A stretch of 64,000 bases of DNA from assembly GCA_030429625.1 (NCBI GenBank), contig JAUIFA010000002.1:124001-188000 (forward strand), given 5' to 3'. The notes beneath the pieces were generated by a model. It was given only the letters and a program-made list of their open reading frames with translations. It had not been told where the DNA came from and searched no databases. Made by a program: the position numbers and the translations under genes. Source of the DNA: Alphaproteobacteria bacterium (lineage in GTDB: Bacteria > Pseudomonadota > Alphaproteobacteria > Rickettsiales > UBA8987). Within the stretch, counting starts at the first letter, position 1. Every line of letters begins with the position of its first letter. Below are positions 1-64,000 of this stretch, piece by piece.

Positions 1-349
1 CCCTTTTGATTGGTTAAAACGTGATCTTGATAGCATAATTAAGACACTTGTGGTAGGTATTGTTGCGATTCTGGCGATCATGCTCATCATCCGTCCTTTG
101 GTAAATAAGGCGTTTGATGTGTCGCCGGCAGACATTGAAGCTGAGGTGGCTAAGGCAGCGTTGCAGCAGGTTCAGATGCCCAATATGCCATCAGGTGAAG
201 GGGGTGATTCAACAAGTTCCGCCATTAATATGGACTCTATGCAGTCTAGGGTGGATAATAGTCCGGCCAAAAGAGTTAACGATTTGATTGACAATAATCC
301 GGAAGAAACATTGGCTGTCATTCGCTCATGGCTAGGCGAGAATAAGTAA
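1..349 (+). CDS. fliF: Flagellar MS-ring protein FliF, C-terminal fragment
   Basis: Partial gene; the reading frame is open from base 2 and ends at TAA 347-349. The visible 115 residues contain the C-terminal transmembrane helix (VVGIVAILAIMLIIRPLV) and a cytoplasmic tail ending in IRSWLGENK. In FliF this tail binds the N-terminal domain of FliG. The protein builds the MS ring, the inner-membrane base of the flagellum. The immediate successor is fliG, 9 bases downstream, as in the Caulobacter-type fliF operon. The N-terminal part and the promoter lie outside the window. Confidence 0.93.
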   Translation, partial: PFDWLKRDLDSIIKTLVVGIVAILAIMLIIRPLVNKAFDVSPADIEAEVAKAALQQVQMPNMPSGEGGDSTSSAINMDSMQSRVDNSPAKRVNDLIDNNPEETLAVIRSWLGENK

Positions 350-358
350 AATAGGTAT

Positions 359-1378
359 GTGGTAGTGGCACGGGGAAAAGGAAAATTAAGCGGAGTGGAA
401 AGGGCGGCGGTCATATTGATGACGGTGGATGAAGAAGTTGCTTCTAAAGTTTTTTCCATGATGTCTGAAGATGAGATACGTTCTGTTTCTAATGCCATGT
501 CAAATTTGGGTGCGGTAGAGCCGGACATGGTAGAAGATCTCGTGCATGATTTTTCCGACCAGCTGGGTGAAGGAACGGGTATTGTAGGAGACAGCGAGGC
601 AGCTAGAAAGCTACTATCGAAGGTGCTTGATCCGGAAAAAGCAGCGTTGTTAATGGAGGATATGAGTGGGCCTTCGGGTCGCAATACATGGGAAAAGTTA
701 AACAGCGTCAATGAGGAGGTTCTGGCCTCTTTCTTGCGTAATGAATACCCTCAAACTGCGGCGTTGATTTTATCAAAAGTCCGCGCGGCACAAGCCGCCA
801 AAGTTATCGGTCTTTTCCCTGAAGATTTTGCCCTTGATGTGATGCACAGAATGATCCAGATGGAGCCGGTAAAACGTGAAATTATTATGGATATTGAGCA
901 AACACTTCAGCAAGAATTTATGAGCAATCTTGCTGCGTCAAACGAGGACGATACCTACGAGACAATGGCAGAAATATTTAATAATTTCGATCGTAATACC
1001 GAAACGAAATACATGGAGATGCTTGAAAGCAATGATCCGGATGCAGCCGAGCAGATCCGCGCGCTGATGTTTACGTTCGACGACCTTATTAAAATCGAGA
1101 ATACAGGAATACAGGCTTTGTTACGTTCAGCAAACAAAGAGGCGGTGGCTATTGCGCTTAAAGGAGCAAACGATCAGATACGGGAATTGTTTTTTTCCAA
1201 TATGTCAGAACGTGCCGTTAAGATACTTAAAGAGGATATGGAGAATATGGGACCAGTGCGTATGCGTGATGTGGATGAAGCACAGATGTCTGTTGTTAGT
1301 ACGGCAAAAGAATTAGCTGATTCGGGTGAAATTGTGATTCCTGAAGGCGATGATGCAGAAGAGGAGATGGTATATTAA
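359..1378 (+). CDS. fliG: Flagellar motor switch protein FliG
   Basis: 339 residues, the normal FliG length. The N-terminal GVERAAVILMTVDEEVASKVF segment, the central EYPQTAALILSKV (ARM-M EHPQ-like) motif and the C-terminal MFTFDDLIKIENTGIQALLR charged helix that meets the stator are all present. FliG forms the upper C-ring and turns stator force into rotation. The start is a GTG at 359 with only a weak upstream purine stretch; GTG 365 is an alternative. It follows fliF by 9 bases, and its TAA overlaps the fliH ATG by one base, so translation is probably coupled. Confidence 0.95.
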   Translation: MVVARGKGKLSGVERAAVILMTVDEEVASKVFSMMSEDEIRSVSNAMSNLGAVEPDMVEDLVHDFSDQLGEGTGIVGDSEAARKLLSKVLDPEKAALLMEDMSGPSGRNTWEKLNSVNEEVLASFLRNEYPQTAALILSKVRAAQAAKVIGLFPEDFALDVMHRMIQMEPVKREIIMDIEQTLQQEFMSNLAASNEDDTYETMAEIFNNFDRNTETKYMEMLESNDPDAAEQIRALMFTFDDLIKIENTGIQALLRSANKEAVAIALKGANDQIRELFFSNMSERAVKILKEDMENMGPVRMRDVDEAQMSVVSTAKELADSGEIVIPEGDDAEEEMVY

Positions 1379-2031
1379 TGAGTGTGTTGGTTGAACCATT
1401 TGAATTTCGTTCACTGGCTGAGCATTTTGCCGATGAAAAGGCCAGTGCTGGAGGGGATAAGTTCTCTGAATTTGCAAAAGACGAAGAGGAATTCGTCATT
1501 ACCTATACTCTTGAACAGCTTCAAGAGAGTGAAGAAGAGGGATATACACGTGGTAAAATTGACGGCATCAATGAAGGGCATAAGGAAGGTTATGAGTTAA
1601 ACCAAAAGATACGTGATGCGCTGTCGAACATGGTAGTGAAAATAGAGCAGCTATTTCATCAGCACAATGAACTGGTGAACAATTCCATCAAAGAGACATC
1701 CTCTTTGGCACTTCAGATTGCTAAAAAACTTGCGGGCAATGCGTTACAAGAAAATCCTGATCAGGTAATTGAAGGTGCAATAGCGCAATGTTTTAAGTTC
1801 TTATTTAATGAGCCAAACGTTGATATTGTTGTCCATAGCTCTCTTGCGAAGTCTTTGGAAGAAAAAATCAATAAGATTGTTTCCGAAAGTCAGTTTTCTG
1901 GGAACATAAAAATCACTGGGGACGATGCAGTGGCAGTGGGTGATTGTCGTATTCAGTGGCAGGGTGGTGGAGCAAGTTGTTCTCTGGAAGAAAGAAATCA
2001 GAAAATTCAAGACGTAATTGACTCTTTGTAG
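1378..2031 (+). CDS. fliH: Flagellar export regulator FliH (FlbE-like)
   Basis: 217 residues, starting at the ATG that overlaps the fliG stop. The middle is a charged helical, Glu/Gln/Gly-rich region (GYTRGKIDGINEGHKEGYELNQ), typical of FliH and FlbE. The C-terminal half resembles the FliH/YscL-type domain (SLALQIAKKLAGNAL, then a beta/alpha unit and a GDCRIQWQGG motif). FliH binds and restrains the export ATPase FliI and docks it near the C-ring. In Caulobacter the gene at this position between fliG and fliN is called flbE. Sequence conservation of this family is low, so the call rests partly on position. Confidence 0.85.
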   Translation: MSVLVEPFEFRSLAEHFADEKASAGGDKFSEFAKDEEEFVITYTLEQLQESEEEGYTRGKIDGINEGHKEGYELNQKIRDALSNMVVKIEQLFHQHNELVNNSIKETSSLALQIAKKLAGNALQENPDQVIEGAIAQCFKFLFNEPNVDIVVHSSLAKSLEEKINKIVSESQFSGNIKITGDDAVAVGDCRIQWQGGGASCSLEERNQKIQDVIDSL

Positions 2032-2105
2032 CAAATAAAAAGGTTTATATTTATCAACAATGGTTTATAGATTGTATAGGTTCACATAATTCAAGGAAAT
2101 AAGTC

Positions 2106-2429
2106 ATGGCAAAAGTAACAGGTTCTATCTCGGCCAGCGATGGTGATCATGGCGCAACCGGCTTGTTTAACGTAACAGGTGACCGTGAGCTCGATCTTGA
2201 TATTATTTACGACGTACCGGTCAAAATCTCGGTTATCTTGGGCAAAACTAAGATGACAATAGGTCAGCTTCTAAGGATGGAAAATGGCAATGTGATTGAA
2301 CTCGAGCGTAAGGTTGGTGAAGTGGTGGATATTCGGGTCAATGATCGAGTTGTGGCACGTGGAGAGATTGTGATTGTGGATGAAAATGTTGGGGTGACAC
2401 TGACGGAAATAATTAAGAATGATCAGTAA
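2106..2429 (+). CDS. fliN: Flagellar motor switch protein FliN
   Basis: 107 residues. After a roughly 30-residue variable N-terminus comes a single SpoA domain: LDIIYDVPVKISVILGKTKMTIGQLLRMENGNVIELERKVGEVVDIRVNDRVVARGEIVIVDENVGVTLTEI. This is the classical FliN core that forms the bottom of the C-ring. A 74-base gap separates it from fliH. An AAGGAAAT ribosome binding site stands before the ATG at 2106. The next gene, a motA homologue, begins 27 bases downstream. Confidence 0.95.
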   Translation: MAKVTGSISASDGDHGATGLFNVTGDRELDLDIIYDVPVKISVILGKTKMTIGQLLRMENGNVIELERKVGEVVDIRVNDRVVARGEIVIVDENVGVTLTEIIKNDQ

Positions 2430-2456
2430 TTTTTAAAGTATGTTTGAGATAAGAGA

Positions 2457-3251
2457 GTGAGAAGAGAGATAACAGACATATCAACCCTGTTTGGTGTTTT
2501 ATCCGCCATTGGGATGATTTGCGCAGCGGTCTATATGGGGGCAGATGGTGCAGGCGGCATGGACGGTTTTCTTGATGCTAAATCTGTTTTCATTGTCCTT
2601 GGTGGCACATTTTTTTTGGTGGTAGCATGTTTTTCACTTTCCGATGTGTTTAAGGCCATTGGGGCGGTGGCGCACACAATATTTTACTATGCTGAATCAC
2701 AGAAAGAAGCCGCGCTTATTTCTCTGGAGCTGGCATCAATTGCCCGTAAAAAAGGTTTACTTGAGTTACAGAAGCATGATTCGCTTCTAAAAAGCAATCC
2801 ATTCTGGGAAAAGGGAGTGAAACTTATTATTGATGGAGTTTCTCCTGAAGACGCAGAAAAAATATTACGCAAGGAAATAGATGCTGTTTTGCAGCGTCAT
2901 CAAACCAGCACCAGAGTGTTGCATAAGGCGGCAGACATTGCTCCGGCCATGGGTCTTATTGGAACGTTGATCGGTTTGGTTTTGATGTTGGGTAATCTTA
3001 GTGATCCGGAATCAATTGGACCGGCGATGGCCGTTGCCTTGTTAACCACGCTCTATGGGGCGGTTTTTTCGTACATGATTCTTACTCCTCTGGCAACCAA
3101 GCTTGAACGCAACACCCGTGCAGAAGCAAAGATCATGTATATTTATTTAAATTCAATTATTTCGATTGGTAATAAGGAAAATCCACGCCGTCTTGAGATG
3201 TTAATCAATGCGACGTTGCCCCCTTCTCAGCGCGTTGAATATTTTGGGTAG
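2457..3251 (+). CDS. motA: MotA/PomA-type flagellar stator protein
   Basis: 264 residues with a GTG start. Four membrane segments are visible near residues 6-30, 40-60, 158-182 and 192-212. The second pair carries the family signature APAMGLIGTLIGLVLML and the proline-containing LYGAVFSYMILTPLATKLE, which line the ion channel of MotA/PomA. The compact PomA-like size contrasts with E. coli MotA at about 295 residues. MotA with MotB forms the stator; no motB lies beside it here. Its position between fliN and flbD, inside a switch/regulator operon, is unlike the usual motAB pair, so this may be a dedicated or second stator. It ends 12 bases before flbD. Confidence 0.85.
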   Translation: MRREITDISTLFGVLSAIGMICAAVYMGADGAGGMDGFLDAKSVFIVLGGTFFLVVACFSLSDVFKAIGAVAHTIFYYAESQKEAALISLELASIARKKGLLELQKHDSLLKSNPFWEKGVKLIIDGVSPEDAEKILRKEIDAVLQRHQTSTRVLHKAADIAPAMGLIGTLIGLVLMLGNLSDPESIGPAMAVALLTTLYGAVFSYMILTPLATKLERNTRAEAKIMYIYLNSIISIGNKENPRRLEMLINATLPPSQRVEYFG

Positions 3252-3263
3252 AAGAGGAGTTTT

Positions 3264-4565
3264 ATGCACTTATTAATTGTCGGAGAGCTTAATAGCCACG
3301 TTACAGAAGCCAGCATGATTGCAAAGAAGCAAGGGGCAAATGTCACACAATGTTCTGATATCAGTTCGGCGATTCAGTCCATTGCTTCGGGCAAAAGTGC
3401 GGATGCCATTTTCATTGATGCCAGACTAAACATTGTGGCGTTAATAGAAGGCTTAAAGGCAGAGCGTATATCGGTTACGGTCATTGCTTATGGCGTAGAA
3501 AATGACAGTAAGTTGGCTGTTGAGGCAATAAAATCCGGTGCGCAGGAATACATCCCTTTGCCCCCAGACGCTCAAATGATCGCGGCGGTTTTGGCAGCGA
3601 TAACGGAAGAAAATAACACATTCTTACATGCCTCTAAGGCGATGGATAAGATCGTTGAAATGGCAAACCGGATTGCTCCTTCAGACGCAAGTGTATTAAT
3701 CACTGGAGAATCAGGCACGGGTAAAGAAGTCATTGCCCGTTATTTGCATAATAAGAGTCGTCGTGCGTCTATGCCATTTGTATCTGTCAATTGTGCGGCA
3801 ATCCCTGATAATTTGCTTGAATCTGAATTGTTTGGCCATGAAAAAGGTGCTTTTACCGGTGCGGCTCAGCGTCGTATTGGTAAATTTGAGGAATCCAATG
3901 GAGGAACATTGCTATTGGATGAAATCAGTGAAATGGATACCCGCCTTCAGGCCAAATTGCTGCGGGCAATTCAGGAAAGAGAAATTGATCGGGTGGGTGG
4001 CTCACAACCGGTAAAGCTGGATTTGCGGATTCTTGCTACAAGCAACCGTGATCTGAAAAAAGAAGTGGAAGAAGGTAATTTTCGTGAGGATCTCTTGTTC
4101 CGTCTTAATGTGATTGAATTAAAATTGCCACCCCTTCGCGAGCGTCGGGAGGACATCAAACTGTTTGCGGAACATTTTATCCATAAATATTCTGAAGCAA
4201 ATGGGGTTAAGGAGCTGCCATTATCCATCAGCGCACTGCAAAAATTGGAGCAGCATAATTGGTCAGGAAATGTACGGGAGCTTGAAAATACCATGCACAG
4301 AGCTGTTCTTCTGGCAGCAGGAAATGAGATAGAAGAGGACGCATTGTTGTTGCACAATGAGCAAGAGATGTCTTCACAATCTCAGTCGATTGCGGTGGGT
4401 GGTGGTCTTGTTGGCCGCACGGTGGAGGATGTTGAAAAGAACCTGATCCTTGACACATTGAATCATTGTTTGGGTAATCGTACTCAGGCGGCAAATATTT
4501 TAGGTATTTCAATTCGTACATTGCGTAATAAGTTAAAATTATACAATGAAGACGAAGATAATTAA
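3264..4565 (+). CDS. flbD: FlbD-type sigma54-dependent flagellar regulator
   Basis: 433 residues. The N-terminal 110 residues form a degenerate receiver: the usual acidic pair is replaced by LLIVGELN and the conserved Lys region reads EYIPLPPDA, as in Caulobacter FlbD. The AAA+ domain has Walker A GESGTGKE (about 148-155), the sigma54-contact loop GAFTGA (about 195-200) and Walker B GTLLLDE (about 214-220). A Fis-type helix-turn-helix, NRTQAANILGISIRTLRNKLK, ends the protein. FlbD activates middle and late flagellar promoters with sigma54; in Caulobacter its activity is set by FliX rather than by phosphorylation. The gene sits between the stator gene and flhA. Confidence 0.93.
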   Translation: MHLLIVGELNSHVTEASMIAKKQGANVTQCSDISSAIQSIASGKSADAIFIDARLNIVALIEGLKAERISVTVIAYGVENDSKLAVEAIKSGAQEYIPLPPDAQMIAAVLAAITEENNTFLHASKAMDKIVEMANRIAPSDASVLITGESGTGKEVIARYLHNKSRRASMPFVSVNCAAIPDNLLESELFGHEKGAFTGAAQRRIGKFEESNGGTLLLDEISEMDTRLQAKLLRAIQEREIDRVGGSQPVKLDLRILATSNRDLKKEVEEGNFREDLLFRLNVIELKLPPLRERREDIKLFAEHFIHKYSEANGVKELPLSISALQKLEQHNWSGNVRELENTMHRAVLLAAGNEIEEDALLLHNEQEMSSQSQSIAVGGGLVGRTVEDVEKNLILDTLNHCLGNRTQAANILGISIRTLRNKLKLYNEDEDN

Positions 4566-4587
4566 GAGCGGTTAGAAAAGAGAGAAA

Positions 4588-6723
4588 ATGGCAGAAGAAG
4601 CTATCATAGAAGATGAGGGTTCGTCCTTATTTTCTCGGATGTTAAGGGGCAAGAGCCGCGGGCAGATATTGATGTCTGCAGGGGTTCTGTCTATCCTTTC
4701 AGCCATGCTGTTCCCTGTGCCAACGTGGCTTTTGGACGCCTTACTTTCCATCTCCATTACCTTTTCTATCCTGATTCTTCTCAATGTATTGTTCATTGAA
4801 AAATCTTTAGAATTTAACTCCTTCCCCACGGTGTTGTTGATTGCGGCATTGTTGCGCCTGTCGTTAAACGTGGCCACCACTCGTACTATCCTGTCTAAAG
4901 GGCATGAAGGGACATCGGCTGCAGGGCATGTGATTGAGACGTTTGGTTCTCTGGTTATTGGAGGCAATGTGGTCATTGGAGCCATTGTTTTCTCCATTCT
5001 CACCTTGGTGAATTTCATTGTTATCACCAAGGGTTCTGGACGTATTGCGGAAGTGTCCGCCCGTTTTAGTTTGGACGCAATGCCCGGCAAGCAGATGGCT
5101 ATTGATGCGGACCTTTCTGCCGGATTGATTGATGAATCCTCAGCAAAGAAACGCCGTAAAGAGCTTGAAAGTGAAAGCACATTCTTTGGAGCAATGGATG
5201 GTGCGAGTAAGTTTGTACGTGGGGATGCGATTGCCGGTATCATTATCACCTTTATCAATTTCATCGCGGGGATCATCATTGGAGTAGTGCAAAAAGACAT
5301 GGCCTTTGCCGAAGCCGCAGCCACCTATACCACTCTGACCATTGGTGATGGTCTTGTGTCACAGATTCCTTCGCTGATTGTTTCAACCTCTGCAGGTTTG
5401 CTAGTCAGTAAATCCGGTGCCATTGGTTCGGCGGACAAATCGTTCTTTGGTCAGCTTGGACGCTTTCCTCCGGTGTTGGCGGTGGTGAGCGGCATCACAT
5501 TTGTTATGGCTGTTGTTCCCGGTTTGCCGTTTATGCCGTTTATAACAATTAGCATCGGTTCAGGAATATTTGCTTGGTATTTGCACAACAACCCGATTGT
5601 TCAGGTTGAAGATCTTGCGGATATTGCTGAAGAAAAACAAAAGCAAGATTCTATCAAAGCAGCAGAAGGAGAAGAAGGTGAGGCAAAAGAGGAGCCGATT
5701 GATCAGACATTGCACATTGATACGGCACGTCTGGAGTTGGGTTATGCGCTGTTGCCACTGATTAATTATGGTAAAGGGCAAAAACTAACCGATCAGATAA
5801 AAGCATTGCGTAAACAAATGGCAAGAGATTTGGGTTTTGTGATGCCGGCGATTCGTATTCAGGATAACATGCAGCTTCCGGCCAACAGCTATGTAATAAA
5901 GATCAAAGAAATAGAATGTGGTCGTGGTGAGATACGTCCGGATAAATTGTTGGTGATGGATCCGCGTGGTGGCAAGATTGAAATTCCAGGCGAAGACACC
6001 AAAGAACCCACATTTGGGTTGCCTGCAAAATGGGTGGCTGAATCCGCGCGGGAGGAAGCCTTATTTAAAAATTATACGGTTGTGCCACCGCCAACAGTGA
6101 TGACCACGCATTTGACAGAAATCATTAAAGAAAATATCTCAGAACTTCTGTCTTACAGTGAAACTCAGAAATTGCTTGATGGGCTTGGTGAAGAACATCG
6201 GAAGTTGGTGGATGATACGGTTCCGTCCCAAATTTCTATTAGTGGTTTGCAGCGTGTGTTGCAAAACATGTTAAAAGAATTGGTTTCTGTGCGGGATATG
6301 CCTACTATTTTGGAAGCGGTTTCTGAGGCAACAAAAATTACTCAAAGCCTGACCATGATTACCGAGCATGTCAGATCGCGTTTGGCGCGGCAAATCAGCC
6401 ACAGTCATAGCAACGATGAGGGTGAGATTACCATTGTGTCGCTTTCACCCAAATGGGAGCAGGCCTTTGCAGAGAATCTTGTAGGTGCCGGAGAGGACAA
6501 ACAGCTGGCCATGCCGCCAAGCATGTTACAGGAATTTATCAAAGATGTACGTTCCAACTTTGAGAATTATGCCATGAAGGGTGAATTACCGGTTCTGTTA
6601 ACCAGCCCGATGATTCGCCCCTATATTCGTGCGGTCATTGAGCGATTCCGTCCCAGTACGGTGGTGCTCTCACAAAATGAGATTCACCCCAAAGCAAAAT
6701 TAAAAAATGTTGGACAGCTGTAA
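4588..6723 (+). CDS. flhA: Flagellar biosynthesis protein FlhA
   Basis: 711 residues. The N-terminal half has about eight membrane helices and the FHIPEP-family motif RLSLNVATTRTILSKGHEG, followed by RIAEVSARFSLDAMPGKQMAIDADLSAGLIDE. The C-terminal cytoplasmic domain, from about residue 350, begins after a charged linker (EEKQKQDSIKAAEGEEGEAKEE). FlhA is the main gate protein of the flagellar type III export apparatus, and its cytoplasmic ring receives substrates and chaperones. A GAGAGAAA ribosome binding site precedes ATG 4588. It is the last flagellar gene of the run; a promoter-like region follows. Confidence 0.97.
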   Translation: MAEEAIIEDEGSSLFSRMLRGKSRGQILMSAGVLSILSAMLFPVPTWLLDALLSISITFSILILLNVLFIEKSLEFNSFPTVLLIAALLRLSLNVATTRTILSKGHEGTSAAGHVIETFGSLVIGGNVVIGAIVFSILTLVNFIVITKGSGRIAEVSARFSLDAMPGKQMAIDADLSAGLIDESSAKKRRKELESESTFFGAMDGASKFVRGDAIAGIIITFINFIAGIIIGVVQKDMAFAEAAATYTTLTIGDGLVSQIPSLIVSTSAGLLVSKSGAIGSADKSFFGQLGRFPPVLAVVSGITFVMAVVPGLPFMPFITISIGSGIFAWYLHNNPIVQVEDLADIAEEKQKQDSIKAAEGEEGEAKEEPIDQTLHIDTARLELGYALLPLINYGKGQKLTDQIKALRKQMARDLGFVMPAIRIQDNMQLPANSYVIKIKEIECGRGEIRPDKLLVMDPRGGKIEIPGEDTKEPTFGLPAKWVAESAREEALFKNYTVVPPPTVMTTHLTEIIKENISELLSYSETQKLLDGLGEEHRKLVDDTVPSQISISGLQRVLQNMLKELVSVRDMPTILEAVSEATKITQSLTMITEHVRSRLARQISHSHSNDEGEITIVSLSPKWEQAFAENLVGAGEDKQLAMPPSMLQEFIKDVRSNFENYAMKGELPVLLTSPMIRPYIRAVIERFRPSTVVLSQNEIHPKAKLKNVGQL

Positions 6724-6752
6724 CAACGCGTCAAAAAATAATATCTTTGCCA

Positions 6753-6782
6753 TTGACCCAGTGCTTATTATGGGTTTATAAT
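6753..6782 (+). promoter_or_regulatory. Predicted sigma70-type promoter for the PAS-GGDEF gene
   Basis: TTGACC at 6753-6758 and a perfect TATAAT at 6777-6782, separated by 18 bases. Transcription would begin near 6790, leaving a leader of about 90 nt before the chosen ATG at 6880. It separates the cyclase gene from the flagellar operon. Confidence 0.6.
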
Positions 6783-6879
6783 TCTATATGTAGTGGTTGG
6801 TTAGGGGATGCAGCCAATATATGGTGTTCCTAATCTATGGATGTTTGATTAATCTTTACATGTAGTGAAGGAAAAAGTA

Positions 6880-7899
6880 ATGGAAAAAGCCGATATTCTG
6901 TCCAATGGCAATGGTTCAGCTAAGAATAAAAATTTGCAGAAAGAAACAGACATAGCCCAGCTGCAAAAAGAAATCTCTCTTTTAACATCTTATACGGCTG
7001 ATACGGTTTACCGTCTGTATTATCAAACCATGAAGTACGATTATATCAGCCCCAATGTACAAAGACTGCTAGGCTTTACAGCCGAAGAAATGCAGGACAT
7101 TAATTTTCGTTCCCTTATTCTTGAAACAAGAATTGTCACCAATGGCATGCAAACGGTGAGTTCTTTTGATGAGCTGGAGAAAATGCGCAAAGAAGGGGAT
7201 GTGCATAAATGGCAGGCAGATTATTTGATGCGCGCAAAAGATGGGCGTAAACTTTGGGTAAGTGATGTCTCTCAGCCATGGTTTGACAAAACCGGTCAGG
7301 TGATTGGTTCGGTTGGATCGCTACGTGATATTACCGATCGGGTGATCATTGAAGAAAGAATGCGTCAGGAAATTGATAGATTCTCTAACATTGATGCACT
7401 AACGGGTGTGGCAAATCGTCGTGAGTTTTTTACCGCTCTGGATCGTGAGTTAAAACGTATCACTCGCAGTGAAGAAGATGTTTCAATGCTGTTGGTGGAT
7501 ATTGACCATTTCCGCAAGATCAATGAAGTCTATGGTAAGGATATTGGTGATAGGGTGCTTATTGAAATTACCAAAGTGATTGCGTCTTGTCTGCGTGATA
7601 CAGACATGGTGTCCCGTATTGGAGGTGAAGAATTTGGGGTATTGTTGCCCGATACGTCTATTCAGGGAGCCTTCTGGGTAGCGGAGCGGATTCGTTCCTC
7701 TGTGTTAAAAACCGAGTTGCTTATTGGCACGGACAAAACCCCAATCGGGTGTAGCGTTTCTGTGGGCATTTCCAGTGCAGCATCTTTGGAAGACAAGCTT
7801 TCTTCAGACATGTTCAAAGAAGCGGACACACGGCTTTACATTGCCAAAAACACCGGCCGGAATCAAGTTTCGGTCGATGAGATTATGCATACTCATTAA
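6880..7899 (+). CDS. PAS-domain diguanylate cyclase
   Basis: 339 residues from ATG 6880, chosen over GTG 6865 because AAGGA (6868-6872) stands 7 bases before it. A coiled N-terminus leads into a PAS domain at about residues 35-155 (YRLYYQTMKYDYISPNVQRLLGF ... GSVGSLRDITDRV). A GGDEF domain follows from about 170. The active site is GGEEF (248-252), which is catalytically competent. An RxxD inhibitory site (RDTD, 239-242) stands five residues before it, so product feedback by c-di-GMP is expected. No transmembrane segment is seen, so the protein is probably cytosolic. Because it follows the flagellar operon, a role in motility control is plausible but inferred. It meets the next gene tail to tail with no spacer. 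Confidence 0.9.
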   Translation: MEKADILSNGNGSAKNKNLQKETDIAQLQKEISLLTSYTADTVYRLYYQTMKYDYISPNVQRLLGFTAEEMQDINFRSLILETRIVTNGMQTVSSFDELEKMRKEGDVHKWQADYLMRAKDGRKLWVSDVSQPWFDKTGQVIGSVGSLRDITDRVIIEERMRQEIDRFSNIDALTGVANRREFFTALDRELKRITRSEEDVSMLLVDIDHFRKINEVYGKDIGDRVLIEITKVIASCLRDTDMVSRIGGEEFGVLLPDTSIQGAFWVAERIRSSVLKTELLIGTDKTPIGCSVSVGISSAASLEDKLSSDMFKEADTRLYIAKNTGRNQVSVDEIMHTH

Positions 7900-8496
7900 T
7901 TAATGGTCTTTATGCTGGTTGATCAGTTGGTTCATCTCATGCATAGAAGGGCCGGTGGGTGATTCGTGTCCTTCGGCGCGAGCATCGGAGCTTGGATGTA
8001 AATCCATTTCATTTTCAAACGCTTGCACTTCAATCTCATCGGAAGCTATTATACCCCCTCTTTTTAGCGCCTCAGCAATCTCATTTTTCATGGCCTCATC
8101 ATGTTCTGTAACAATCTTAGAGGCTTCTGCAACGGTTTCTGCTGGACCTCTCTCTACTTCTTCTTCCATTTCAAATTGCTCACCAACATTTCTGCCATGT
8201 GTGTCTATGGGGTTAATGCCTACAGACAGTTCAGTCTCATAGCCTTGTTGGGCGGCCTGTCCTTCTACATGATCGTCCACAAGAGTTACTTTTTGAGGCT
8301 GTTTTTCTTCAAACTCTTTATCATTAGAAGTGTTTTTCACCGCAACAGGAGGGAGTTTTTCTTCTTCCTGCTCTATTGTTTTTGGAGTTTCAGATTGGGC
8401 GATGTCTTTTTGTTCGGAGAATTCTCTTTCATGTTCCTGCAAAGATTCACGTTCTTCACCTGAGTTTTTGCCTGTTATCCAGCTAAATAATCCCAT
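7900..8496 (-). CDS. Uncharacterised acidic hydrophilic protein
   Basis: 198 residues from the ATG at 8496 (MGLFSWITGK), preceded by AAGGAT at a suitable distance; the upstream in-frame ATG has no such site. The short N-terminal amphipathic segment GLFSWI is followed by a long, strongly acidic, Glu/Gln-rich region without hydrophobic core (EERESLQEHEREFSEQKD; DEIEVQAFENEMDLH). It is likely disordered and might attach to the membrane through its N-terminus. I recognise no family. It converges on the diguanylate cyclase and diverges from a gene with a CtrA-type promoter; the shared intergenic region may serve both. Confidence 0.6.
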   Translation of the reverse strand: MGLFSWITGKNSGEERESLQEHEREFSEQKDIAQSETPKTIEQEEEKLPPVAVKNTSNDKEFEEKQPQKVTLVDDHVEGQAAQQGYETELSVGINPIDTHGRNVGEQFEMEEEVERGPAETVAEASKIVTEHDEAMKNEIAEALKRGGIIASDEIEVQAFENEMDLHPSSDARAEGHESPTGPSMHEMNQLINQHKDH

Positions 8497-8577
8497 AATA
8501 ATATCCTTCTTCATTCTTATGCTTTGAGTATATCACAGATAAGTTAATATTTAGTAAAGGCATAATTCTTTTTCCTA

Positions 8578-8609
8578 TTAACGATTTCTTAATGATAAGG
8601 CAGTATAGT
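8578..8609 (+). promoter_or_regulatory. CtrA-type box and -10 element
   Basis: TTAA-N7-TTAA at 8578-8592 (TTAACGATTTCTTAA) matches the CtrA full-site consensus. A -10-like TATAGT lies at 8604-8609, 26 bases from the first TTAA. The same arrangement recurs at 28285, 55954 and 60200. It would drive the gene at 8645 with a leader of about 30 nt. Confidence 0.6.
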
Positions 8610-8644
8610 GCACAGGTCGTTAAAAATAAAATGGAATATTGCCA

Positions 8645-9574
8645 ATGCAAAACAAGGCTTTTGATCAAATAACTGCAGAAGATTTATGGAAAATGGCGGA
8701 GAATCGCCATTTTATTGGTCATGCTCTGATTGATGAATCTGAAAGACTGGTCAATGTCATTCGACAATTTGAAGGACATTCAGAACTGTTAAAATCTTTA
8801 CTCCTTCAGGAGGATCCAACAATTCATTCCGATTATGATAATCGTAATATGATGGGCAAACTGTCTTATCACACAGCCGCACCGATTTGTGCGATTATGG
8901 AGGTGTTTAAAGGTGATCCAGACGGATTGGTAGAAGTTTTGAATCAGCCAGGTTATGAGAGTAGGGGCAGTGCGCTGATGATGTCTATGTATTTTGCTCA
9001 GAGTCAGGGCAGGGGTGTTGGTGTGGAAGACGCGCATCAGATTCTTGAAACATTGGTAAAGGTACTCAAAGATACACCGGATTTATTACAAGCCATGTTG
9101 ATCAACACAACCCATAAAGGCAAGACGGTGCTGGATCGGGCAGGGGATGATTTGTATCATGATGGCACCACAGCCAGCGGTATGTTGGCCTATCTTGATG
9201 CTATGCAGACCCATCCGGAAAAAGTTCACAAGTTGATTCTGGCGCAAACCCCGGCAGGTGATATCTTTGCTTTTCCAGAAGCATTAACGCGTATCAAAGA
9301 TATTTTTGTTAATGACAAGGAAAAGCTCATTGAGGTGTTGGATACGCTGGCAGAAAAAATTATGCGCCATGCTGAAATGGACAGGGCATACACAAAAACG
9401 ATCTTCGAACTGTTTAAGGACGATGCAAAAGCTGAGGAACATTTGTCTGCCATGAAGGATCCATTCGGGTCACTTTTAGAAGGAAAAAGCTTAGGCGAAG
9501 TGCATAAAGATATTTTCAGTTGGGCAGGAAAATCCTCTGTAGGCCCATCACAAAAATCTCAAGGGCGGGGTTAA
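8645..9574 (+). CDS. Uncharacterised helical-repeat-like protein
   Basis: 309 residues from ATG 8645; an in-frame TTG at 8639 is a weaker option. I recognise no family. The sequence is soluble, probably all-helical, and shows a loose repeat: segments such as KGDPDGLVEVLNQPGYESRGSALMMS, KDTPDLLQAMLINTTHKGKTVLDRA and THPEKVHKLILAQTPAGDIFAF share a pattern of Asp/His-Pro, a hydrophobic helix, then Thr/Gly. This recalls ankyrin-like units without matching the consensus. No signal peptide or membrane segment is visible. A CtrA-type promoter stands directly upstream. The stop overlaps the lpxB stop by 4 bases on the opposite strand. Confidence 0.65.
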   Translation: MQNKAFDQITAEDLWKMAENRHFIGHALIDESERLVNVIRQFEGHSELLKSLLLQEDPTIHSDYDNRNMMGKLSYHTAAPICAIMEVFKGDPDGLVEVLNQPGYESRGSALMMSMYFAQSQGRGVGVEDAHQILETLVKVLKDTPDLLQAMLINTTHKGKTVLDRAGDDLYHDGTTASGMLAYLDAMQTHPEKVHKLILAQTPAGDIFAFPEALTRIKDIFVNDKEKLIEVLDTLAEKIMRHAEMDRAYTKTIFELFKDDAKAEEHLSAMKDPFGSLLEGKSLGEVHKDIFSWAGKSSVGPSQKSQGRG

Positions 9575-10728
9575 TCCTCCAGTAAGCGGAGAATGGTTTT
9601 TGCTGCCATGTTGCTAGGACTGTCGTTCAAAGTTAATTGAGTAACTGCATGGTGGACATGCCTTTTTTGTGTATCGCAGGCGTGCTTATCTTCAATCAGG
9701 CGGGTCAATTCCTGGGTGATGCGGTGAGCCGTACATTCTTCCTGAAGCAATTCAGGAATCACCTCTTTGTCTTCGATAATATTAATCAGATTGACATACT
9801 CGGTTTGAATCATCCGGCGTAGCATCCAGGCTGAAAGTGGGTTGACCTTATAGCAAATGACCATGGGTAGTCCGGCAATGGCCGGTTCAAATGTTCCTGT
9901 TCCCGATTTGGCAAGGCAAATGTCTGAGGCGGCATAGGCATCTTGTTTGTCTTGAGGGGAAGACACCACGCTTACGGGAATATTTACATTGCCCATTTCC
10001 TGCTTGATATGGTTTTCAAAACGTGGCGTGGTCACGAATACCAGATTCAGATCAGGATGTTTCTTTTTTAATAATTCAAATGATTCTTTATAAATAGGCA
10101 ATAATTTTGTCACTTCATTATTACGGCTGCCTACCATCGCACATAGCAAAAGAGCGTCATTTGAGATGTTATGTTTGTGGCGGAATTCCATACCATGCCC
10201 ATCGATCAGCTTTTCCTCAATGATTGGGTGACCGACAAAAGTTGAAGGCAGGTTCACCGCATCAAAATAGGGTTTCTCAAACGGCAACAACAACAGCAGA
10301 TGGTCGTATAAATTGGCTATTTTTTTAGCACGTTTGGGTTTGTATGCCCACACGGTAGGAGCTACGTAATGTACCAGCTTTATGCCATGATTCTTAAGTT
10401 TCTTTGCCACACGGAAGTTAAAGGCCGGTGCATCAATAGTGATAACAATGTCGGGCTTTTCCTGCAAAATTTCATTCACGGTTTGGTTAATGCGCCCAAG
10501 CAATTTAGGGATGTGAGGAATAATTTCCATCCAGCCGATAATAGAAAGTTCCTCCATTGGAAAAAAACTTTGCAGCCCCAGAGCACTCATACGCTGACCA
10601 CCCACGCCGATAAAAGTCAAGGAAGTGTCTTCGGCCTGTTCAACAAGCGCTTTCATTAATTTAGCACCCAAAGCATCGCCGGAGGCTTCGCCAGCAATCA
10701 AACAGATTTTTAGATTTTTATGAGCCAT
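9571..10728 (-). CDS. lpxB: Lipid-A-disaccharide synthase
   Basis: 385 residues from ATG 10728 (MAHKNLKICLIAGEASGDALGA), chosen because the family begins close to the GEASGD motif and TAGGAAA precedes this ATG; an upstream start would run into lpxI. Other motifs are FIGVGGQRM, HYVAPTVWAYKPKRAKKI and the donor-binding AKSGTGTFEPAIAGLPMV. LpxB joins UDP-2,3-diacylglucosamine with lipid X to give the disaccharide precursor of lipid A, at the inner face of the membrane. It is the last gene of the long minus-strand operon, 4 bases after lpxI. Confidence 0.96.
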   Translation of the reverse strand: MAHKNLKICLIAGEASGDALGAKLMKALVEQAEDTSLTFIGVGGQRMSALGLQSFFPMEELSIIGWMEIIPHIPKLLGRINQTVNEILQEKPDIVITIDAPAFNFRVAKKLKNHGIKLVHYVAPTVWAYKPKRAKKIANLYDHLLLLLPFEKPYFDAVNLPSTFVGHPIIEEKLIDGHGMEFRHKHNISNDALLLCAMVGSRNNEVTKLLPIYKESFELLKKKHPDLNLVFVTTPRFENHIKQEMGNVNIPVSVVSSPQDKQDAYAASDICLAKSGTGTFEPAIAGLPMVICYKVNPLSAWMLRRMIQTEYVNLINIIEDKEVIPELLQEECTAHRITQELTRLIEDKHACDTQKRHVHHAVTQLTLNDSPSNMAAKTILRLLED

Positions 10729-10732
10729 TTTC

Positions 10733-11566
10733 CTACTCGGCAGTGATTCCTGTAACGAATATACCAAGTTCATCGGCTTTGGCAATGACGGCTTCACGAT
10801 TGATGACCAGAGAGCCGCCAGCTTCTACGGCAATACCACAGAGTCCGGATTGGTGTGCGTTGATGATGGTATTGACCCCTATGCTGGGTAGATCTACTCG
10901 ACTGTCCTGCTGGGGTTTTTTTACCTTCACTAACACCCCGCCAAGGCCTTGTGAATGTAGGTCTTTGCAGCGTTTTACCAGATTATCTGTGCCTTCTGCG
11001 CCTTCTACACCAAGGATTTGCCCTTGCTGGACAATGACGGCTTGTCCTATATCAAGATCACCAATGATTTTTGCCGCTTTTTTACCGATTTCAATGTCTT
11101 TTAGTGATATCTCATCGGGCTGAACCGCACCGATTGTACCCTCAGTAATCAATAATTTATTAAGCACGTCGTCCGCACCAATGACTTTAAATTTTGAGTC
11201 TTCAAGAAATTGGATAATTTCACGAAAAATCATATCGTCACCCTGAGAAGGTAGCTTGGAAAGGCGCAGCAACAAACGTATGCCGGAAAAATCAAAATGC
11301 AATGAAGCCATATCTGGGCGGCCAACCCGACCAGCGAGCAAGACCTCTGCCACATTCTCATTTCTTAGTGCTTTTATGGCAGCCCCAATTTTACCAATGT
11401 GCAGTCGTTTGTGTGGAAGACCTTGAGTTGTTTCTTGTTCTGTGATGTTTTCAAACGCAATGATAAAGAAATCACGTCCTTGTTCCTGACAGGCAGCAAT
11501 GACCTGACGAGGAAGCTCGCCGCTTCCGGCAATGATTCCAACCTTTTTGTTCGATGTATTTCCCAA
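10733..11566 (-). CDS. lpxI: UDP-2,3-diacylglucosamine pyrophosphatase LpxI
   Basis: 277 residues. It opens with KVGIIAGSGELPRQVIAACQEQG and contains ALRNENVAEVLLAGRVGRPDM and the C-terminal SLVINREAVIAKADELGIFV, all characteristic of LpxI (DUF1009). The enzyme releases UMP to make lipid X and replaces LpxH of gammaproteobacteria; its presence supports an alphaproteobacterial origin. It lies exactly between its substrate supplier and consumer, lpxA and lpxB, with gaps of 1 and 4 bases. Confidence 0.95.
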   Translation of the reverse strand: MGNTSNKKVGIIAGSGELPRQVIAACQEQGRDFFIIAFENITEQETTQGLPHKRLHIGKIGAAIKALRNENVAEVLLAGRVGRPDMASLHFDFSGIRLLLRLSKLPSQGDDMIFREIIQFLEDSKFKVIGADDVLNKLLITEGTIGAVQPDEISLKDIEIGKKAAKIIGDLDIGQAVIVQQGQILGVEGAEGTDNLVKRCKDLHSQGLGGVLVKVKKPQQDSRVDLPSIGVNTIINAHQSGLCGIAVEAGGSLVINREAVIAKADELGIFVTGITAE

Positions 11567-11567
11567 T

Positions 11568-12371
11568 TTAGGCGGCCTTCACATTCTTTGGTTGGCAAAT
11601 AGCCCGAGAGCTGTCCGCACGTAAAAATTCTACAATTTCCATGACAGCGGGATTGTCAGAGAAATGCTCCACCACGTCGGAGACCCGTTCTTCAAACGTT
11701 CCTTCAGAGGCAAATAGCATACGGTATGCCCCACGCAAAGCGTGAATGTCATCCCGACTGAAATTGCGCCGTTTCAGGCCGATCAGATTAAGTCCGGCCA
11801 AGCTAGCTCTTTCTCCTGTGGCGGAGCTGTAAGGCACGATGTCGTTCTCAATACCTGACATGCCGCCAATCATGGCCTGATGTCCGATTCTAACAAATTG
11901 ATGAACCGCAGAAAGCCCACCAATAATCGCATAATCTCCTACCTCCACATGGCCGGCAAGAGTGGCATTATTGGCAAGGATGACATGGTTTCCTACCTTG
12001 CAATCATGCGCCACGTGTGCACCAACCATAAACAGGCAATCATCGCCAATTTTTGTGATAGAACCACCGCCTTCGGTACCTGGGTTCATCGTCACATGCT
12101 CACGAATCATGTTATTTTTTCCAATTTCGAGAGTGGTATCTTCTCCATGAAATTTTAAATCTTGTGGGGCAAGACCAATTGACGCAAAGGGGAAAATCTG
12201 GGTGTTTTCTCCAATGGTAGTTTTTCCACCAAGGACAACATGATTGTGAATCACAACATTGTCTGCCAGCACAACATCCGCACCAATGCAGCTATAAGCC
12301 CCGATCTTTACATTTTTACCAATTTTTGCACCATCTTCAATAATGGCCGTTTTGTGAATTAGTTTGCTCAT
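11568..12371 (-). CDS. lpxA: UDP-N-acetylglucosamine acyltransferase LpxA
   Basis: 267 residues of left-handed beta-helix hexapeptide repeats (IGKNVKIGAYSCIGADVVLADNVVIHNHVVLGG...), with the catalytic His in the segment GAHVAHDCKVGNHVILANNATLAGHVEVGDYAIIGG and a C-terminal helical domain (GLKRRNFSRDDIHALRGAYRMLF). It transfers 3-hydroxyacyl chains from ACP to UDP-GlcNAc, the first step of lipid A synthesis. The ATG overlaps the fabZ stop by one base, so translation is likely coupled. Confidence 0.96.
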   Translation of the reverse strand: MSKLIHKTAIIEDGAKIGKNVKIGAYSCIGADVVLADNVVIHNHVVLGGKTTIGENTQIFPFASIGLAPQDLKFHGEDTTLEIGKNNMIREHVTMNPGTEGGGSITKIGDDCLFMVGAHVAHDCKVGNHVILANNATLAGHVEVGDYAIIGGLSAVHQFVRIGHQAMIGGMSGIENDIVPYSSATGERASLAGLNLIGLKRRNFSRDDIHALRGAYRMLFASEGTFEERVSDVVEHFSDNPAVMEIVEFLRADSSRAICQPKNVKAA

Positions 12372-12814
12372 TATCTGTCCATAATCATTGCTGAGATAGT
12401 GGCTTCGGTGGCTTTTTCGCCATCGACTTCGGCAATGACCTCAAATTTCCATAATGCCCCACGGTTTTTCAATACTTTGGTTTTAAGCTCCAATACGTCA
12501 CCAGGGACAACCGGACGGCGGAATTTTGCCCCGTCAATGGAGGTGAAATAAACCAATTTACCGGCCGTAGCACCTTCCAAGGTTTCCACCACCAATACGG
12601 CAGAGGTTTGTGCCATGGCTTCAATGATAAGGACACCAGGCATGATAGGGTGGCCAGGGAAATGCCCCATAAAATGGGGCTCGTTCATGGTGACGCATTT
12701 AATGCCGGTAGCACTCTGCCCTTTAACCACGTCCTTCACCTTATCAACCAGTAAAAGGGGATAACGATGCGGAATCATATCCATTATTTTTTCAATATTT
12801 ATTATCTCAGTCAT
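12371..12814 (-). CDS. fabZ: 3-hydroxyacyl-ACP dehydratase FabZ
   Basis: 147 residues from ATG 12814 ([26 protein letters not shown]). The hot-dog signature [26 protein letters not shown] carries the catalytic His and Glu. It dehydrates 3-hydroxyacyl-ACP in fatty acid elongation and so competes with LpxA and LpxD for the same substrate pool, which fits its place between them. Its start overlaps the end of lpxD by 8 bases. Confidence 0.96.
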
Positions 12815-13781
12815 ATGTTTCATCTTTCTTTTTCGTCATATGTTGTAATGTAATGGCTTGACGGTGAAATTGTTTTATAGGAATTGCCGGCATTCCGCAA
12901 ACAACTTCTCCGGCTTTAATATTTTTTGTGACCCCACTCTGTGCAGCAATTTGTGCGCCTTGGCCAATGGTAAGGTGCCCAGCGACACCCGACTGTCCTC
13001 CAAACATGGCATAATCTTCAATTACAGTACTACCGGCAAAGCCTACCTGTGCGGTGATTATACAGTTTTCTCCAATTACAACATTATGTGCAATCTGTAC
13101 CAGATTATCAATTTTTGTGCCATCACCAATGGTCGTATCTGGCCCAGAGCCACGATCAATGCATGTGTTTGCACCAATTTCAACGTTGTTACCAATGACC
13201 ACCCGACCCAATTGAGGTACTTTAATATGTTTCTTCCCGTCAAACGCAAATCCGAACCCATCCTGACCGATACACACTCCGGGGTGAAATATCACGTTAT
13301 TGCCGATGATGGCATGGCTAATATTTACGTTGGCACTGATGTAACAATCATCACCGATTTCTACTTCATCGCCGATATAAGCACCCGGCTCTATCGTACA
13401 ATGCTGCCCAATTTTCGCAGAACCAGAGATGTGCGCTTTTTCCGATATTTCGGCATGAAGTGAGACGGGATAAAATGCTGCTGCGACTAAGGCATTCGAA
13501 AGATAAGGGTTTTTTGAAATTACTAGCGGCAGTCCTTTTGGTGCTACATCACAATATTTTTCATCTATAATGCAAGCCCCTGCCTTGGTTTTCTTAAACT
13601 CTTCTACATATTTAGGGTTATCAAGAAAACTTATTTCTTCGCTTCCAGCAGTTGAAAGGGGAGCCAAATCTTTTATAACAATGGACGAGTGAGCCTGATC
13701 GTTCAGCTCAGCCTGTGCAATCTTAACGATTTCTTCAAGCGTAAATCGCCCGCTGCTCTTAAAAAAATGAGGATCTGCCAT
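12807..13781 (-). CDS. lpxD: UDP-3-O-acylglucosamine N-acyltransferase LpxD
   Basis: 324 residues. The N-terminal uridine-binding domain ([14 protein letters not shown] ... [25 protein letters not shown]) is followed by a hexapeptide beta-helix with the catalytic His segment [27 protein letters not shown] and a short C-terminal helix. It adds the N-linked 3-hydroxyacyl chain in lipid A synthesis. It lies downstream of bamA and skp, the order seen in most Proteobacteria. Confidence 0.96.
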
Positions 13782-13807
13782 TATATTACTATAACCAATT
13801 GGGGGTA

Positions 13808-14335
13808 TTAGCCCTCAACTTTCACCTTTTCCAAACTGTCATTAAGTTTTTCAATCACTTTTGCGGAGATATCTGCATCTTCGCTAATGTAGAGTAGGTT
13901 TGCCTTAGGAGTAACCACAGTGATGCCATCTTCTTTTGAAATTTCTGCAATGACTTCAAGCATCGTATCTTTCACTTTGGTCATGGCTTTTTCGTAATTA
14001 CGCTGCAACTGTGCGCCACGAGCCTGCAAATCTTTCTGAGCGGTAATCATCTTTTGCTGGAAGGCTTTTGAACGTTCTTCAAACGCCTCTTTAGCGATCA
14101 AGCTGCGCTGTTTGGCCAACTCACGTTCTTCATCACGAAGCTCATCTTCTTTTTTGGTTACTTCGTCTTGCAATTTATTTCTTAGATCTTCTGCTTGTTT
14201 AAACACATCTTTTGCTGCCACCGATTTCTGAACCACCAGTGCTACATTGACCGTAGCAATTTTTTCTGCCGCAAGTACAGAAGTGGATAGTAACAAAGAA
14301 ACGGTAAAGAGAGATACAATAAATAATTTTTTCAT
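13808..14335 (-). CDS. skp: Periplasmic chaperone Skp/OmpH
   Basis: 175 residues from ATG 14335, preceded by AAAAGGAA. A signal peptide ([22 protein letters not shown]) leads into the mature segment [15 protein letters not shown], a typical Skp beginning. A long charged coiled-coil follows (about residues 45-130: [35 protein letters not shown]), which forms the tentacles of the trimer that hold unfolded outer-membrane proteins. Encoded between bamA and lpxD, it would deliver barrels to BamA. Confidence 0.9.
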
Positions 14336-14357
14336 GTTTTTTCCTTTTAATACTGTA

Positions 14358-16715
14358 TTAGAAACGGGTTCCAAAGCTAAATTTCAAGTTTTCTGTTTCG
14401 TCGAAATCCTCTTTTGCAAACGGTGCTGCTAAATCAATACGGATAGGCCCAAGAGGAGACTTCCACCCAACACCAAAACCGATAGAGCCGCGTAGAGAGG
14501 ACTTGTCATTAACCGTGCTGGTAACTCCCCCAACTGTGATGGTGCTATCATCTGAATCAAACAGTGATCCAGCATCCATAAAGACAGAGCCTGTAAAGCC
14601 AAGTTCTTCAGGTAAACCAAGAGGGAACGTCAATTCAACAGACGATGTCCAGTAAGCGTTACCACCCAGAGGATCAAGCGAGACCGTATCACGAGGGCCA
14701 ACCCCTTCATTTGCAAAACCACGAATTTCGTTGCTGCCAATAAAGAAGCGGTCGTTGATGCGGACATCATCATCACTATAGCCAAAGATATAGCCGGCCT
14801 TTGCGCCAATTTTCAAGATAAAATCCTTACGGAATGTGGGTGTGTAATAGCTTGCCCGTGTTTCATTGCGCATAAAGTTTGTATCGCCACCAATACCGGC
14901 AATGTCCTGACTCAGATAGACAAAATATCCTTCTGTTGGTTCAAAACGGTTGTCACGTGTGTCATAGCTTAAGGTATGACCAACCAAGGATGTAGCGTTA
15001 GCACCAGCCTGTAGTTGAATGAAAGTAGACGCAGTAGGGTCAATGTCTGTGATGTCGTCTGAACGGTAGGAATAACGCACTGCATGGGTTAGATGTTCCG
15101 TTACCGGATAAGAGGCGCGGATTACACCACCAAGTGTGTCGTTATCGTAAGTTAGATTTGACTGTGCTGAACTACCATTACGTTGGACTTTGAATAAATC
15201 AAATCCCGCTTTGATATCACGGCCGAGGAAGTGCGGCTCTGTGAAGCTTAAATCTACTTCTTGACGTACAGAAGCCATGGTGAAATTCAGTTTTAAGAAC
15301 TGGCCTTTGCCCAACAAATTACGTTCAGAAATAGCAACGTCACCCAACGCACCTTCAGAGGTTGAAAAGCCTGCACCAAAGGTTAGCTCACCAGTGGACT
15401 GTTCCTGTACATCGACTTCAATGTCCACTTTATCAGGCGATGAACCGTGTTCTTTGCGGATGGCCACATCTTTGAAGAAGCCAAGATTGTTAACACGTTG
15501 TTGTGACCGTTTGATTTTTGCCGCGTTATACGGGTCACCTTCTGCCAAGCGGAATTCTCGGCGGATGACTTCATCAAGGGTACGGTCGTTGCCATGGATG
15601 TTGATATTCTCAATATATACGCGTGGTCCTTCTTTAATCTGGTAGTTTACATCAAGGATAGAATTTTGGCTGTCACGAGTATATTTTGGTTCAATGTCTA
15701 CAAAGGCATATCCAAGGTCACCGAGATATTGCGTTAGGTTTTCAATAGATTCTTCAACCTGATTGGCGTTGTAGGTTGTGCCTGAAACCGTGGTAAGGGT
15801 AGATTCCAGCTGCCCGTCTTCGACTTCAGGAAGTTCACTGGTTGCGGAAACTTTCCCGAAATTATATTGGTTACCTTCATCAAGAGTGAAAGTAATGATA
15901 AACGCGTCTTTCTCAGGAGTCAGTTCAGCAGTTGATGACAATACTTTAAAATCCGCATAACCGTTAGCCACATAATAACGGCGAAGTAATTCTTTGTCAT
16001 AATCTATACGATCCGGATCAAATGTGTCGGAACTTGAGAAAAAACGATACCAGCGAGATTCCTTTGTTGAAATTTCGTTGCGTAATTTGCTGCTGGAAAA
16101 AACTTTGTTTCCTACAAAGGAAATACGTTTGATTTGAGAAGTTTCTCCTTCGGTAATCTCATAAACAAGGTTAACCCGATTCTGATCAAGTTGAATAACC
16201 TTAGGATCCACTTGAACCCCAAAGCGCCCGCTGCGTTGATAAAGAGAAAGAATCCGTTTCACATCATGTTGCAATTTGGTTTTGGTATACACCTCACGTG
16301 AGGAGAGTTGCATTTCGCGTTGCAGGTCGTCGTTGCTGATCTTGGTGTTGCCTTCAAAAGCTACCTCCCCGATGATCGGGTTTTCTACGACCTTTACTTC
16401 CAACACATCATTGTTTACTGTGATAGAAACATCGGCAAACAGGCCGGTTTTATAAACATTTTCCAGTGCCTGATCTATTTTGTAAGAGGTAATTTTGTCG
16501 CCATTCTTAAGATCTAAGAAAGAGATAATTGCGTCTTTCTCAATACGCTGATTACCAATGATTTCAATGGATGTAATTGGAGGAACTGCCGCATAAGCAT
16601 CTGCTGCAAGTGCGTCCTCTGCCATGGCATCCATTGCGTGGGTGTTTTGCGGTGCAACAAAAATAATCGCCGCAATGGCAAATGTGAGGGCAATGTGTCT
16701 ATATAGAGATTTCAT
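14358..16715 (-). CDS. bamA: Outer membrane protein assembly factor BamA
   Basis: 785 residues with signal peptide (YRHIALTFAIAAIIFVAPQNTHA). Five POTRA domains span about residues 45-430 (for example ITSIEIIGNQRIEKDAIISFL and YIENINIHGNDRTLDEVIRREFRLAEGDPY). The C-terminal beta-barrel has the Omp85 signature region FIGSNEIRGFANEGVGPRD (the RGF loop) and ends in Phe (FSFGTRF), the barrel signal. BamA inserts outer-membrane beta-barrels. Two Met codons are adjacent at the start; the second is given. rseP lies 16 bases upstream. Confidence 0.96.
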   Translation of the reverse strand: MKSLYRHIALTFAIAAIIFVAPQNTHAMDAMAEDALAADAYAAVPPITSIEIIGNQRIEKDAIISFLDLKNGDKITSYKIDQALENVYKTGLFADVSITVNNDVLEVKVVENPIIGEVAFEGNTKISNDDLQREMQLSSREVYTKTKLQHDVKRILSLYQRSGRFGVQVDPKVIQLDQNRVNLVYEITEGETSQIKRISFVGNKVFSSSKLRNEISTKESRWYRFFSSSDTFDPDRIDYDKELLRRYYVANGYADFKVLSSTAELTPEKDAFIITFTLDEGNQYNFGKVSATSELPEVEDGQLESTLTTVSGTTYNANQVEESIENLTQYLGDLGYAFVDIEPKYTRDSQNSILDVNYQIKEGPRVYIENINIHGNDRTLDEVIRREFRLAEGDPYNAAKIKRSQQRVNNLGFFKDVAIRKEHGSSPDKVDIEVDVQEQSTGELTFGAGFSTSEGALGDVAISERNLLGKGQFLKLNFTMASVRQEVDLSFTEPHFLGRDIKAGFDLFKVQRNGSSAQSNLTYDNDTLGGVIRASYPVTEHLTHAVRYSYRSDDITDIDPTASTFIQLQAGANATSLVGHTLSYDTRDNRFEPTEGYFVYLSQDIAGIGGDTNFMRNETRASYYTPTFRKDFILKIGAKAGYIFGYSDDDVRINDRFFIGSNEIRGFANEGVGPRDTVSLDPLGGNAYWTSSVELTFPLGLPEELGFTGSVFMDAGSLFDSDDSTITVGGVTSTVNDKSSLRGSIGFGVGWKSPLGPIRIDLAAPFAKEDFDETENLKFSFGTRF

Positions 16716-16731
16716 CATATATAACCTGCAA

Positions 16732-17874
16732 TTAAATTATATTAAACTTTTCAGCCAGGTGCACAATGTCATTCCCTAACGCAAACACCATAAGACCAAT
16801 AAGGACAACAAAACCAAAGCGGAAGCACACTTCCTGCATTTTTTCTGATAATGGTTTTCCTCTCACTGCTTCAATTATGTAGAAGAACAAATGCCCTCCG
16901 TCAAGCATTGGAATAGGAAATAAGTTGATTAGCCCTAAATTAATTGAAAGTAGTATCATAAACCACAACACTGTTCTTGTGCCTTTTTTAGCTGCCTGAC
17001 CGGAATATTCGGTAATTCGGATTAAGCCACTCAGTTCACGTGGGCTTCTTTGTCCGGTGACCATCTGTCCAAGTGCCGTCATTGTCCGTGCGCAAATATT
17101 GTAGGTTTCTCCCACCGAACCAATTACTGAATCTACCAACCCAAGTTCTTCATATTCAATGGCACCAGAGCCAACCCCGATCATCCCCATCTTGACAGTG
17201 TTGCCAAACATGTCGGTGGTTTCTCGTAGTTTTGGAGTGATAAAATCTCTATGTTCTTCACCATCGCGGATGTAGGTAATGGGAATTTCGATCCCGCCAT
17301 GGAGGGCAACCACGCCTTGCAGATCAGAAAAGCGATGAATAGACGTGCCATTCAGGTCGGTGATAAGATCACCTTCTTTCAATCCAATTTCAGCTGCCGC
17401 TCCGTTTTCAATGATAGATCCTATCTGAGAGGTGGCGTGTGGACGACCTTCAACGTAGAAAAAACCAGTCAGCAGAACGATGGCCAGAATAAAGTTTGCT
17501 ATCGGTCCGGCGGAAACAATAGCAAATCGTGCTAACAAAGATTGTCCGTTGAGTGTAAATTTCTTTTCTTCAGCACTCATACTTTGGTAATGCTCATTAT
17601 CCGGTGTGCTGGCGGCGTCTTCGTCTCCAAACATCTGTACATAACCACCCAGCGGAATAGCACTAACTTTCCAGCGTGTGCCGCTTTTGTCGTTCCAACC
17701 ATAGATTTCTTTACCAAAGCCAATAGAAAAGGTGACAATCTTCACACCGCATTTTTTGGCCACCAAATAGTGCCCACCTTCATGGATGAAAACGATAACG
17801 GAAATGATAATGATGAACGCAAAAAAGTTGTACAGGCCGCTATAAAACGTTGGTAACGATAATAATTCTTCCAT
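16732..17874 (-). CDS. rseP: Site-2 metalloprotease RseP
   Basis: 380 residues. The zinc motif HEGGH lies in the first membrane helix (IIIISVIVFIHEGGHYLVAKKCGV); a single PDZ domain spans about residues 130-215 (GSIIENGAAAEIGLKEGDLITDLNGTSI); the third zinc ligand is in PIPMLDGGHL. RseP cleaves anti-sigma factors and signal-peptide remnants within the inner membrane. One PDZ rather than the two of E. coli is visible, which is common in Alphaproteobacteria. It is 3 bases from the dxr stop. Confidence 0.95.
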   Translation of the reverse strand: MEELLSLPTFYSGLYNFFAFIIIISVIVFIHEGGHYLVAKKCGVKIVTFSIGFGKEIYGWNDKSGTRWKVSAIPLGGYVQMFGDEDAASTPDNEHYQSMSAEEKKFTLNGQSLLARFAIVSAGPIANFILAIVLLTGFFYVEGRPHATSQIGSIIENGAAAEIGLKEGDLITDLNGTSIHRFSDLQGVVALHGGIEIPITYIRDGEEHRDFITPKLRETTDMFGNTVKMGMIGVGSGAIEYEELGLVDSVIGSVGETYNICARTMTALGQMVTGQRSPRELSGLIRITEYSGQAAKKGTRTVLWFMILLSINLGLINLFPIPMLDGGHLFFYIIEAVRGKPLSEKMQEVCFRFGFVVLIGLMVFALGNDIVHLAEKFNII

Positions 17875-17877
17875 GAA

Positions 17878-19044
17878 TCAATGCCTATCCTCATTCAAAT
17901 GGTTTACAATATCGGCCGCAATCATGCGCGCCTGTTTATCTGTCTCAAAGACATGTTGTAAAGATTCGAGCTTCTCACTTCTCATTTTTAACAGCGTCTG
18001 TTCTACCACATTTATTATTTGAAGGAAACTAATCTTTTTACTTAAAAAGTTCTCTACGGCAATTTCATTTGCGGCGTTGAGAATGCAGGGTGCATTGCCT
18101 CCTGTTTTTAGAGCAGATTTTGCAAGATTGAGGGCGGGGAATTTTTCCCTATCCGGTTTTTCAAAGGTCAGTTTTCCAATGTCTGTCAAATCAAGACGGG
18201 CGGTAGTAGTGGGCATGTAATCTGGCCAGCCAAGCGCGTAGGAAATCGGCACACGCATGTCGGGGGTACTCATTCCAGCAAGGATAGAGCCGTCTACGTA
18301 ATGCACCATACCATGAATAATGGATTGGGGATGTACCACGATATCAATTTGTTCAGCGGTAACCGGAAAGAGGTGATAAGCCTCGATGACTTCCAAGCCT
18401 TTATTCATCATGGTGGCGGAATCGACGGAGATTTTTGCCCCCATGTCCCAATTGGGATGGGTGATAGCCTGTTTGGGTGTGATGTTTGAAAATTCCTCGA
18501 TGGGTTTTTTACGAAAAGGGCCACCGGATGCCGTAAGAGTGATTTTCTCAATCGCCTTAGGCTGATTAAAATTAAAAGCCTGATACAGTGAGTTATGTTC
18601 GGAATCAACCGGTATCAACTGCGCTTTGTTGGAGTGGACTTTCTCCATCATCAAATCACCCGCGCAGACCAGACATTCCTTGTTAGCAAGGCCGATGGTT
18701 GTGCCTTTTTCAATGGCGGCCAGAGTGGGGGCTAAGGCGGCTGCGCCCACAATGCCACTGATGAGTACATCCACATCGCGTTGTGCTGCTTCTACCAAGG
18801 CGTATGAACCACAGGCAGCTTCAATAGTGGTTCCAGCCAATGCTGATTTTAACTCCTCGTAGCAATTTTGATCTTCAATGACAGCTATTTTGGCGTTGAA
18901 TTTTTTGGCCTGTTCCGCTAACAAACTTACATTGGAGCGGGCTGTTAATGCCTCGACAGAAATTTTCTTATCATCTTGGATAAGAGATAATGTATTTTGT
19001 CCAATCGTTCCCGTAGAGCCTAATATGGTGACTGATTTACTCAT
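17878..19044 (-). CDS. dxr: 1-deoxy-D-xylulose 5-phosphate reductoisomerase
   Basis: 388 residues. The NADPH-binding GSTGTIGQNTLSLI is at the N-terminus; the metal and substrate motifs LIPVDSEHNSLYQ, TASGGPF and HPNWDMGAKISVDSATMMNKGLEVIEA follow. It makes 2-C-methyl-D-erythritol 4-phosphate, the committed step of the MEP isoprenoid pathway, which also uses IspG encoded at 49.2 kb. The start overlaps the cdsA stop in an ATGA arrangement, indicating coupling. Confidence 0.97.
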   Translation of the reverse strand: MSKSVTILGSTGTIGQNTLSLIQDDKKISVEALTARSNVSLLAEQAKKFNAKIAVIEDQNCYEELKSALAGTTIEAACGSYALVEAAQRDVDVLISGIVGAAALAPTLAAIEKGTTIGLANKECLVCAGDLMMEKVHSNKAQLIPVDSEHNSLYQAFNFNQPKAIEKITLTASGGPFRKKPIEEFSNITPKQAITHPNWDMGAKISVDSATMMNKGLEVIEAYHLFPVTAEQIDIVVHPQSIIHGMVHYVDGSILAGMSTPDMRVPISYALGWPDYMPTTTARLDLTDIGKLTFEKPDREKFPALNLAKSALKTGGNAPCILNAANEIAVENFLSKKISFLQIINVVEQTLLKMRSEKLESLQHVFETDKQARMIAADIVNHLNEDRH

Positions 19045-19691
19045 AGACCCAATGCCGTAATGTTATAATGAGATTGGATAAGTAGGAGAGAAGTGAGCCA
19101 GAAAATAGCCAAAATCCCATCCAGACGGTCAAGCAACCCGCCATGGCCGGGGATGATATGGCTGCTGTCCTTCACGTTGCATTTGCGTTTGATCCAGCTT
19201 TCGAAAAAATCCCCCGCCTGTGCGACTACTGCAAAAATCACTGCAATGCTTAACGCATCGGTCCAAACCTTATCATACATAAAAACAATGGTAGCACCTA
19301 CAATCCCACCGATTAATCCTGCCCAAGTTTTGTTGGGGCTGATTTTAGGTGCAATTTTTGCTCCACCAATGGTGCGGCCAAACACATAGGCCATGATGTC
19401 CACCGCCCACACGGCAAGAATCAGTTTGATTAATAGCTGGGTTGAAGGATTGTCTATCCCATTGTGCAAATAAGCAAGGCTCAAACAGGGGGGGATGATG
19501 TAAATAACTCCACCCAACCACCAGAGATGTTTGTTAGCTAGAACTTTAGTCATTCTGAACCATTCCCATAGCATAATAATGCAGGCGGTTGCCACCAATA
19601 TCTTATAAGCCATGCCGCCAATGTAAAGAATTGCGATGACCGCAGGGGCAAGAATCAGGGCTGATAAAATACGTTTGGCAAGGTTACTCAT
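19041..19691 (-). CDS. cdsA: Phosphatidate cytidylyltransferase CdsA
   Basis: 216 residues from ATG 19691, two bases after the uppS stop. The protein is almost wholly hydrophobic, with about six to seven membrane segments, and carries the CDP-alcohol signature near the C-terminus: KRKCNVKDSSHIIPGHGGLLDRLDGIL. It makes CDP-diacylglycerol from phosphatidate and CTP in the inner membrane. At 216 residues it is shorter than E. coli CdsA (285), but the catalytic C-terminus is complete. Confidence 0.93.
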   Translation of the reverse strand: MSNLAKRILSALILAPAVIAILYIGGMAYKILVATACIIMLWEWFRMTKVLANKHLWWLGGVIYIIPPCLSLAYLHNGIDNPSTQLLIKLILAVWAVDIMAYVFGRTIGGAKIAPKISPNKTWAGLIGGIVGATIVFMYDKVWTDALSIAVIFAVVAQAGDFFESWIKRKCNVKDSSHIIPGHGGLLDRLDGILAIFWLTSLLLIQSHYNITALGL

Positions 19692-19693
19692 TT

Positions 19694-20404
19694 TCAAGAT
19701 GCCTTTTCTTCTGTGGTGCGGCCAAATCGACGTTCGCGATTGTAAAAATCCGCAATGGCGGCATCAAATGTTTGGTCGTTAAATTCTGGCCATAAAATGT
19801 CGGTAAAATAAAACTCCGTATAGGCGCACTGCCAGAGTAGGTAGTTACTAATTCTATGTTCTCCACCGGTGCGGATCAGCATGTCTGGATCTGGAATATC
19901 ATGCGTATAGAGATTTTTTGTTACAATATTTTCATCCACATCTTCTGGCAGAATCTGACCCTCTTCCACCTGTCTAGCAATGTTTTTCACTGCATTAGTG
20001 ATTTCTTGGCGACTGCCATAACTCAGAGCAATATTCAGGTTTAGCCTTGTGTTGTGGACGGTTAGTTGTTCGGCATGGTTAATTTTTTCAATGATATCAC
20101 TGCTCAATGGTGTGCGATCACCCAAAAAGCGTAGACGGATACCGTTTTCATGCATCTGGTCAAGCTCACTGTCCATGTAGAGGCGGAACAGATTCATTAA
20201 GTCGTCGACTTCTTCTTTGGGGCGTTGCCAGTTTTCAGAAGAAAAAGTGTATAAAGTGAGGTAAGCGATGTTGTTTTTAATACAATATTTGATGGCGTTT
20301 TTAGCAGCTTCTCCCCCTTTTTTATGCCCCATAGCGCGCGGTAAGTGACGTGCCTTAGCCCATCGCCCATTACCGTCCATGATAATTGCTATATGTTGGA
20401 GCAT
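19694..20404 (-). CDS. uppS: Undecaprenyl diphosphate synthase
   Basis: 236 residues, beginning HIAIIMDGNGRWAKARHLPRAMGHKKG with the catalytic Asp in IMDGNGRWA. The C-terminal block DPDMLIRTGGEHRISNYLLWQCAYTEFYFTDILWPEF is the second family signature. It condenses isopentenyl units onto farnesyl diphosphate to give the C55 carrier lipid for peptidoglycan and O-antigen. It is followed within two bases by cdsA. Confidence 0.97.
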   Translation of the reverse strand: MLQHIAIIMDGNGRWAKARHLPRAMGHKKGGEAAKNAIKYCIKNNIAYLTLYTFSSENWQRPKEEVDDLMNLFRLYMDSELDQMHENGIRLRFLGDRTPLSSDIIEKINHAEQLTVHNTRLNLNIALSYGSRQEITNAVKNIARQVEEGQILPEDVDENIVTKNLYTHDIPDPDMLIRTGGEHRISNYLLWQCAYTEFYFTDILWPEFNDQTFDAAIADFYNRERRFGRTTEEKAS

Positions 20405-20435
20405 TTTATTGTTATTTCCGTTTTAAAGAAAGGGT

Positions 20436-20987
20436 CTAAACCGTCATAATGTCTTTCTCTTTTTCAGCAAAAAGAGAATCGACATTTTTGATATATTCGT
20501 CGGTAAGTTTTTGTATTTCATCGGTAGAATGGTGCATTTCGTCTTGAGAAATATCTCCATCTTTTTCCATTTTCTTAACCGATTCGTTGCCGTCACGACG
20601 GATGTTGCGGATGGCAATCTTGGCTTTTTCAGCATGACCACTGCCAATTTTGACCATTTCTTTGCGACGCTCTTCGGTTAAATCCGGCATAGGAATACGT
20701 AGAAGCTGTCCGTCGGAAGACGGATTCAGGCCAAGATTAGAATTCATAATGGCTTTTTCCACGCTTGCTACAAGCCCTTTATCCCACACCTGAATGGTCA
20801 ACATACGTGCCTCAGGTGCGTTGACCGTTCCTACCTGATTCAGTGGCATCATGCTGCCATAAGCGTCGACCATAATTCCGTCCAAAAGAGAAGGGGAGGC
20901 TCGGCCAGTACGCAACGTTGCTAAGTCTTTGTGAAGCGCACCAAGAGTGCCTTCCATACGTTTTTTTAAATCTTCATAGTCATACAT
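20436..20987 (-). CDS. frr: Ribosome recycling factor
   Basis: 183 residues, near the usual 185. Motifs include LRTGRASPSLLDGIMVDAYGSMMPLNQVGTV and the helical domain with IPMPDLTEERRKEMVKIG and IRNIRRDGNE. With EF-G it splits the post-termination ribosome. It lies 24 bases after pyrH and 31 bases before uppS in the operon. Confidence 0.97.
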   Translation of the reverse strand: MYDYEDLKKRMEGTLGALHKDLATLRTGRASPSLLDGIMVDAYGSMMPLNQVGTVNAPEARMLTIQVWDKGLVASVEKAIMNSNLGLNPSSDGQLLRIPMPDLTEERRKEMVKIGSGHAEKAKIAIRNIRRDGNESVKKMEKDGDISQDEMHHSTDEIQKLTDEYIKNVDSLFAEKEKDIMTV

Positions 20988-21011
20988 AATGTGTCTCCAC
21001 TCCTATTTTCC

Positions 21012-21725
21012 TTAATTGACAAAGGTAAATTTTCCTTTTCCAGTCACAACGTCTTTAAAAGAACCTGGTTCATCAATGGCAAAAACCGCAATAGGGAGTT
21101 TATTTTCCCGCGCCAAGGCAATTGCTGCTCCATCCATCACTTTTAAATCGTCCGAAAGTACCTTTTTGTAAGTTAATGTATCGTAACGTACCGCATCGAC
21201 ATGTTTGTTGGGGTCCTTGTCGTAAATGCCATCGACTTGTGTACCTTTTAGCAGAATATCACAATCAAGTTCTATGGCACGCAAAGCAGAGGCCGTATCT
21301 GTGGTAAAGAAAGGGTTGCCTGTTCCCGCAGCGCAGATGATAACCCTCCCGCGTTGCATGTGACGGATGGCTCTGCGGCGGATAAACGGTTCGCACACCG
21401 CGTTCATGGTAATGGCGGAAAGTACTCTGGTGTCCATGCCTTTTTTCTCTAAACAATTTTGCAGTGCCAGCGCGTTCATCACTGTGGCGAGCATGCCCAT
21501 ATAGTCCGCACTGGAACGTTCCATCCCCGAGGCCGCCGCGTTCATGCCACGGAAAATATTTCCTCCGCCCACAACAAGGCAAATTTCTATCCCAATATTA
21601 TGAACCGATTTTATTTCATCGCAAATTTTATCAATGGTTTCCAAGTCATGACCAAAATTCTGTTTGCCCATCAGAGCTTCTCCAGAGAGCTTTAGCATCA
21701 CCCGTTTGTAGGATGTAGATGTCAT
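21012..21725 (-). CDS. pyrH: UMP kinase
   Basis: 237 residues from ATG 21725, chosen because GAGGGAA stands 8 bases upstream; a GTG at 21740 overlaps that site. Motifs are [23 protein letters not shown] and [21 protein letters not shown]. It phosphorylates UMP to UDP for nucleotide and peptidoglycan precursor synthesis. A terminator and about 130 bases separate it from tsf, so its transcription depends on readthrough or on a promoter I did not identify in that gap. Confidence 0.96.
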
Positions 21726-21801
21726 AAATAATTCCCTCACAAAATATGTGAAACGGACTATACTTTAACTAAGTTTGAAAGTGAAGCAGTAATATGATTA
21801 T

Positions 21802-21829
21802 AAAAAAGGGCTTCTTCAAGAAGCCCTTT
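21802..21829 (-). terminator. Intrinsic terminator downstream of tsf
   Basis: Perfect inverted repeat AAAGGGCTTC (21805-21814) and GAAGCCCTTT (21820-21829) around a 5-base loop. On the minus strand it ends in a run of T from about 21807 to 21802. It stands 26 bases after the tsf stop and probably ends or attenuates the rpsB-tsf message before pyrH. Confidence 0.85.
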
Positions 21830-21854
21830 AATATTTGAAATATGTGAAGATTTT

Positions 21855-22784
21855 CTATGCAGCACCTGCGGCTCTGGCCACTTCTTCAGCAAAATTATCT
21901 TCTTCTTTCTCAATGCCTTCACCAAGCACAAACAATTCGTAACCGGCGATGGTAACCGGTGCGCCAATGTCTTTTTCAGCAGCCTTAATTGCATCGCCAA
22001 CACTGATTTTACCATCAATAACAAAAGTTTGTTCCGGAAGAACAATTTCTGCATAGAATTTATTGATCCGGCCTTCTACCATTTTTTCAATGATTTCTGC
22101 AGGTTTTCCAGAAGCTGCGGCTTGTTCAGAGAAAATTGCACGCTCACGTTCGATAAGCTCGGGGTTTACTTCTGCACGAGTAAGTGCTTCGGGTTTTGCG
22201 GCGGCAATGTGCATGGCAATTTGTTTGCCAAGTGCGAGTAATTTGTCTTTATCACCGGCAGATTCAAGGGCTACAAGCACCCCAATTTTACCAAGATTTG
22301 TAGCCGTAGCATTATGAATATAGGTTGCTACAACGCCCTGAGAAACAGAAAGAGCAGCAGAACGGCGCAAGCTTACATTCTCACCAAATTCACCCACGGA
22401 TTCTTTGATTACTTCCGTCACAACCTTGCCAGCTTTGGGGCATTGGAAGTTTGAAAGTGCTTCAAAATCGCCATTAACTTCCAGCGCATATTGTGCAAGT
22501 GTTGAGCTAAGCTCTTGGAACTTTTCGCCTTTTGCAAGAAAATCTGTTTCAGAATTAAATTCAATAATTGCGGATTTGTTATCATCACTGGAGATAGCGA
22601 TAAGACCTTCGGCAGCCGTACGCCCAGCTTTTTTCGCTGCTTTTCCGATACCTTTTTTGCGTAGCCAATCGGTTGCTTCTTCAAAATTTCCGTTTGTTTC
22701 GTTTAGTGCCTGTTTGCAATCCATCATGCCAGCGCCAGTGGATTCACGGAGTTCTTTAATCAAGCTTGCAGTAATTTGAGTCAT
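21855..22784 (-). CDS. tsf: Elongation factor Ts
   Basis: 309 residues. The N-terminal UBA-like region has the signature [34 protein letters not shown]. The core domain includes [13 protein letters not shown] and [19 protein letters not shown] follows, and the C-terminal module ends [19 protein letters not shown]. It exchanges GDP for GTP on EF-Tu. It is paired with rpsB as in nearly all bacteria. Confidence 0.97.
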
Positions 22785-22858
22785 GATATACCTATGTATT
22801 TTGTATTTAACGATTTAGCAATATCGGCAAGGCGACAGTGCCATTTAAATTGTTTGTC

Positions 22859-23917
22859 CTAAGCAGCTTCTTCTTCAGATTTCTCTTCTTTTTCTGCCTC
22901 TTCTTTCTTAGGTGCAGCTTCTGCCTTTTTCTCAGCTTTCTTTTCAGATTTCTCTTCTTTCTTTGCTGCGGTTTTCTTTTTAGGGGCAGCTTTCTTTTTA
23001 GGAGTGGCTTTAGCCTCTTCCTCAGATTTTTCATCTTTCTTTGCCGCGGTTTTCCCAGAGGTTGCTTTGGCTTTCTCTTCTTTTTCTGCCTCTTCTTTCT
23101 TAGGGGCAGCTTTTGCCTTTTCTTCAGCGTTCTCTTTAGATTTTTCATCTTTCTTTGCTGCGGTTTTCCCAGAGGCAGCTTCTGCCGCTGGTTTTTCTGC
23201 ATTGGCTGCAGGAGAAGTCGCAAGAGCGTGCTCCATGCCCGCTAGGATAGAATCAGCAATAAGATCGCAATAAAGTTGAATGGATCTTGTAGAATCATCG
23301 TTACCGGGAATGATGTGGCCGATATTATCAGGATCAGAGTTGGTATCCACCACTGCAATCAAAGGAATTTCGAGTGTATTGGCCTCTTTAATGGCAATGT
23401 GTTCTTTGTTAGTATCGATGATAAAAACAAGATCAGGAACGCCGCCCATATCTTTGATGCCACCAAGAGCGCGTTCAAGTTTTTCAACACGACGTTCAAT
23501 CTGCAAACGTTCTTTTTTGTTTAAATTGGTTTCTTCGTCTTCAAGCTGGTTCTGTAGGTTGCGGAGTGTTTTGATGGACTGAGAAACAGTACCCCAGTTT
23601 GTCAACATGCCGCCCAACCAGCGGTGATTTACATAGTATTGTCCGCAACGTTTGGCAGTTGTTTCAACGATCTCAGATGCTTGACGTTTTGTGCTGACAA
23701 AAAGAACACGGCCGTTATTTGCTGCAATATTATACGTCACGTCCAGTGCGTTATGCAGAAGAGGGACGGTTTTTTGTAGGTCAATAATGTGAGTGTTGTT
23801 ACGTGCTCCATAAATATAGGGAGCCATTTTAGGGTTCCAACGCATGGTTTTGTGACCAAAATGCACACCAGCATCTAAAAGCTGTTTTATAGAAAATTTA
23901 GGTAGTAATGCAGACAT
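22859..23917 (-). CDS. rpsB: Ribosomal protein S2 with long Lys/Ala/Glu tail
   Basis: 352 residues from ATG 23917 ([37 protein letters not shown]), preceded by AAGGAG. The core is complete to about residue 240, including [13 protein letters not shown] and [29 protein letters not shown]. An added tail of about 110 residues is made of Lys, Ala and Glu only, with internal repeats ([12 protein letters not shown] twice; [13 protein letters not shown] twice). E. coli S2 has 241 residues. S2 joins the small subunit last, next to S1 and the mRNA exit. First gene of the envelope/translation operon. Confidence 0.96.
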
Positions 23918-24069
23918 AATATTCTCCTTGTTTGTCGGTTTGTCCTCCACAGGCCATACCAAATCTTGGCACCGAAACATCAGAAAAACGACGTAACACC
24001 TGTGTGTGAAATTCATTCTGCTTAAAAAAACAGAAGCTAAGCGCATGGAAAATCCAGCGCAGGCGTGCG

Positions 24070-24098
24070 TATATACGGGTTATTTAACCACAATGCAA
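24070..24098 (-). promoter_or_regulatory. Predicted promoter for rpsB operon
   Basis: Read on the minus strand, TTGCAT (24098-24093) and TATATA (24075-24070) are separated by 17 bases and followed by CGC. The start would lie near 24063, giving a leader of about 145 nt before rpsB, long enough for the S2 autoregulation known in other bacteria. Confidence 0.5.
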
Positions 24099-24252
24099 GC
24101 ATTTTATTGATAGGGGTAATTTTTCTACTGTTGTGGAATTAACACAGTTGGCAATGTGAAAAACTATGATTGCTGGCTATCTGTGTTGCGTGCTAGAAAA
24201 TGTACTGATTTTGTGCTACCATGACCTTGTTTTATTTAAGTATGTAAGGAGT

Positions 24253-25008
24253 GTGGTCATAAAAGTTCTGGTGCCTGTAAAGCGCGTGATTGACTATAAC
24301 GTTAAAGTACGTGTGAATGCTGATAATAGTGGGGTTGAAACGGCAAATGTCAAGATGTCAATGAACCCTTTTGATGAAATTGCGGTGGAAGAAGCTGTGC
24401 GGTTAAAGGAAGCGGGTAAGGTTTCGGAAGTGGTGGTTGTTTCCATCGGTGTGGATAAGGTCGAAGATGTTTTAAGAACCGCGCTTGCGATGGGGGCAGA
24501 TCGCTCTATCCTGTTAAGTTGTGAAGAAGAAATACAGCCCCTTGCTGCGGCAAAATTGCTACAAAAACTAGTGGAAGAGGAATCTCCAGAATTGGTTATT
24601 CTTGGTAAGCAGGCCATTGATGATGACAGTAATCAGACGGGGCAAATGCTTGCAGGGTTACTTGGTTGGGGACAGGGAACATTTGCTTCCAAGGTAGAGC
24701 TGGTTGATGGTGGAGTGAATGTAACGCGTGAGGTGGATGCAGGGCTTTCAACGGTACATTTAAAGCTTCCTGCGGTAGTAACTACGGATCTACGGCTCAA
24801 CGAGCCACGCTACGTGGCGCTTCCTAATATTATGAAAGCACGTGCTAAGCCATTGGAGAAGAAGTCCGCTGCAGAATATGGTGTGGATATTGCTCCACGG
24901 CTGCAAACACAAAGGGTGGATTCTCCTCCGGTGCGTCAGGCGGGTATAAAAGTCAATAATGTTGATGAATTAATTGATAAGTTGCGTAATGAAGCAAAGG
25001 TTATCTAA
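24253..25008 (+). CDS. etfB: Electron transfer flavoprotein beta subunit
   Basis: About 250 residues. The family N-terminus [18 protein letters not shown] begins at 24262, and the [24 protein letters not shown] and [28 protein letters not shown] motifs are intact. The start is unclear. The given GTG (24253) lies one base after AAGGAG (24246-24251), too close. The ATA at 24259 lies 7 bases after it and would give the canonical [10 protein letters not shown] protein. With EtfA it carries electrons from acyl-CoA and other flavin dehydrogenases to ETF-ubiquinone oxidoreductase. A small lipoprotein gene separates it from etfA. Confidence 0.93.
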
Positions 25009-25019
25009 AGGTTTGAATC

Positions 25020-25358
25020 ATGTTTAAAAAGTTTTTATACGTTGGTTTATTTGTAGCGGTTCTGGCTGCCTGTGAACGTAAAGTGGAAATACCTGAAGGG
25101 TTTGTGCGTATTGCTGCCCATGGTGCGTATCATTTTGTGTATATTGATCCAAAAGTTGTCAGTACAAAAGATAAGGTACTCTTGCGCCGTGGTGGAATCA
25201 ATATCTGTAAATTTTACGGTAATGATGACTATTGTGAAGTCTATATGTGGGATAAACCGGAACTGGTTTCCACAAAACTTCCAGTAGAAAATCGTAGGCA
25301 AGTTGCTGTGATTTATACCATTAAGGGTGATGAAATAAAATTGAAAATTATTAAATAG
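25020..25358 (+). CDS. Small putative lipoprotein between etfB and etfA
   Basis: 112 residues. The N-terminus MFKKFLYVGLFVAVLAACERK has a charged start, a hydrophobic stretch and the lipobox LAAC, so the mature protein should be an 89-95 residue lipid-anchored periplasmic protein. The rest is beta-rich with two further Cys (NICKFYGNDDYCEVYMWD) that could form a disulfide. I recognise no family. It lies 11 bases after etfB and 14 before etfA on the same strand, so it is co-transcribed with the ETF genes. A functional link to them is not evident. Confidence 0.75.
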   Translation: MFKKFLYVGLFVAVLAACERKVEIPEGFVRIAAHGAYHFVYIDPKVVSTKDKVLLRRGGINICKFYGNDDYCEVYMWDKPELVSTKLPVENRRQVAVIYTIKGDEIKLKIIK

Positions 25359-25372
25359 GTATAGGTAAACTT

Positions 25373-26302
25373 ATGGCAATTCTCGTTGTTGCGGAACATA
25401 CAAATACGTCTCTGGCCAGCTCAACATTAAGTACAATCCATGCAGCATTGCAGCTTGGTGGTGCGGTGGAAGTCTTGGTGGCTGGTTCTTCGGTGGCTAA
25501 TATTGCAGAGCAGGCAAAATCCATTGGCGGAGTCACAAAAGTACTGGTAGCTGATGGCGAAGAATATGCCCATAACTTGGCTGAAAATATGGCAAGCCTG
25601 ATTTGCAATATGGCACCTGATTATACCCATATTCTGGCGCCGGCAACGACCTTTGGGAAAGATTTTATGCCACGTGTGGCGGCCCTGTTGGATGTGGCGC
25701 AAATATCAGACATTATTTCTGTGGTTGATGCGGATACCTTCACCCGTCCTATTTATGCGGGCAATGCGATTGCGACGGTGAAGTCGAATGATTCTATTAA
25801 GATTGTTACGGTACGCCCTTCGGCGTTTGATAAGGCATCTAGTGAGGGTGGTTCAGCAGCAGTGGAATCTGTTTCTGGCAAGGGGGATAGTGGGCTTTCT
25901 TCCTTTGTTGGCGAAGAAGTTACTCAATCTGACCGGCCGGATCTTTCCGCTGCTAGCGTGGTGGTTTCTGGCGGCAGAGGCGTTGCCAGTAAAGAAAATT
26001 TTGCGTTGATTGAAGCATTGGCCGATAAATTGGGTGCGGCAGTGGGCGCTTCTCGTGCGGCGGTGGATGCGGGTTATGTCTCTAACGATCTGCAAGTAGG
26101 GCAGACAGGAAAAATTGTTGCGCCTGACCTCTATATTGCTACGGGTATTTCAGGGGCGATTCAGCATCTTGCCGGTATGAAAAATAGCAAAATCATTGTG
26201 GCCATCAATAACGATGAAAACGCGCCTATCTTTGAAGTGGCAGATTATGGCTTGGTGGCGGATTTATTTGATGCGGTACCTGAACTGACCCAAAAACTCT
26301 AA
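25373..26302 (+). CDS. etfA: Electron transfer flavoprotein alpha subunit
   Basis: 309 residues. The N-terminal domain begins [25 protein letters not shown]; the C-terminal FAD domain holds [91 protein letters not shown], the hallmark of EtfA. It forms the heterodimer with EtfB. The stop overlaps the start of the amidase gene. Confidence 0.97.
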
Positions 26303-27036
26303 TGTCGTTTGAAATTCTCCAAACTCCGTCCCCTAATTTTAATGACAGGGTTAATGGTGCGCCCATTGACATGCTGGTGTTGCATTATACAGGCATGAAA
26401 ACCGCACAAGAGGCACTTGATCGTATGCGTGATGAGGATTCGGAAGTCAGTGCCCATTATATGGTGGATGAAAAGGGTAAGATTTATCAGTTGGTCGATG
26501 AGAAAAAACGCGCATGGCATGCGGGCATCAGCCATTGGCGTGGGAGAAATCAACTTAATGATTATTCCATCGGGGTAGAAATTGTTAATCCCGGGCATGA
26601 ATTTGGCTACGTGCCTTTCCCAGAAAATCAAATGTATAGTGTAGTGGATTTATGTGTGGATATGGTCAAGCGCTATAAGATTAAGCCACATAATGTGGTT
26701 GGCCATTCGGACATTGCACCGGACAGAAAGCAGGATCCGGGGGAATTGTTTGATTGGAAATCTCTGGCAAAACAGGGGGTTGGTCTGTGGCCGGATAAGG
26801 ATTATGAATATCAGGTGGAGGCGGTACTGGAGATTGGTAAATCAAATAAGCAGGTGGAAAAACTCCAGCGTGACTTAGGTAAACTCGGCTATAAAATTAC
26901 CGCTGATGGTTATTTTGGGGTGCAGACGTCCTATGTTGTTGAGGCCTTTCAGCGTCATTTTGCACAAGCAAGGTTAGACGGTGCGTGGGACGGCAATATG
27001 CAATACATACTAAACAATCTGATCAATAAATGCTAA
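26302..27036 (+). CDS. N-acetylmuramoyl-L-alanine amidase (Amidase_2) with peptidoglycan-binding domain
   Basis: 244 residues. The N-terminal Amidase_2 domain holds the zinc ligands in VLHYTGMKT and GHSDIAPDRKQDPG, plus SAHYMVDEKGKIYQLVDEKKRAWHAG and IGVEIVNPGHEFGY. A peptidoglycan-binding domain at about residues 175-240 includes QVEKLQRDLGKLGYKITADGYFGVQTSYVVEAFQRHF. This matches AmiD/AmpD-like enzymes that cut the stem peptide from MurNAc or anhydro-MurNAc. No signal peptide is visible, which favours a cytosolic, muropeptide-recycling role. The ATG overlaps the etfA stop by one base; its 3' end overlaps the rhodanese gene by 4 bases. Confidence 0.9.
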   Translation: MSFEILQTPSPNFNDRVNGAPIDMLVLHYTGMKTAQEALDRMRDEDSEVSAHYMVDEKGKIYQLVDEKKRAWHAGISHWRGRNQLNDYSIGVEIVNPGHEFGYVPFPENQMYSVVDLCVDMVKRYKIKPHNVVGHSDIAPDRKQDPGELFDWKSLAKQGVGLWPDKDYEYQVEAVLEIGKSNKQVEKLQRDLGKLGYKITADGYFGVQTSYVVEAFQRHFAQARLDGAWDGNMQYILNNLINKC

Positions 27037-27554
27037 CGATTCCAAGGGGCTTTGGCCAACACGCGCGCCATAGCGCATATGCCGGTTAAGCCGGCAAACG
27101 ATAACCCGATGCCGATTAATCCGGTTAGATAAAAGAAATTGCTGTCCACTGTAAAACCAAGAATACAGGACAGTATGATTAAGATGCCGATGGTGAGCTG
27201 AACCTGTTGATCCAAAGGCAGCATAGAAGAGGATTTGACTGTAGGTAATTTAGCCTCTTTCCAGCCGTTGATGCCGCCTTCGAGCAATAATAACTCAAAA
27301 TCAGTGTCTATATTTTCCAACAATTGGCAGGCGGATTTGGCTCTGCCGCCCTTTAGGCACTGTATGATTACTTTTTTGCCTTTTGTCTCGTAACTGTTTA
27401 ACACTTTCGGGCTAAAAGAAGACAGCGGATGATTGGTCGCCTGCTCGATATGCTCGGCTCTAAATTCGCTAGGTTCGCGCACATCTATAATGATAGCCTG
27501 CCCGTTTTTTAATAAGGGCGCAGCGTTTTCCGCCGTAATAATCGTAAAGCTCAT
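27033..27554 (-). CDS. Rhodanese-like sulfurtransferase with C-terminal membrane domain
   Basis: 173 residues from ATG 27554 (MSFTIITAENAAPLL). The rhodanese domain spans about residues 5-105 with catalytic Cys in the loop IIQCLKGGRAKSAC. The C-terminal 65 residues form two hydrophobic segments (LTIGILIILSCILGFTV and FFYLTGLIGIGLSFAGLTGICAMARVLAKAPWN), the DUF2892 type. It probably moves sulfane sulfur at the membrane. The arsR-type gene lies 10 bases upstream on the same strand, forming an apparent persulfide-response operon. Confidence 0.88.
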   Translation of the reverse strand: MSFTIITAENAAPLLKNGQAIIIDVREPSEFRAEHIEQATNHPLSSFSPKVLNSYETKGKKVIIQCLKGGRAKSACQLLENIDTDFELLLLEGGINGWKEAKLPTVKSSSMLPLDQQVQLTIGILIILSCILGFTVDSNFFYLTGLIGIGLSFAGLTGICAMARVLAKAPWNR

Positions 27555-27564
27555 AATGGTCTCT

Positions 27565-27861
27565 CTAATTGCAATATTCTTTGTATAACAACTGCATAAC
27601 ATCTTTAGCTAGCGGGTGAGTTAGGCGATATATGATCTTCACCCCGTCGCGTTCGGACGTCAGTATCCCGTCCTTTTTCATTTTTATAAGATGCTGCGAA
27701 AGGGCGGATTGTGACAGCGGCAACGCATCTTCAATTTCGCCAACCGAAAGTCGCCCCTGCGCCAATAGACAAAGGATCATTAATCTGTTAGGATTAGCCA
27801 GACTACGTAAGAACTTCGCCGCGCCGTCCGCATTATTTTTTATGTCGTCTTTTATTCTCAT
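27565..27861 (-). CDS. ArsR-family repressor, persulfide-sensor (BigR/SqrR) type
   Basis: 98 residues from ATG 27861. The winged helix domain is complete: FLRSLANPNRLMILCLLAQGRLSVGEIEDALPLSQSALSQHLIKMKKDGILTSERDGVKIIYRL. Two Cys lie where the BigR/SqrR group has its redox pair: one in LMILCLL on helix 2 and one near the C-terminus (LLYKEYCN). That group senses persulfide or sulfane sulfur by forming a Cys-Cys tetrasulfide. The adjacent rhodanese gene supports this. The CMD-family gene is divergent, with a strong promoter and inverted repeat between them. Confidence 0.85.
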   Translation of the reverse strand: MRIKDDIKNNADGAAKFLRSLANPNRLMILCLLAQGRLSVGEIEDALPLSQSALSQHLIKMKKDGILTSERDGVKIIYRLTHPLAKDVMQLLYKEYCN

Positions 27862-27862
27862 G

Positions 27863-27891
27863 TTGACAATTATATAAGATAATTCTAATAT
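27863..27891 (+). promoter_or_regulatory. Strong promoter with inverted-repeat operator
   Basis: TTGACA (27863-27868) and TAATAT (27886-27891) are 17 bases apart and face the gene at 27925. Between them lies a perfect inverted repeat AATTAT-N5-ATAATT (27868-27884). An operator in the spacer is the usual arrangement for ArsR-type repression; the divergent arsR-like gene starts at 27861, so one site could control both directions. Confidence 0.7.
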
Positions 27892-27924
27892 AAGCAAGTA
27901 CTAATATTAACGAGTGAGGAAAAA

Positions 27925-28269
27925 ATGACAAAAGACTATAAAGAATTAACCGCTTCCATTTCCGGTAATATCGGCGAATTGCGCAAATCCATTCCCGACG
28001 TGATGAAGGGCTTTTCGGCCATGGCTGGTGCTGCAACGGCAGACGGTGCGTTGGACAAAAAGACTAAAGAATTTATCGCTATGGGCATTGGTGTGGCCGC
28101 ACGGTGTGATGGGTGTATTGGTTTCCACTCCCAAGCGTTGGCCAAACTGGGCGCTACGGACGAAGAATTCAACGAAGTGTTGGCCATGGCTATTTACATG
28201 GGCGGCGGCCCGTCTTTGATGTATGCGGCCGATGCGCTGGACGCTTTTAAACAGGCCAAAGAAAAATAG
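27925..28269 (+). CDS. Carboxymuconolactone decarboxylase family (AhpD-like) protein
   Basis: 114 residues. The CMD core contains the redox motif CDGC in GIGVAARCDGCIGFHSQALAKLGATDEEFNEVLAMAIYMGGGPSLMYAADALDAF, which matches AhpD-like proteins with a CxxC pair and nearby His. Such proteins act as peroxidase or thiol partners. Controlled by the promoter/operator shared with the ArsR-type gene, it probably belongs to a reactive-sulfur or peroxide response together with the rhodanese. Confidence 0.88.
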   Translation: MTKDYKELTASISGNIGELRKSIPDVMKGFSAMAGAATADGALDKKTKEFIAMGIGVAARCDGCIGFHSQALAKLGATDEEFNEVLAMAIYMGGGPSLMYAADALDAFKQAKEK

Positions 28270-28284
28270 CATTTTTCAAAGATA

Positions 28285-28316
28285 TTAATGGTTTCTTAAG
28301 AACTTCTCCCTATAAT
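28285..28316 (+). promoter_or_regulatory. CtrA-type box and consensus -10
   Basis: TTAATGGTTTCTTAA (28285-28299) fits TTAA-N7-TTAA. A perfect TATAAT lies at 28311-28316, 26 bases from the first TTAA, the same geometry as at 8578 and 55954. No TTGACA-like -35 is present, as expected for an activator-dependent promoter. Confidence 0.65.
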
Positions 28317-28341
28317 GCCACCATTATTATGGAGAGACTTT

Positions 28342-29817
28342 ATGCTGCGTGCAACAGAACGCCAAGAATATGAGCATACAAAACTGCTAGAATATATTGA
28401 AGCGTTTGTCAAAGAAATCCCCAAGCTTGATGGTTTAAAGGATGTACAACATTCTTTAAATATTCTCAAATCACATCGTGACCGTATAAAAGATAGGCGT
28501 TACGATGAGGGTATAAAGCAAGTTGAAAATATAAGAGAGAAACCTAATTATGGATTCTTCAACGATATATTAGAAGACAGAACTCTTGCGTCTGTAGCTA
28601 AAAAGGCACTTGCCATTGTTGAGGTGGCAGAAAAATTATGGTGGCAATCCCGCCGTGTGTTGTCAGAAGACATGGTACAGCTCACCTATAAAAGATTTGG
28701 AATAGACGGCAGTTTAAATTTTCTAACAGGCAACAATGAAAATAGAGGGTTGCTTTTTCAGAATATTGATGGTGCTCCACATCGCCCTTCTGGAGAAGAA
28801 ATGCTAGCGGTTCGGGCTGTCTATTTTGATGGTATTGACCAAAACGGGTTCAAAAAAACTTTCCGACCACAGACAGAATTAATCAAGCAGATATCGGGTC
28901 ATGATGCTGCATTCTACCATTATGACAGTAAACCTGCGGAACTTGGGGATGCGTTTGCTGCAGTATTGAGAAAACGTTCAGGGGTACATGATGCGCATAG
29001 GAGAGCCGCTCAAGAAATTATAGACGCTAGAACGGAATCTGTTGCCATGCTTAACTTGGACTGGCTGTCTGTGCGCTATAGTAATGGTGTTATGTTTGGG
29101 TTGGGCGTGGATAATGCCATCGAGGAAATACTGCGTGACCCACAAGGCAGCCATCGTTTAAGTGATGCTGCGATAAAAGATGTGTTTAGCCAACAAAGGG
29201 TATTCTCAATTGGCATGCAACCAGTATGGGGTACAAGTAAATACAGTGAATCATTTACTCAATCTCCTGATTTAAGCATTGTTGCGGCGGATGATATGCT
29301 CTTTCCGACTTCAATATATTTCCGTGGCATTGTACGCGATATGATGGCCAATCCTGCTGGTCCAGCGGTTAGGGCGTTGTCTGATGGTGGTAATAAGGTT
29401 TCGTTGGTTGTTGCTCCTGGTCTTGTGTACAATCATATTGATGGGCCTAATGGGAAGAAACTCCCCAATTTTGGCAAACATAGCTCTTTACATTATATGG
29501 CTTCACTCGGTTTGTGTGATGGCATTGAAGCATCATGCCTAGAAATGCGGAAGATGGGGGAGGTAGTGCGTGAATATTTAGAGAATGGAGTGACTAAAGA
29601 GACAAGTCTATCTGCAATGTTCCACGATCATGGTGTGGGTGTTGAGATTTTAGACAAATCTGACTACAGGGGCCGTTTTGGTGATCAGGAGAAGGAAGGC
29701 CTCGATCTTGGTATCATAAAATCCTATGCAACAGCTCTTGCCGAAGAACAACGCTACATGCAAAAACCCCACATCCTGCTTAATGGCAACGGGGCGGAAC
29801 GTAGCATGTCTCGGTAG
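28342..29817 (+). CDS. Large uncharacterised protein under a CtrA-type promoter
   Basis: 491 residues from ATG 28342, preceded by GGAGA; the in-frame ATG at 28315 overlaps the -10 element and cannot be in the transcript. I recognise no family. The N-terminal 150 residues are helical and charged (EYEHTKLLEYIEAFVKEIPKLDGLKDVQHSLNILKSHRDRIKDRR); the remainder looks mixed alpha/beta, with conserved-looking pieces such as MLAVRAVYFDGIDQNGF and FPTSIYFRGIVRDMM. No signal peptide or membrane helix is seen. It could be a cytosolic or secreted protein, even a T4SS substrate, but nothing in the sequence proves that. Its 3' end overlaps the next, opposite gene by 38 bases. Confidence 0.7.
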   Translation: MLRATERQEYEHTKLLEYIEAFVKEIPKLDGLKDVQHSLNILKSHRDRIKDRRYDEGIKQVENIREKPNYGFFNDILEDRTLASVAKKALAIVEVAEKLWWQSRRVLSEDMVQLTYKRFGIDGSLNFLTGNNENRGLLFQNIDGAPHRPSGEEMLAVRAVYFDGIDQNGFKKTFRPQTELIKQISGHDAAFYHYDSKPAELGDAFAAVLRKRSGVHDAHRRAAQEIIDARTESVAMLNLDWLSVRYSNGVMFGLGVDNAIEEILRDPQGSHRLSDAAIKDVFSQQRVFSIGMQPVWGTSKYSESFTQSPDLSIVAADDMLFPTSIYFRGIVRDMMANPAGPAVRALSDGGNKVSLVVAPGLVYNHIDGPNGKKLPNFGKHSSLHYMASLGLCDGIEASCLEMRKMGEVVREYLENGVTKETSLSAMFHDHGVGVEILDKSDYRGRFGDQEKEGLDLGIIKSYATALAEEQRYMQKPHILLNGNGAERSMSR

Positions 29818-30574
29818 GGATGAAGGTAAGCGCTCCTTCTACCTTTTGTAATTGATAATGCTTAGAATAATAAGTCCAACCACTTTCCCCTTTTTCTCTA
29901 TGTTTGTAATGGACAATTGCATTATAGACACCTTGGGAATCAGGCTTTAAATTAACAGGGCCGTCTTGAAAATCCAGATAAGCAACAATGCCCTGATAGG
30001 GTTTAAATATATGTACGGTGTTATGGCGTCCTCCTGTGTTTCCACAAAACATCACCCATTCTTCTTTTGGGCTTGTTTCTAACAGACTGATTGCCGGAAT
30101 ATTCTTTGCGCATCCGGGCATATATTGTGATGAGTTGGAATAAATTTCCTGACCTGCCGGGTTGATTACGGACATCTTCCCATAATAAACTATGTCTGCA
30201 GAAGGGTTGTTGGCAGGAATTGTTTCGTATGTATATTCAAAACCCTTATGAAATAAGGAGGTTGCTTGCGGAGCCACGTTCTCTTTAGCAAAAGAAGTCA
30301 TATTCATTATTGTGAATAAAAAAAGTGAAGAGAAATAAAGCACTATAATTGTTTCCAGAAATAGAATAATGCTTCTTATAGACCCTTTATTCGAATGTGA
30401 ATTTTTCCACACTAAATAACCGCCAAAAATTGGGAATAAACAATAGAAAGGCACTAGAGAGATGTTTGGGTATGAAAAATTGATTAGTATGGTACTTAAA
30501 ATGGCACTCCCAATGCCCCACAGAAAAAATACTTTATGCATGTTTTCTTCTCCATGCCATAACTTTAACCACAT
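29780..30574 (-). CDS. Uncharacterised membrane-anchored protein
   Basis: 264 residues. Three hydrophobic segments lie near the N-terminus (VFFLWGIGSAILSTILINF, LVPFYCLFPIFGGYLVW, IILFLETIIVLYFSSLFLFTIM), followed by about 160 residues of probably periplasmic, beta-rich sequence with four Cys. I recognise no family. The ATG at 30574 overlaps the stop of the upstream gene (TAATG), so the pair is coupled; a second ATG at 30541 has its own GGAG site. The region is visibly richer in A/T than its surroundings, which suggests acquisition. Confidence 0.6.
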   Translation of the reverse strand: MWLKLWHGEENMHKVFFLWGIGSAILSTILINFSYPNISLVPFYCLFPIFGGYLVWKNSHSNKGSIRSIILFLETIIVLYFSSLFLFTIMNMTSFAKENVAPQATSLFHKGFEYTYETIPANNPSADIVYYGKMSVINPAGQEIYSNSSQYMPGCAKNIPAISLLETSPKEEWVMFCGNTGGRHNTVHIFKPYQGIVAYLDFQDGPVNLKPDSQGVYNAIVHYKHREKGESGWTYYSKHYQLQKVEGALTFIPTETCYVPPRCH

Positions 30575-31068
30575 TATTTTTCCTTCTCTTGTTTGTTAAT
30601 AAGTTGAAAACTATCTTTGTATGGGAGCATTTCTGCATCATCTTTTTTAACGCAGAATGTTCCTTGTTTTAGTGCATAAAAGAACATTAAATTATTTTTA
30701 AAATGATTTCCAAATGCGGGTAAATTAATTTTATTAACCAATCTATCATTTTTTAGAAAATATAGAGAAAATACTCCGTCATCTAAAAAGTCTTGTTGTT
30801 GTATTCCCATTACTTCAATACCTAATTCTTTTTTGATTAAATCATATGGATTAGAATACGGTCCAAAATAACAAACATGAGTCCAGTCAAAATATGTTAC
30901 TTCCTTTAATTTAAAAGATTGATTTTTATTGCTCATTTTATCTTCTAAATTATAAAAGAATTGCCGATCTTCACCCATCGTTATCCAATCAATATATCCT
31001 TTTGCAGAGAGGTATATACCTGCAAATAAAACGATTACCAGTAATGGTCCTATTGTTGTTTTCTTCAT
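30574..31068 (-). CDS. Uncharacterised single-span protein
   Basis: 164 residues from ATG 31068, preceded by AAGGAAGGAA; a GTG at 31074 is less likely. One N-terminal hydrophobic segment (TTIGPLLVIVLFAGIYLSAKGYI) acts as anchor or signal. The rest is soluble, with the notable motif FDWTHVCYFGPYS near the middle and a second Cys (GTFCVKKDD). I recognise no family. It forms a coupled two-gene unit with the following membrane protein gene, next to tRNA-Tyr. The AT-rich base composition is unlike the neighbouring core genes. Confidence 0.6.
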   Translation of the reverse strand: MKKTTIGPLLVIVLFAGIYLSAKGYIDWITMGEDRQFFYNLEDKMSNKNQSFKLKEVTYFDWTHVCYFGPYSNPYDLIKKELGIEVMGIQQQDFLDDGVFSLYFLKNDRLVNKINLPAFGNHFKNNLMFFYALKQGTFCVKKDDAEMLPYKDSFQLINKQEKEK

Positions 31069-31164
31069 AAACACATTCCTTCCTTATAATTTCCCATTCG
31101 TTTAATTTAACCGCATTGTCATAGGAATAAAGGAAAAGAGCGATTGAGAAAAGAAGGATATTAA

Positions 31165-31325
31165 AGGGAGCTGGATTTCCTTGCGCCTGTGGCGCGGCGG
31201 GGCGTCTCGGCCTGTGGCCTCGGCGTCGAACTCTGTTCGAACCCACATCTTCAATTTTTCCACTTTTAAAGCCGCGCTGTTGCGCCGATGGCTTTAAAAC
31301 TGAAAATGGTGGAGGGAGCTGGATT
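31165..31325. repeat. GC-rich hairpin element bounded by copies of the tRNA-Tyr 3' end
   Basis: The 13-base sequence AGGGAGCTGGATT occurs at 31165-31177 and again inside the tRNA gene at 31313-31325. Between them lies a GC-rich stretch with consecutive short hairpins: GCGCC-TGT-GGCGC, GGCC-TGT-GGCC, TCGAA-N5-TTCGA, and a larger one at 31264-31273 / 31290-31299 (TTTTAAAGCC / GGCTTTAAAA). The last could act as a tRNA transcript terminator on the minus strand. The whole looks like a small insertion that duplicated the tRNA end. Confidence 0.6.
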
Positions 31326-31392
31326 CGAACCAACGTACGCATACGCGGGCAGATTTACAGTCTGCTGCCTTTAACCACTCGGCCATCCCTCC
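31307..31392 (-). tRNA. tRNA-Tyr (GTA)
   Basis: On the minus strand the gene begins GGAGGGATGGCCGAGTGGTT, has a long variable arm as expected for a class II tRNA, the anticodon loop CTGTAAA with anticodon GTA, a T-arm GGTTCGAATCC and acceptor TCCCTCC followed by an encoded ACCA. The 7-base acceptor stem GGAGGGA/TCCCTCC pairs fully. Confidence 0.96.
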
Positions 31393-31427
31393 ACAGAGAT
31401 GTAATATTTAAGGCAAATACGGGGGCT

Positions 31428-31455
31428 AATATACACAGGAAGATCGGCTTGTCAC
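31428..31455 (-). promoter_or_regulatory. Possible tRNA-Tyr promoter
   Basis: On the minus strand GTGACA (31455-31450) and TATATT (31433-31428) are 16 bases apart, followed by a C-rich discriminator. Transcription would begin about 30 bases before the tRNA. It lies just past the cytochrome gene stop at 31462. Confidence 0.4.
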
Positions 31456-31461
31456 CTATTT

Positions 31462-34400
31462 TTATGGCTTTATACTGACTTTTTGCAGTTCAAGAATCTC
31501 TGGTGTTGGTAAATCCGGATAGTGTGCCTGTACCGCATCATTAACCCATTTGGGGAAAATCCTGAATAATAACCGAGCTTCTATAGTGTGGGCTTCTATA
31601 TTCTTAGGCAGGATAAAGATTTCATCACGATGTGACTTGGCGGGAATGCGCGTATCTTTGATCAGCTTTGCGTTACGCCAGAAGGCAACCCCAACCGGCT
31701 TGCCCTCCTTATCGGCAAAGACTTTGTGGAACATGCGCGCGTCTTTGGGCACAACGCCAGTCTCACTAGGCTGCCCGCTTTGATAGAGGATGTTGCCCTG
31801 TGCGTCCTTGGCAATCACGTGCAGCCAGAGCTGGCGGAAATCGGCCACGCCGGTGGGTAGGTGATGCCCCGCACCAATGTTGGTAACCCGCACGGTAAGC
31901 TGATTGCCCTGCATTGGTAAAAGTTCCAATTTGGCAGCAGATTTAAGCAATTGGATGCTCATATTCGCCAGCTTTTTATTGCGTAAACCCACCAGATGGT
32001 GATTCGCACCGGTAAATTGGTGGGTACGGACATTGGCTTTTTTCTTCCCGCCATCGGTAGAGAATCCGGGAATATCTGTGCCGATATTTTCGATGTTTTT
32101 GTGCATATGGCAGTCCAAACAATTCAGTTTTTCTTCTGGTTTTTGCGGGTTGTTATAAGGAGAATCTTCCCATTCTTTATAGGTATTGACAACCACCGCA
32201 CCAGTGCCAGGAGCAAACTCATTATGACAGGTAGAGCAATATCGAGAGCTATTATAAAAATCCTGACTGTATGAGTCAGCATGTTGCTCCGGCTTGGCGT
32301 TGATTTGTTTTTCGCCCAACCAGTGCAGCAGGCCGTTAAGGCTCTCTTCGCCCATATAGGTAGGGCGACCGGCAATATCTAATGTGAAACTAGCATTGCC
32401 GCCAGATGTCGTCGACATGGCGTTTTCTATAGAAGTCATACGATGACACATTAAACAGGTTGTGCCTTCGTCTATGTCGGGGCGTTTTTCTTCCAGTGCG
32501 ATAAACAGGCTGTGCCCGCCTTTTTCAAACATATGGCCATTGTCAGGGGTTTTTCTGCGGCCGGAAAGCATGGCTTGTGGGTTGTGACAGCCCATACACC
32601 ATTTGCGGAACGGTTCGCCCTCCATGCTGGCGGCGATGTCTTCCACCACGTTGTAATACGGGTTGGAATCGGCCATCAGATGGTGGTTGGAGTCGACCCA
32701 TTGATCAAAAATCTCGCTGTGGCACGAGGCGCATTTGGCCGAATTGACCCATTTATGTTCGGGGATTTGTCCCTTATCTTCAGTACGTATCCAGCTTGAG
32801 GTCTGAGGCAAATTCCCACGAGAGGTGATGAATTTTGCCAGATGCTGCATCATTTGTTTGGCTGCTTTATTGGGGGCATCAGGGTTGGTGGAGGTAGGGT
32901 CGTTCTTCTCATCCGCACCCATACCGCCTTGCGTGTCTTTGATTATTCTCACCAGATCACCAGCATTGCCATCCGCAATTAATTTCTTTAAATCAGCGTG
33001 GCCAATGATGTTATTTTCCATCTTATCATGTTGGAAATCTTCAAAGAGGTAACCGGCAGTAAAATTAAATCCGTCCACGTGGCAACTGGCGCAGCTCATC
33101 CAATAATCCCCAGCCATGGGGTGATCGGGAATATCATCACGATTGCCACTGTTGAACAGGCGCATGCCGGCACGCAGCTCAGGAGCGATCGGATCCTGTT
33201 CCACCAGCTTGGCAAAATTGGCGGATGCTAGCTTGACCTTAGCAAAACTACCTTTACCGCGTGAGAGTTTGGCAATGTCCAAGCTCATGGCGTTTTGTAC
33301 AAAAATATCTTCACCATCAATCACCAGCCCACGAGGGTTATCTCCGGGAACATGACGGAAAATCTGCGTGGCCTTTGCGCCTCCTTGATTTTGTTTTTTA
33401 GCGTGGCGGTTGCGTTGATTCTTTGGCACACTACGGCGGGAGAGATCAAACACCATCAAGTCCTCACTCGCAGCCAGCGTCACATAGAGTTTTTTGCCAT
33501 CGGCAGAAAATTCTGCGTCATGTGGGTTGGAAACAATACGAGTTTTGGTACCGTTTTCAAGGATGTTGATTTGTTCAAAAAGCTGTTTGCGCCGTTCGGC
33601 GAATTCATGCTCCTTGCCCTTGGCTAGAGACAATACCGACACCGCCGGGAAGACGGTGGATTGGAACTGAAAGGGGTGGTCAAAATTCCACAGCACATGC
33701 GGAAGCCAAGCCTCTTTTTCGTTAGGGCTGATGGCAATGTCGTCCAACAGGCGCGGCAGACCTTGGGAAACAAATTCGTCCGCATTCTGAGTTACCTCCA
33801 GCGTGATAATTTTTGGTGCGGTGAGGGGAAGTGTGGTGGTATCAAAAATGGAAACTTTGCCGATCATGGAGTGCGTCACAAGCAATCTTCCATCGCTGAG
33901 TAGTGCCAGCCCGCGCGGTGTGTTCTCGGTGGCGATGGAGTGGAGAATCTGCCCACGTTCATTGATGGCTAGCAAGCGATGGTCTTCAAACAAAGTGATC
34001 CAGAAGAGTTGATTCTTTGCATCATAAGCTACGCCAAAAGGGCGCTTACCCACCTCAATAGAAGTAATTTTTTCAAAGTCATTCAAATCAATCAGATGTA
34101 CTTTCCCGTCAGTGTAATCACTTGCCATCAGGCGGTGATGCTCTTCGTCCAAAGCGATACGGCGTATGTCATTCCCAATGTGAAGTTCTTTTTCTAACAC
34201 ACTATTTTCTTTGTTTATTTTCGAAATTGAACCGGCCTCAAAATTTGCGCTGTAGAGGGTTTTTCCATCTTTGGAAAGCACAAAGGATGAACTTTCTTCA
34301 GCGGCAAAAACATGTGCACCGAAAAATACTAATATCACCGCAACGGCAAAACCAATAACCCATTTATTTAGCTTTAGCATGGAATATTTCATGGCGTGGT

Positions 34401-34830
34401 ATAACACTAAAACGGTCAGTGGTATGGCAACAATCAAATGTGTCCAATAGGATATTTGACCAGAGAGATCACCACCACGATTGCCAACAAAGGTGAGGTA
34501 AATACCGCTGACAATCATCAATAAAATGGCATAGTCCAATATTTTTCCTGTGATGCGTAAGGGCTGTTTGCTGCTGTTATTATAGAGGGTTCTGTGAGAC
34601 AGCCAGAAGGGGATAACAAAAATAGAAAACAGAAATAAGGCAGCAATAAAATGGACAAACAGACTGAAGCGAACAAGCGTCCAATCAAGGGTGAAACCAT
34701 TCCATAAGATAAGTCCGCTAAAGGCTAGAAAATACAGGGTAAATTCCGCTGATTTTGAGCGGTATCCCAGCCTTATCCACCAAGGCATTGCGCGCAACAG
34801 TTCTTCGTGCTTTGATAATTTTCTACCCAT
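31462..34830 (-). CDS. Membrane-anchored hexahaem c-type cytochrome with beta-propeller
   Basis: 1122 residues in three parts. Residues about 25-185 form five membrane helices with His in or beside them (LFVHFIAAL, YWTHLIVAI, LYHAMKY), like a b-type haem module. Residues about 190-530 look like a YVTN-type beta-propeller (SKDGKTLYSANFEAGSISKINKE; HNPHDAEFSADGKKLYVTLAASEDL-like blades). The C-terminal part holds six CxxCH haem sites near residues 579, 698, 745, 790, 865 and 904, then a beta-rich end. It probably passes electrons from the quinol pool to periplasmic haems. It is the third gene of an operon with a secreted protein and an outer-membrane barrel, under a Fur-box promoter. I know no named protein of this architecture. 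Confidence 0.85.
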   Translation of the reverse strand: MGRKLSKHEELLRAMPWWIRLGYRSKSAEFTLYFLAFSGLILWNGFTLDWTLVRFSLFVHFIAALFLFSIFVIPFWLSHRTLYNNSSKQPLRITGKILDYAILLMIVSGIYLTFVGNRGGDLSGQISYWTHLIVAIPLTVLVLYHAMKYSMLKLNKWVIGFAVAVILVFFGAHVFAAEESSSFVLSKDGKTLYSANFEAGSISKINKENSVLEKELHIGNDIRRIALDEEHHRLMASDYTDGKVHLIDLNDFEKITSIEVGKRPFGVAYDAKNQLFWITLFEDHRLLAINERGQILHSIATENTPRGLALLSDGRLLVTHSMIGKVSIFDTTTLPLTAPKIITLEVTQNADEFVSQGLPRLLDDIAISPNEKEAWLPHVLWNFDHPFQFQSTVFPAVSVLSLAKGKEHEFAERRKQLFEQINILENGTKTRIVSNPHDAEFSADGKKLYVTLAASEDLMVFDLSRRSVPKNQRNRHAKKQNQGGAKATQIFRHVPGDNPRGLVIDGEDIFVQNAMSLDIAKLSRGKGSFAKVKLASANFAKLVEQDPIAPELRAGMRLFNSGNRDDIPDHPMAGDYWMSCASCHVDGFNFTAGYLFEDFQHDKMENNIIGHADLKKLIADGNAGDLVRIIKDTQGGMGADEKNDPTSTNPDAPNKAAKQMMQHLAKFITSRGNLPQTSSWIRTEDKGQIPEHKWVNSAKCASCHSEIFDQWVDSNHHLMADSNPYYNVVEDIAASMEGEPFRKWCMGCHNPQAMLSGRRKTPDNGHMFEKGGHSLFIALEEKRPDIDEGTTCLMCHRMTSIENAMSTTSGGNASFTLDIAGRPTYMGEESLNGLLHWLGEKQINAKPEQHADSYSQDFYNSSRYCSTCHNEFAPGTGAVVVNTYKEWEDSPYNNPQKPEEKLNCLDCHMHKNIENIGTDIPGFSTDGGKKKANVRTHQFTGANHHLVGLRNKKLANMSIQLLKSAAKLELLPMQGNQLTVRVTNIGAGHHLPTGVADFRQLWLHVIAKDAQGNILYQSGQPSETGVVPKDARMFHKVFADKEGKPVGVAFWRNAKLIKDTRIPAKSHRDEIFILPKNIEAHTIEARLLFRIFPKWVNDAVQAHYPDLPTPEILELQKVSIKP

Positions 34831-34850
34831 TCTTTATCCCAACGCAAAAT

Positions 34851-34873
34851 CCAGAGGAGTATAACTCCTCTGG
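34851..34873 (-). promoter_or_regulatory. Perfect intercistronic hairpin
   Basis: CCAGAGGAGT (34851-34860) and ACTCCTCTGG (34864-34873) form a 10-base-pair stem with a 3-base loop, between the secreted-protein gene and the cytochrome gene. On the minus strand it is followed by ATTTTG, a weak T run. It may be a partial terminator or a processing/stability element that sets cytochrome expression below that of the first two genes. Confidence 0.65.
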
Positions 34874-34904
34874 ATGGAATTGTCTGCAATTTATTGTGAT
34901 AATG

Positions 34905-36917
34905 TTACTGTGTGATTCGGACTTTTGCCGCCATCACCGGAGCAAAGCCGTAAGACGCTCCAGCTCGGCTGATTCTAGCAACATTGTCACCATCACTGTC
35001 AATCACATCATCACTTATTATATTTTCACCCGTGTCGGTTGGCCATTCTGCCAATTGCATACCTTCGCCCACTTTATGACCGTTAATCACGGTACGGAAC
35101 CAATCTTTGTAACGGGAGGTGAGGTGTTGCAAGGTTAAAAGTGGTTCAGATTCTTTTTCTGTGTTAGGAAGAACCGTCATTAACGAACGCATGCCAGCGC
35201 TAACGGCCGCGACTGTCCAAGGAGTATAAATACCGTCTTTGTTGGCATAAACGCCGGTTTGTGGGTCAAACAAATTTTTCTCCACCGCCACAAAAAGAGT
35301 CCGTGCCGCTTTGCGATATTTCATATCGCCGGTGGCCTTAAAGGCAGAGGAAAGCCCATGAATAACTGCAAACTGCGTGCCCACAGAATTGCCCGCAAGG
35401 ATGCCTTTACCAATCTCATATTTGTTGGCAACCAAACCGTTTTTACCAATCAGATTCGCTAAAATAAAATCGGCTTGTTGGCGGATCACATCAAGTGCTT
35501 TTTTGCCACGTTCGGTATTAAGGCTTTCACCCGAATCGGCTGAGGCATAGCCCACCGGAAGTGCGTCTTGCGAACGTTGATAAATGGACAGGGCATGCAG
35601 CGCATAGGCTGCGTCATAGGCGGTAACGATGTTGCCCTTTTTGCCGTTGGTATAGACATCGACAAAGGTGCCTTTTTCTTTATTAAAGTGCAGGCTGATA
35701 AGGTTCTTAAATTGGGCGTTGGTCAATGCTGATGCTAGCGAGAAGGGGTCGTCTGATTCAATATCATTTTCCAGATAGTCATCAATATTTTCAGCCGGTG
35801 CCTTAGGGAATGGTGCACCGTCATAGACTGCCAAGAAGGCTGGATTTTGATTGGTATTGGCTGTGCGTTGGTCTGTCATGGCATAGAATTCACTTAGTGG
35901 CCACAAGAGAAGCCATTTGTCCCGCAAGGAGGAGGTGCTATCGGTAACCTTCAACGCTCCAATGCCTTTAAAACCATTGTGCACTTTTTCGCTGATTTTA
36001 ATGCTGTGCGGTAACCAGATTGGCCCTTCTTTGGGAGAATAGTTGGTAATGATAGGGGTTCCCAACTCTTTACCGTTATAGCCCAACTTTGTTTTAATGG
36101 TTAGAAGTTTGTCCCAAGTTAATTCAGCAAGTAACATACCATTGACCCCATCGGCCGCAGAGACTCCCAACGCATGGATGCCGTCTTGGTCTTGCGTGGT
36201 AGATTCCGCTTCAACTTCCTCGTCAGATTCTATCACGTGCATGCCACCAAGGAAATCCTGTGTCCACATCACGTCTTTAAGCATTTGACCGCCAAAAGCT
36301 GCTGGATTAAAATGTTTGTCCATGCCGGATTCTTCCCATGCTAGTGTGGTAAAATCACCAACATAGGCGGGGGTAATGGCTTTAATTTCTTTGTCATCTA
36401 TGGTAAGGGTTTCTTCTCCGTTTTTTGTTACGTTTACCTTTTGAGCAAACTCTGGCGTACCAGAAACATAAGGCACGCCCACCGGATACATATTTTTAGG
36501 CAGATCATTACTATCAAAACCTACTGATCGTGCCAGCTCAGAAAAACGCTGTTGTAAAGATTCCGATGTGCCACCACGTTGTTTGTTTGCTAGCCCATTG
36601 GCAAGATGTGGCCCCATGCGGGACTGGAAATTCAGCGCGTACATGGCTTCTTCTGAATATTCGTAGCTCTCAATGCCCGTGACATAATCAAACGCGGTTG
36701 GGACATCAATGGCATTAGGATCTAACATGTCGAGATCCAATCCTAGTGTTTCTGCCAGAGGTTCGCCGGAAAGTTCAAATTCGGTATAAGCCAGCATAGC
36801 CCCCGCTGTATCAAAAGAATTGTCGATGACGATAACTTTTGTATCTACTGCCAGCGCAGAATATGCTGTAAAAGAAAGGGCAATTGGAAGGGCAAGTGTT
36901 GATAATTTTTTGATCAT
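34905..36917 (-). CDS. Large secreted protein of unknown function in the cytochrome operon
   Basis: 670 residues, starting behind AGGAGAATAAC. Signal peptide: MIKKLSTLALPIALSFTAYSALA, giving a periplasmic or exported protein. The C-terminal 300 residues show helical-pair periodicity (AYDAAYALHALSIYQRS; SVGTQFAVIHGLSSAFKATGDMKYRKAARTLFVAVEKNLFD; GIYTPWTVAAVSAGMRSLM), as in alpha/alpha-toroid folds of glycoside-acting enzymes, but I cannot assign a catalytic site. Acidic clusters (ESDEEVEAESTTQDQDG; DVIDSDGDN) could bind metal. No Cys is apparent, so it carries no c-haem. It sits 9 bases after the porin-like gene. Confidence 0.75.
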   Translation of the reverse strand: MIKKLSTLALPIALSFTAYSALAVDTKVIVIDNSFDTAGAMLAYTEFELSGEPLAETLGLDLDMLDPNAIDVPTAFDYVTGIESYEYSEEAMYALNFQSRMGPHLANGLANKQRGGTSESLQQRFSELARSVGFDSNDLPKNMYPVGVPYVSGTPEFAQKVNVTKNGEETLTIDDKEIKAITPAYVGDFTTLAWEESGMDKHFNPAAFGGQMLKDVMWTQDFLGGMHVIESDEEVEAESTTQDQDGIHALGVSAADGVNGMLLAELTWDKLLTIKTKLGYNGKELGTPIITNYSPKEGPIWLPHSIKISEKVHNGFKGIGALKVTDSTSSLRDKWLLLWPLSEFYAMTDQRTANTNQNPAFLAVYDGAPFPKAPAENIDDYLENDIESDDPFSLASALTNAQFKNLISLHFNKEKGTFVDVYTNGKKGNIVTAYDAAYALHALSIYQRSQDALPVGYASADSGESLNTERGKKALDVIRQQADFILANLIGKNGLVANKYEIGKGILAGNSVGTQFAVIHGLSSAFKATGDMKYRKAARTLFVAVEKNLFDPQTGVYANKDGIYTPWTVAAVSAGMRSLMTVLPNTEKESEPLLTLQHLTSRYKDWFRTVINGHKVGEGMQLAEWPTDTGENIISDDVIDSDGDNVARISRAGASYGFAPVMAAKVRITQ

Positions 36918-36926
36918 GTTATTCTC

Positions 36927-38027
36927 CTAAAATTCTTTTGTGTAGCGGAACAGAAAGCCCAATATGTTGGAATTTACACCTGCCTCATCGGTTGTTTTAT
37001 ACCCGGCTTCGGCGGTAAGTCCATTGTTAAAATCATAACCCGTGCTGACTTGGAACAAACTGTCGTCAAAATCGGCAATAGTACCGACCTCATCAATGTT
37101 GCGTGCGGTATAGCTGAAGGTCACGTTCCAGTTTTCCTGATAGATTGCCTTGGTACCAATGGTAACATATTGGTGATCTCTGTCGGCAATGCCTTCAAAA
37201 TTTTCGATGGTGACATATTCAACAATATTTTCCAACGCCATATCTTCAGACACAGGGATGGTATAATGTAAGCCGAGTACCATGCCTTTTTCATCATCAA
37301 ATCCAGCACCTATATCGGCATCGCCTTGTGCCAAGTGACGCACAGCAATATGAGAGTTTAAGTCTTCAATGCCGGCAACATTTGTGCTGTCTAAGGAGAT
37401 GGCAAAAGAGGATAAATCTTCAGTATTGCTGGCGCCGCCGTCGCTCAGGGTGGTTCTGGGTCGACTGGTAAGGGTAGATTTGCTCAAGAAACTGGTATCA
37501 GCAAAAAACGTGCTGGCAGAAAGGGTGCTTTCACTTTTTTCTCCGGTGATGAAGCTGTAAGATGCTCCTACCCCAAATTTTTCAGTGATTTCATAATCTT
37601 CGGCAAAATCTTCACCCCAAATTCCGCGTGCATCCCACGCTGTACCAAAGGCTGGGTTAAATTTTCCTGCCCAAAAGGCATAGTCATTATGTGCAAAATT
37701 GATTTTAACTTCTTCAGCAAACAGGCCGTTGCTTTGGAAAAAGATATCGTCGTCGATGTTTTTGGTGGCTGCCTGATCAAAAGGCTCTAACACAAGTACA
37801 CCATCGATAAAGATATTCTCGTTCAAAGTGATGGTTGGAGCAACTTCTGTACGTAGAAATATATTATTATGTTCGGTAGTGCTATCGTCCGAATCGACCG
37901 TGTTTTCGTTTTGTATCTCCACAACAATTTCTCCCGAGACATTTGGGTATTGGGCATGGGCCGGTAAGGCAGTAGTTGCACTTAGTGCTAAGATAGAAAA
38001 ACTAAATAACGCTTTTTTAGGTGGCAT
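36927..38027 (-). CDS. Porin-like outer-membrane beta-barrel protein
   Basis: 366 residues from ATG 38027, which has GGAG 8 bases upstream; the ATG at 38033 is too close to it. Signal peptide ends LPAHA. The mature chain alternates short beta strands with aromatic ends and Asp/Asn-rich loops (FWAGKFNPAFGTAWDARGIWGEDFAEDYEITEKFGVGASYSF; GYDFNNGLTAEAGYKT) and ends in Phe (LGFLFRYTKEF), the BamA-recognition signal. The size fits a barrel of about 16 strands, smaller than MtrB-type electron-conduit porins. First gene of the operon with the secreted protein and hexahaem cytochrome; the promoter carries a Fur box. Confidence 0.85.
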   Translation of the reverse strand: MPPKKALFSFSILALSATTALPAHAQYPNVSGEIVVEIQNENTVDSDDSTTEHNNIFLRTEVAPTITLNENIFIDGVLVLEPFDQAATKNIDDDIFFQSNGLFAEEVKINFAHNDYAFWAGKFNPAFGTAWDARGIWGEDFAEDYEITEKFGVGASYSFITGEKSESTLSASTFFADTSFLSKSTLTSRPRTTLSDGGASNTEDLSSFAISLDSTNVAGIEDLNSHIAVRHLAQGDADIGAGFDDEKGMVLGLHYTIPVSEDMALENIVEYVTIENFEGIADRDHQYVTIGTKAIYQENWNVTFSYTARNIDEVGTIADFDDSLFQVSTGYDFNNGLTAEAGYKTTDEAGVNSNILGFLFRYTKEF

Positions 38028-38049
38028 AAACATAACTCCGTAATATAAT

Positions 38050-38132
38050 GTTAATGAGAATCATTATTAAATAATGGAATGGAGTATATGTGTCCAGAAA
38101 TATATGTCAACTAAAAATAAGAATTATTCTTA
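38050..38132 (-). promoter_or_regulatory. Iron-regulated promoter: Fur box, sigma70 elements and second palindrome
   Basis: On the minus strand TTGACA (38110-38105) and TATACT (38088-38083) are 16 bases apart. The 19-mer at 38050-38068, GTTAATGAGAATCATTATT as read on +, matches the E. coli Fur consensus at 16 of 19 positions and covers the region just after the expected start. Upstream of the -35, 38118-38132 is a perfect palindrome TAAGAAT-T-ATTCTTA, which resembles both a 7-1-7 Fur site and the Irr/ICE motif TTAGAA-N3-TTCTAA with one mismatch per arm. Confidence 0.8.
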
Positions 38133-38150
38133 GAAGGATAAAAGTTGTGG

Positions 38151-38849
38151 TTATTGATAGAGTAGATAAAATGGTGAACAGACTTCAGATGTATTAGAAA
38201 CGTCGTAAGTATCCGTATCAATAGCAGCCAAAGTATGATTATTGGCGCAAGCTTTTCCTCCGCTATATCCAAAAATCTTGCCTGTGCCTGGCATGCCATT
38301 GTCCAGCTTTTTATCAATATATTTTGTATCTTCAGGTGTTAATACATTGTAGCTTGGGCCGCTTCTGGCCAAATAAATATATAGGCTTTTTTGATCGTTC
38401 AATGCGGCAACATCCAAAGAAAACATAAAGGTTCTGGCTACATAAGTGGGAGAAAAGGTGACCCCCTCCATGGCAGTTTTTGGCCGACTAGTGCCAATAA
38501 CAATGTTGCCTTCCGTTTCGTCGTACGTGCCCTCAATCAACCCGGCAAGAGCCAAGTGATCCCAGAATTGTGTAGTTTCTCCAGGGGTGGTAATGGTGTG
38601 GCTGCCGTCGCCTTCTTCTGTTTGGCCAGGCCAATAATCCGAGGCTTCGTCAAAATCACCAGGAATGGCATCGTATTTGGCTTGGAACAGGTTAAAGGCG
38701 GTTTCGTATTTGACAAAATCATTCATGATGCTGGTTAGGCGTGACGTGTGGATCATTTCTCGACCAGAGACAATGCCTGCTGTAATCAGGCTAATAATAA
38801 CCAAAACAATGGAGAGTTCTACTAATGTAAAGCCAGATGTTTTTCCCAT
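38151..38849 (-). CDS. Type IV pilin-like protein (prepilin N-terminal motif)
   Basis: 232 residues from ATG 38849, preceded by AAAGGG. The leader MGKTSG is followed by the cleavage/methylation signature FTLVELSIVLVIISLITAGIVSG with Glu at +5. The rest is a globular pseudopilin-like domain (FQAKYDAIPGDFDEASDYWPGQ) with two Cys near the C-terminus (GKACANN; SEVCSPF). No pilus assembly gene lies in the window. It could be a minor pilin or a pseudopilin of a type II system. Promoter TTGACT-17-TATGTT lies upstream. Confidence 0.88.
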   Translation of the reverse strand: MGKTSGFTLVELSIVLVIISLITAGIVSGREMIHTSRLTSIMNDFVKYETAFNLFQAKYDAIPGDFDEASDYWPGQTEEGDGSHTITTPGETTQFWDHLALAGLIEGTYDETEGNIVIGTSRPKTAMEGVTFSPTYVARTFMFSLDVAALNDQKSLYIYLARSGPSYNVLTPEDTKYIDKKLDNGMPGTGKIFGYSGGKACANNHTLAAIDTDTYDVSNTSEVCSPFYLLYQ

Positions 38850-38886
38850 ATTACCCTTTTCTGTCAAAACATTCATTTGCTATGAT

Positions 38887-38915
38887 AACATATATAGATG
38901 TATACATACAGTCAA
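38887..38915 (-). promoter_or_regulatory. Predicted promoter of the prepilin gene
   Basis: On the minus strand TTGACT (38915-38910) and TATGTT (38892-38887) are separated by 17 bases, giving a start near 38880 and a short leader of about 30 nt. The divergent rlmB gene starts at 38943. Confidence 0.5.
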
Positions 38916-38942
38916 AAAAACATAAGGTTAGTATTATATCAT

Positions 38943-39692
38943 ATGACAAAACAACACAAAAAACATTTTGGAAAAAGTAATGATTCTGTAAAGCAAAGTC
39001 ATGGGCTTTGGTTTTATGGCAGGCATGCAGTAATTGCGGCGTTAGAAAACCCTAAACGGGAGGTTAAGCGGCTGCTAACCACAAAGGCTGGAGCTGAAAT
39101 GCTGCAATCGGTGGATTGTCGTGGTTTGACCTCAGAGTTGGTAGAGGCAGATGTGATTGCACGCCACGCCCCAGATAACGCGCCCCATCAAGGGGTGGCG
39201 TTGCAGGTGCGGCCGTTACCAGGGGTAAGCGTAACGGATTTGCAGAACCCAAAATTGGTGATGGTTTTGGATCAGGTGACTGACCCGCATAATATTGGTG
39301 CGATATTACGGTCTGCTGCAGCATTTGGAGTCGATGCGCTGATTGTGCACGAGCAAAATTCCCCGCAGGAAACCGGTACTATGGCCAAGGCGGCTTCTGG
39401 TGCGTTAGAAATCGTGCCGTTGATAAAGGTAGCCAATGTGGCTCAGGCGATGGACGAGCTTAAGGAGCAGGGTTTTTGGTTCTTAGGCATGGACGGAAAG
39501 GCAGAAACTAGCCTGAAAGACACGCCTTCTTATGATAAGACAGGGGTGGTAATGGGGGCGGAAGGCAAAGGGCTACGGCGTTTAACGGCAGAAAAATGTG
39601 ATCTTCTGGTCAAATTACCTATCAAACGTACCATTGAGAGTTTGAATGTGTCCAATGCAGCGGCCATCGCATTGTATGAATTGTCTTCCTAG
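38943..39692 (+). CDS. rlmB: 23S rRNA (guanosine 2'-O) methyltransferase, RlmB type
   Basis: 249 residues from ATG 38943. The N-terminal substrate domain (LWFYGRHAVIAALENPKREVKRLL) precedes a SpoU/TrmH knot with motif 1 LDQVTDPHNIGAILRSAAAFGVDALI, motif 2 VVMGAEGKGLR and motif 3 LPIKRTIESLNVSNAAAIALYE. RlmB methylates G2251 of 23S rRNA in E. coli; TrmH-type tRNA activity cannot be excluded from sequence. The Lys/His-rich N-terminus is longer than in E. coli. Its stop overlaps the next convergent gene by 4 bases. Confidence 0.9.
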   Translation: MTKQHKKHFGKSNDSVKQSHGLWFYGRHAVIAALENPKREVKRLLTTKAGAEMLQSVDCRGLTSELVEADVIARHAPDNAPHQGVALQVRPLPGVSVTDLQNPKLVMVLDQVTDPHNIGAILRSAAAFGVDALIVHEQNSPQETGTMAKAASGALEIVPLIKVANVAQAMDELKEQGFWFLGMDGKAETSLKDTPSYDKTGVVMGAEGKGLRRLTAEKCDLLVKLPIKRTIESLNVSNAAAIALYELSS

Positions 39693-40948
39693 GTGCTGAG
39701 CTGTGCTAAATCCAGAAAAGTAAAACGGTCGCGCGTGAGGTGGGCATGTCTGGCCGCAAAGTCAAATTCTTCTTCACCCCAGCCTAATGTGGTTAGTTGA
39801 GTGGAGATTTTGGCATCTTCTAAAGCCTGTTTGATGGTGTGATAGGGTAGGGTGATGCGTTGAATTTCTTGCCGGATATGTGGCCATTGAGTGTGTAATC
39901 TCTTGTTGATTTGGTCAGCCTGTTTGGCAGAAAGAGATTTTTTTTGTGTTTCGGTATAGCAAGAAGTACCAAGATCTTCTCCAAAGGTGAATTTCAGAAA
40001 GTCCTCTTTAGGGGAGAATGGTAAAATATTTACTTTATCTTTCGCAAGAAGAGTTTGCTGTAAATTACTCATATATAATGTAGTTATAGCAATCTCTTCC
40101 CCATGAAGAATATCATATTCTTTATTCTTACCACGCAGCATTTCCAGCGTGTGGGCAATTATATGTTCTCCCTGACTGGCAGGGTAGCTGCCATTACTTA
40201 TCAACATGCCAATGCCAGAAAGAATCAGCGTATGGGCGAGTAGGGAAATGGTTTCAATGTCCCCTTCAATCAGTTTCTTAGAGCTTTGTAATAATGCTTC
40301 TTCGTAAGGTATAAGCAAAGCAAAAGCAGTCGGATTGTAATAGCTGTCGAAAAGTAGATGTGACAGCAGCCAATCGGCCTGAGCGGTGCTGCGGCAGATG
40401 GAGTCCCCAAATCCAGCCTGAATCATACGTGTGGGCGCAGCTGCGAGAATGTCCAGATCGAGAATGATGGCTTTTGGAGGCTTTGCCGCTATGGTTTTTT
40501 TATGCCCGTCAACAGTGATGGACGCATTGGCTGAAGCATAGCCATTCATGGAAGGGGCAGTGCCAAAGACGATGTAAGGAATTTTTAGCAGATACGAAGC
40601 ATACTTGCACAGATCGTTGATGGTGCCACTGCCTACGGCAATTATTACTTCATCTGTGGCGCAAGTACGGGTGATTTCATCCACATGTTTTTCATCCGCT
40701 CCCACATTGCCTTCAAGGATTAAAATATTGCTACAATCAATTGTATCGTATAAATATTCTCCTAATACATCGTAAGTATTATGGTCGCAGACGATGGTGC
40801 AGGATTTGCCTTCCAGAGCAAGCTTATCTAGATTTTTTCGTGCATTTCTTTCAATGGTGATGTGTTGAATCGGTACAGAAACATTCTCCCCGCTTTGGGG
40901 ACAAATATAGTTACCATCGAGAATTTTTTGTATAATATCTTGCGTCAT
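39689..40948 (-). CDS. sn-glycerol-1-phosphate dehydrogenase family protein (AraM/EgsA type)
   Basis: 419 residues. The NAD-binding signature AVGSGTINDLCKYASY and FGTAPSMNGYASANASI are typical of the G1P dehydrogenase branch of the iron-alcohol/glycerol dehydrogenase superfamily. Metal ligands are visible as Asp in GFGDSICRSTAQADW, His in GEHIIAHTLEM and His in DILHGEEIAI. The enzyme reduces dihydroxyacetone phosphate to sn-glycerol-1-phosphate, the backbone of archaeal lipids; Bacillus AraM does the same. What this organism uses it for is unknown. It stands alone between rlmB and rlpA. Confidence 0.85.
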   Translation of the reverse strand: MTQDIIQKILDGNYICPQSGENVSVPIQHITIERNARKNLDKLALEGKSCTIVCDHNTYDVLGEYLYDTIDCSNILILEGNVGADEKHVDEITRTCATDEVIIAVGSGTINDLCKYASYLLKIPYIVFGTAPSMNGYASANASITVDGHKKTIAAKPPKAIILDLDILAAAPTRMIQAGFGDSICRSTAQADWLLSHLLFDSYYNPTAFALLIPYEEALLQSSKKLIEGDIETISLLAHTLILSGIGMLISNGSYPASQGEHIIAHTLEMLRGKNKEYDILHGEEIAITTLYMSNLQQTLLAKDKVNILPFSPKEDFLKFTFGEDLGTSCYTETQKKSLSAKQADQINKRLHTQWPHIRQEIQRITLPYHTIKQALEDAKISTQLTTLGWGEEEFDFAARHAHLTRDRFTFLDLAQLST

Positions 40949-41003
40949 ATGGCGTGAATATATAATCTGTATCTACCACGACGTAAAGTCAAATAGGGGT
41001 GAT

Positions 41004-41840
41004 ATGAAAAAAATTATTGTTATCACATTAATGGTAATTGGGCTTTCAAATTGTACCACATTGGAGTTGGTTAAGACAGTTGGCACCTATCTGTACAAAA
41101 TGAGCAAAACCCAATATGCAGGTCATTATAAGGTAGGAAACCCTTATAAGGTAGGGGGTATTTGGTACACACCAGAGGTGGATACGTCTTATGACAAAAC
41201 CGGTGTTGCCTCGTGGTATGGTGCGGATTTTGATGGTAAACTAACCTCCAACGGAGAGATGTTTGATAAGGATGTGATCTCTGCAGCTCATAAAACCCTG
41301 CCCTTGCCCAGTGTGGTGCGGGTGACCAATTTAGAAAATAGAAAATCGATGCTTATTAGAGTCAATGACAGAGGGCCTTATGTAAATAATCGGATTATTG
41401 ATTTGTCGGAAGCAGCGGCCAAAAAGCTTGGTGTGTATCAAAAAGGAACGGCAAAGGTTCGGGTGCAATTTGACAATGATGCGACGAATAAGATGTTTGC
41501 ACATTCCAGTCACAAAGATTATAAGCGTCCGAAGTCTCATGTGGGGCATGGGACGGCTGGTCATATTAAAATTGCTAAGAAGAAAAATATTCCAAAAAGA
41601 AAAGATGCTAGTCGTGGACTTTTTGTCCAAAGTGGGGCATATAGTAAATACGAAACGGCCAAAAAAGTGGCGGAAGATTTAAAATCTATTTCCCGTGTTG
41701 TGATTCAGGAAGTCAAAATAAATAATAAAAATATTTTTAGGGTGAGAATGGGGCCATTTTCGGATGAAAAAGATGCGGATGTGGCTGATAGTAAAGCAAA
41801 TATGTTAGGATATAAGGATGCAATTATTGTTTATGATTAA
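41004..41840 (+). CDS. rlpA: RlpA-type septal lytic transglycosylase with SPOR domain
   Basis: 278 residues. Signal peptide with lipobox LSNC (MKKIIVITLMVIGLSNC) makes it an outer-membrane lipoprotein. The double-psi beta-barrel domain at about residues 65-155 includes GVASWYGADFDGKLTSNGEMFDKDVISAAHKTLPLPSVVRVTNL and VNDRGPYVNNRIIDLSEAAAKKLG, with the catalytic Asp. A SPOR domain for denuded septal glycan lies at about 205-278 (LFVQSGAYSKYETAKKVAEDL). RlpA cuts glycan strands at division sites. Order rlpA-dacA-tmk-holB is standard in Alphaproteobacteria. Confidence 0.93.
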   Translation: MKKIIVITLMVIGLSNCTTLELVKTVGTYLYKMSKTQYAGHYKVGNPYKVGGIWYTPEVDTSYDKTGVASWYGADFDGKLTSNGEMFDKDVISAAHKTLPLPSVVRVTNLENRKSMLIRVNDRGPYVNNRIIDLSEAAAKKLGVYQKGTAKVRVQFDNDATNKMFAHSSHKDYKRPKSHVGHGTAGHIKIAKKKNIPKRKDASRGLFVQSGAYSKYETAKKVAEDLKSISRVVIQEVKINNKNIFRVRMGPFSDEKDADVADSKANMLGYKDAIIVYD

Positions 41841-42990
41841 TAAAAATATAAGGTGGTTATTCGCACCATTCATCGCTTCTTTTATTATATTTAGCAGTGT
41901 TTATGCCTCTGCGGCAACAGAGATAGAAACAAACGCCAAATATGCTTATATGATTGATTACGATACAGGGCAGGTGTTGTTTGAAAAGAATGCCGATGAA
42001 GAAATGGGGCCTTCTTCAATGACCAAATTAATGACGGGCTATATGATTTTTGATGCGCTGAAAAATGGTGGCATCACGATGGAAACAACTTTTCCTGTGA
42101 GTATAAAAGCTTGGAAGAAAGGTGGTTCAAAAATGTATGTCAAAGAAGGGGACAATGTTGCGTTAGAAGACCTGATTCCCGGTATTTTAGTAGTCTCTGG
42201 TAACGATGCGTGTATTGTGGTAGCCGAAGGGATGGCGGGCAGCGAAGAACTTTTTGCCGAAGATATGAACGCCATGGCCGAAAGAATTGGTTTAACAGGC
42301 AGTCACTTTAAAAATGCTTCGGGTTGGCCGGAAGATGGACACGTAATGACAGTAAAAGATCTGGTTACGTTATCTAAACGTTTGTACAAAGATTTCCCAC
42401 AATATTACCATTATTTCTCCCAGCCGTCATTCACCTATGCCGACATCAAACAAGCCAACCGTAATAAGCTGTTATACAAAAATATTGGGGTAGATGGGCT
42501 AAAAACCGGATATACCAGCGACAATGGTTACGGGATTGTGGTTTCGGCAGAGCAGGATGGGCGCAGGGTTTTCATTGCGCTTAATGGAATGGAAAGCTCT
42601 AGGCAGCGTGTGGCTGAGGCTCAGCGTATGGTTCGTTATGGATTTAATGGTTTTAGGACGTTGGATTTATACAGTGCCGGTGATGCGGTGGAAAGTGCCA
42701 ATGTGTGGATGGGTAAAGAGGAAACCGTACCGCTTGTCATGGAAGAAGATTTAAAAATATTAACCAAGAAGAGAATCAGCCAGCAGGCAGAATATAACCT
42801 TTCGGTTTCTTATGAGGGGCCTATTGCTGCTCCCATTGAAAAAGGGCAGCAAATTGCAGAGCTTATTTTGAAGAAAGATGGAGAGGTGGTCAAGCAAGTG
42901 CCATTAGTCGCGGGGAAATCCGTCGAACGTCTCGGTCTTCTTGGCAGAATGCAGTTCGTGGTGATGCATAAGTTGTTTGGTTCGGATTAA
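41833..42990 (+). CDS. dacA: D-alanyl-D-alanine carboxypeptidase (PBP5/6 family)
   Basis: 385 residues from ATG 41833; earlier in-frame starts at 41818 (ATG) and 41827 (TTG) are possible, all within the end of rlpA. Signal peptide ends VYASAA. The penicillin-binding triad is complete: SSMTK (SxxK), VVSGNDA (SxN) and GLKTGYTSDNG (KTG). A C-terminal PBP5-type beta domain follows, with a final amphipathic stretch. It trims pentapeptide stems in the periplasm. Possibly translated by coupling to rlpA. Confidence 0.94.
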   Translation: MINKNIRWLFAPFIASFIIFSSVYASAATEIETNAKYAYMIDYDTGQVLFEKNADEEMGPSSMTKLMTGYMIFDALKNGGITMETTFPVSIKAWKKGGSKMYVKEGDNVALEDLIPGILVVSGNDACIVVAEGMAGSEELFAEDMNAMAERIGLTGSHFKNASGWPEDGHVMTVKDLVTLSKRLYKDFPQYYHYFSQPSFTYADIKQANRNKLLYKNIGVDGLKTGYTSDNGYGIVVSAEQDGRRVFIALNGMESSRQRVAEAQRMVRYGFNGFRTLDLYSAGDAVESANVWMGKEETVPLVMEEDLKILTKKRISQQAEYNLSVSYEGPIAAPIEKGQQIAELILKKDGEVVKQVPLVAGKSVERLGLLGRMQFVVMHKLFGSD

Positions 42991-43011
42991 TTTTAATTCT
43001 GGGAGAGGATT

Positions 43012-43647
43012 ATAGCCAAGTTTATCACATTTGAAGGCGGAGACGGCTGCGGGAAATCCACTCAGCTGGGGTTGCTGTGTGATGCGATGTTCAGTGCTGG
43101 AATTGACATGGTCAGAACGCGTGAACCTGGCGGAACAGAAGGAGCTAATGCCATCCGAAAATTGTTGGTGGAGGGGGATTTGCCATGGGACGGAATCACT
43201 GAAACCCTGCTTCATTTTGCGGCGCGTCGTGACCATGTGGAAAAGCTGATCAAGCCGCGCCTTGAGCGTGGAGAGTGGGTGCTGTGTGATCGTTTTGTTG
43301 ATTCTACCATGGCCTATCAGGGGTACGGTTATGAATTGGATAAGGAGGCGATTAATACTCTGCACACGCTGTCTATTGATTCTCTGTTGCCCGACCTTAC
43401 CTTTATTTTTGACATTGATGTTGAACAAGGATTAGAGCGTGCTAGAGGGCGTTCGGATAGCGAAGACCGCTATGAAAATATGGATATTTCCTTCCACAAA
43501 CGCCTGCGTGAAGGCTTTCTGGACATTGCAAAAAACAATAGTCAACGCTGCGTGCTTATTGATGGTTCGGATACTATCGAAAATATCCATAAAAATATTA
43601 TTAGGATAATGTCAGAGAGATTTGGAGTATTGTCATCTTCACCGTAG
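43012..43647 (+). CDS. tmk: Thymidylate kinase
   Basis: 211 residues if read from the ATA at 43012, which gives M-AKFITFEGGDGCGKSTQLG, the usual Tmk beginning with complete P-loop. The frame has no ATG, GTG or TTG between the stop at 42994 and the P-loop, and GGGAGAGGA (43001-43009) is well placed for the ATA. Starting at the first standard codon (TTG 43072) would remove the P-loop. Other motifs: TREPGGTEGANAIRKLL, CDRFVDSTMAYQGYG and the lid region ARGRSDSEDRYENMD. It phosphorylates dTMP to dTDP. Confidence 0.93.
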   Translation: MAKFITFEGGDGCGKSTQLGLLCDAMFSAGIDMVRTREPGGTEGANAIRKLLVEGDLPWDGITETLLHFAARRDHVEKLIKPRLERGEWVLCDRFVDSTMAYQGYGYELDKEAINTLHTLSIDSLLPDLTFIFDIDVEQGLERARGRSDSEDRYENMDISFHKRLREGFLDIAKNNSQRCVLIDGSDTIENIHKNIIRIMSERFGVLSSSP

Positions 43648-43694
43648 GTGGAGATCCAGAAAAGCGTTGCTTTTATAAATGGCTTCACAATGTA

Positions 43695-43727
43695 TTGGAT
43701 TCCCAGCACTTTGTGCTGAGAATGACA
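43695..43727. repeat. Short palindromic repeat, TGGATTCCCAGC type
   Basis: The unit runs from TTGGATTCCCAGCAC to GTGCTGAGAATGACA around a 3-base loop. It is one copy of the family whose ends are TGGATYC and ATGAC, seen again at 46469-46683, 50447, 50783 and 52070. It lies in the 103-base gap between tmk and holB, which has no other feature. Confidence 0.8.
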
Positions 43728-43750
43728 GAAAATAAAGAAACAGGGTAATT

Positions 43751-44803
43751 ATGGAAGATTTAATCTTACATCCGAGGGAAAACCCTTATTTGACCGGACA
43801 TGAGGCGGTAGAGAAATTGCTTCTTGAGGCCATTGCGAATCAGACAATAGCAGGTTCATGGCTGATTACTGGACCCAAGGGTATCGGTAAGGCAACGCTA
43901 GCCTATCGTTTGGCTAGATATTTATTTGCATATGATAATGAAGAGCAACTATTTGGGGAGGGTGATTCAAGCCTTTATCTTTCCAAAGAACATTCTATCT
44001 TTCATCGTATGGTCAGTGGTGGTTTGGGCGACATGATCACGGTGGAAGTCAACCATGAGGAAGGAAGAAGCGAAATTACGGTGGATGAGATTCGTCAAGT
44101 GGGTAAATTCTTAAGTCAGACCGCCTCTGAATCACGTTGGCGTGTGGTGATTATTGATGCGGCCGATGAAATGAATCGTAACGCGTCCAATGCGCTATTG
44201 AAAATTCTTGAGGAGCCGCCTAAAAACACGGTGATTTTGTTGGTCAGTCATTGTCCAGGAAAATTATTGCCCACCATTCGTTCACGCTGCCGTTTTGTGA
44301 AATTACGTCCGCTGGAACAAAAAAAGGTAATGGATTTATTGGGAACAATAGACGAAGACCTCCACCCAAAAGCTGCAGAATTTGCCTCTGTTTTGAGCAA
44401 TGGTTCGCCGGGGATGGCCATAGAATTATACATGCTTTCAGGGTTGGAGCTTTATGAGGAGTCTCTCTCTATTTTCAGTACTCTGCCTAGTTTGGAAGTT
44501 ACGGCAATTCAGGTTTTGGGCGATAAATTGGCCGGAAAGGACAATTACCATCAATGGCGGATGACGACCTATCTTTTAGAGTGGTTTTTGGCTAAAGCAG
44601 TGCGCAGCAAGATCACGGGAGAAAAATATCGAGAATTTATCACAGATGAAAATACGATATGTCAAAAACTTCAGACACATTATTCAGTTGACCAATTGGT
44701 AAAGTTGTGGGAAAAGATCGGCCAAATAGTGGCGCAGAGCGATGGCTTGAACATTGACAGAAAGCTTGCGACCCAGCAGATATTCGGTGCGTTTATCAAA
44801 TAG
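43751..44803 (+). CDS. holB: DNA polymerase III delta prime subunit
   Basis: 350 residues. Clamp-loader AAA+ features: P-loop-like GPKGIGKATLAYRLARYL, ITVDEIRQVGKFLSQTASESRWRVVIIDAADEMNRNASNALLKILEEPPKNTVILLVSHCPGKLLPTIRSRCRFVKLRPL, including the sensor 1 and SRC motif. The C-terminal collar domain is helical. It is part of the complex that loads the sliding clamp at replication forks. Placement after tmk is conserved. Confidence 0.93.
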   Translation: MEDLILHPRENPYLTGHEAVEKLLLEAIANQTIAGSWLITGPKGIGKATLAYRLARYLFAYDNEEQLFGEGDSSLYLSKEHSIFHRMVSGGLGDMITVEVNHEEGRSEITVDEIRQVGKFLSQTASESRWRVVIIDAADEMNRNASNALLKILEEPPKNTVILLVSHCPGKLLPTIRSRCRFVKLRPLEQKKVMDLLGTIDEDLHPKAAEFASVLSNGSPGMAIELYMLSGLELYEESLSIFSTLPSLEVTAIQVLGDKLAGKDNYHQWRMTTYLLEWFLAKAVRSKITGEKYREFITDENTICQKLQTHYSVDQLVKLWEKIGQIVAQSDGLNIDRKLATQQIFGAFIK

Positions 44804-44842
44804 AAGATTGCCTAAGAGCCATCAACCATAATGGAAGAAATT

Positions 44843-46468
44843 ATGACGGAAAAAACTTTTTATGTCACCACACCCATTTATTATGTGAACGACAAACCGC
44901 ATATTGGCCATGCATATACGACCATTGCGTGCGATGTGTTGGCGCGTTTTATGAAGCTCGATGGCTATGACGTGAAATTTACCACCGGTACGGACGAACA
45001 CGGGCAAAAGGTGGACAAAGCGGCAAAAGATAAGGGCATTGATCCGCAGAAATTTACCGATGAAGTGTCGCAGTCTTTCCGTGACCTAGTGCGTTGCCCT
45101 AGCGGCGGTGGGCATAATTTGCTCAATTGTATCAATAACGATTTTATTCGCACCACCGAGCCGCGTCACAAAAAAGCCGCACAGGCTCTATGGAAGCGTA
45201 TTGAAGACAATGGTTATATCTATAAAGATACGTATGGTGGCTGGTATGCGATTCGTGATGAGGCCTATTATCAGGAAAATGAGCTGACCGAAAAAGACGG
45301 CAAAAAAATTGCCCCTTCCGGCGCGGAAGTGGAATGGGTGGAAGAGGAAAGTTATTTTTTCAAGCTCTCGGCATTTCAGAAAAGGCTGGTGGATTTTTAT
45401 GAGGCACATGCGGACTTTATCTTCCCGGAGAGCCGCAGAAATGAGGTGATGAGCTTTGTCAAAGGCGGCAAAGATTTTGAAGAAGGTGCGCTGAAAGACC
45501 TTTCCATTTCTCGTACCACTTTTGATTGGGGGGTAGAAGTGCCCGGTGATTCTGCTCATGTGATGTATGTGTGGATTGACGCGCTGTGTAACTATCTTAC
45601 CTCGGCTGGCTTCCCTGATGATATGGACAATTTCACCAAATATTGGGGCACGCAAGAAAACCGTAAGGCCGTCCATGTGGTGGGAAAAGACATTTTACGT
45701 TTCCATGCGGTCTATTGGCCGGCCTTTTTGATGGCGGCGGAGTTGCCCCTGCCCAAGCAGATTGTGGCGCATGGTTGGTGGACGATTGAGGGTGAGAAGA
45801 TGTCCAAATCTCTGGGCAATGTGATTTCTCCGCAGGAATTGGTCGACAATTTTGGGCTGGATCAGCTGCGTTATTTTATGCTGCGCGCGATGCCGTTTGG
45901 CAATGATGGGGATTTTAATCGTGAGCGTCTGGCCGAAGTAGTCAATGCGGATTTGGCCAACAATATCGGTAACTTGGCGCAACGTACACTCTCGATGATC
46001 CAGAAAAACTGTGACGGTAAAGTGCCTGAATTTGGAGAAGATAATACTGATTTGTTGGAAGAAGTAAAAACTATTCTGTCCATTGATAATAGAAATCCTG
46101 GGTCATATTTTTCTAATATGCGTTCAGATAGTTATAAACATTCGATAGGGTTTGATATGGCATTGATGGATGTTATGGCAGCATCTTCTCGTACCAATGA
46201 ATATTTTGCAGAAAATGCGCCTTGGGCGTTAAAAAAGGAAGGTAAGCTGGATGAAATGGGTAATGTGTTATACCATACGGCTGAGGCCATTCGTCGCATT
46301 GCCATTGTGCTGCAACCGTTTTGCCCAACAGCTGCCGGTAAGATTCTTGATCAACTGGCCGTGCCGCAAAACCAGCGGATGTTCAAGCATCTAACAGACG
46401 AATTTGCCTTACAGTCAGGAACAAAACTGCCCGCACCGGAAGGCGTCTTCCCCCGTATTGAGAAATAA
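44843..46468 (+). CDS. metG: Methionyl-tRNA synthetase
   Basis: 541 residues from ATG 44843, with GGAAG just upstream; ATG 44831 lacks a site. Class I motifs: HIGH as KPHIGHAYTT near the N-terminus and KMSKS as GEKMSKSLGNVISPQ. ADP-charging motifs TGTDEHGQK and YVWIDALCNYLT are intact. Against the usual short MetG two stretches look inserted: CPSGGGHN after SFRDLVR (about residue 90), and an AT-rich segment around SIDNRNPGSYFSNMRSDSYKHS (about residue 420) in the anticodon-binding part. No C-terminal tRNA-binding domain is present. Confidence 0.95.
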   Translation: MTEKTFYVTTPIYYVNDKPHIGHAYTTIACDVLARFMKLDGYDVKFTTGTDEHGQKVDKAAKDKGIDPQKFTDEVSQSFRDLVRCPSGGGHNLLNCINNDFIRTTEPRHKKAAQALWKRIEDNGYIYKDTYGGWYAIRDEAYYQENELTEKDGKKIAPSGAEVEWVEEESYFFKLSAFQKRLVDFYEAHADFIFPESRRNEVMSFVKGGKDFEEGALKDLSISRTTFDWGVEVPGDSAHVMYVWIDALCNYLTSAGFPDDMDNFTKYWGTQENRKAVHVVGKDILRFHAVYWPAFLMAAELPLPKQIVAHGWWTIEGEKMSKSLGNVISPQELVDNFGLDQLRYFMLRAMPFGNDGDFNRERLAEVVNADLANNIGNLAQRTLSMIQKNCDGKVPEFGEDNTDLLEEVKTILSIDNRNPGSYFSNMRSDSYKHSIGFDMALMDVMAASSRTNEYFAENAPWALKKEGKLDEMGNVLYHTAEAIRRIAIVLQPFCPTAAGKILDQLAVPQNQRMFKHLTDEFALQSGTKLPAPEGVFPRIEK

Positions 46469-46683
46469 CTGGATTCCCAGATTTTGTCTGAGAATGACCA
46501 AAAGGTGTCATCCTGTGGAATTTCGTAGAAATTAGCACAGGATCCATAAAGACTATAGAAGTGGATTCTGCGCAAGCTATCGCTTCACAGAATGACGGAG
46601 TGGTTGGCGTCATCCTGTGGCATGACCACGGGGTCCAGTCTTATTGCACTGGATTCCCAGCCTAACGGCTGAGAATGACACCA
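46469..46683. repeat. Cluster of five short palindromic repeats
   Basis: The 308-base gap between metG and tatD is mostly repeats, head to tail: TGGATTCCCAG...CTGAGAATGACC (46469-46499), TCATCCTGTGG...CACAGGATCCA (about 46507-46545), TGGATTCTGCGCAAGC...GCTTCACAGAATGACGG (about 46560-46600), GTCATCCTGTGGC...GGGGTCCAG (about 46610-46640) and TGGATTCCCAGCC...GGCTGAGAATGACA (about 46647-46682). They belong to three stem types with shared ends. After 46683 about 90 bases lead to tatD with nothing firm. Confidence 0.85.
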
Positions 46684-46776
46684 TAATGGCTTTCCGGATG
46701 AGGGGTCACATTTATAATATTGGCTTGCCTGTTGGGTTGAATTGCTGTTTACTAAACGGGCAGTAAGGGAGTAAAT

Positions 46777-47550
46777 ATGCTTATCGATTCACATTGTCAT
46801 TTAAACTATCCTGAATTTGAGGATTTGCAGGCCACATTGGCACAGGCGAAGGATTTGGGCGTGGAAGTGATGCAGACCATCTCCACCAAACGTTCGGATT
46901 TTGAGCAGGTCATTGCCCTTGCTGAACAATCCCAAAGCATCTATGCCTCTATCGGGGTGCATCCGCATGAGGCTGAGCATCATCAGGATATGACGGTGGA
47001 TGAGCTACTCAAATGGGCGGCGCATGAGCGTGTGATTGGCCTTGGAGAAACCGGGCTGGATTATTATTACGAACATTCCCCGCGCCAAGAGCAGCAGGAT
47101 TTGTTTCGAGTGCATATTGCTGCATCGCAACAATCAGGCTTGCCGGTGATTGTGCACACGCGCGATGCGGACGAAGACACGATCAAAATTCTTCAGGAAG
47201 AGCATAAAAAAGCACCGTTCCCGATTTTGATTCACTGTTTCAGTACTAGCCGCGACATGGCTGAGGCGGCCATTACGCTGGGCGGTTATATTTCAATTTC
47301 GGGCATTGTGACGTTTAATAAAGCGGTGGAATTGCAAGAGATTGTGGCCGATTTGCCGTTGGAGCGTTTGTTGGTGGAAACCGATTCGCCCTATCTTGCG
47401 CCGGTACCTTTCAGGGGGAAGAAGAACCAGCCCGCCTACACCAAATATGTGGCCGAAAAAATTGCCGAGTTAAAAAATATTACGCCGGAGCAGGTGGCAC
47501 AGCAGACCACCGATAATTTTTATAGGCTGTTTACAAAGGCCAAAAGGTAG
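46777..47550 (+). CDS. tatD: TatD family hydrolase
   Basis: 257 residues. Metal ligands of the TatD/YcfH amidohydrolase fold: DSHCHLNYPEFEDL at the start, GETGLDYYYEHSPRQEQ, VHTRDADEDT, ILIHCFSTSRDMAE and LVETDSPYLAPVPFRGKKNQPAY near the end. It is a metal-dependent deoxyribonuclease; in this metG-tatD-MBL context it is the YcfH-type housekeeping member. Six bases separate it from the next gene. Confidence 0.94.
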   Translation: MLIDSHCHLNYPEFEDLQATLAQAKDLGVEVMQTISTKRSDFEQVIALAEQSQSIYASIGVHPHEAEHHQDMTVDELLKWAAHERVIGLGETGLDYYYEHSPRQEQQDLFRVHIAASQQSGLPVIVHTRDADEDTIKILQEEHKKAPFPILIHCFSTSRDMAEAAITLGGYISISGIVTFNKAVELQEIVADLPLERLLVETDSPYLAPVPFRGKKNQPAYTKYVAEKIAELKNITPEQVAQQTTDNFYRLFTKAKR

Positions 47551-47556
47551 GGCGCT

Positions 47557-48330
47557 ATGCACGTGACAATTTTGGGCAGTGGACCTTCTGGCGGAACGCC
47601 ATTAATTGGCTGTGAGTGTGCTGTTTGTAAGTCGAATAACCCTAAGAACAAACGTCGGCGCAGCTCTATTCTGATTGAAAAGAATGAAACCAAGATTCTT
47701 ATAGACACATCGCCGGATTTGCGTCAACAAGCCTTGGACAATGACATCAAAGCGGTCGATGCAATTTTTTACAGCCATGCCCATGCCGATCATACCCACG
47801 GCATTGATGAGGTGCGGGCGTTTAATTACAACGCGGATGCGCCCATTGAAACCTATCTTTTGCAAAAAACATTTGACGAATTGAGTGGGCGCTTTCCTTA
47901 CGCGTTTAAACCAAAAAATGAGGCATATGGCTGGTATAAGCCGTGTTTGGTGCCACATATGATCGCTCATGGAGATGTGGTAGAGATTGGGGGGATAGTG
48001 GTTCAGGCATTTTCACAAATTCATGGTAGCGCTGGGGAAACGCTGGGGTTTAGAATTGGAGATTTTGTATATTCTACCGATCTAAATGAGTTGCCTGAAG
48101 AATCATTTGACATAATAACAGGTGCTAAAATCTGGGTGATTGGTTGTTTGCAGCGTGAACCTGCGCCCACCCATGCGCATTTGGAACTGGCGCTGGAGTG
48201 GATCAACCGCATCAAACCCCAGCAGGCTATCTTAACCCATATGGGACATGACTTCGAATATGAAGCCTTATTGGAGGAATTGCCTAATAATGTTGTTCCT
48301 GCCTACGATAATATGGTTGTGAAAATCTGA
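47557..48330 (+). CDS. MBL-fold metallohydrolase (PhnP-like)
   Basis: 257 residues. The metallo-beta-lactamase motif HAHADHTHGID gives the two-metal site, followed by QIHGSAGETLGFRIGDFVYSTDLNELPEE and ILTHMGHDFEYE. An N-terminal Cys pair (LIGCECAVCKSNNPKNKRRRSSILIE) fits the extra zinc site of PhnP and relatives. These act as cyclic phosphodiesterases. Its place after metG and tatD is conserved in Alphaproteobacteria, which favours a general nucleotide role over phosphonate use. Confidence 0.9.
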   Translation: MHVTILGSGPSGGTPLIGCECAVCKSNNPKNKRRRSSILIEKNETKILIDTSPDLRQQALDNDIKAVDAIFYSHAHADHTHGIDEVRAFNYNADAPIETYLLQKTFDELSGRFPYAFKPKNEAYGWYKPCLVPHMIAHGDVVEIGGIVVQAFSQIHGSAGETLGFRIGDFVYSTDLNELPEESFDIITGAKIWVIGCLQREPAPTHAHLELALEWINRIKPQQAILTHMGHDFEYEALLEELPNNVVPAYDNMVVKI

Positions 48331-48380
48331 TATTTGTTTATAGTAGCGCATCATGATAAGTGTGGATTGAAGGTATTTAT

Positions 48381-49232
48381 ATGCATGTGTGTGATAAAAA
48401 AGATATTCAAACATCTTTACTATCGATTGGGCTGACTTTAAGCAAGGAACGAAAACAGCAGGGTCATTCAGTAGAGGATGTCGCAGACTATACGCGTATT
48501 CGTGTTGCGTTTCTAAGCGCGATTGAAAACGGTGAATTTGACTTGTTACCTGAGGGAATCTATCCACGTTTGTACGTGAAGTCTTATTGTGAATTCTTAA
48601 AAATTGATCCCAGTGAACTCTTGGAAAAATTTGATGATGTTTCGGATGAAGAGGATGAAACAAAGATAGAGGAACAGCGGGTTAAGGCTTCATACAGAGA
48701 TGTGTCTCCGGCTCAGATGGTGGTGGTTCTGTCTTTATTTTTTGCCCTGTTTGCCGGAGCAATTTATGTCATTCAAGAAAATAATCAGGAAATTTTGCAG
48801 ACTAAAGATGTGGAAAAAATTCAGGAAGAAGAAATTGCATCTGTTGCACCCATCTCGGCAGAAATGGTTGTGATGGTGGGTAGCCCTATGAAAGTTTCTC
48901 TTATAGATGAACAAGGCAAGGTAGTAAAAGAGAAAGAGATGGACGAAGCCGATGTTTTGTTTATTCCTAAGGACGGAGAGTTGGTAATTCAGGCTAAAAA
49001 CTTAGAGGATTTGATATTTTTTGCGGACGGGAATAAGGTGGCATCCTTTGAAAACTTAGAGCAGAAGAATGAAGGTCTTGTTGTTGATGTGTATAAATTG
49101 CTGGCCAATGTGGAATCTGAAATGCCTGTTGAGAATGATCATTCGGTTGAGATAAAAGATGTGTTTGATAAAGCGTTGGGAGACATTCAAACCCGTAAAA
49201 AAGTGGTAGCTAAACCCGAACATAGCGAGTGA
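48381..49232 (+). CDS. rodZ: RodZ-like helix-turn-helix membrane protein
   Basis: 283 residues from ATG 48381. The N-terminal HTH of RodZ type spans about residues 10-85 ([68 protein letters not shown]). One membrane helix ([21 protein letters not shown]) follows at about residue 120, then a periplasmic DUF4115-like domain. RodZ links MreB to the elongasome and shapes the cell. The adjacent ispG is the usual neighbour. Confidence 0.88.
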
Positions 49233-49236
49233 TAAC

Positions 49237-50493
49237 GTGTTACCAAAACGTCATAAGGTGTATGTAGGTCAGGTAGCCATTGGTGATGATGCGCCGGTGG
49301 TGGTGCAGTCGATGACCAATACTGATACGGCGGATATTGATTCAACCGTCAAACAAGTTATTGAGCTGGCCGATGCCGGTTCAGAAATTATACGCATTAC
49401 GGTGAATAACGAAGAATCCGCTGCGGCAGTGGAGGAAATTCGCCGCCGGTTGGATGAAGCTGGTTATGATGTCCCTCTGGTGGGAGATTTTCACTATAAC
49501 GGTCACAGCTTGTTGGAAAAATATCCGGCCTGTGCGCAAGGGCTAGCCAAATATCGGATCAATCCCGGAAATGTAGGCTTTGGTAAAAAACGGGATGATC
49601 AGTTCGCCCGCATGATTGAATGCGCCATAAAATACGACAAACCGGTGCGCATTGGAGTCAATTGGGGCAGTTTGGATCAAGCTCTGCTGGCAAAAATGCT
49701 CGATGAGAATGCCCAATCTTCCAACCCGAAAGAGCTGGAAGAAGTACAGAAAGAGGCGCTGATTCAATCCGCCTTACTCAGCGCAAAACAGGCCGAAGAC
49801 ATTGGTCTGGCGGCAGATAAAATCATTCTTTCCTGCAAGGTGAGTGACGTGCAGATGTTGGTGGACGTGTATCAGAGTCTGGCCAAAGCGTCTGGCTACG
49901 CGCTGCATCTTGGTTTGACCGAAGCAGGGATGGGCATCAAGGGCATGGTGGCTTCTACTGCGGCGTTGAGTTTGTTGCTGCAACAGGGCATTGGCGATAC
50001 GATTCGGGTATCGATTACGCCAGAACCCGGCAGCCCGCGCACCAAAGAGGTGCAGGTGGCACAGGAAATCTTGCAGTCAATGGGCTTGCGTTCTTTTACG
50101 CCACAAGTCACGGCGTGCCCGGGTTGTGGGCGAACAACGTCCACTGTGTTTCAAGAGCTGGCGCAGGAAATTGAGCAGTTTATTCAGCGCTCCATGCCCG
50201 CATGGCGCGAGGAATATGAGGGCGTAGAAGCCATGAAAATTGCGGTGATGGGCTGCATTGTTAACGGGCCGGGGGAAAGCAAACACGCCAATATCGGTAT
50301 TAGCTTACCCGGAACAGGAGAAGCACCCGCTGCGCCGGTCTTTGTGGACGGACAGAAGGTGGCTACCCTACGCGGAGATGGCATCGCAAAAGAATTTCAA
50401 GAGATGGTAATGGACTACATCAAAACCCATTATACCCCATTGTCGTCATCCTGTGGGATGCGCAGCATCAGCACAGGATCCACAGGAAAATAA
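49237..50493 (+). CDS. ispG: 4-hydroxy-3-methylbut-2-enyl diphosphate synthase
   Basis: 418 residues, GTG start 5 bases after the previous stop. Iron-sulfur ligands are in [19 protein letters not shown] (CxxC) and [21 protein letters not shown]. Early motif [21 protein letters not shown] is typical. It makes HMBPP in the MEP pathway, using a 4Fe-4S centre, downstream of Dxr encoded at 18 kb. The last about 15 residues ([16 protein letters not shown]) are translated from a copy of the short palindromic repeat, so the 3' end of the gene has been replaced or extended by the element. Confidence 0.96.
50447..50488. repeat. Short palindromic repeat inside the 3' end of ispG
   Basis: GTCATCCTGTGGGATGC...GCACAGGATCCA, of the same type as the copies at 46507 and 46610. 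It encodes the final residues of IspG, and the base run CACAGGA next to its end places AGGA (50484-50487) 7 bases before the next gene's ATG. Confidence 0.85.
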
Positions 50494-50494
50494 T

Positions 50495-50782
50495 ATGAAA
50501 GCAGGGTATATTTATATTATGGCCAGCAGACATCATGGCACGTTATATGTGGGTGTCACCTCGAACATTGTAAAACGGGTCTATGAGCATAAACAGGGTT
50601 TGGTGGATGGTTTTACCAAAAAATATGATATAAAAAATCTTGTGCATTATGAAACATATGACGATATAGAAAGTGCTATACTGCATGAAAAGAAGTTAAA
50701 ACACCTGAAAAGGCAAAAGAAAATAGAGATTGTTGAAAAAGACAATCCCAATTGGAGCGATCTGTATGATCGCCTGATTTGA
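50495..50782 (+). CDS. GIY-YIG nuclease family protein
   Basis: 95 residues from ATG 50495. The GIY-YIG core starts at once: YIYIMASRHHGTLYVGVTSNIVKRVYEHKQGLVDGFTKKYDIKNLVHYETYDDIESAILHEKKLKHLKRQKKIEIVEKDNPNWSDLYDRL, with catalytic Tyr, Arg and Glu in place. This short stand-alone form is common, often in several copies, in alphaproteobacterial genomes; its biological role is not settled. It is flanked on both sides by palindromic repeats, one giving its ribosome binding site, which suggests the gene moved with or between such elements. Confidence 0.9.
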   Translation: MKAGYIYIMASRHHGTLYVGVTSNIVKRVYEHKQGLVDGFTKKYDIKNLVHYETYDDIESAILHEKKLKHLKRQKKIEIVEKDNPNWSDLYDRLI

Positions 50783-50823
50783 TATGGATTCTGTGCAAGC
50801 TGGCGCTTCACAGAATGACGGAT
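50783..50823. repeat. Short palindromic repeat, TGGATTCTGTGCAAGC type
   Basis: TGGATTCTGTGCAAGC ... GCTTCACAGAATGACGG, starting directly after the GIY-YIG stop and ending about 25 bases before hisS. Stem type as at 46560 and 52070. Confidence 0.85.
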
Positions 50824-50847
50824 TGAGATAGGGCAATGGAGCACATA

Positions 50848-52065
50848 ATGAGCAAGAAATTACAGGCAATTCGGGGAACGGTGGATCTTTGTGGTGAGGA
50901 ATATCGCCTGCATCAGGCCATTCGGCAGGTGGCCTCCGATATTGGTCAATTATATGGGTTTGAGGGCTGCGCCACGCCGGTGTTTGAATCCACGGATGTG
51001 TATAAACGTACGCTGGGGGAAAGCTCGGACGTGGTGAACAAAGAAATGTATAGCTTTGAAAGTAAAGGCGGGGATAGCCTCACCTTGCGTCCAGAATTTA
51101 CCGCCGGAGTGGCGCGGGCATTTATCTCCAATGGCTGGCAGCAGAATTTGCCGATGAAGTTGTTTTCCGCCGGGCCGTTATTCCGTTATGAACGTCCGCA
51201 GAAAGGTCGTCAGCGTCAGTTTCACCAGATCAATTTTGAATGGCTGGGCGCAGCCGATCCTTCTGCCGACGTGCAGTTGATTGCGCTGGCTAGCCAGATT
51301 CTTGGTGCGCTGAAAATTACACATTATACGCTGGAGCTCAACAGTTTGGGCGATGAAGAAAGTAGGCAGAATTACCGTGCTGCGCTGGTAGAGTATCTGG
51401 CAGACTATCAAGGTCAGCTCTCTGAAGACAGTCAAAATCGTTTACAGGTTAACCCGTTGCGAATTTTGGATTCTAAGGACGAGGGGGACAGAAAGATTAT
51501 TGCCGATGCGCCAAAGACGGTGGATTATTTAAGCGATAATTCTCAGCAGATTTTGCAATCTGTCACGGATGGTTTGGATGCGTTGGGCATTGCCTATCAC
51601 GTGAACCCAAAAATTGTTCGTGGGCTGGATTATTATAACGACGTGGTGTTTGAATTTGTTTCCGACGATGAGCGTATCGGTGCGCAGAGTACCATCTTGG
51701 CCGGTGGGCGTTACGACCGCCTCATTGGGCAGATGGGTGGGGGTGATACGCCGGCTGCAGGCTTTGCTGCTGGGGTAGAACGCTTGGCATTGATTGCCGG
51801 TATTGTACCACAAAAAGCAGGCGCGGCATTTATTTTACCGGATGATGACAGCCAGAATCAGGCGGCTTTGGCACTGGCACAACGGTTGCGTGCGCAAGGG
51901 CAAGCGGTGGAGTTGCTAGCCGGAGGCAATTTTAATAAACGCATGAAAAAAGCCAATAATCGTGGGGCAGATGCGATAATCATATTGCGTGAAGACGAAA
52001 AACCGCTAGTAAAGTCAGAGAATGCGCAAAGACTGAGCGAATTAGAAAAATTATTGGAATCGTAG
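50848..52065 (+). CDS. hisS: Histidyl-tRNA synthetase
   Basis: 405 residues from ATG 50848, with GGAG 6 bases upstream. Class II motifs: motif 1 region with FEGCATPVFESTDVYKRTLGESSDVVNKEMYSF; motif 2 LFSAGPLFRYERPQKGRQRQFHQINFEWLG; HisA motif GLDYYNDVVFEF; and motif 3 AAGFAAGVERLAL. A C-terminal anticodon-binding domain follows. It charges tRNA-His. The stop is followed at once by palindromic repeats. Confidence 0.96.
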   Translation: MSKKLQAIRGTVDLCGEEYRLHQAIRQVASDIGQLYGFEGCATPVFESTDVYKRTLGESSDVVNKEMYSFESKGGDSLTLRPEFTAGVARAFISNGWQQNLPMKLFSAGPLFRYERPQKGRQRQFHQINFEWLGAADPSADVQLIALASQILGALKITHYTLELNSLGDEESRQNYRAALVEYLADYQGQLSEDSQNRLQVNPLRILDSKDEGDRKIIADAPKTVDYLSDNSQQILQSVTDGLDALGIAYHVNPKIVRGLDYYNDVVFEFVSDDERIGAQSTILAGGRYDRLIGQMGGGDTPAAGFAAGVERLALIAGIVPQKAGAAFILPDDDSQNQAALALAQRLRAQGQAVELLAGGNFNKRMKKANNRGADAIIILREDEKPLVKSENAQRLSELEKLLES

Positions 52066-52069
52066 CATG

Positions 52070-52150
52070 TCATTCTGTGAAGCGATGGCTTGCACAGAAT
52101 CCATTTTTAATAGATCCTGTGCCAATTAATACATTAATTCCACAGGATAA
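52070..52150. repeat. Two adjacent short palindromic repeats
   Basis: First copy 52070-52107 (GTCATTCTGTGAAGC...GCTTGCACAGAATCCA), second about 52112-52150 (GATCCTGTGCCAATTAAT...ATTAATTCCACAGGATAA). They fill the hisS-prfA gap and could end hisS transcription, though no T run follows. Confidence 0.8.
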
Positions 52151-52172
52151 CAAAAATATAAGAGAATAACAG

Positions 52173-53240
52173 ATGAGCTTTGAAGAAAAATTAGAATCCA
52201 TTGTTGCCAAACATCATGATATTGGTGAGAAGCTGGCAGATCCGGGGAAGTTAGACAATAAAGATTTCGCCAGTATGTCTAAAGAATATTCGGATTTGAC
52301 CGAAGTGGTGGAGAAAATTAACCATTATATTGAACAGAAAAAGTCTATTCCGGAGCTGGAAGAGATGCTTTCTGACCCTGAAATGAAGGCCATGGCACAA
52401 GAAGAATTGGACGAAATTAAGCGTAGCCTGCCGGACGAAGAACATGAAATTAAACTGGCTTTGTTACCCAAAGACAAAGACGACGATAAGAACGTGATTG
52501 TGGAATTCCGTGCCGGAACAGGAGGGGACGAAGCCGCGCTTTTTGCCGGAGATTTGATGGGCATGTACATGCGCTATGCCGATAAAATGGGCTGGAAAAC
52601 TGAAATTCTTTCCACTTCAGAATCGGAGTCGGGTGGTTATAAAGAGGCAACCATTTCCATTTCTGGGCGTAATGTGTTCCGCCGCATGAAATTTGAATCC
52701 GGTGTGCATCGGGTACAGCGTGTTCCGGCAACCGAAACACAAGGGCGCGTGCATACGTCCGCCGCCACGGTGGCGGTGTTGCCAGAGGCGGAGGACGTGG
52801 ACGTGGTGATCAATGAGGCGGATTTAAAAATTGATGTCTATCGAGCCAGTGGTCCGGGCGGACAGTCGGTTAACACCACCGACAGTGCCGTACGCATTAC
52901 GCACGTTCCCACGGGCATTGTGGTGCAGAATCAGGATCAGAAATCCCAGCATAAAAACAAAGAAAAGGCGATGCGAATTCTCAAAACCCGAATTTATGAA
53001 GTGCAGCGTGAACAGGCCGATGCGGAACGTGCGGCAGATCGTAAGTCACAAATTGGTTCGGGGGATCGTTCCGAGCGCATCCGCACCTATAACTTTCCGC
53101 AAGGGCGGGTCAGTGATCACCGTATCAATCTAACGCTTTATAAAATCAACGAGATTGTTGCCAGCGGTGAATTGGACGAGTTAATTGACGCACTCATTGC
53201 CGAAGATCAGGCCGCAAAATTATCTCAATCTGTTGCGTAA
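52173..53240 (+). CDS. prfA: Peptide chain release factor 1
   Basis: 355 residues. The codon-recognition region follows [37 protein letters not shown]; the catalytic GGQ lies in [46 protein letters not shown] is the RF1 signature. It terminates at UAA and UAG. The stop overlaps the ATG of prmC, whose product methylates the GGQ glutamine. Confidence 0.97.
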
Positions 53241-54082
53241 TGCCTAGCATTAACGACATACTCCATCAAGGCAAACTTCAACTCAAATCTGCTGATATAG
53301 AGTCGGCCAATCTTGATGCTAGAATTTTGCTGGAGCATGTTTTGGACGTGGAACATACTTACCTTATTCGTTATGGGGATGAAATGATTTCTAACGATGT
53401 GGTGAGGCAATATCATACGTTGTTGTGTCGCCGTATAGACGGTGAGCCAGTGGGAAATATTCTTGGTTATCGTGAATTTTGGAGTCTGAATTTCCTGACT
53501 AATGAGCATACACTCGAGCCACGGCCAGACAGCGAAACCCTCATTGAGTCGGTACTAAAATATCAGCCCAATCGCAGTGTGGAACATAAAATACTCGACA
53601 TTGGTACGGGTACGGGCTGTTTGTTATTAAGTCTATTGTCTGAATATCCAAAGGCCACAGGGGTTGGGGTGGATATTTCCGATCCGGCATTGGTAGTAGC
53701 ACAAAAAAACGCCAGCCAGTTAGGGCTGTCGTCCCGTGTGGAATTTATCAAAAATAATTGGGTAGAAGAGGTGAAAGGCCGGTTTGATATTATCATCAGC
53801 AACCCGCCTTATATTCCCAGTGTAGACATTGCTCATTTGGCGGAGGACGTACGCAATTTTGACCCGCATCTGGCGCTCGATGGCGGTGAGGATGGGCTGA
53901 ACCCGTACAGAAAAATTATACCTAAGACTAAGTCTTTGCTCAAAGAGGGAGGTATTGCGGTGTTTGAATTTGGTCAGGGACAGGAAGAGGACATAGAAAA
54001 AATATGTGCCGATTCTGGTTTGCAAATTATGGGCTTTAGAAAGGATTTAGCAGGCATCACCCGCTGTATCGTCATTGGCTGA
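53240..54082 (+). CDS. prmC: Release factor glutamine methyltransferase PrmC
   Basis: 280 residues. N-terminal helical domain (LDARILLEHVLDVEHTYLIRYGDE), substrate loop IDGEPVGNILGYREFWSLNFLTNEHTLEPRPDSETLIE, SAM motif ILDIGTGTGCLLLSLLSEYP and the catalytic NPPY in IIISNPPYIPS. It methylates the glutamine of GGQ in RF1 and RF2. One-base overlap with prfA implies coupled translation; it converges on the M23 gene with an 11-base overlap. Confidence 0.96.
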   Translation: MPSINDILHQGKLQLKSADIESANLDARILLEHVLDVEHTYLIRYGDEMISNDVVRQYHTLLCRRIDGEPVGNILGYREFWSLNFLTNEHTLEPRPDSETLIESVLKYQPNRSVEHKILDIGTGTGCLLLSLLSEYPKATGVGVDISDPALVVAQKNASQLGLSSRVEFIKNNWVEEVKGRFDIIISNPPYIPSVDIAHLAEDVRNFDPHLALDGGEDGLNPYRKIIPKTKSLLKEGGIAVFEFGQGQEEDIEKICADSGLQIMGFRKDLAGITRCIVIG

Positions 54083-55031
54083 TCGTGATCGTGCGTTGTT
54101 GTTCGGAAATGGGGATGGTGTCGCGTACCAGCTGGGCGGAGATAGTGTAAGTGCCAGAATCCCATTCTGGCTGAGTGCGCTTGATACCGGCAAATTGGAA
54201 CCATTGCGCCTTGTCTTTATCAATTGGGGTGGCAAAATTGCGTTTTAATCCGCCGGGCTGTTCGATGGTGATGACAATACTGTCTCCCGCTTTGGGTGCC
54301 ATCACGTCGACCCAGCCAACAATGGCATCAGAATCCGGCCTGATTGTCGTATCATCATACATACCCTCGCGGGCATTTTCAGCTTCTGCCTTACCGTCGT
54401 TCACCCCCATTGAAAGAATGGTGGCTTGGCTATAAGGAGGGGTTTTCTCCCATAAAGAATCTTCTTTTTGCCCACAGCCTGATTCCAACCCGGCCTGAGT
54501 GAATGGGTCAACGGGTTGGTTGTCTTTCATTAATTGAAAATGTAGATGGGGATATTGCGTGTTGCCAGAAAGGCCAACCTGCCCCAGCACGTGCCCTTTT
54601 TTAACGTACAATCCTTTGCGTACCTTGATGCTGTCCTTTTTCATGTGGCAATAAAGTGTGCGATAACCGTCGTTATGTTCCAACACCACGACATTACCAC
54701 AGCCACGGGTCGGGTCATAACGGGCGTTTGTTAAAACAGAAATATCTTCTTCCCCATCGCGCACTGCCCATACTTTTCCACTGGCAGCAGCCAAGACATC
54801 CACTCCTTTATTCATCTCAACGTAATTACGCAGGCGAATGTCGGTGCCTTTATGCTTATCATTAGCCAGATGACCACATTGATAATCTTTAAACTCTTCC
54901 CCTTTTTCCATATCCACATATTTCTGGATAAAACATTCTTCTCCAATTTTACAATCGACCGGAAAAGATAGCTCAATGGCAAAAGAGGCCAGCGGCAGTA
55001 AAATAATGATGGTGGCTAATATATGTTTCAT
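54072..55031 (-). CDS. Secreted M23-family metallopeptidase
   Basis: 319 residues. Signal peptide MKHILATIIILLPLASFA. The M23 (LytM) domain at about residues 55-180 includes HKGTDIRLRN, the zinc-site region GNVVVLEHNDGYRTLYCHMKKDSIKVRKGLYVKKGHVLGQVGLSGNTQYPHLHFQLM, with the HxH near its end. A C-terminal beta-sandwich-like domain of about 110 residues (DAIVGWVDVMAPKAGDSIVITIEQPGGLKRNF) follows. Probably a periplasmic peptidoglycan endopeptidase. The ATG overlaps the xthA stop by 4 bases. Confidence 0.9.
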   Translation of the reverse strand: MKHILATIIILLPLASFAIELSFPVDCKIGEECFIQKYVDMEKGEEFKDYQCGHLANDKHKGTDIRLRNYVEMNKGVDVLAAASGKVWAVRDGEEDISVLTNARYDPTRGCGNVVVLEHNDGYRTLYCHMKKDSIKVRKGLYVKKGHVLGQVGLSGNTQYPHLHFQLMKDNQPVDPFTQAGLESGCGQKEDSLWEKTPPYSQATILSMGVNDGKAEAENAREGMYDDTTIRPDSDAIVGWVDVMAPKAGDSIVITIEQPGGLKRNFATPIDKDKAQWFQFAGIKRTQPEWDSGTYTISAQLVRDTIPISEQQRTITISQ

Positions 55032-55819
55032 AGTTCTATCTCCATAATAACCGGGACATGGTCGGACGGTTTTTCGCCATCACGCAAATCCGGCAGGGGG
55101 TAACATTCTTTATAGCGGTTGGATAATGATGGGGTAACCCAGATATGATCCAGCCGTCGGCCACGATTGCTTTTGCGCCAATCCCGATTGCGGTAGCTCC
55201 ACCAGCTGTAGAGTTTTTGATCGTGCGAGGTAAATTCACGCGCCACATCAATCCAACCCAATGACGACTTCATGTGATTAAGTTTTTCGACCTCAATAGG
55301 TGTATGGCTAATAATTTTGAGCAGTTGTTTATGGCTCCACACATCGTGCTCCAGCGGGGCAATATTAAAATCTCCTACAATGATTATTTTATCTTCCTGT
55401 TGACGATTGTCAGTAAACCATCTTCCCATCTCATCGACATAATCAAGCTTATGGGCAAATTTTGGGTTGATGTTAATGTCTGGTTCATCTCCGCCAGCGG
55501 GGACATAAAAATTATGAATCTCAACCCCGTTAGAGAGTTTTGCGGCAATGTGACGCTTATGGTCATTGACCAGATCCAGACAGAACATCTCTTGTAAAGG
55601 CAGGCGGGAGATGATGGCTACCCCGTTATAGGACTTCTCTCCGCTGTAGACGATATGTTCATAGCCACATTCATGCAGTTGCTTTAAAGGAAATTTACTG
55701 TCTTCCACCTTGGTTTCCTGTAGACAGAGAATATCGAGATCATACGCTTTTAAAAGATCCGTGACCCGACCAATCCTTAAACGCACCGAATTGATATTGT
55801 ATGTTGCGATTTTAACCAT
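55028..55819 (-). CDS. xthA: Exodeoxyribonuclease III
   Basis: 263 residues from the second of two adjacent Met codons. Endonuclease/exonuclease/phosphatase fold with KIATYNINSVRLRIGRVTDLL, LDILCLQETKVEDSKFP (catalytic Glu), VGDFNIAPLEHDVW, and GRRLDHIWVTPSL ... SDHVPVIMEIEL with the catalytic Asp-His. It is an AP endonuclease and 3' exonuclease in base excision repair. A CtrA-type box lies upstream, palindromic and shared with the gene at 56072, but the -10 spacing fits only the other direction. Confidence 0.95.
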   Translation of the reverse strand: MVKIATYNINSVRLRIGRVTDLLKAYDLDILCLQETKVEDSKFPLKQLHECGYEHIVYSGEKSYNGVAIISRLPLQEMFCLDLVNDHKRHIAAKLSNGVEIHNFYVPAGGDEPDININPKFAHKLDYVDEMGRWFTDNRQQEDKIIIVGDFNIAPLEHDVWSHKQLLKIISHTPIEVEKLNHMKSSLGWIDVAREFTSHDQKLYSWWSYRNRDWRKSNRGRRLDHIWVTPSLSNRYKECYPLPDLRDGEKPSDHVPVIMEIEL

Positions 55820-55953
55820 CAAAGAGTTGTAACTTTTTCATTGCCCCCTTGCAAGCCATATCTTTGCTTATACAATTTTACACAAATTTTTCTAAAATTA
55901 TATTCTAACATTCTGTAATATATATTTAATATTTTAACTGCCTTAATATAAAG

Positions 55954-55985
55954 TTAACCATTTGTTAACCTTTTTCTGTTATATT
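55954..55985 (+). promoter_or_regulatory. CtrA-type box and -10 element
   Basis: TTAACCATTTGTTAAC (55954-55969) matches TTAA-N7-TTAAC and also contains the alternate CtrA motif TTAACCAT. TATATT at 55980-55985 is 26 bases from the first TTAA. The region from here to the T4SS promoter at 60200 shares the extra 12-mer TGTTATATTTTA. Confidence 0.7.
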
Positions 55986-56071
55986 TTAACTGAGGGTTAA
56001 TAATGGAGTTGTGAGAATATCGTTAAAGTACATTAAGAGCATGTCTGTAACGATGTTGACATAGGAGGGAT

Positions 56072-56467
56072 ATGGTTAGTAATTTTGACGACGATAATGG
56101 CCACACTAATGATGCTGGGGTCAAAAGCATTGGGGCATTAAGATACATATTTAAAATGGCAACGGAAATAGCGGGATATCAAGCGGCTATCACAGATGCT
56201 GAAGGAAATGGTCAGGAACAGGTTTCAATTATTGTTCCAATGTCAATGCATTTGCATGCAGCAGAAGGTGTCGTTAGAGGTCAGGTGGATATCTTACGCA
56301 ACTATATTCACGAAGCGGCAATGTATATGTTGGAAGAGGAAGGTATTGTGCCGGGAACGCATACTTATAATGAAAAATTGCGGCAGAAAGTAAGTGGCTT
56401 AGAAGAATCTCTCAGTGAAGACAGTCCTGCAATCGCAAATTTGCTTCAGGGGCGACAATTACACTAA
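56072..56467 (+). CDS. Uncharacterised small protein under a CtrA-type promoter
   Basis: 131 residues, ATG preceded by AGGAGG (a near-perfect ribosome binding site), so strong translation is expected. I recognise no family. The protein is soluble and helical: GALRYIFKMATEIAGYQAAITDAEG, then QEQVSIIVPMSMHLHAAEGVVRGQVDILRNYIHEAAMYMLEEEGIVPGTHTYNEKLRQKVSGLEESL. No membrane segment is visible. The promoter is nearly the same in design as that of the virB3 operon 4 kb away, so the two may be expressed together. Confidence 0.7.
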   Translation: MVSNFDDDNGHTNDAGVKSIGALRYIFKMATEIAGYQAAITDAEGNGQEQVSIIVPMSMHLHAAEGVVRGQVDILRNYIHEAAMYMLEEEGIVPGTHTYNEKLRQKVSGLEESLSEDSPAIANLLQGRQLH

Positions 56468-56630
56468 ATAATCGTATCAGATTTGTTTTGGTGTATAAAA
56501 TAGTGCAATAGGTGCTGTTCTTTAATATTTTTAGACAAATTTTTACCGCTTTCTTATGACAACAACGTATTGTATTTCAAAGATTTAGTAAAAAAAATAA
56601 AATAAAATGTCATTTCTTTAAAAAAACACG

Positions 56631-56659
56631 TTGACTCTTGTGAGAGCAATGCGTATAAA
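56631..56659 (+). promoter_or_regulatory. Predicted rRNA promoter
   Basis: TTGACT (56631-56636) and TATAAA (56654-56659), spacer 17, followed by a C/T-rich discriminator. An A-rich stretch just upstream (56590-56625) could serve as an UP element. The start near 56666 leaves a leader of about 375 nt before the 23S gene. Confidence 0.7.
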
Positions 56660-56768
56660 TCCCTCCACCACAAATCATATAAGACTATTATTTTGCTGGT
56701 TGCGCGGCCGTGGATTTTATTCTCTACAGGTTCGCAGGATGTTGGAAATCGTGAATAATGAATGATAC

Positions 56769-57037
56769 ACTATAATAGCTTGTTCATTTAATTGAATGTC
56801 TATTATAGTTTGTCGACAAAATAAATTATATATTAGTAATTTATTCCTATAGCAAAATACGCTGTAGCCAAGTTTACTTGGTTATAGCAACAAGAACGTA
56901 GTTAGATTCTAAATCTAACTGAGTCATGCATAAGAGATAACAAACTGGTTTGTCATTTAGGTTTACCTAAGTGAAACAAAGAAGTTTAGTTCTGTGTGTG
57001 GCATTGTGATCTCAGTTTCAGCAGGTTTTATACCTGC
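56769..57037 (+). other. 23S leader with five consecutive stem-loops
   Basis: Stems at 56769-56778/56800-56809 (ACTATAATAG/CTATTATAGT), 56861-56872/56877-56888 (12 pairs with G-U), 56900-56908/56912-56920 (AGTTAGATT/AATCTAACT), 56957-56962/56965-56970 (TTAGGT/ACCTAA) and 57021-57026/57032-57037 (GCAGGT/ACCTGC). No 16S or tRNA gene is in the leader. They may guide processing or antitermination. Confidence 0.6.
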
Positions 57038-57041
57038 TAAA

Positions 57042-59787
<2,746 letters not shown>

Positions 59788-59893
59788 ATTTTTCTGAGAT
59801 CGCATGTCATATACAGCACTAAACTTTCTTTGGTTTGTAACACATGTGTGACAGTTCTTTTGCTATTGTCGGCATATATTGATTTGTTTTGTT

Positions 59894-60011
<118 letters not shown>

Positions 60012-60053
60012 TACAAAGCAAATCAATACATTCATTATTTACGTTTCTAAGAT

Positions 60054-60081
60054 AAAAAAGCTCCCTTCGGGGAGCTTTTTT
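60054..60081 (+). terminator. Intrinsic terminator of the rRNA unit
   Basis: AAAAAAGCTCCC (60054-60065), TTCG tetraloop, GGGAGCTTTTTT (60070-60081). A strong hairpin with a T run, 43 bases after the 5S gene. It separates rRNA transcription from the T4SS operon. Confidence 0.95.
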
Positions 60082-60199
60082 ATTTGTTAATCTTTTTACT
60101 GCAAAGCATCATTTTCTCTGTTAGAATCCTACTTAATCTTGGGCCTATATATACGTTTCTAACTATAATTTGGTATATATACCCAATAAATTTAAAGTT

Positions 60200-60232
60200 T
60201 TAACTAAATGTTAACTTTATTAATGTTATATT
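60200..60232 (+). promoter_or_regulatory. CtrA-type box and -10 element of the T4SS operon
   Basis: TTAACTAAATGTTAAC (60200-60215) fits TTAA-N7-TTAAC. TATATT at 60227-60232 lies 27 bases from the first TTAA. It is 39 bases upstream of the virB3 ATG and is the only promoter-like element found between the rRNA terminator and virB3. Confidence 0.65.
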
Positions 60233-60270
60233 TTATGTTATCATGAAATATATGGGTTTTTGGAGGTTTT

Positions 60271-60579
60271 ATGGCCAAAAATGTAGGAAGATTAGAGACT
60301 GATTCTTTGTTTTTGGGTTTAACACGTCCAACGATGGTGTTTGGTATTACGTATCAATGGCTTATGATTGAGGGTCTTGGGTCGTTGGTGTGGTTCATCA
60401 ATGTGGATGATGGTAAGTTCTATGCGTTTCTAATCGCTGGAGTTCTCCATGTTATCGGAATTTTGCTTTTTGCTAAAGAACCCATGATTATTGAAATTAT
60501 TCAGGTTTGGGCAAAGGCAAGTACCAAATGTATTAATCGAAGATATCATTCAAACACCAGTTCGTATGATGTTTATTAG
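60271..60579 (+). CDS. virB3: Type IV secretion system protein VirB3
   Basis: 102 residues, ATG behind TTGGAGG. The VirB3 pattern is clear: LFLGLTRPTMVFGITYQWLMIEGL, then two close hydrophobic segments (about residues 18-40 and 47-68) and a short basic cytosolic tail. VirB3 is a small inner-membrane subunit that works with the ATPase VirB4. It is followed 13 bases later by virB4. Confidence 0.92.
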   Translation: MAKNVGRLETDSLFLGLTRPTMVFGITYQWLMIEGLGSLVWFINVDDGKFYAFLIAGVLHVIGILLFAKEPMIIEIIQVWAKASTKCINRRYHSNTSSYDVY

Positions 60580-60592
60580 TGGTGTACTGTAA

Positions 60593-62989
60593 ATGAAGCT
60601 GAAAAAAAGACGCACTCTTAAAGAAGCATACTCGAAGAACGAGGTGGGTGAGTCTATTTTTATTCCTTATGAAGGCCATTACGACAAAGAAATTGTCATC
60701 ACGAAGGAACAGGAATTGTTGATGGTGATCAAGGTTGAGGGGTATTCCTTTGAAACCGCCGACGACGAAGACATCGATATCCGTAAACATGTGCGCAATA
60801 ACCTATTTAAATCGGTGGGTGATGGTGATATTGCCTTATGGTTCCATACCATACGTCGGCGCTGTCAAGCTACGATAGAAGGTGAGTTTGATACGCTGTT
60901 TGGTAGCTTTGTCAATGCGCAGTGGGTAGAAAAACACTCGGATGATGAAACCTTTATTAATGATTTGTACATTACGGTGATTGACAAAATAAACACGGAC
61001 GGTGCGGCCGCAGGCATTCAGAACGCTTTGGATAAACTTTCAAAAGCTGCGGATAAAGAAATGAAAGATGTAGAGCTTAGAAAACGTGCTAAGAATTTAC
61101 GTGAAGTGGTTCTTCGAATGGTCAGTTCTTTGAGAGATTATAAGCCAAAAGTTTTGGGGATAAATGAAAATGAGGATGGTAAATTCTCTGAGGTAATGGA
61201 ATTTCTGGGAACGTTGGTTAATTGTGGTGAAAGAACACCAATGCTCATTCCTTTAACCGATGCCTCACACTATCTTCCTGTATGTCGACTGTATTTTGGG
61301 GGCGGTGCGGTTGAAGCACGTAAGCCGACCGGAGACAGTCGCTATGGTGCGATGATCAGTATTCGGGGATATTCGCCCAAAACCTTTGCCGGTGTGTTGG
61401 ACGTGTATTTGCAATTACCATTTGAATTGATTATTTCTCAATCTTGTACCTTTATTAACCGGCAGGCGGCGATTTCGCGTATTTCAAATCAGCAGCGGAA
61501 AATGGATACGGCAGGCGATAAGGCGGTATCGCAAATGTTAGAGCTGAGTGAGGCTATGGATTTGGCCTCCGGTGGGCATATTGGATTTGGCAAACATCAT
61601 TTAACAGTAATGGCCATTACCGATGATATTGATGAACTGGAAAAAGCAATTTCGCTGTGTTATGGTAAACTAGTAGACTCTGGGGTTGCGCCGGTGCGTG
61701 AGAAGGTTAACCTCCAAGCTTCTTATTGGGCACAATTGCCGGCTAACTTTGAATATATTGCTAGGGCAGCGACGATCAATACATTAAATCTGGCAGGATT
61801 TGCCTCTTTACACAACTATCCAATGGGTAAAAGCCGTAAAAATCATTGGGGTCCAGCGGTAACGTTGTTTGATACTACTTCAGGCACCCCATTTTATTTC
61901 AATTTTCATGTGCGTGATGTTGGCCATACGATGATTATTGGACCGACCGGTGCGGGTAAAACGGTAACGATGAACTTCCTGATGGCACAGGCGCAGAAAT
62001 TTAATCCTAGGATGTTCTTTTTTGACAAGGATAGAGGCGCTGAGATTTTTATCCGTGCTATTGGTGGGATATATTCCATTATCAAACCCGATGGTAATAC
62101 GTCGTTTAATCCGTTGCAGCTTTCCAATAATATGGAAAATCGTAATTTTCTTGCCGAGTGGGTAAGAACATTGGCCATTACCACGCATAATGTGCCGCTG
62201 ACTCCGGAAGAAAATGATAGGGTTTCAGAGGCCATTGTGGGCAATTATAAAATGCCGGTGGAAAATAGACGTTTGCGCAATATTGTACCGTTCTTAGGGC
62301 TGGAGGAGCCGGGCTCGCTGCCTAACCGTTTAAAAATGTGGCACAGTGGGGAAACGCATGCCGGATTATTTGATAATGAGCGGGATAAGTTGGACTTCTC
62401 TAAGGCCAGAGTGTTTGGCTTTGAAATGGCACATGTTCTGGCTGATGGGCTATCCCTTAGCCCGATTTTGCTGTATTTATTCCATAAAATTAATATTTCA
62501 CTTGATGGCACGCCGACTATTATTGTTCTCGATGAGGCGTGGGCGTTGATTGATAACGATATTTTTGCACCAAAAATTAAAGACTGGCTTAAAGTATTAC
62601 GTAAACTTAACGCTTTTGTGATTTTTGCAACGCAAAGTGTGGAGGATGTGGCACATAGTAGAATCAGTGATACGTTGGTGCAGCAAACCGCTACCCAGAT
62701 ATTTCTTCCAAATGGAAGAGGAACAGAGGAATATAAACGTACCTTTATGCTTTCTGAGCGTGAGTTCCAGCTGATACGCTCTACCGACCCTTCCAGCCGT
62801 TTTTTCCTTGTAAAGCAGGATGAAGATGCAGTGGTTGCTAGGATTGACCTTTCCGGTATGGACGATGTGATCAATGTGTTGTCTGGTCGAGCTGACACAG
62901 TAATTCTGTTGGATAGGGTCATTGAAGAAGTGGGTGATAATCCAGACGATTGGCTACCTGTATTTTGTGAGAGAGTTAAAAAAATATAA
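60593..62989 (+). CDS. virB4: Type IV secretion ATPase VirB4
   Basis: 798 residues, usual for VirB4. The N-terminal CagE/TrbE/VirB domain (for example RRRCQATIEGEFDTLFGSFVNAQWVEKH) is followed by the ATPase: Walker A GPTGAGKT at about 450-457, Walker B TIIVLDEAWALID at about 641-653, then FVIFATQSVEDVAHSRISDTLVQQTATQIFLPN. It powers assembly of the channel at the inner membrane. The stop overlaps the start of virB6 by one base. Confidence 0.97.
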   Translation: MKLKKRRTLKEAYSKNEVGESIFIPYEGHYDKEIVITKEQELLMVIKVEGYSFETADDEDIDIRKHVRNNLFKSVGDGDIALWFHTIRRRCQATIEGEFDTLFGSFVNAQWVEKHSDDETFINDLYITVIDKINTDGAAAGIQNALDKLSKAADKEMKDVELRKRAKNLREVVLRMVSSLRDYKPKVLGINENEDGKFSEVMEFLGTLVNCGERTPMLIPLTDASHYLPVCRLYFGGGAVEARKPTGDSRYGAMISIRGYSPKTFAGVLDVYLQLPFELIISQSCTFINRQAAISRISNQQRKMDTAGDKAVSQMLELSEAMDLASGGHIGFGKHHLTVMAITDDIDELEKAISLCYGKLVDSGVAPVREKVNLQASYWAQLPANFEYIARAATINTLNLAGFASLHNYPMGKSRKNHWGPAVTLFDTTSGTPFYFNFHVRDVGHTMIIGPTGAGKTVTMNFLMAQAQKFNPRMFFFDKDRGAEIFIRAIGGIYSIIKPDGNTSFNPLQLSNNMENRNFLAEWVRTLAITTHNVPLTPEENDRVSEAIVGNYKMPVENRRLRNIVPFLGLEEPGSLPNRLKMWHSGETHAGLFDNERDKLDFSKARVFGFEMAHVLADGLSLSPILLYLFHKINISLDGTPTIIVLDEAWALIDNDIFAPKIKDWLKVLRKLNAFVIFATQSVEDVAHSRISDTLVQQTATQIFLPNGRGTEEYKRTFMLSEREFQLIRSTDPSSRFFLVKQDEDAVVARIDLSGMDDVINVLSGRADTVILLDRVIEEVGDNPDDWLPVFCERVKKI

Positions 62990-64000
62990 TGTGTGGATTG
63001 GGTAAAAATATTTTCATGGTAATGGCGGCATTTTTAGTGTTGTTCGCCTCATGGAATGTTTATGCAGATGCCTTGCCAGTAGAGCCGGATTACACCTATG
63101 CCTGTAACGGTGAATTTCAAGCAGGGCTTGATTATAAAGGGGATCCGCTAGTGTATCCACCGGGTACCTTGGTAACGGACAATTATAATAACACAGTTGA
63201 TGTCAGTGGTAATGTCATCCACGCTGACGAACATGTGCCTATGCCGGGTATTTCGTATAAATTAATACGATGCATTGAATATCAGATTGATAAGGTGACA
63301 TGGAATTATGCTGCGATCCTTAACAATACGTTTACTAACATAGTAACGTCGGTTATTGTTTTGTACCTTGTTTTGTTTGGTATTAGAATTGCCATGGGTT
63401 CTATAGAAGCGCCTAAAGGAGAGGTGGTGATCGCCGTGATACAGATCATGGTTATTGCGTATCTTGTCTATGAGGGGGGCGTGCAGGAATATGTTACTAT
63501 ATTCAAACAAGCTCAGAAGGATTTTGCCGCAATGATTACTAATACGGTCAATGTTGGCGCGTTTCAATCGGTCTACCCTGACGGCAATTTCATATGTGAT
63601 TACAGTGAGATATGGTTAAAATTAGACTGCATTCTTTCCAATATATTGGGTGCATCCATTGTAGGTGAGGCAGATGGTCAAAGTGGGTTTGGCACGCACG
63701 GTGTTTTGGCTACTAGCCTGAAAGTTAGTTTAACATTACTTAAGACGATAGCGGGCATAATATTTTCGGGACCACAAGGTATTATTTTTGGTATTATAAC
63801 TTTTATAATCATTGTGGCGATGTTTCTTGTTATCGCACAGGCAATGGCAATATACATTACCTCACTTCTTGCCATCACGCTTCTTGCAGTAGTTGCCCCA
63901 CTTTTCCTGCCAATGATTCTCTTTGAGAAAACAAAAACATATTTTGACAACTGGCTTAGGGAATTGGCATTAAATATATTACAACCCCTTTTAGTTATCG
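62989..64000 (+). CDS. virB6: VirB6/TrbL family T4SS membrane protein (partial)
   Basis: Open to the window end, 337 codons seen. ATG 62989 overlaps the virB4 stop. A signal-like segment (FMVMAAFLVLFASWNVYA) leads into a periplasmic part with paired Cys, then membrane segments at about residues 115-135 (FTNIVTSVIVLYLVLFGIRIAMG), 145-160, and 260-310 (IIFGIITFIIIVAMFLVIAQAMAIYITSLLAITLLAVVAPLFLPMILF), followed by FDNWLRELALNILQPLLV, the VirB6 hallmark. Order virB3-virB4-virB6 matches the Rickettsiales rvh cluster, in which several virB6 copies follow. Confidence 0.93.
   Translation, partial: MCGLGKNIFMVMAAFLVLFASWNVYADALPVEPDYTYACNGEFQAGLDYKGDPLVYPPGTLVTDNYNNTVDVSGNVIHADEHVPMPGISYKLIRCIEYQIDKVTWNYAAILNNTFTNIVTSVIVLYLVLFGIRIAMGSIEAPKGEVVIAVIQIMVIAYLVYEGGVQEYVTIFKQAQKDFAAMITNTVNVGAFQSVYPDGNFICDYSEIWLKLDCILSNILGASIVGEADGQSGFGTHGVLATSLKVSLTLLKTIAGIIFSGPQGIIFGIITFIIIVAMFLVIAQAMAIYITSLLAITLLAVVAPLFLPMILFEKTKTYFDNWLRELALNILQPLLVI

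Follow-up and report, generated by a model that had tools for sequence, protein, structure and literature searches.

Bacterial iron uptake through FTR1-type permeases is carried out by systems such as EfeUOB, FtrABCD and FetMP/P19, in which periplasmic iron-handling proteins are grouped around an FTR1/EfeU permease in gene sets under iron control (for the fet cluster of C. jejuni, see PMC10783030). These systems are described as using ferrous iron with an oxidase (PMC11966278, PMC9174327). The introduction of PMC11966278 calls the ferrous oxidase of FtrABCD unknown and names copper-loaded FtrA as a possible one, while the paper itself studies Fe(II) oxidation by FtrB. Porin-cytochrome pairs such as MtrCAB, on the other hand, export electrons. 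Here we analyzed a locus that lies in a 64,000-nucleotide stretch (the window) of contig JAUIFA010000002.1 of an Alphaproteobacteria bacterium, and pairs an undescribed secreted protein with a membrane protein predicted to carry eight haems, in a gene set that is probably switched on when iron is scarce. Relatives in many marine bacteria often place the same pair beside an iron importer, which suggests an unrecognised way of loading iron with the help of the respiratory chain.

Gene content and promoter of the locus

A first-pass annotation had described three adjacent minus-strand genes, for a barrel with a signal peptide ending in Phe, a 670-residue secreted protein of no recognised family and a 1122-residue membrane cytochrome with six CxxCH sites, behind a promoter with a 16/19 match to the Fur consensus. 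Our analysis confirmed this description. The features are as follows:

38083..38110 (-), sigma-70-type promoter TTGACA-16-TATACT
38050..38068 (strand not assigned), Fur-box-like 19-mer, 16/19, starting 15 nt downstream of the -10
36927..38033 (-), POR, 368-aa outer-membrane porin-like barrel with signal peptide and C-terminal Phe
34905..36917 (-), SEC, 670-aa secreted protein without a family, predicted alpha/alpha toroid
34849..34875 (-), 12-bp hairpin in the gap between SEC and CYT
31462..34830 (-), CYT, 1122-aa protein, likely inner-membrane di-haem b domain, YVTN propeller, one CCP-like c-haem and penta-haem c domain
34303..34830 (-), CYT residues 1-176, helical (membrane) domain with His60, 79, 131 and 145
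31462..33093 (-), CYT residues 580-1122, region with the six CxxCH sites

The promoter is an exact match, with 0.03 matches expected in shuffled sequences, and is the best-scoring promoter-like site between 31000 and 38300. The Fur-like 19-mer (GTTAATGAGAATCATTATT) has three mismatches to the consensus. Two sites of this quality occur in the window against 0.03 expected, and the other one (26794-26812) lies inside a gene. In the 1.84 Mb genome, which holds FUR-family genes, only four distinct places reach 16/19 and none does so for the reversed pattern; the site described here is the only one of the four outside an open reading frame.

POR matches the Pfam family Porin_4 (29.7 bits against a cut-off of 27), and its four Pfam matches up to E 1 are Porin_4, OMP_b-brl, DUF2490 and DUF6666. 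SEC matches no Pfam family up to E 1 and only two weak NCBIfam models below threshold (EpiA at E 0.022), and a PDB search with the SEC profile gave only E 0.013 and weaker. Its AlphaFold2 model (pLDDT 88) is that of an alpha/alpha toroid, the best structural match being a mannose isomerase (Z 21.4, rmsd 2.7, 337 residues aligned, 12% identity). SEC has invariant acidic residues (Glu46, 48, 52, 56, 86, 89 and 90).

CYT has exactly six CxxCH, at residues 580, 700, 745, 792, 865 and 904, and its predicted model shows long helices in the first 170 residues, whose membrane nature is read from the sequence. Each of the four His of the helical domain is conserved in 16 of 16 fused homologues aligned, a likely di-haem b site, and six CxxCH are present in 28 of 28 aligned homologues. 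The helical domain is a separate gene (CytTM below) in Photobacterium, Moritella, Vibrio and others. A structure comparison of CYT by VIA-align was filled by propellers, so that its haem and membrane parts were barely tested there, but the C-terminal haem part matched the penta-haem cytochrome c552 5ze8. CCP_MauG reached only E 0.64, over residues 571-596, which leaves a single first-domain-like stretch in CYT, the five other CxxCH lying in the penta-haem region.

Conservation in relatives and linkage to FTR1

We found 152 stretches encoding relatives of SEC in the genome collection, of which the best 80 were analyzed further. The SEC and CYT genes form a conserved pair: among the 48 non-Aeromonas loci with at least 7.8 kb of downstream flank, 45 hold both (31 of 32 when one locus per genus label is counted). 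CYT was out of reach in 28 loci, and in 9 of 9 genomes tested among these it was found elsewhere; one of the nine (locus L050) is the second SEC copy of a genome whose other copy (L038) lies beside CYT, and another (L053) gave a partial gene on a short contig. Co-occurrence of the homologues and similarity to a characterised nitrite reductase had been set beforehand as checks on the first-pass interpretation, and neither came out against it. No curated nitrite-reductase model reached its cut-off: CYT scored 13.0 bits with NrfH (cut-off 134.2), and its homologue in locus L034 scored 19.9 with NrfH and 13.0 to 13.5 with NrfA-type models (cut-offs of 595 or more).

An FTR1 iron permease is encoded in 30 of the 48 loci (18 of 32 per genus label), mostly with short gaps or overlaps in seven loci examined, and carries two RExxE motifs. 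A deep-sea Photobacterium is an example with the full operon, and Terasakiella an example of the form without FTR1. In Aeromonas veronii a CytTM-CYT-FTR1-F5-F6-F4 operon stands apart from SEC, F5 being a flavoprotein, F4 a glycosyltransferase-like membrane protein and F6 a further gene product of that operon. However, the window operon has no FTR1: the single FTR1 gene of this genome is on another contig (C11), directly behind a cupredoxin gene, and no Fur-like box stands before it (best 12/19). Of 12 genomes, of unstated completeness, tested because FTR1 was missing from the SEC locus, 8 have no FTR1 at all and 4 have one elsewhere.

Fur-like boxes precede SEC more often than a reversed control. 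In 48 of 78 loci the site was in the top 5% of tiles of its own locus, against 9 of 78 for the reversed consensus; with one locus per genus-level label the figures were 21 of 35 and 4 of 35. Loci L059, L067 and L073 were left out of this count for lack of the anchor motif; their best sites in the 400 bases before SEC were 12, 11 and 11 of 19. The box is weak or absent in several genera, for example Pseudovibrio, Colwellia and Pseudoalteromonas. Hairpins after SEC also recur: in 35 of 51 loci where CYT or CytTM follows, the 110 nt after SEC carry one, against 5.8 expected. A Bacillota plasmid keeps SEC beside a propeller-dihaem relative of CYT, with Fur-like boxes of 14/19 and 15/19.

The porin, by contrast, appears to be optional. 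A crude test found a barrel beside SEC in 5 of 77 other loci, and different porins flank SEC in a few relatives; in locus L084 a porin 37% identical to POR lies divergently beside SEC.

Close relatives of this bacterium mostly lack the operon. In 54 other genomes of its own family and order we found no SEC and no CYT beyond one propeller-only match. Among 385 genomes drawn from the class, SEC was full-length in its own genome and one other, plus one partial match of 26%. Among 398 drawn from the phylum, at E up to 1e-20, CYT was full-length only in its own genome, plus two matches confined to the penta-haem part. The operon is thus rare near home and was probably gained or widely lost. In the SEC tree, from which locus L087 was left out, the window sequence falls with Alphaproteobacteria at 93% SH-aLRT but on a long branch. 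Locus L085 was left out of one alignment (A2) because of a stop codon.

Proposed function and alternative readings

The first-pass annotation had proposed that under iron starvation the organism builds an electron path from the quinol pool to the periplasm or cell surface, by analogy with MtrCAB and perhaps to reduce and take up ferric iron. This interpretation is partly supported. Fur-type control, a role in iron acquisition and a plausible electron path between quinone and periplasm are supported, and the link to iron acquisition is stronger than could be known from the window alone. The MtrCAB analogy is weakened, and the reduction of ferric iron remains undecided.

In the reading that we favour, with a confidence no better than even, POR-SEC-CYT is a Fur-repressed iron-acquisition module. 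SEC would be exported and bind iron in the periplasm or at the cell surface, and the recurrent hairpin after its gene suggests that it is made in excess of the membrane parts. CYT would be held in the inner membrane by the di-haem b domain and present a propeller and six c-haems to the periplasm, so that it could pass electrons between SEC-bound iron and the quinone pool. The most likely direction is ferroxidation, as a copper-free step for FTR1-type uptake: Fe(II) handled by SEC would be oxidised, the electrons would enter the quinone pool through the b-haems, and Fe(III) would be handed to an FTR1-type permease, which is in the same operon in many relatives and is encoded by a separate gene in this genome. 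The porin would let the iron source through the outer membrane. Our computations establish the gene set, the co-occurrence, the domain architecture, the conserved c-haem motifs and His, the Fur-like boxes and the FTR1 linkage, whereas the membrane topology, haem b binding, iron binding by SEC, electron exchange with quinone and its direction, the ferroxidase step in Fe(II)-dependent uptake, the hand-over to FTR1 and the iron-repressed expression itself are inferred.

The opposite direction, a ferric reductase module in which quinol reduces the b-haems and then the c-haems, which reduce ferric iron held by SEC for import as Fe(II), is possible but doubtful. A di-haem b membrane domain in front of periplasmic c-haems is a usual layout of quinol-oxidising proteins, and in the eight genomes without any FTR1 another importer must serve. 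However, 30 of 48 loci carry FTR1, whose studied relatives use an oxidase (PMC11966278), and searches of the window's genome for FeoB_C and Nramp, the only Fe(II) importers looked for, gave no match. No second cytochrome gene was seen among the ORFs of 90 aa or more around the operon.

A haem-rich protein is costly under iron starvation, a paradox already raised by the first-pass annotation; the favoured reading would explain part of it, since the haems would be a small investment in a loading machine. An Aeromonas envelope proteome reports seven c-type cytochromes going down in low iron (PMC4957856), none of which could be matched to CYT. A 72.17-kDa uncharacterised A. hydrophila protein that falls in low iron in the same study was considered as SEC; seven Aeromonas SEC proteins compute to 70.4 to 71.4 kDa with the likely starts, so it was not identified as SEC, nor is it excluded.

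Two further readings appear unlikely. The first is a protein-maturation pair, in which the CCP/MauG-like haem domain oxidises residues of SEC to build a metal site, as described for MbnH/MbnP and CorB/CorA in copper uptake. The Bacillota relative of CYT matches Lactonase, RoxA-like and CCP_MauG models above their cut-offs, SEC keeps invariant Trp and Tyr residues, and the two genes stay paired. However, in CYT the second haem domain of the peroxidase is replaced by a penta-haem domain, and this reading does not explain the four-His helical anchor. The second is glycan-linked iron scavenging, in which SEC acts on a sugar polymer or a glycosylated iron carrier that F5 and F4 make or modify. SEC has the predicted fold of sugar epimerases and glycosidases, F5 matches Amino_oxidase and GLF (UDP-galactopyranose-mutase-like) models, one of two F4 proteins scanned matches Glyco_transf_22 below its cut-off, and F5 and F4 occur in 37 and 38 of the 48 loci. 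Yet the identity of SEC to the solved toroids listed is low, the window operon has no F4 or F5, and a probe with F6 of locus L008 found nothing in this genome, in a search without a positive control.

A tentative extension of the favoured reading is that a copper-free, haem-based ferroxidase wired to the quinone pool drives FTR1-type import, together with a new family of secreted iron-handling toroid proteins. Because the electron sink would be the quinone pool and not O2 itself, such a system could work without oxygen and would join iron uptake to respiration, and the Bacillota form (SEC plus a propeller-dihaem protein) would be a minimal relative. The conserved, Fur-box-bearing operon in which FTR1 is joined to a multihaem electron-transfer protein gives a directly testable candidate for a different answer to the question of the FTR1 oxidase, with the quinone pool as electron sink, and points to a protein family, SEC, without Pfam or NCBIfam match above threshold. 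In a partial search of the literature (including PMC11966278, PMC9174327, PMC4957856, PMC5987420, PMC10783030 and PMC9012536, the last on another, unrelated Ftr1) no paper was seen to describe this gene set; PMC13186404, known from the search only, holds both EfeU and multiheme.

Comparison with described systems

A porin-cytochrome conduit like MtrCAB or Ext, exporting electrons to outside minerals, is very unlikely. A porin gene is the first gene of the window operon, and the haem part of CYT shows similarity below threshold to the electron-export cytochromes MtrC/MtrF (Mtrc-MtrF_II-IV, 27.6 bits against 30), OmcA/MtrC (25.5 against 209.3) and ExtKL (51.5 against 250). However, POR is a Porin_4-type barrel of 368 aa with no MtrB-type model among its matches, whereas MtrCAB has a large MtrB/PioB-type barrel. 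The ExtKL and MtrC/OmcA-type cytochromes are not known to be fused to a membrane domain and a propeller, and the periplasmic and surface cytochromes of MtrCAB lack an inner-membrane anchor, while the long hydrophobic N-terminal helices of CYT with their four invariant His speak for one.

The best-matching solved structure for the C-terminal haem part is the penta-haem cytochrome c552 of Thermochromatium tepidum (5ze8; Foldseek E 1.5e-12, 19% identity; phmmer E 4e-6 over residues 980-1075), on which the one literature search made listed no paper. 5ze8 is a 385-residue chain by itself, whereas in CYT the domain is fused behind a membrane domain, a propeller and a sixth haem. CYT also resembles YVTN-propeller/MauG-type dihaem proteins in having a propeller followed by a WMSCASCH haem domain, with 31% identity over 570 residues to such a protein on an Anoxybacillus plasmid, itself next to a SEC homologue; in CYT the second peroxidase haem domain is replaced by five haems and the helical four-His domain is added. 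SEC shares its predicted fold with N-acylglucosamine/cellobiose 2-epimerase and GH105/GH76 toroids (Z 17.9 to 21.4 among 50 matches), but with only 6 to 16% identity, and it is longer (670 residues).

As in EfeUOB, FtrABCD and FetMP/P19, an FTR1 permease sits in the same locus in many relatives, although in the window's genome it is unlinked and some genomes lack it. No cupredoxin, P19, imelysin (EfeO/M) or DyP peroxidase (EfeB) was recognised by Pfam or NCBIfam among the operon proteins scanned, POR, SEC and CYT included; in their place stand an unclassified, predicted toroid protein and a multihaem cytochrome with a four-His helical anchor.

The operon, its promoter region and the anatomy of its proteins

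The observation made in the first-pass annotation held: the three minus-strand genes, the promoter and the Fur-like 19-mer are real and lie where they had been placed. In the whole 1.84 Mb genome (99.7% complete) only four distinct places matched the Fur consensus at 16/19 or better, whereas none was found with the reversed pattern, and the site upstream of this operon is the only one of the four outside an open reading frame. The genome encodes a strong FUR-family match (140 bits) and a second, weaker one (57.5 bits). The window features considered in this part are the following:
38050-38068, Fur-like 19-mer
34849-34875, hairpin in the gap between the secreted protein gene (SEC) and the cytochrome gene (CYT)
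38151-38876, gene upstream of the operon with a type IV pilin-like N-terminal methylation motif and no visible link to the operon
27033-28269, apparent rhodanese-domain protein and ArsR-like regulator next to an AhpD-like small protein, named from inspection of the sequence only

The CYT model is of moderate confidence (pLDDT 78, pTM 0.68). Five helices predicted in residues 25-170 carry His60 and His79 on one helix and His131 and His145 on another, and each of these His residues is conserved in 16 of 16 fused homologues aligned. This is the pattern expected of a trans-membrane di-haem b domain, although membrane topology and haem binding are inferred. In Photobacterium, Moritella, Vibrio and others the helical domain is a separate gene, here called CytTM. 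Residues about 180-545 form a YVTN propeller in the model, the top structural match being hydrazine synthase beta 5c2v (Z 36.0, rmsd 2.5, 302 residues, 17% identity). A first haem site (CASCH at 580) follows and then five more, with the penta-haem cytochrome c552 5ze8 as the best-ranked cytochrome match (Foldseek E 1.5e-12; phmmer E 4e-6). The Pfam models Cytochrome_C7 and Cytochrome_C554 passed their cut-offs in this region, whereas the MtrC/MtrF, OmcA/MtrC and ExtKL models matched below theirs. All six CxxCH motifs are kept in 28 of 28 aligned homologues, together with five further invariant His (611, 716, 850, 937 and 989) in the haem region.

Concerning SEC, no Pfam family matched and sequence searches revealed no solved relative. 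However, its AlphaFold2 model is good (pLDDT 88, pTM 0.91) and shows a predicted alpha/alpha toroid like those of 2-epimerases, mannose isomerase and GH105/GH76 enzymes, with Z scores of 17.9 to 21.4 and identities of 6 to 16% in 50 matches. In 40 sequences 148 positions are at least 97% conserved and 28 of them are acidic, with an E86-Y-S-E89 motif and Glu46, 48, 52, 56 and 90 in the first helices. That these residues bind iron is a guess.

Gene neighbourhood in other genomes

One scan of a collection of 84,980 species genomes found 152 stretches encoding SEC relatives, of which the best 80 were kept. These come from Alphaproteobacteria, Gammaproteobacteria and Campylobacterota, and a more distant relative (43%) was found on a Bacillota plasmid. 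Of the 80 loci, 68 have at least 7.8 kb downstream of SEC, and 20 of these are from Aeromonas. The gene content of the other 48 is shown below; since some loci are cut, these counts may be low.

Genes found in the 48 non-Aeromonas loci with at least 7.8 kb downstream of SEC (in parentheses, one locus per genus label, of 32)
CYT: 45 (31)
FTR1 permease (F10): 30 (18)
F5, a flavoprotein: 37 (23)
F6, a small exported protein: 37 (23)
F4, a glycosyltransferase-like membrane protein: 38 (24)

Common gene orders are SEC-CYT-FTR1-F5-F6-F4 and SEC-CytTM-FTR1-F5-F6-F4-CYT, while in locus L018 FTR1-F5-F6-F4 come before SEC. Beyond the gap after SEC, the gaps in the seven loci laid out run from overlaps to 95 bases, apart from the turn to SEC and CYT in L018 (109 and 1161 bases). 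F10 is FTR1 by Pfam (151 bits against a cut-off of 25.3), and in 31 aligned copies REGLE and the R, E and E of a second RExxE are kept at 90% or more. In nine genomes where CYT was out of reach of SEC, CYT was found elsewhere in all nine, one of them partial and one beside a second SEC copy. In Aeromonas veronii CytTM, CYT, FTR1, F5, F6 and F4 follow each other. Two SEC copies occur in Oceanospirillales bacterium XeTr1 (loci L038 and L050), only one of them beside CYT and FTR1. On the large IncU plasmid pE31A of Aeromonas media (locus L106, 7935-9935) SEC stands without CYT nearby, near insertion sequences and transfer genes, and SEC is also present on other Aeromonas plasmids. The Bacillota version, on an Anoxybacillus amylolyticus plasmid (locus L105, 9007-13979), consists of a DUF2325 gene, a small gene, the SEC homologue (43%) and a propeller-dihaem protein, and lies close to menaquinone genes.

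Fur-like boxes and hairpins

We looked for Fur-like sites in 78 loci, including the window and leaving out three that lacked an anchor motif. The best match to the Fur consensus in the 280 bases around the SEC start was within the top 5% of tiles of the same locus in 48 loci, against 9 for the reversed consensus, and matches of 15/19 or better were found in 18 against 1. Taking one locus per genus label, the counts were 21 of 35 against 4 of 35. The window itself does not count as a hit in this analysis because its box lies before the porin gene. The only relative of the window's porin found among the loci (locus L084, 6663-7799) stands divergently beside SEC, with a 16/19 Fur-like site between them. 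On the Bacillota plasmid, sites of 15/19 and 14/19 precede the gene set, with Fur-like boxes before the first gene and before SEC.

A hairpin of at least 7 pairs occurs within 110 bases after SEC in 35 of 51 loci where CYT or CytTM comes next, against 5.8 expected from random stretches of the same loci and 2.6 in shuffles; with one locus per genus label it is 23 of 34 against 4.3. The hairpins differ in sequence. After F10, F5 and F6 the counts were 9 of 31 (4.2 expected), 7 of 38 (5.0) and 9 of 38 (5.0), respectively. Over 80 loci with the window, Aeromonas included, hairpins follow SEC in 61 against 11.8. Such hairpins suggest partial termination or protection of the mRNA after SEC, so that SEC would be made in excess, as is the case for periplasmic binding proteins.

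Putative role in iron acquisition and relation to known systems

The genome of the window has one FTR1 gene, directly behind a gene for a 108-aa cupredoxin on another contig (C11; locus L099, 8129-9299), probably a conventional FtrB-FtrC-like pair. No FeoB_C and no Nramp match was found in it, although both searches gave matches in 7 of 14 control genomes. So, among the importers looked for, the recognised candidate for SEC-CYT iron in this organism is an FTR1, in spite of the fact that the two sites are not linked and the FTR1 gene shows no Fur-like box (best site 12/19).

FTR1-type uptake is described as using Fe(II) with an oxidase (PMC11966278), and EfeU and Ftr1p belong to the oxidase-dependent transporters (PMC9174327). 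A permease of this kind in the same operon as a probably quinone-linked cytochrome points to oxidation of SEC-bound Fe(II) with electrons passed to the quinone pool. However, against a strict link stands a search of 14 genomes (that of the window, one with FTR1 in the locus and 12 without), in which 8 of the 12 have no FTR1 anywhere; there the pair may feed another importer or work as a reductase. We therefore consider the role in iron acquisition very likely, whereas the oxidative direction appears about as likely as not. The gene sets, their co-occurrence, the conserved residues, the Fur-like boxes and the linkage to FTR1 come from the analysis itself, while membrane topology, haem b binding, iron binding by SEC, iron-dependent expression, electron exchange with quinone, its direction and the delivery of iron to FTR1 are inferred. 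The interpretation given in the first-pass annotation, an electron path made under iron starvation and perhaps serving to reduce and take up ferric iron, was partly supported.

Among the papers listed by our literature searches, which were partial, none was seen to describe the SEC family, this helical/propeller/hexahaem architecture or its Fur-linked union with FTR1. The parts belong to known folds, and FTR1-coupled uptake is itself known.
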